A DNA stretch of 10,270 nt from positions 1 through 10,270 of the forward strand of contig JAAZJV010000001.1 in NCBI GenBank assembly GCA_012800135.1, read 5' to 3'. How positions within the stretch are numbered: position 1 is the first letter of the stretch; each line of letters starts with the position of its first letter. Positions 1 through 10,270 of this stretch are shown in pieces. A program made the position numbers and the translations under genes. The notes beneath the pieces are model-generated. The model was not told where the DNA came from, made no database searches, and saw only the letters and a list, made by a program, of their open reading frames with translations. Source of the stretch: Clostridiaceae bacterium. Its GTDB lineage: Bacteria; Bacillota; Clostridia; Saccharofermentanales; DTU023.

Positions 1-1
1 A

Positions 2-78
2 TGGTCGGAGTGACAAGACTTGAACTTGCGACCTCTTGCACCCCAAGCAAGCACTCTAGCCACCTGAGCTACACCCCG
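2..78 (-). tRNA. trnP: tRNA-Pro (anticodon GGG), CCA encoded
   Basis: Read on the minus strand this folds as a complete tRNA. The acceptor arm is CGGGGTG (72-78) pairing with CACTCCG (6-12). The D stem is GCTC/GAGT and the anticodon stem is CTTGC/GCAAG. The 7-base loop TTGGGGT (40-46) gives anticodon GGG (42-44), which reads the proline codon CCC and possibly CCU. The T stem is GCAAG/CTTGT around a TTCAAGT loop. The discriminator base is A (5) and CCA is encoded in the DNA (2-4). The gene points out of the left edge, so any co-transcribed partner or terminator lies outside the window. Confidence 0.95.
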
Positions 79-89
79 ATCACCATGTG

Positions 90-118
90 ATGATAGCCTC
101 AGAAGGCTGAAGTGTCAA
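90..118 (-). promoter_or_regulatory. Promoter of tRNA-Pro
   Basis: On the minus strand there is a perfect -35 box TTGACA (plus-strand 113-118), a 17-base spacer and a -10 box TATCAT (90-95), which matches TATAAT at 5 of 6 positions. The expected transcription start near 83 leaves only about 5 bases of leader before the mature tRNA 5' end at 78, as is usual for tRNA genes. The spacer contains a short inverted repeat, AGCCT/AGGCT (95-99 and 104-108), of unknown meaning. Confidence 0.8.
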
Positions 119-264
119 GCGATAAAGGATTTGATGAGGTTATTTATGATCATTCACATAGCAGGAACGAAAAGAAAGCGTTCCAACAGGTGCGATCCGA
201 TGTGAGGCACTTTTTGCACACAAGCGTTGCTGATCGTGAAGTGTCAAGAAATGAAGGATTTGAT
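109..264. repeat. Direct repeat pair of 27 bp (109-135 and 238-264)
   Basis: Two copies of a 27-base element are 129 bases apart and identical at 24 of 27 positions (differences at copy positions 12, 13 and 16). The first copy carries the -35 box of the tRNA-Pro promoter. The second copy keeps the same TTGACA on the minus strand (plus-strand 242-247) but has no good -10 box 17 bases further on. The spacing would accommodate one promoter plus one tRNA, so the second copy may be left over from a tandem duplication. That is inference. Confidence 0.7.
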
Positions 265-379
265 ACAATACACGTTACACGGCGTTAGTATCGTGGAAAG
301 TTAATAAGTATGTGTTCCGAGAGCCAAGAAAAGGATAATAATTTCTAGGACGTTCGGTTAAGTAATATGTACGTGTACC

Positions 380-384
380 GGGAG
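380..384 (+). promoter_or_regulatory. Ribosome binding site deciding the TTG start at 393
   Basis: GGGAG ends 8 bases before the TTG codon at 393-395. The next in-frame ATG (420-422) has no comparable site at proper distance, so the TTG start is preferred. Confidence 0.65.
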
Positions 385-392
385 CAAAAAGA

Positions 393-2432
393 TTGAAAAC
401 GAATCACACGTCTTGCAGAATGATAAAAAATAAGGACGATAGAGCGCCTTTATTTAACGTTCGACGTTTCTTCACGGCACGTGTTATGCCGCTGTTGGTG
501 ACGTGCCTAATTCTTATGTGTTCGACGGGATGTACAGAAGATACAAACAAGCACAATGTGATGACGGAGCCCTCTTTGCCAACGGTACCGGGAGATATTT
601 CGGTGACATTGCCTGAGCCGCATTTCCCGAATGACAGCGACTTGACACTGCGTATTGCGGTGCATATGGAAATGAATATGAATCCTCTGATGCCAAAGCA
701 CACTGATACTCGAGCGATCTTTTCTTTGGTGTATGAGCCTTTGGTGCGTATGAATGCCGATGGCAGAATGGAGCTCGTTTTGGCGGAGTCGGCAGACTTT
801 AATGCGTCGTTCGACATGCTCCGCATAAAAATTCGTAATCAAGCTGTTTTTCACGACAACAGTTCGGTGCGTGCAGAGGATGTGCGTGCATGTTTGCTCG
901 AAATTATTCGTCAAGTTACGGGAAAAACCCCGGGTTCACTTACGTCTCCTGCTGCTCTTTTTGCGGGGGAAGTCAGCCTGCCTTCAGAATCAGATCATGA
1001 ACCATTTGAAACGTCATCTCAGAATACGGAGCAGAGTGACGACGAAACAGAAAAAACGGATGACTTTGGGCAAGAGACAAATGATGACAGTGCAGAACGG
1101 GATGACGCAGAGAATGAAATCGATGATATCGACTCCTCTAAGACGGACGGTACACCTTCCGTAACGGACCCTAAATCCGGAACACAGGTAGCACTTCATG
1201 ACATTGTGACGGAAACGACGTTCATGGAAGGTTTTGAAAGTCAAAGAACGTTGACATTGTCTCAGAAAGGCGGTTTTGATCCTGCTGAATATTCTACGCT
1301 TTATCAATATCGAACGCGAGCACTTGCCAATATCGCTTCCGTTTCAATTGAAGAGGGTTTTCTCTACCTTGGTTTTCACGTGCCGGATCGCGACGCCGCG
1401 CAATACCTGACGTTTCCTGTTATACCTGAATCCTTTGTGAATAATACAATATCGCTTTCCATTCCGGGAAGCGGTGAATGGATGATCAGGCCGGGCGATT
1501 TTCGTGGACACTTTTCACTTCATCGCGTGTCTTCAGGAGAGGGAGTTTCTAAAATTGACGTCATTCCCTATGACGATATATCGGATGCTGCGCGTGCCTT
1601 CGATGAGGGAAGCATTGACCTGCTTTTCATGGACGAAACAACAGCGCCGCTTTACGTGGATCGAAGCCGCATCCGAAAACAGCAGTTCGAGGCACCAGGT
1701 TATACATCACTTTATTTCTCAGGACAAAAAGAGTCCGCCATCGAAGCCCGTGACCGCTTTAGACTGGCTTTGACTGAACACTCCGCCACAAAAAATGAAT
1801 TGGCAGCTCCACACGAAAGCGCGGCATACCCGATCCTTAGGGGCGACTGGCGTCTTTTCGGTTCGATTGAAATCTACGCAGGTCATGAATCGACCGCATC
1901 GTGGACGACTTTTGAAAAAGACGACAAAACGCTTCCTTTTGTGTTATTAGTCCCGGAAGGATATTATCCCGCTCGTCTGATCAATCGGCTTGAACCTCTT
2001 TTTCTTCTGCAAAATTTTGAGTTGGAAGTCAAAGTAGTTCCGAAGGAGGATTGGTTCGAGACATTGCAGGAAGGCGACTACGACGGTGCGATTTTGACCG
2101 ATTTCGCTTTAGGTGCTTTGGATCCGGTAGATTGGCTTGACAGTCTTGACGAGGCGGGACTTTGGTCATGGCGCGAACACACAAATACATCCTCGGTTGC
2201 GATTCTCGAATCGTTATCGTCGTGCCCCGTTATTTCTGAAAAGATGTCTCCTGAAATGCGGGACGCGCGTTACATCACTGCTCTCAAGGATGTGTTTGAG
2301 ACCGTGCCTGTGATCGTTATAGGAGGACTTGATACGATGGTATGGTATGGTAGCGATGTTCGAGGCACAATGTCGGGGACGTGGAACACACCATTTGAAG
2401 AAATAGAAAGGCTTACTATATGGAGACCTTGA
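393..2432 (+). CDS. Family 5 solute-binding lipoprotein (peptide/nickel type) with acidic insertion
   Basis: Probable extracytoplasmic substrate-binding protein of an ABC importer, 679 residues from a TTG start. The N-terminus has a basic region, a hydrophobic stretch (about residues 31-46) and a lipobox-like S-T-G-C ending at Cys47, so it should be lipid-anchored. Serine at -3 is not the usual leucine. Family signatures follow: MNPL near 96-99, VYEPLVRMNADGR near 113-125, FHDNSSVRAEDV near 153-164, and near the C-terminus a W...L..GDYDG segment and a DPVDW segment. Residues about 198-253 form an acidic, low-complexity insert (21 Asp/Glu among residues 201-250) that interrupts the domain. No permease or ATPase gene is nearby, so the ligand is unknown. 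Its end overlaps lspA by 13 bases, which suggests co-transcription with the peptidase that would process it. The family assignment is good; a divergent, non-transport role is possible. Confidence 0.8.
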   Translation: MKTNHTSCRMIKNKDDRAPLFNVRRFFTARVMPLLVTCLILMCSTGCTEDTNKHNVMTEPSLPTVPGDISVTLPEPHFPNDSDLTLRIAVHMEMNMNPLMPKHTDTRAIFSLVYEPLVRMNADGRMELVLAESADFNASFDMLRIKIRNQAVFHDNSSVRAEDVRACLLEIIRQVTGKTPGSLTSPAALFAGEVSLPSESDHEPFETSSQNTEQSDDETEKTDDFGQETNDDSAERDDAENEIDDIDSSKTDGTPSVTDPKSGTQVALHDIVTETTFMEGFESQRTLTLSQKGGFDPAEYSTLYQYRTRALANIASVSIEEGFLYLGFHVPDRDAAQYLTFPVIPESFVNNTISLSIPGSGEWMIRPGDFRGHFSLHRVSSGEGVSKIDVIPYDDISDAARAFDEGSIDLLFMDETTAPLYVDRSRIRKQQFEAPGYTSLYFSGQKESAIEARDRFRLALTEHSATKNELAAPHESAAYPILRGDWRLFGSIEIYAGHESTASWTTFEKDDKTLPFVLLVPEGYYPARLINRLEPLFLLQNFELEVKVVPKEDWFETLQEGDYDGAILTDFALGALDPVDWLDSLDEAGLWSWREHTNTSSVAILESLSSCPVISEKMSPEMRDARYITALKDVFETVPVIVIGGLDTMVWYGSDVRGTMSGTWNTPFEEIERLTIWRP

Positions 2433-2932
2433 TCATTTTAGCGCTCATTGCATTCGATCAGCTCACAAAAGGTTTAGCTGAACGCCTGATTGGCACGGGC
2501 AACAGCGTCACGATCATCCCCGGTTTTTTCGATCTGACCTGTTCATACAATACCGGTGCTGCTTGGGGTTTGCTGTCTAATAAGACATGGGGCATTGTCG
2601 TTTTGTCGCTGATATCATTTTTGGTGATGGCTTTTCTCATACATCGTCTGCGTTTTGCCACAGGATGGAAAGCGAGAACGGTCTTGGTGATGCTCATTGC
2701 CGGAAGTGCCGGAAATTTGATCGATCGTCTGCGTCTCGGCGCCGTGGCAGATTTCCTTACGTTTACGTTCGGATCATATAAATTTCCTTCATTCAACTTT
2801 GCCGACAGCTTGATCACGGTGGGTGCAATCTTGTTAGTTATCTTTACGATTCAGAATCTCCCGTTTCTCAATAACATTTTCGGTTTACCGAAAGATACAA
2901 AAACCTCTCGGAGAAGAAAAAAATCACGATGA
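2420..2932 (+). CDS. lspA: Lipoprotein signal peptidase (signal peptidase II)
   Basis: Membrane aspartyl protease that removes signal peptides from diacylglyceryl-modified prolipoproteins. At 170 residues it has the normal family length. Visible motifs are DQLTK (13-17), NTGAAWG (44-50), GNLIDR with Asp102 and FNFADS with Asp129. The two Asp are the catalytic pair, at the numbering I recall for the Bacillus subtilis enzyme. Hydrophobic segments at about 1-12, 55-75, 86-101 and 130-147 fit the four-helix topology. The C-terminus is a short basic tail. The ATG at 2420 follows AGAAAGG (2405-2411) by 8 bases and overlaps the end of the upstream lipoprotein gene. Its stop overlaps the next start (ATGA at 2929-2932), so the three genes are probably translationally coupled. 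Confidence 0.96.
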   Translation: METLIILALIAFDQLTKGLAERLIGTGNSVTIIPGFFDLTCSYNTGAAWGLLSNKTWGIVVLSLISFLVMAFLIHRLRFATGWKARTVLVMLIAGSAGNLIDRLRLGAVADFLTFTFGSYKFPSFNFADSLITVGAILLVIFTIQNLPFLNNIFGLPKDTKTSRRRKKSR

Positions 2933-3891
2933 CTCGCTTGCAAGATCAACATTCGACTGAGCGAATACATACATTCAACGTGATACCTGAGGAAGAGGGA
3001 AAACGTTTGGATCGTTTGCTTGCGGATCGTTTCCCGGACATTTCACGCGAACGATGGAAACGCGCGATAGAAGAAGGCGACGTGAAAACATCGAAAAAAA
3101 AGGTCGCTTCATCTTACAGACCGGCATTGGGGGAAACCATCACTTGTCGTCTGCCTGAGCTGAAAGAATCAAGCCAGCCTGTGCCTGAATCCATCGAGCT
3201 TTGTGTGCTTTACGAGGACGAATGGCTCGCTGCGATAGATAAACCTGCGGGAATGGTCGTTCATCCCGCTCACGGTCATGCCTCAGGGACGCTGGTGAAC
3301 GCCATTTTGCACCGTTATGGAAAAAAACTTGCCGCCGACCGAGATCCTGTTCGTCCTGGCATTGTACATCGCTTAGACCGCGATACGTCGGGGGTAATGA
3401 TTGTTGTCTTTGATGACGCAGTTCGTCGTGCAATGCAGCGCCTTTTTCGTCAACATGAAGTGGAGCGCGTATACGATGCGATCGTTTGGGGAGATTTTAC
3501 CGCACCTCGCGCTGTGATTGAATTGCCCATCGCTCGAAGTGGAGTCAACAGGAAGAAAATGGTTGTCCGAGAAGACGGCAAACCTGCTATAACAGGTGTT
3601 GAAAAAATCGACGGCAACGGCCAGATATCGCATCTTCAATGTAAATTAGTGACGGGAAGGACGCATCAGATTCGTGTTCATCTTTCGCACATTGGCCATC
3701 CGGTGATAGGAGATCCTCTCTATGGCGGATGTCGTGGAGCGGGAAAGTGGCCATCTCAGTTGCTTCATGCCTCAAGACTTTCATTCATTCATCCTGTTAC
3801 TAAAGAAATGATCTCCTTTGAAAGTCCGCTCGCCGAGCGCTTTAAGCCTTATCTTGATGAGATTGATATGTCTCATCAAAACCACACATGA
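2929..3891 (+). CDS. rluD: RluA/RluD-family 23S rRNA pseudouridine synthase
   Basis: Converts uridine to pseudouridine in RNA, most likely in 23S rRNA as for RluD. The 320 residues show an N-terminal S4 RNA-binding domain (about 23-75, starting RLDRLLADRFPD) and a catalytic domain with DKPAGMVVHP (104-113), HRLDRDTSG (147-155, catalytic Asp150) and GRTHQIRVHL near 223-232. The C-terminus is conserved in style (GDPLYGG, LLHASRLSF). The start overlaps the lspA stop by four bases; a purine-rich site (GGAGAAG, 2910-2916) precedes it at rather long spacing. The lspA–rluD pairing is common in Firmicutes (ylyB in Bacillus). The exact target position cannot be read from sequence, because RluA, RluC and RluD are close relatives. 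Confidence 0.93.
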   Translation: MTRLQDQHSTERIHTFNVIPEEEGKRLDRLLADRFPDISRERWKRAIEEGDVKTSKKKVASSYRPALGETITCRLPELKESSQPVPESIELCVLYEDEWLAAIDKPAGMVVHPAHGHASGTLVNAILHRYGKKLAADRDPVRPGIVHRLDRDTSGVMIVVFDDAVRRAMQRLFRQHEVERVYDAIVWGDFTAPRAVIELPIARSGVNRKKMVVREDGKPAITGVEKIDGNGQISHLQCKLVTGRTHQIRVHLSHIGHPVIGDPLYGGCRGAGKWPSQLLHASRLSFIHPVTKEMISFESPLAERFKPYLDEIDMSHQNHT

Positions 3892-4096
3892 AAGTTACAC
3901 ACAACAGAATAATGTTAACCTTTACAAATAGCTATTTAGGCGAAATATAGAAATAGATAATAACCTCCATACTCCATCATCAAAGAAAACGAGCTCGAAA
4001 CGAAAAAAGACCTGCCTTGGCAAAATGATATTTTCTGTGTCGTCATCATTTAGCTTGATAAAACAAATACGATTTATGAGGACAAAAGGAGCGCTT
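3892..4096 (+). other. Intergenic region upstream of the DUF881 pair, with possible promoter and palindrome
   Basis: An A/T-rich gap of 205 bases. TTTACA (3921-3926) could be a -35 box, but the A/T-rich sequence at the expected -10 distance (about 3943-3951) matches poorly. A perfect 12-base palindrome, AAATAGCTATTT (3926-3937), overlaps the end of that box and could be an operator. A further 8-base palindrome CGAGCTCG lies at 3990-3997. I see no terminator hairpin with a T-run after the upstream gene. Confidence 0.3.
4085..4091 (+). promoter_or_regulatory. Ribosome binding site deciding a TTG start at 4097
   Basis: AAAGGAG ends 5 bases before an in-frame TTG (4097-4099). It is the only strong Shine-Dalgarno sequence near the N-terminus of this gene. 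The upstream ATGs at 4025 and 4076 lack such a site, and the ATG at 4109 is 17 bases away. Confidence 0.6.
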
Positions 4097-4852
4097 TTGC
4101 GGTATCCTATGAATATGGTGAGCAAACGCTGGTATTCCATCATCACGGTGCTGCTATCTGTGGCATTCGGCCTCTTTTTAGGATACTTCCTAGTGCAAGG
4201 AAGGGTTTTATTTCGTGTGAAAGATAGCAACGCGATCGCAATCTCTGATTTGCGCGCCGAACTATCGGTGGAAAAGGCTAAATACGAGCAGTTGGCGACT
4301 CGTCAACAGGAGTTGGAATTGCGCAAACGAACGTTACTTCAAATCGATAGTGACAATCCTTCTAATGAGGCACTTTATGAGGCATGGAGAGAATATGCGC
4401 TCCTTTCCGGGATGACAGATGTTACAGGTTCCGGCATTCGTTTAACACTGGACGATAAACTCAATTACGATCCCTTAACAGACCCGATAGAATCTCTCAT
4501 ACATGATACTACCGTGACTTATGCCATGAATCTGCTTTGGGCAGCCGGTGCGCGCGCGATGACGCTGAACGGGACACGCATGACTGCTGTATCGAACATC
4601 TCATGCGTCGGCCCAACAATCCTTAGCTATGATGTGCGGCTGATGCCGCCTTATGAGATTGAAGCGATCGGACCGGCAGATAGCATGCGGCAGGCGGTCG
4701 AAAGCGATTCCTGGTTTGCCCGTTTGCGGCAGAAGGAAATTGGTGTCCGCATAACTCTTTCCGAGGAGGCTTCGCTGATATTGCCTTCCTTCTCAAAAAC
4801 ACATGATTTTCGAGCATATATGGATCTCCTGATTCCTATAGAAGAGTCGTAA
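4097..4852 (+). CDS. Membrane-anchored DUF881 (YlxW/YlxX-like) protein, first copy
   Basis: Function unknown; relatives are often encoded near cell-division genes in Firmicutes. With the TTG start the protein has 251 residues, typical for the family. Starting at the ATG at 4025 would add 24 residues without a ribosome site. Visible parts: a single transmembrane helix (about 13-33), a predicted coiled coil (about 50-82), then the DUF881 core with TGSGIRLTLDD (110-120), a short acidic loop, an AMNLLWAAGARAMTLNG segment (143-159), CVGPTIL (170-176) and MPPYEIEAIG (183-192). The bulk should lie outside the cytoplasm. It ends in LLIPIEES, echoed by the second copy's LLLPVE. The next gene starts 17 bases after its stop. 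Confidence 0.82.
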   Translation: MRYPMNMVSKRWYSIITVLLSVAFGLFLGYFLVQGRVLFRVKDSNAIAISDLRAELSVEKAKYEQLATRQQELELRKRTLLQIDSDNPSNEALYEAWREYALLSGMTDVTGSGIRLTLDDKLNYDPLTDPIESLIHDTTVTYAMNLLWAAGARAMTLNGTRMTAVSNISCVGPTILSYDVRLMPPYEIEAIGPADSMRQAVESDSWFARLRQKEIGVRITLSEEASLILPSFSKTHDFRAYMDLLIPIEES

Positions 4853-4869
4853 TTGAAAGAAGGTCTTTA

Positions 4870-5610
4870 ATGAATGACAAGAAGAATACGAGAAATCCGA
4901 CGAAACTGACGCGATATGTAACCGTCGTCGCGGTTGGCTTGATCGTTGGTCTTGTGGCGGCGCTCTTGATGAAAACATTAAACGCATCAGCGGTGAGTGA
5001 TAAAAGTTATCAGGATTTACAGAACTCAATTATCGAATACCAACGCAAGAACGAAGAGTTGAATAAACGAAATGTGCATCTTTATGAATATATTCGTGAG
5101 TTAGAGGGCGATTTGGCTAGCGGAAAAGGCGGTGAGAGCTATTTAAGGATCGTTGAAGAGAAGGAACAATATGCTATTTTTGCAGGGCTTCGTTCTGTTC
5201 GCAATAAAGGCGTATCGATCACATTGACTCCAATGTCCGGATATAAAATGCAGGATCTTGTCATTCAGCAGTTCGTGAACGAGCTTTCGGCTCTCGGTGC
5301 GCAAGCTATGTCAATCAATGATGAACGCAAAGTTGCAACGACAGAAATTCGAGCAAATCAGGACTCTATCATTATCAATGGTGTTGCGTACAGCCGCGAA
5401 TCACCATTTGAGATCAAAGCGATCGTACCGCCTGCGAAAATTGATACATATATTGTTCCTTATCTGGAAACGGTCGCAGGCAACCTTCGCGCGCAAATCG
5501 GCGATGAAGCTATGGCCATTTTGGTTCGAAGCGAGCCTTCTGTCACCATTCCCGCGTTGGAAGAAGACCGCATCGCTTATCAAAAAGAATTGCTGTTGCC
5601 GGTTGAATAG
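4870..5610 (+). CDS. Membrane-anchored DUF881 (YlxW/YlxX-like) protein, second copy
   Basis: Function unknown. The 246 residues have the same plan as the preceding gene: a basic N-terminus, one transmembrane helix (about 16-37), a coiled coil (about 44-80) and a DUF881 core. The core includes NKGVSITLTP (112-121), QFVNELSALGAQAMSIND (124-141), IIINGVAY (157-164) and SPFEIKAI (168-175). The two proteins are diverged paralogs and probably act as a pair or heteromer at the membrane. Start ATG 4870 is preceded by AAGAAGG (about 4857-4863). The small membrane protein (DUF1290/Sbp) often found beside DUF881 genes is absent from this window. Confidence 0.85.
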   Translation: MNDKKNTRNPTKLTRYVTVVAVGLIVGLVAALLMKTLNASAVSDKSYQDLQNSIIEYQRKNEELNKRNVHLYEYIRELEGDLASGKGGESYLRIVEEKEQYAIFAGLRSVRNKGVSITLTPMSGYKMQDLVIQQFVNELSALGAQAMSINDERKVATTEIRANQDSIIINGVAYSRESPFEIKAIVPPAKIDTYIVPYLETVAGNLRAQIGDEAMAILVRSEPSVTIPALEEDRIAYQKELLLPVE

Positions 5611-5800
5611 CCATTATGTCCGGGCGATTAGGTGTGTTAAGAACTTGTCACTTTTTATTCGGAAGTAGAATGCATTGCTAAAGTCAATACGAAAGAATGG
5701 ATGGCATAGGTGTAATTATGAGCTATGACGTGACCTGCATTAACATAATAGGGATAGCAAGGGGAACACATTAAGGAAGTAAAGAGGAAAAGATCAACGG

Positions 5801-6802
5801 ATGAAAATGAATCCTTCTATTTATGAACATTATATTGAACTAGACAGCCCGGACGAGGGGATTGCACTGCTAGGCGCATTTAACTCCCACGCTACGCTGG
5901 TAGAACAAACACTTTCAGTAACTTGCGATTCCGCGCCCGGCGGCATGGTTATACACGGCTCGGATCGAAAAAATGTCGAAACAGCAGCTCGGATTTTTAA
6001 AAAAATGCACACACTCTGCCAAGGATCAACACCTGTTACAGAGCAACTTGTGCGTTATCTTATCGACGCTTCCGTTGCGGGCAAACTGTCCGAAGCAGAA
6101 AAGTTCACTCCCAATCTTCTTCTTACTAACGCAAAAGGACGTCCGATTATAACGAAGACTATGGGACAAAAAGCGTATGTAGATGCGATCGCCTCACATG
6201 AATTAACGTTTGCCATAGGGCCTGCCGGAACAGGAAAAACGTATCTAGCTGTTGCGATGGCCGTCAAGGCTTTTCGCGCGCATGAAGTATCACGGATCAT
6301 TCTCACGCGACCGGCGATTGAGGCCGGAGAAAACTTAGGCTTTCTTCCGGGCGATCTTCAAAGTAAAGTTGACCCTTATATGCGCCCGATTTACGATGCT
6401 TTGCAAGATTTTTTAGGATTTGAAGTGTATCAGCGACATCTCGAACGTGGCGAAATCGAGATTTCACCGCTGGCATATATGCGTGGAAGAACATTGAATG
6501 ACGCATTTATTATCCTTGATGAAGCGCAAAATACAACGCGTTCGCAGATGAAGATGTTTCTCACGCGTATTGGTTACAACGCGCGCGCTGTGGTCACTGG
6601 TGACATCACGCAGATTGATCTTCCAAGACGGCACATGAGCGGACTTGCGGAAGCGGCTGATCTTCTGAAAGCCTTGGAAGGTGTGACACGTGTGACGCTC
6701 ACAGATCGCGATGTCGTTCGTAATCCCTTGGTGCAGCGAATTATTCGCGCATATGAAAAAGATGCGGCAAAACGTGCGTCGAGGGCACGTCATCGTACAT
6801 AA
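5801..6802 (+). CDS. phoH: PhoH-family ATPase (PhoH/YbeZ-like)
   Basis: Predicted cytoplasmic P-loop NTPase tied to RNA metabolism; in many bacteria it is encoded next to YbeY, as here. The 333 residues show a small N-terminal domain (about 36-75), then the PhoH core: GRPIITKTMGQKAYVDAI (113-130), Walker A GPAGTGKT (140-147, Lys146), LTRPAIEAGENLGFLPGD (168-185), Walker B with DEAQN (240-244) and VVTGDITQIDLP (254-265). The C-terminus is basic. Start ATG 5801 follows a GAGG site by a long 13 bases; an in-frame ATG at 5807 is even further away, so 5801 is kept. The next gene begins 32 bases after the stop. The biochemical role is less certain than the family. Confidence 0.93.
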   Translation: MKMNPSIYEHYIELDSPDEGIALLGAFNSHATLVEQTLSVTCDSAPGGMVIHGSDRKNVETAARIFKKMHTLCQGSTPVTEQLVRYLIDASVAGKLSEAEKFTPNLLLTNAKGRPIITKTMGQKAYVDAIASHELTFAIGPAGTGKTYLAVAMAVKAFRAHEVSRIILTRPAIEAGENLGFLPGDLQSKVDPYMRPIYDALQDFLGFEVYQRHLERGEIEISPLAYMRGRTLNDAFIILDEAQNTTRSQMKMFLTRIGYNARAVVTGDITQIDLPRRHMSGLAEAADLLKALEGVTRVTLTDRDVVRNPLVQRIIRAYEKDAAKRASRARHRT

Positions 6803-6834
6803 TACTGTTAAACAACAGCTTCAAGAGGGCGAAT

Positions 6835-9534
6835 ATGATGGATAAAAAATCGAACATGAGGCAGAAGGAAAAACAAAAAGGACGATCCCTGCATAAAAAT
6901 GTAGCGACGACACTCACTGTTTTCGGACTGATCGTTGCTGCCATCATTACCGTATTCATCGGTTCGACTCCTCATAAATACGATCTTCAAATCGGAGATA
7001 TCAGTGTATATGACATTTCTGCGCCGCGTGATATCGCAGACAAGTCTGAAACGATGCGCCGTGCGCTGGTTGCGCGCTCACAAGTGCCGAATGTCATGAT
7101 TCGTTCCGAGGAAAAAAGCGACACATCCATCGATGAGATTCGTGTCCTGCTATCTCTCGCTTCAGATTGCCGCAACGATTTGTATGGATTCGAGACAGTA
7201 AGTCCGGATCCGGAATCGACTTCGACGGAGGAAACTGAGGCGGGAACGTTCACAATTGCACGCGCGCCGGATAATCATGAAATTGAGTTGGCAATCTCGA
7301 CATTAATTTCAGATCTCAGCCAAAAAGAGGGGATCATTCTGCCGTCGGGCGATGCCGATCTTCTGATACGAATGAGTGAAGAGCGGTTTAGAGCGCTCAA
7401 CAATACGATTATGACCGAAGCGCGAGTTATTTTGTCGGAGACATTGGATGAGGCGGCGTTACAACGTGCAATCGCGTCTTCTGTTGAACACATGCAAAGC
7501 ATCGCAACCTTTTTTAAAGACGACGCCTTGCTTGCCGGACGTTTGTTAAATCTGACACTACGGCCGAATGTGGAATTTAATGAGGAGGCGACGGAAAAAG
7601 CCCGTACTGCGGCGTATGACCGCGTAATGAATGATCCGGTTATGGTCAGCCGAGGCACCCGCATTTTAAGCCAAGGCGATGTGATTACGCCGGAGATCAT
7701 GTCAATGCTCAATGATCTCAATATGACAAAATCAGCGTCGTTTGACTGGGCACGGCTCGGGGGCATCGCCGGTTTGACGTTGCTTTGTACGATTATTGCC
7801 GCGTTGTTTTTTAGGCGCTACATCTCCATTTTGGGCGATCAGCCTTCGCGCAGTGTAATCGCATTGTCGTTAACGACGCTTCTTCCGTTGCTTATGTCGG
7901 CTTATCTGGCTCGTAATTTTCCGCTTGCGCCTCCGGTGTATTTTACAGCTGTAGTTGTGACGGCCTATTTTGGTTTTCGAGCAGCGATTTTTACGACATC
8001 GCTTCTGATCATTCTCATTATGCCGATGGCATCTTTTCATCCGTCTTTCCCGATCGTCGGAATTATAGGCTGTATGGTCGCGTCACTTTTCACTCAAGGA
8101 TCGAGACGACAAGACAATTATGCCCACATCATTGTCGGAGCCTCTCTGGCAACGGCGTCAGCAGCGCTTTTGATGGGCATCCTCCAAAAGGAATCTGCAT
8201 CGCTTTTAGTTTCAAACATCTTGCAGGCGACATTGTCCGGAGGCTTATCGGTCATCGCTGCCATCGGCATTATGCCGCTATTTGAACTCATCTTTAACAC
8301 GGTATCTCCTTTACGTTTAATTGAGTTGTCGCAACCGGGTCACCCACTGATGAAACGTCTTTTTGTCGAGGCGCCCGGTACCTCACAACATTCAATGATG
8401 GTTGCGAATTTGGCGGATACAGCGGCTGAGGCCATTGGAGCTAATGCCATGATCGCTCGTGTCGGCGCATATTTCCACGATGTGGGCAAGCTTGAGAACC
8501 CCATGATGTTTACGGAGAATCAAACGGGGGCAAATCCCCACGACCAGTTGACGCCGTTGGAGAGTGCTCGGATCATCACACGACATCCGGAAAACAGTTA
8601 CACGCTTGGTCGAAAGTACAGATTGCCGTTGCCGCTACTAAAAATAGCAAACGAACATCACGGATCAACAGTTCTTCAATACTTCTGGCGCAAAGCCTGT
8701 CGTGAGGCTGAGATGAAAGGTTTGCCACCTCCGTCGATTGATGCTTTCCGTTACCGAACACCTCTTCCAAGTTCGCGCGAATCTGCGATTGTGATGCTGG
8801 CTGACTCGACGGAAGCGGCGATGAGATCGGAAGGGATCAACAAGCTAGATGCAGCAGAGAAATTGATTCGGAACGTCGTCAAGGTGAAGATTGACCAAGA
8901 CCAACTGAAAAATTCAGGGCTTTCTTTTGCCGATATTGAAAAAATCATTCATTCCTTCCTCCAGATTTATGCCGGACATTTTCATGAGCGTATTGCCTAC
9001 AGTGAACAAAATAAAACGTCTGTTCCGGATCCTGAAAGAGACTCTTCCGGCATGAAGGACACTTTTGTAAAAGAGACAACTATGCCCATGCATGTCGTCA
9101 TCTCCGAAAATGATGAACAGACAGCGCCTGAGCGCAAGGATATAACAGCGCCTGTACGTGTTGTGACTTCAGTTGATAATTTTCAGGAAACAACTGAAAT
9201 AACTGACAGAGGGATACCTGTTCGCGAGTTTGACCAAGATGACTTTATAGAGAAAGTGGCTGAGCGCAAAAATATAACAGCACCGGTACGCGTCGTCATT
9301 CCTAGAGATGGGATACAGGCTGGGACAGAGCAAATTGATAGAACAATGCCTTCTCGCACAGTGAACGCTGATGATAATGTACTAGAAGAAGCTGAACGCA
9401 AAGAAAAAACCATGACGGTACGCGCCATAACTCCAGGTGACGGCACACAGTCTCTGGTTGGGCTTAAAGACAGAATGACACCTATACGCATCGTTACAGA
9501 ACGCAGGAAAAAGAAGAATGATAAGGATGATTGA
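6835..9534 (+). CDS. pgpH: 7TM-HD cyclic-di-AMP phosphodiesterase PgpH (YqfF) with repeat tail
   Basis: Integral membrane enzyme that hydrolyses c-di-AMP through a cytoplasmic HD domain. The 899 residues are longer than typical PgpH/YqfF proteins (around 700). In order: a basic cytoplasmic N-terminus; TM helix (23-42); an extracytoplasmic 7TMR-HDED-type domain (about 43-305) with an acidic stretch near 124-137; a bundle of hydrophobic helices (about 308-485); then the HD domain. Candidate metal ligands match the family pattern: His519 (QHS), His548-Asp549 (FHDVGK), His584, His608-His609 (EHHG) and Asp657. After about residue 743 comes a charged tail made of a 22-residue repeat (separate entry). 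AAGAGGG (6823-6829) serves either ATG 6835 (5 bases) or the next codon ATG 6838 (8 bases). The end overlaps ybeY. Confidence 0.93.
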   Translation: MMDKKSNMRQKEKQKGRSLHKNVATTLTVFGLIVAAIITVFIGSTPHKYDLQIGDISVYDISAPRDIADKSETMRRALVARSQVPNVMIRSEEKSDTSIDEIRVLLSLASDCRNDLYGFETVSPDPESTSTEETEAGTFTIARAPDNHEIELAISTLISDLSQKEGIILPSGDADLLIRMSEERFRALNNTIMTEARVILSETLDEAALQRAIASSVEHMQSIATFFKDDALLAGRLLNLTLRPNVEFNEEATEKARTAAYDRVMNDPVMVSRGTRILSQGDVITPEIMSMLNDLNMTKSASFDWARLGGIAGLTLLCTIIAALFFRRYISILGDQPSRSVIALSLTTLLPLLMSAYLARNFPLAPPVYFTAVVVTAYFGFRAAIFTTSLLIILIMPMASFHPSFPIVGIIGCMVASLFTQGSRRQDNYAHIIVGASLATASAALLMGILQKESASLLVSNILQATLSGGLSVIAAIGIMPLFELIFNTVSPLRLIELSQPGHPLMKRLFVEAPGTSQHSMMVANLADTAAEAIGANAMIARVGAYFHDVGKLENPMMFTENQTGANPHDQLTPLESARIITRHPENSYTLGRKYRLPLPLLKIANEHHGSTVLQYFWRKACREAEMKGLPPPSIDAFRYRTPLPSSRESAIVMLADSTEAAMRSEGINKLDAAEKLIRNVVKVKIDQDQLKNSGLSFADIEKIIHSFLQIYAGHFHERIAYSEQNKTSVPDPERDSSGMKDTFVKETTMPMHVVISENDEQTAPERKDITAPVRVVTSVDNFQETTEITDRGIPVREFDQDDFIEKVAERKNITAPVRVVIPRDGIQAGTEQIDRTMPSRTVNADDNVLEEAERKEKTMTVRAITPGDGTQSLVGLKDRMTPIRIVTERRKKKNDKDD
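9064..9495 (+). repeat. Seven in-frame 66-bp repeats encoding the PgpH C-terminal tail
   Basis: Units begin at PgpH residues 744, 766, 788, 810, 832, 854 and 876 (the last is partial), spaced exactly 22 residues with no insertions. The shared pattern is E-x-K-D-x-T-x-P-V-R-V-V, then a variable part with Asp at a fixed place. The proline recurs at 751, 773, 795, 817, 839 and 883 (Thr at 861). Arg recurs two residues later in six units. Asp recurs at 781, 803, 825, 847 and 869. Units 2 and 4 are the most alike (ERKDITAPVRVV and ERKNITAPVRVV), which suggests a two-unit step in the expansion. The tail should be cytoplasmic, after the HD domain; its function is unknown. Confidence 0.88.
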
Positions 9535-10270
9535 CGTACGATGCTATAATTGTCAAAGAGCATATGGCGCTCGGGAGCTGTTTCCCGTCATTCGGGAAAC
9601 AGCTGAGTACGTTCTCTATTCGTCTCCTTTTATTAGACGGCTTTTAGAAGAAGGCATCGGCGTTTGTATCGATGTGACAACGGTTGGACCGCGCATCATG
9701 CGCAAGATTAACCGGGAGCAGCGCAGTGTCGATGCTTTGACGGATGTACTGTCGTTTCCGGCACATAACATGCGAGAAGGCGCACTGGAAAAACCGCTAG
9801 ATCCTTGGCAAACATTTGCTCCGGATGATCGCTCCGCGCTTTACCTTGGAGAACTTGTCATATCGCCTGAACGAGCGGCAGAACAGGCAAAAAATCTCGA
9901 ACATACATTAGAGCGGGAACTGATGTTTCTTACTATCCACGGTGTCCTTCATCTTCTCGGTTTCGACCACGAATGTGAGGAAGATGCATTGACCATGGAA
10001 GCCTTGCAACGTCAACTGATACGTGGTTTGGAGGAAGTTCCTTCCGGTTTTGTGGCACTTTGCGGTCGGCCGAATGTCGGGAAATCGACTCTTCTTAACC
10101 TGCTTTCGGGACGGACACTCGCTATCGAATCTCCCAAGCCTCAAACGACACGACATGCAATCCGCAGTGTTCTTTTCTTTGATGACGCCGAGATTGCATT
10201 TCTAGATATGCCCGGTCTACACAAGCCTAGCAATGCACTCGGTCGTGCCATGATGAAGACGGCTATGCAA
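9518..10270 (+). CDS. ybeY-era: YbeY endoribonuclease fused to GTPase Era (C-terminus beyond window)
   Basis: One uninterrupted frame of 251 codons runs to the window edge. Residues 1 to about 173 are YbeY, the rRNA-maturation metalloendoribonuclease: ALTDVLSFP, LGELVISPERA, and the zinc motif HGVLHLLGFDH with His141, His145 and His151. From about residue 176 the same frame is Era, the GTPase that binds the 3' end of 16S rRNA: SGFVALCG, then G1 GRPNVGKST (183-191), a PKPQTTRH switch segment and G3 DMPG (230-233, usually DTPG). The rest of the G domain and the KH domain lie outside. There is no linker and no stop. No ATG lies at the Era boundary; the nearest in-frame alternative is GTG 10052, badly spaced. 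Start ATG 9518 follows AGGA (9505-9508) by 9 bases and overlaps pgpH by 17; ATG 9527 is the alternative. dgkA and cdd, usual neighbours between ybeY and era in Firmicutes, are absent. Confidence 0.92.
   Translation, partial: MIRMIDVRCYNCQRAYGARELFPVIRETAEYVLYSSPFIRRLLEEGIGVCIDVTTVGPRIMRKINREQRSVDALTDVLSFPAHNMREGALEKPLDPWQTFAPDDRSALYLGELVISPERAAEQAKNLEHTLERELMFLTIHGVLHLLGFDHECEEDALTMEALQRQLIRGLEEVPSGFVALCGRPNVGKSTLLNLLSGRTLAIESPKPQTTRHAIRSVLFFDDAEIAFLDMPGLHKPSNALGRAMMKTAMQ
9576..9604 (+). other. Perfect 12-bp inverted repeat with 5-base loop inside ybeY
   Basis: AGCTGTTTCCCG (9576-9587) and CGGGAAACAGCT (9593-9604) are exact reverse complements separated by TCATT. The stem would form in the mRNA about 60 bases after the ybeY start, within codons 20-29. 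No T-run follows directly, so it is not a standard intrinsic terminator. It may affect translation, mRNA decay or processing, or be a by-product of coding sequence. Confidence 0.75.

Follow-up and report, generated by a model that had tools for sequence, protein, structure and literature searches.

Does the open reading frame at the edge of this contig encode YbeY and Era as one genuine polypeptide, and if so, what could such a join contribute to the cell? The window, that is, the whole stretch of DNA analysed here, is an entire contig (C223, 10,270 bp) of a genome assembly that totals 1.65 Mb in 348 contigs and is 84% complete. Its last open reading frame comprises 251 codons on the forward strand and is still open at the contig end. 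A functional link between the two proteins, cited in the preliminary description of the locus, has been reported: excerpts of the respective papers describe a YbeY–Era interaction in E. coli by two-hybrid analysis (PMC5101352), and in S. aureus by two-hybrid, split luciferase and pull-down assays, where it is termed weak (PMC6738653). YbeY–Era fusions have also been reported in Clostridia (PMC6738653, 2019; PMC10582724, 2023, both in excerpt), and the architecture as such is already known. How Era fused to YbeY works is described as an open question in the excerpted 2023 review of Era (PMC10582724). We consider, with a probability of about 85%, that the gene encodes a single bifunctional small-subunit assembly factor, in which YbeY is joined almost without a linker to Era.

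Domain Organization of the Fused Gene

Profile searches matched YbeY and Era to the same open reading frame, as had been proposed from the letters of the sequence. Residues 49–171 correspond to YbeY (TIGR00043, 8e-33, with a score of 113 bits against a cut-off of 45; PF02130, 6e-33), and residues 176–250 to the start of Era (NF000908, 1e-27; TIGR00436, 3e-21), while PF01926 (3e-16) covers residues 179–242. Both Era models score under their curated cut-offs in the window, since only model positions 1–77, about 75 residues, lie inside it. The zinc, G1 and G3 motifs were recovered at the residues originally assigned to them (Table 1), and no stop codon interrupts the frame between the YbeY and the Era motifs. 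HGVLHLLGFDH is the zinc motif of YbeY. The frame thus contains a YbeY domain with an HxxxHxxxxxH zinc motif and an Era-type GTPase domain, uninterrupted and with YbeY first, as in the published fusions.

Table 1. Positions of the fused gene, its motifs and its annotated neighbours in the window.
Feature	Position	Strand	Basis or remark
ybeY-era fused gene, 5' part	9518..10270	+	ends at contig edge inside Era GTPase domain
ATG at which most genus members start in the alignment (MID...)	9527	+	alignment to genus
YbeY domain to third zinc His	9527..9970	+	TIGR00043, PF02130; zinc His in 52/52 aligned fused proteins
YbeY zinc motif, HGVLHLLGFDH	9938..9970	+	residues 141–151; His in 52/52 rows
Junction, 31 codons, last zinc His to Era G1	9971..10063	+	same length in 12/12 genus members examined
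Era G1 (P-loop), GRPNVGKS	10064..10087	+	sequence; GRPNVGKST from residue 183
Era G3, DMPG	10205..10216	+	residues 230–233; D and G invariant in 52/52 rows
PhoH-like gene (YbeZ/PhoH)	5801..6802	+	NF007827, 3e-66, under its curated cut-off
7TM-HD family gene	6835..9534	+	PF07697, PF07698, PF01966

The part of Era that the contig edge cuts off can be seen in relatives. In a complete relative of 475 amino acids (L031), YbeY, GTPase and KH_2 domains follow one another in a single frame, and a representative of family f2 (L134) likewise has the full YbeY–GTPase–KH order. The best match of L031 among solved proteins is Era (8.6e-59), with G1, G3 and G4 retained. The expectation that extending the frame would yield a complete Era GTPase and KH domain is thus borne out in these two proteins, but not in the window's own genome. 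There, a search with L031 (genome 84% complete) did not recover the remainder of Era, nor did it reveal a second, stand-alone Era; it returned other GTPases only, on contigs C7, C51 and C292, of which those on C7 and C51 are read, without a family scan, as Der and MnmE. With the window spanning its contig completely, the KH half must be sought past the contig edge. Residue conservation was assessed in 52 aligned fused proteins, four of them partial. The three zinc histidines, the P-loop lysine and serine, and the aspartate and glycine of G3 are invariant in all 52 rows, the G4 asparagine is present in 49 of the 51 rows with a letter there, and the KH glycines are kept in 50 of 50 rows where that region is present; with these residues so retained, both halves look active.

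The 7TM-HD gene immediately upstream runs to 9534 and so overlaps the fused gene, which begins at 9518; the PhoH-like gene lies upstream as well. The C-terminus of this 7TM-HD protein (9073–9534) consists of imperfect repeats of about 30 residues resembling TxPVRVVTxxDxxQ; read by eye, the repeat tail seems to be of different length in L031 and L032, both close relatives, and Tandem Repeats Finder reported only a single short array in it, at 9187–9206. A PhoH-like gene commonly adjoins ybeY and era in many Terrabacteria, according to the excerpted review (PMC10582724). The window also holds an adjacent pair of DUF881 genes (PF05949, 4025–5610) and, at 393–2432, a long protein of lipoprotein-like character that includes an acidic stretch and has only a weak solute-binding match (PF00496, 2e-4, below cut-off).

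Authenticity of the Reading Frame

An apparent fusion may be created when an assembly or sequencing indel deletes a stop codon, an error that the preliminary description itself had named as fatal to its claim. The metagenome assembly is fragmented and the junction lies 200–300 bp from the contig end, which leaves room for such an error, but the identical frame and junction length recur in 11 other genomes of the genus, and the chance of an indel is practically nil. The search of relatives that had been suggested covered 39 genomes, and in 12 of the 14 that belong to the genus (the window's own included) both domains share one frame, and in all 12 the last zinc histidine and G1 are a constant 31 residues apart; the two others, which are 69% and 84% complete, yielded nothing beyond weak GTPase matches. 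An assembly artefact is ruled out by these fused relatives, and the join is confirmed as genuine and common to them. Pairwise comparison of three sequences, the window's and those of its two closest relatives, gave pN/pS values of 0.04, 0.14 and 0.19 across the junction, which evolves as coding sequence under in-frame purifying selection. A second question is whether the fused gene additionally gives a separate Era, through an internal translation start or a protease. In the stretch 5–25 codons before G1, a start codon backed by a strong Shine-Dalgarno core occurs in 0 of the 55 fused genes and in 8 of 21 separate ones, although this criterion is strict and a weak control, as 13 of the 21 real separate genes were missed by it (L107, L108, L110 and the class outgroups being left out of the start-codon counts). 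Bare in-frame ATG codons 8–22 codons before G1 occur in 18 of 55 fused genes versus 19 of 21 separate ones. The window, which has no strong-Shine-Dalgarno start in the 5–25 codon range, does contain in-frame starts without such a core, namely TTG 12 and 20, GTG 4 and ATG 23 codons before G1, and the ATG is kept in 12 of 12 genus members. However, that ATG is YbeY's Met157, retained in 51 of 52 fused rows, so that its conservation needs no role as a start, and the TTG and GTG codons vary within the genus. In addition, the predicted structure described below has a single residue outside helix or strand at the join. The earlier view that Era has no clear start of its own therefore stands; internal initiation at Era is unlikely, and an additional separate Era by either route appears improbable.

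Four further loci lie apart from these counts. Three MAG contigs labelled Clostridiaceae bacterium and Bacillota bacterium carry the fused gene, but are probably the same records as three contigs already counted and add no extra support. The fourth locus (L034), in which the YbeY part alone matched, was left out of further analysis.

Distribution and Origin of the Fusion

The order was searched in 188 genomes, of which 79, picked from those with clear hits and so not at random, were dissected: 55 have the fused form and 24 the separate one. Three loci that failed the motif pattern (L107, L108 and L110) are counted here as separate, and G008, G012, G424 and G430, which belong to the window's family but yielded no usable gene, stand outside the 79. 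The fused form is found in 12 of 12 members of the window's genus (g1) and throughout g3 (5/5), g4 (3/3) and g6 (5/5), as well as in families f2 (22/22) and f4 (8/8); it is missing from g2 (0/6), g5 (0/2), g7 (0/1) and family f3 (0/15). The separate Era of L107, L108 and L110 (family f3, genus g236) has the P-loop GLPNAGKST or GLANAGKST, not GRPNVGKST. In the class, PF02130 was matched in 386 of 393 genomes. Among class members outside the order, where 147 genomes were searched and 5 had no match at the cut-off, an uninterrupted frame across both domains was seen in 2 of 141 (G049 and G058); in a further 6 the two domains share a frame that stop codons interrupt between them. In the phylum sample of 149 genomes, 18 of them without a match at the cut-off, the window's genome alone gave an uninterrupted two-domain match. 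Long-frame Era rows in G083, G587 and G663 were rejected as fusions, as YbeY sits in a separate short frame. Thus, fusion is common in the order and rare outside it in the sampled genomes. The preliminary description had supposed that annotated fusions of this kind exist and left their rarity undecided; they are published, and in the sampled genomes they are rare only outside the order.

On the 84-row tree, at least six changes separate fused and separate states, and their alternation within the order means that separate proteins suffice for close relatives too. The tree of the window's family requires three state changes, but AU tests rejected neither a single fused clade (p 0.115) nor a single separate clade (p 0.328) there, and several independent fusions within this family were not retained as a conclusion. 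In the order as a whole, fusion may have arisen several times from already overlapping genes.

A locus outside the order (L035) has the arrangement ybeY-dgkA-cdd-era, and a deletion of dgkA and cdd had been proposed as the event that brought ybeY and era together. Part of this proposal holds: dgkA (PF01219) is absent in 37 of 39 relatives, and cdd has moved, a cdd-family match being found in 35 of 39 (33 above the curated cut-off), with that of the window's own assembly placed on contig C76 and not on C223. The two relatives with dgkA both belong to genus g9 of family f3. The loss, however, probably predates the fusion and was not the fusion event, since ybeY already abuts or overlaps era in all 24 unfused order members dissected; in unfused genus g5, the start of era lies inside the end of ybeY, ATGAGTGA. 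We infer that dgkA and cdd left first and that a minor alteration of the gene border then sufficed for fusion.

The fusion, though real, might be neutral, abutting or overlapping genes having lost their border through a small indel with no gain over adjacency; such a reading contests the purpose of the fusion, not its existence. The g5 genes, which overlap without being fused, and the repeated alternation of the two states on the 84-row tree fit it. Set against this are the uniform fusion in the window's genus and in families f2 and f4, among genomes that were chosen for clear hits and not at random, and the purifying selection that acts on the junction. We regard neutrality as a plausible, though not a probable, account of the fusion, and continue to favour a bifunctional assembly factor.

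The Join and Its Possible Function

The join in the window's genus is the shortest seen among the fused genes, with 31 residues from zinc histidine to G1 compared with 33–122 in the order's other fused genes. An AlphaFold2 model of L031, based on the alignment of 52 fused proteins, reached a mean pLDDT of 91.7 and a pTM of 0.83. In this model, the last YbeY helix ends at residue 168 and the first Era strand begins at 170, with one residue between them, in agreement with the tight join noticed at the outset. The same 52 proteins led by L134, which has 59 residues at the join, gave a pLDDT of 88.9 and a pTM of 0.62, and residues 180–193, with pLDDT under 50, are predicted to form a disordered linker. 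This comparison, which is one pair of models with rigidity read from pTM and not from an inter-domain error map, suggests that the join in the window's genus is rigid. Among structures found by Foldseek, the best match was Era with the 16S rRNA 3' end (3iev, TMt 0.90), and the YbeY structures 7y7o and 1oz9 were matched too. It is conceivable, at somewhat less than even odds, that the linkerless fusion of the genus locks YbeY into one pose with respect to Era on the nascent 30S subunit; if so, its geometry would reveal the position of YbeY in platform assembly.

The proposed mechanism starts from an N-terminal YbeY zinc endoribonuclease domain that would run directly into an Era complete with GTPase and KH domains, as in the intact relatives. 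The KH domain would be expected to dock at the 16S rRNA 3' end and thereby to keep YbeY at the platform, close to uS11, with GTP controlling the process. This presumes an uncut protein in which both activities function and whose tether is there for joint recruitment. Fusion could also fix the stoichiometry and deliver the nuclease, as had been suggested earlier. So placed, YbeY might either cut the 3' end or assist in loading uS11; the excerpted 2023 review leans towards the platform role (PMC10582724).

Comparison with Known Systems

As a claim of new architecture, the present locus adds little. The excerpted text on the published clostridial YbeY–Era fusions is without junction details; here, the join is virtually linkerless and its length is constant, at 31 residues, in the genus. 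No mention of a linkerless junction was found in the open-licence PMC papers retrieved by searches on subjects other than the junction, and the linkerless join of this genus is possibly new. A genus-wide linkerless fusion would lend itself well to cryo-EM or crosslinking, since the tether restricts where YbeY can be placed on the 30S subunit. In its zinc motif, fold and conserved residues, the YbeY half resembles stand-alone YbeY (TIGR00043, PF02130; 7y7o, 1oz9), from which it differs in that its C-terminus continues into Era. The Era half, in turn, shares with stand-alone Era (TIGR00436, NF000908; 3iev) the G motifs, the KH domain in relatives and the arrangement seen in 3iev, whereas its N-terminus is YbeY and it has no clear start of its own.
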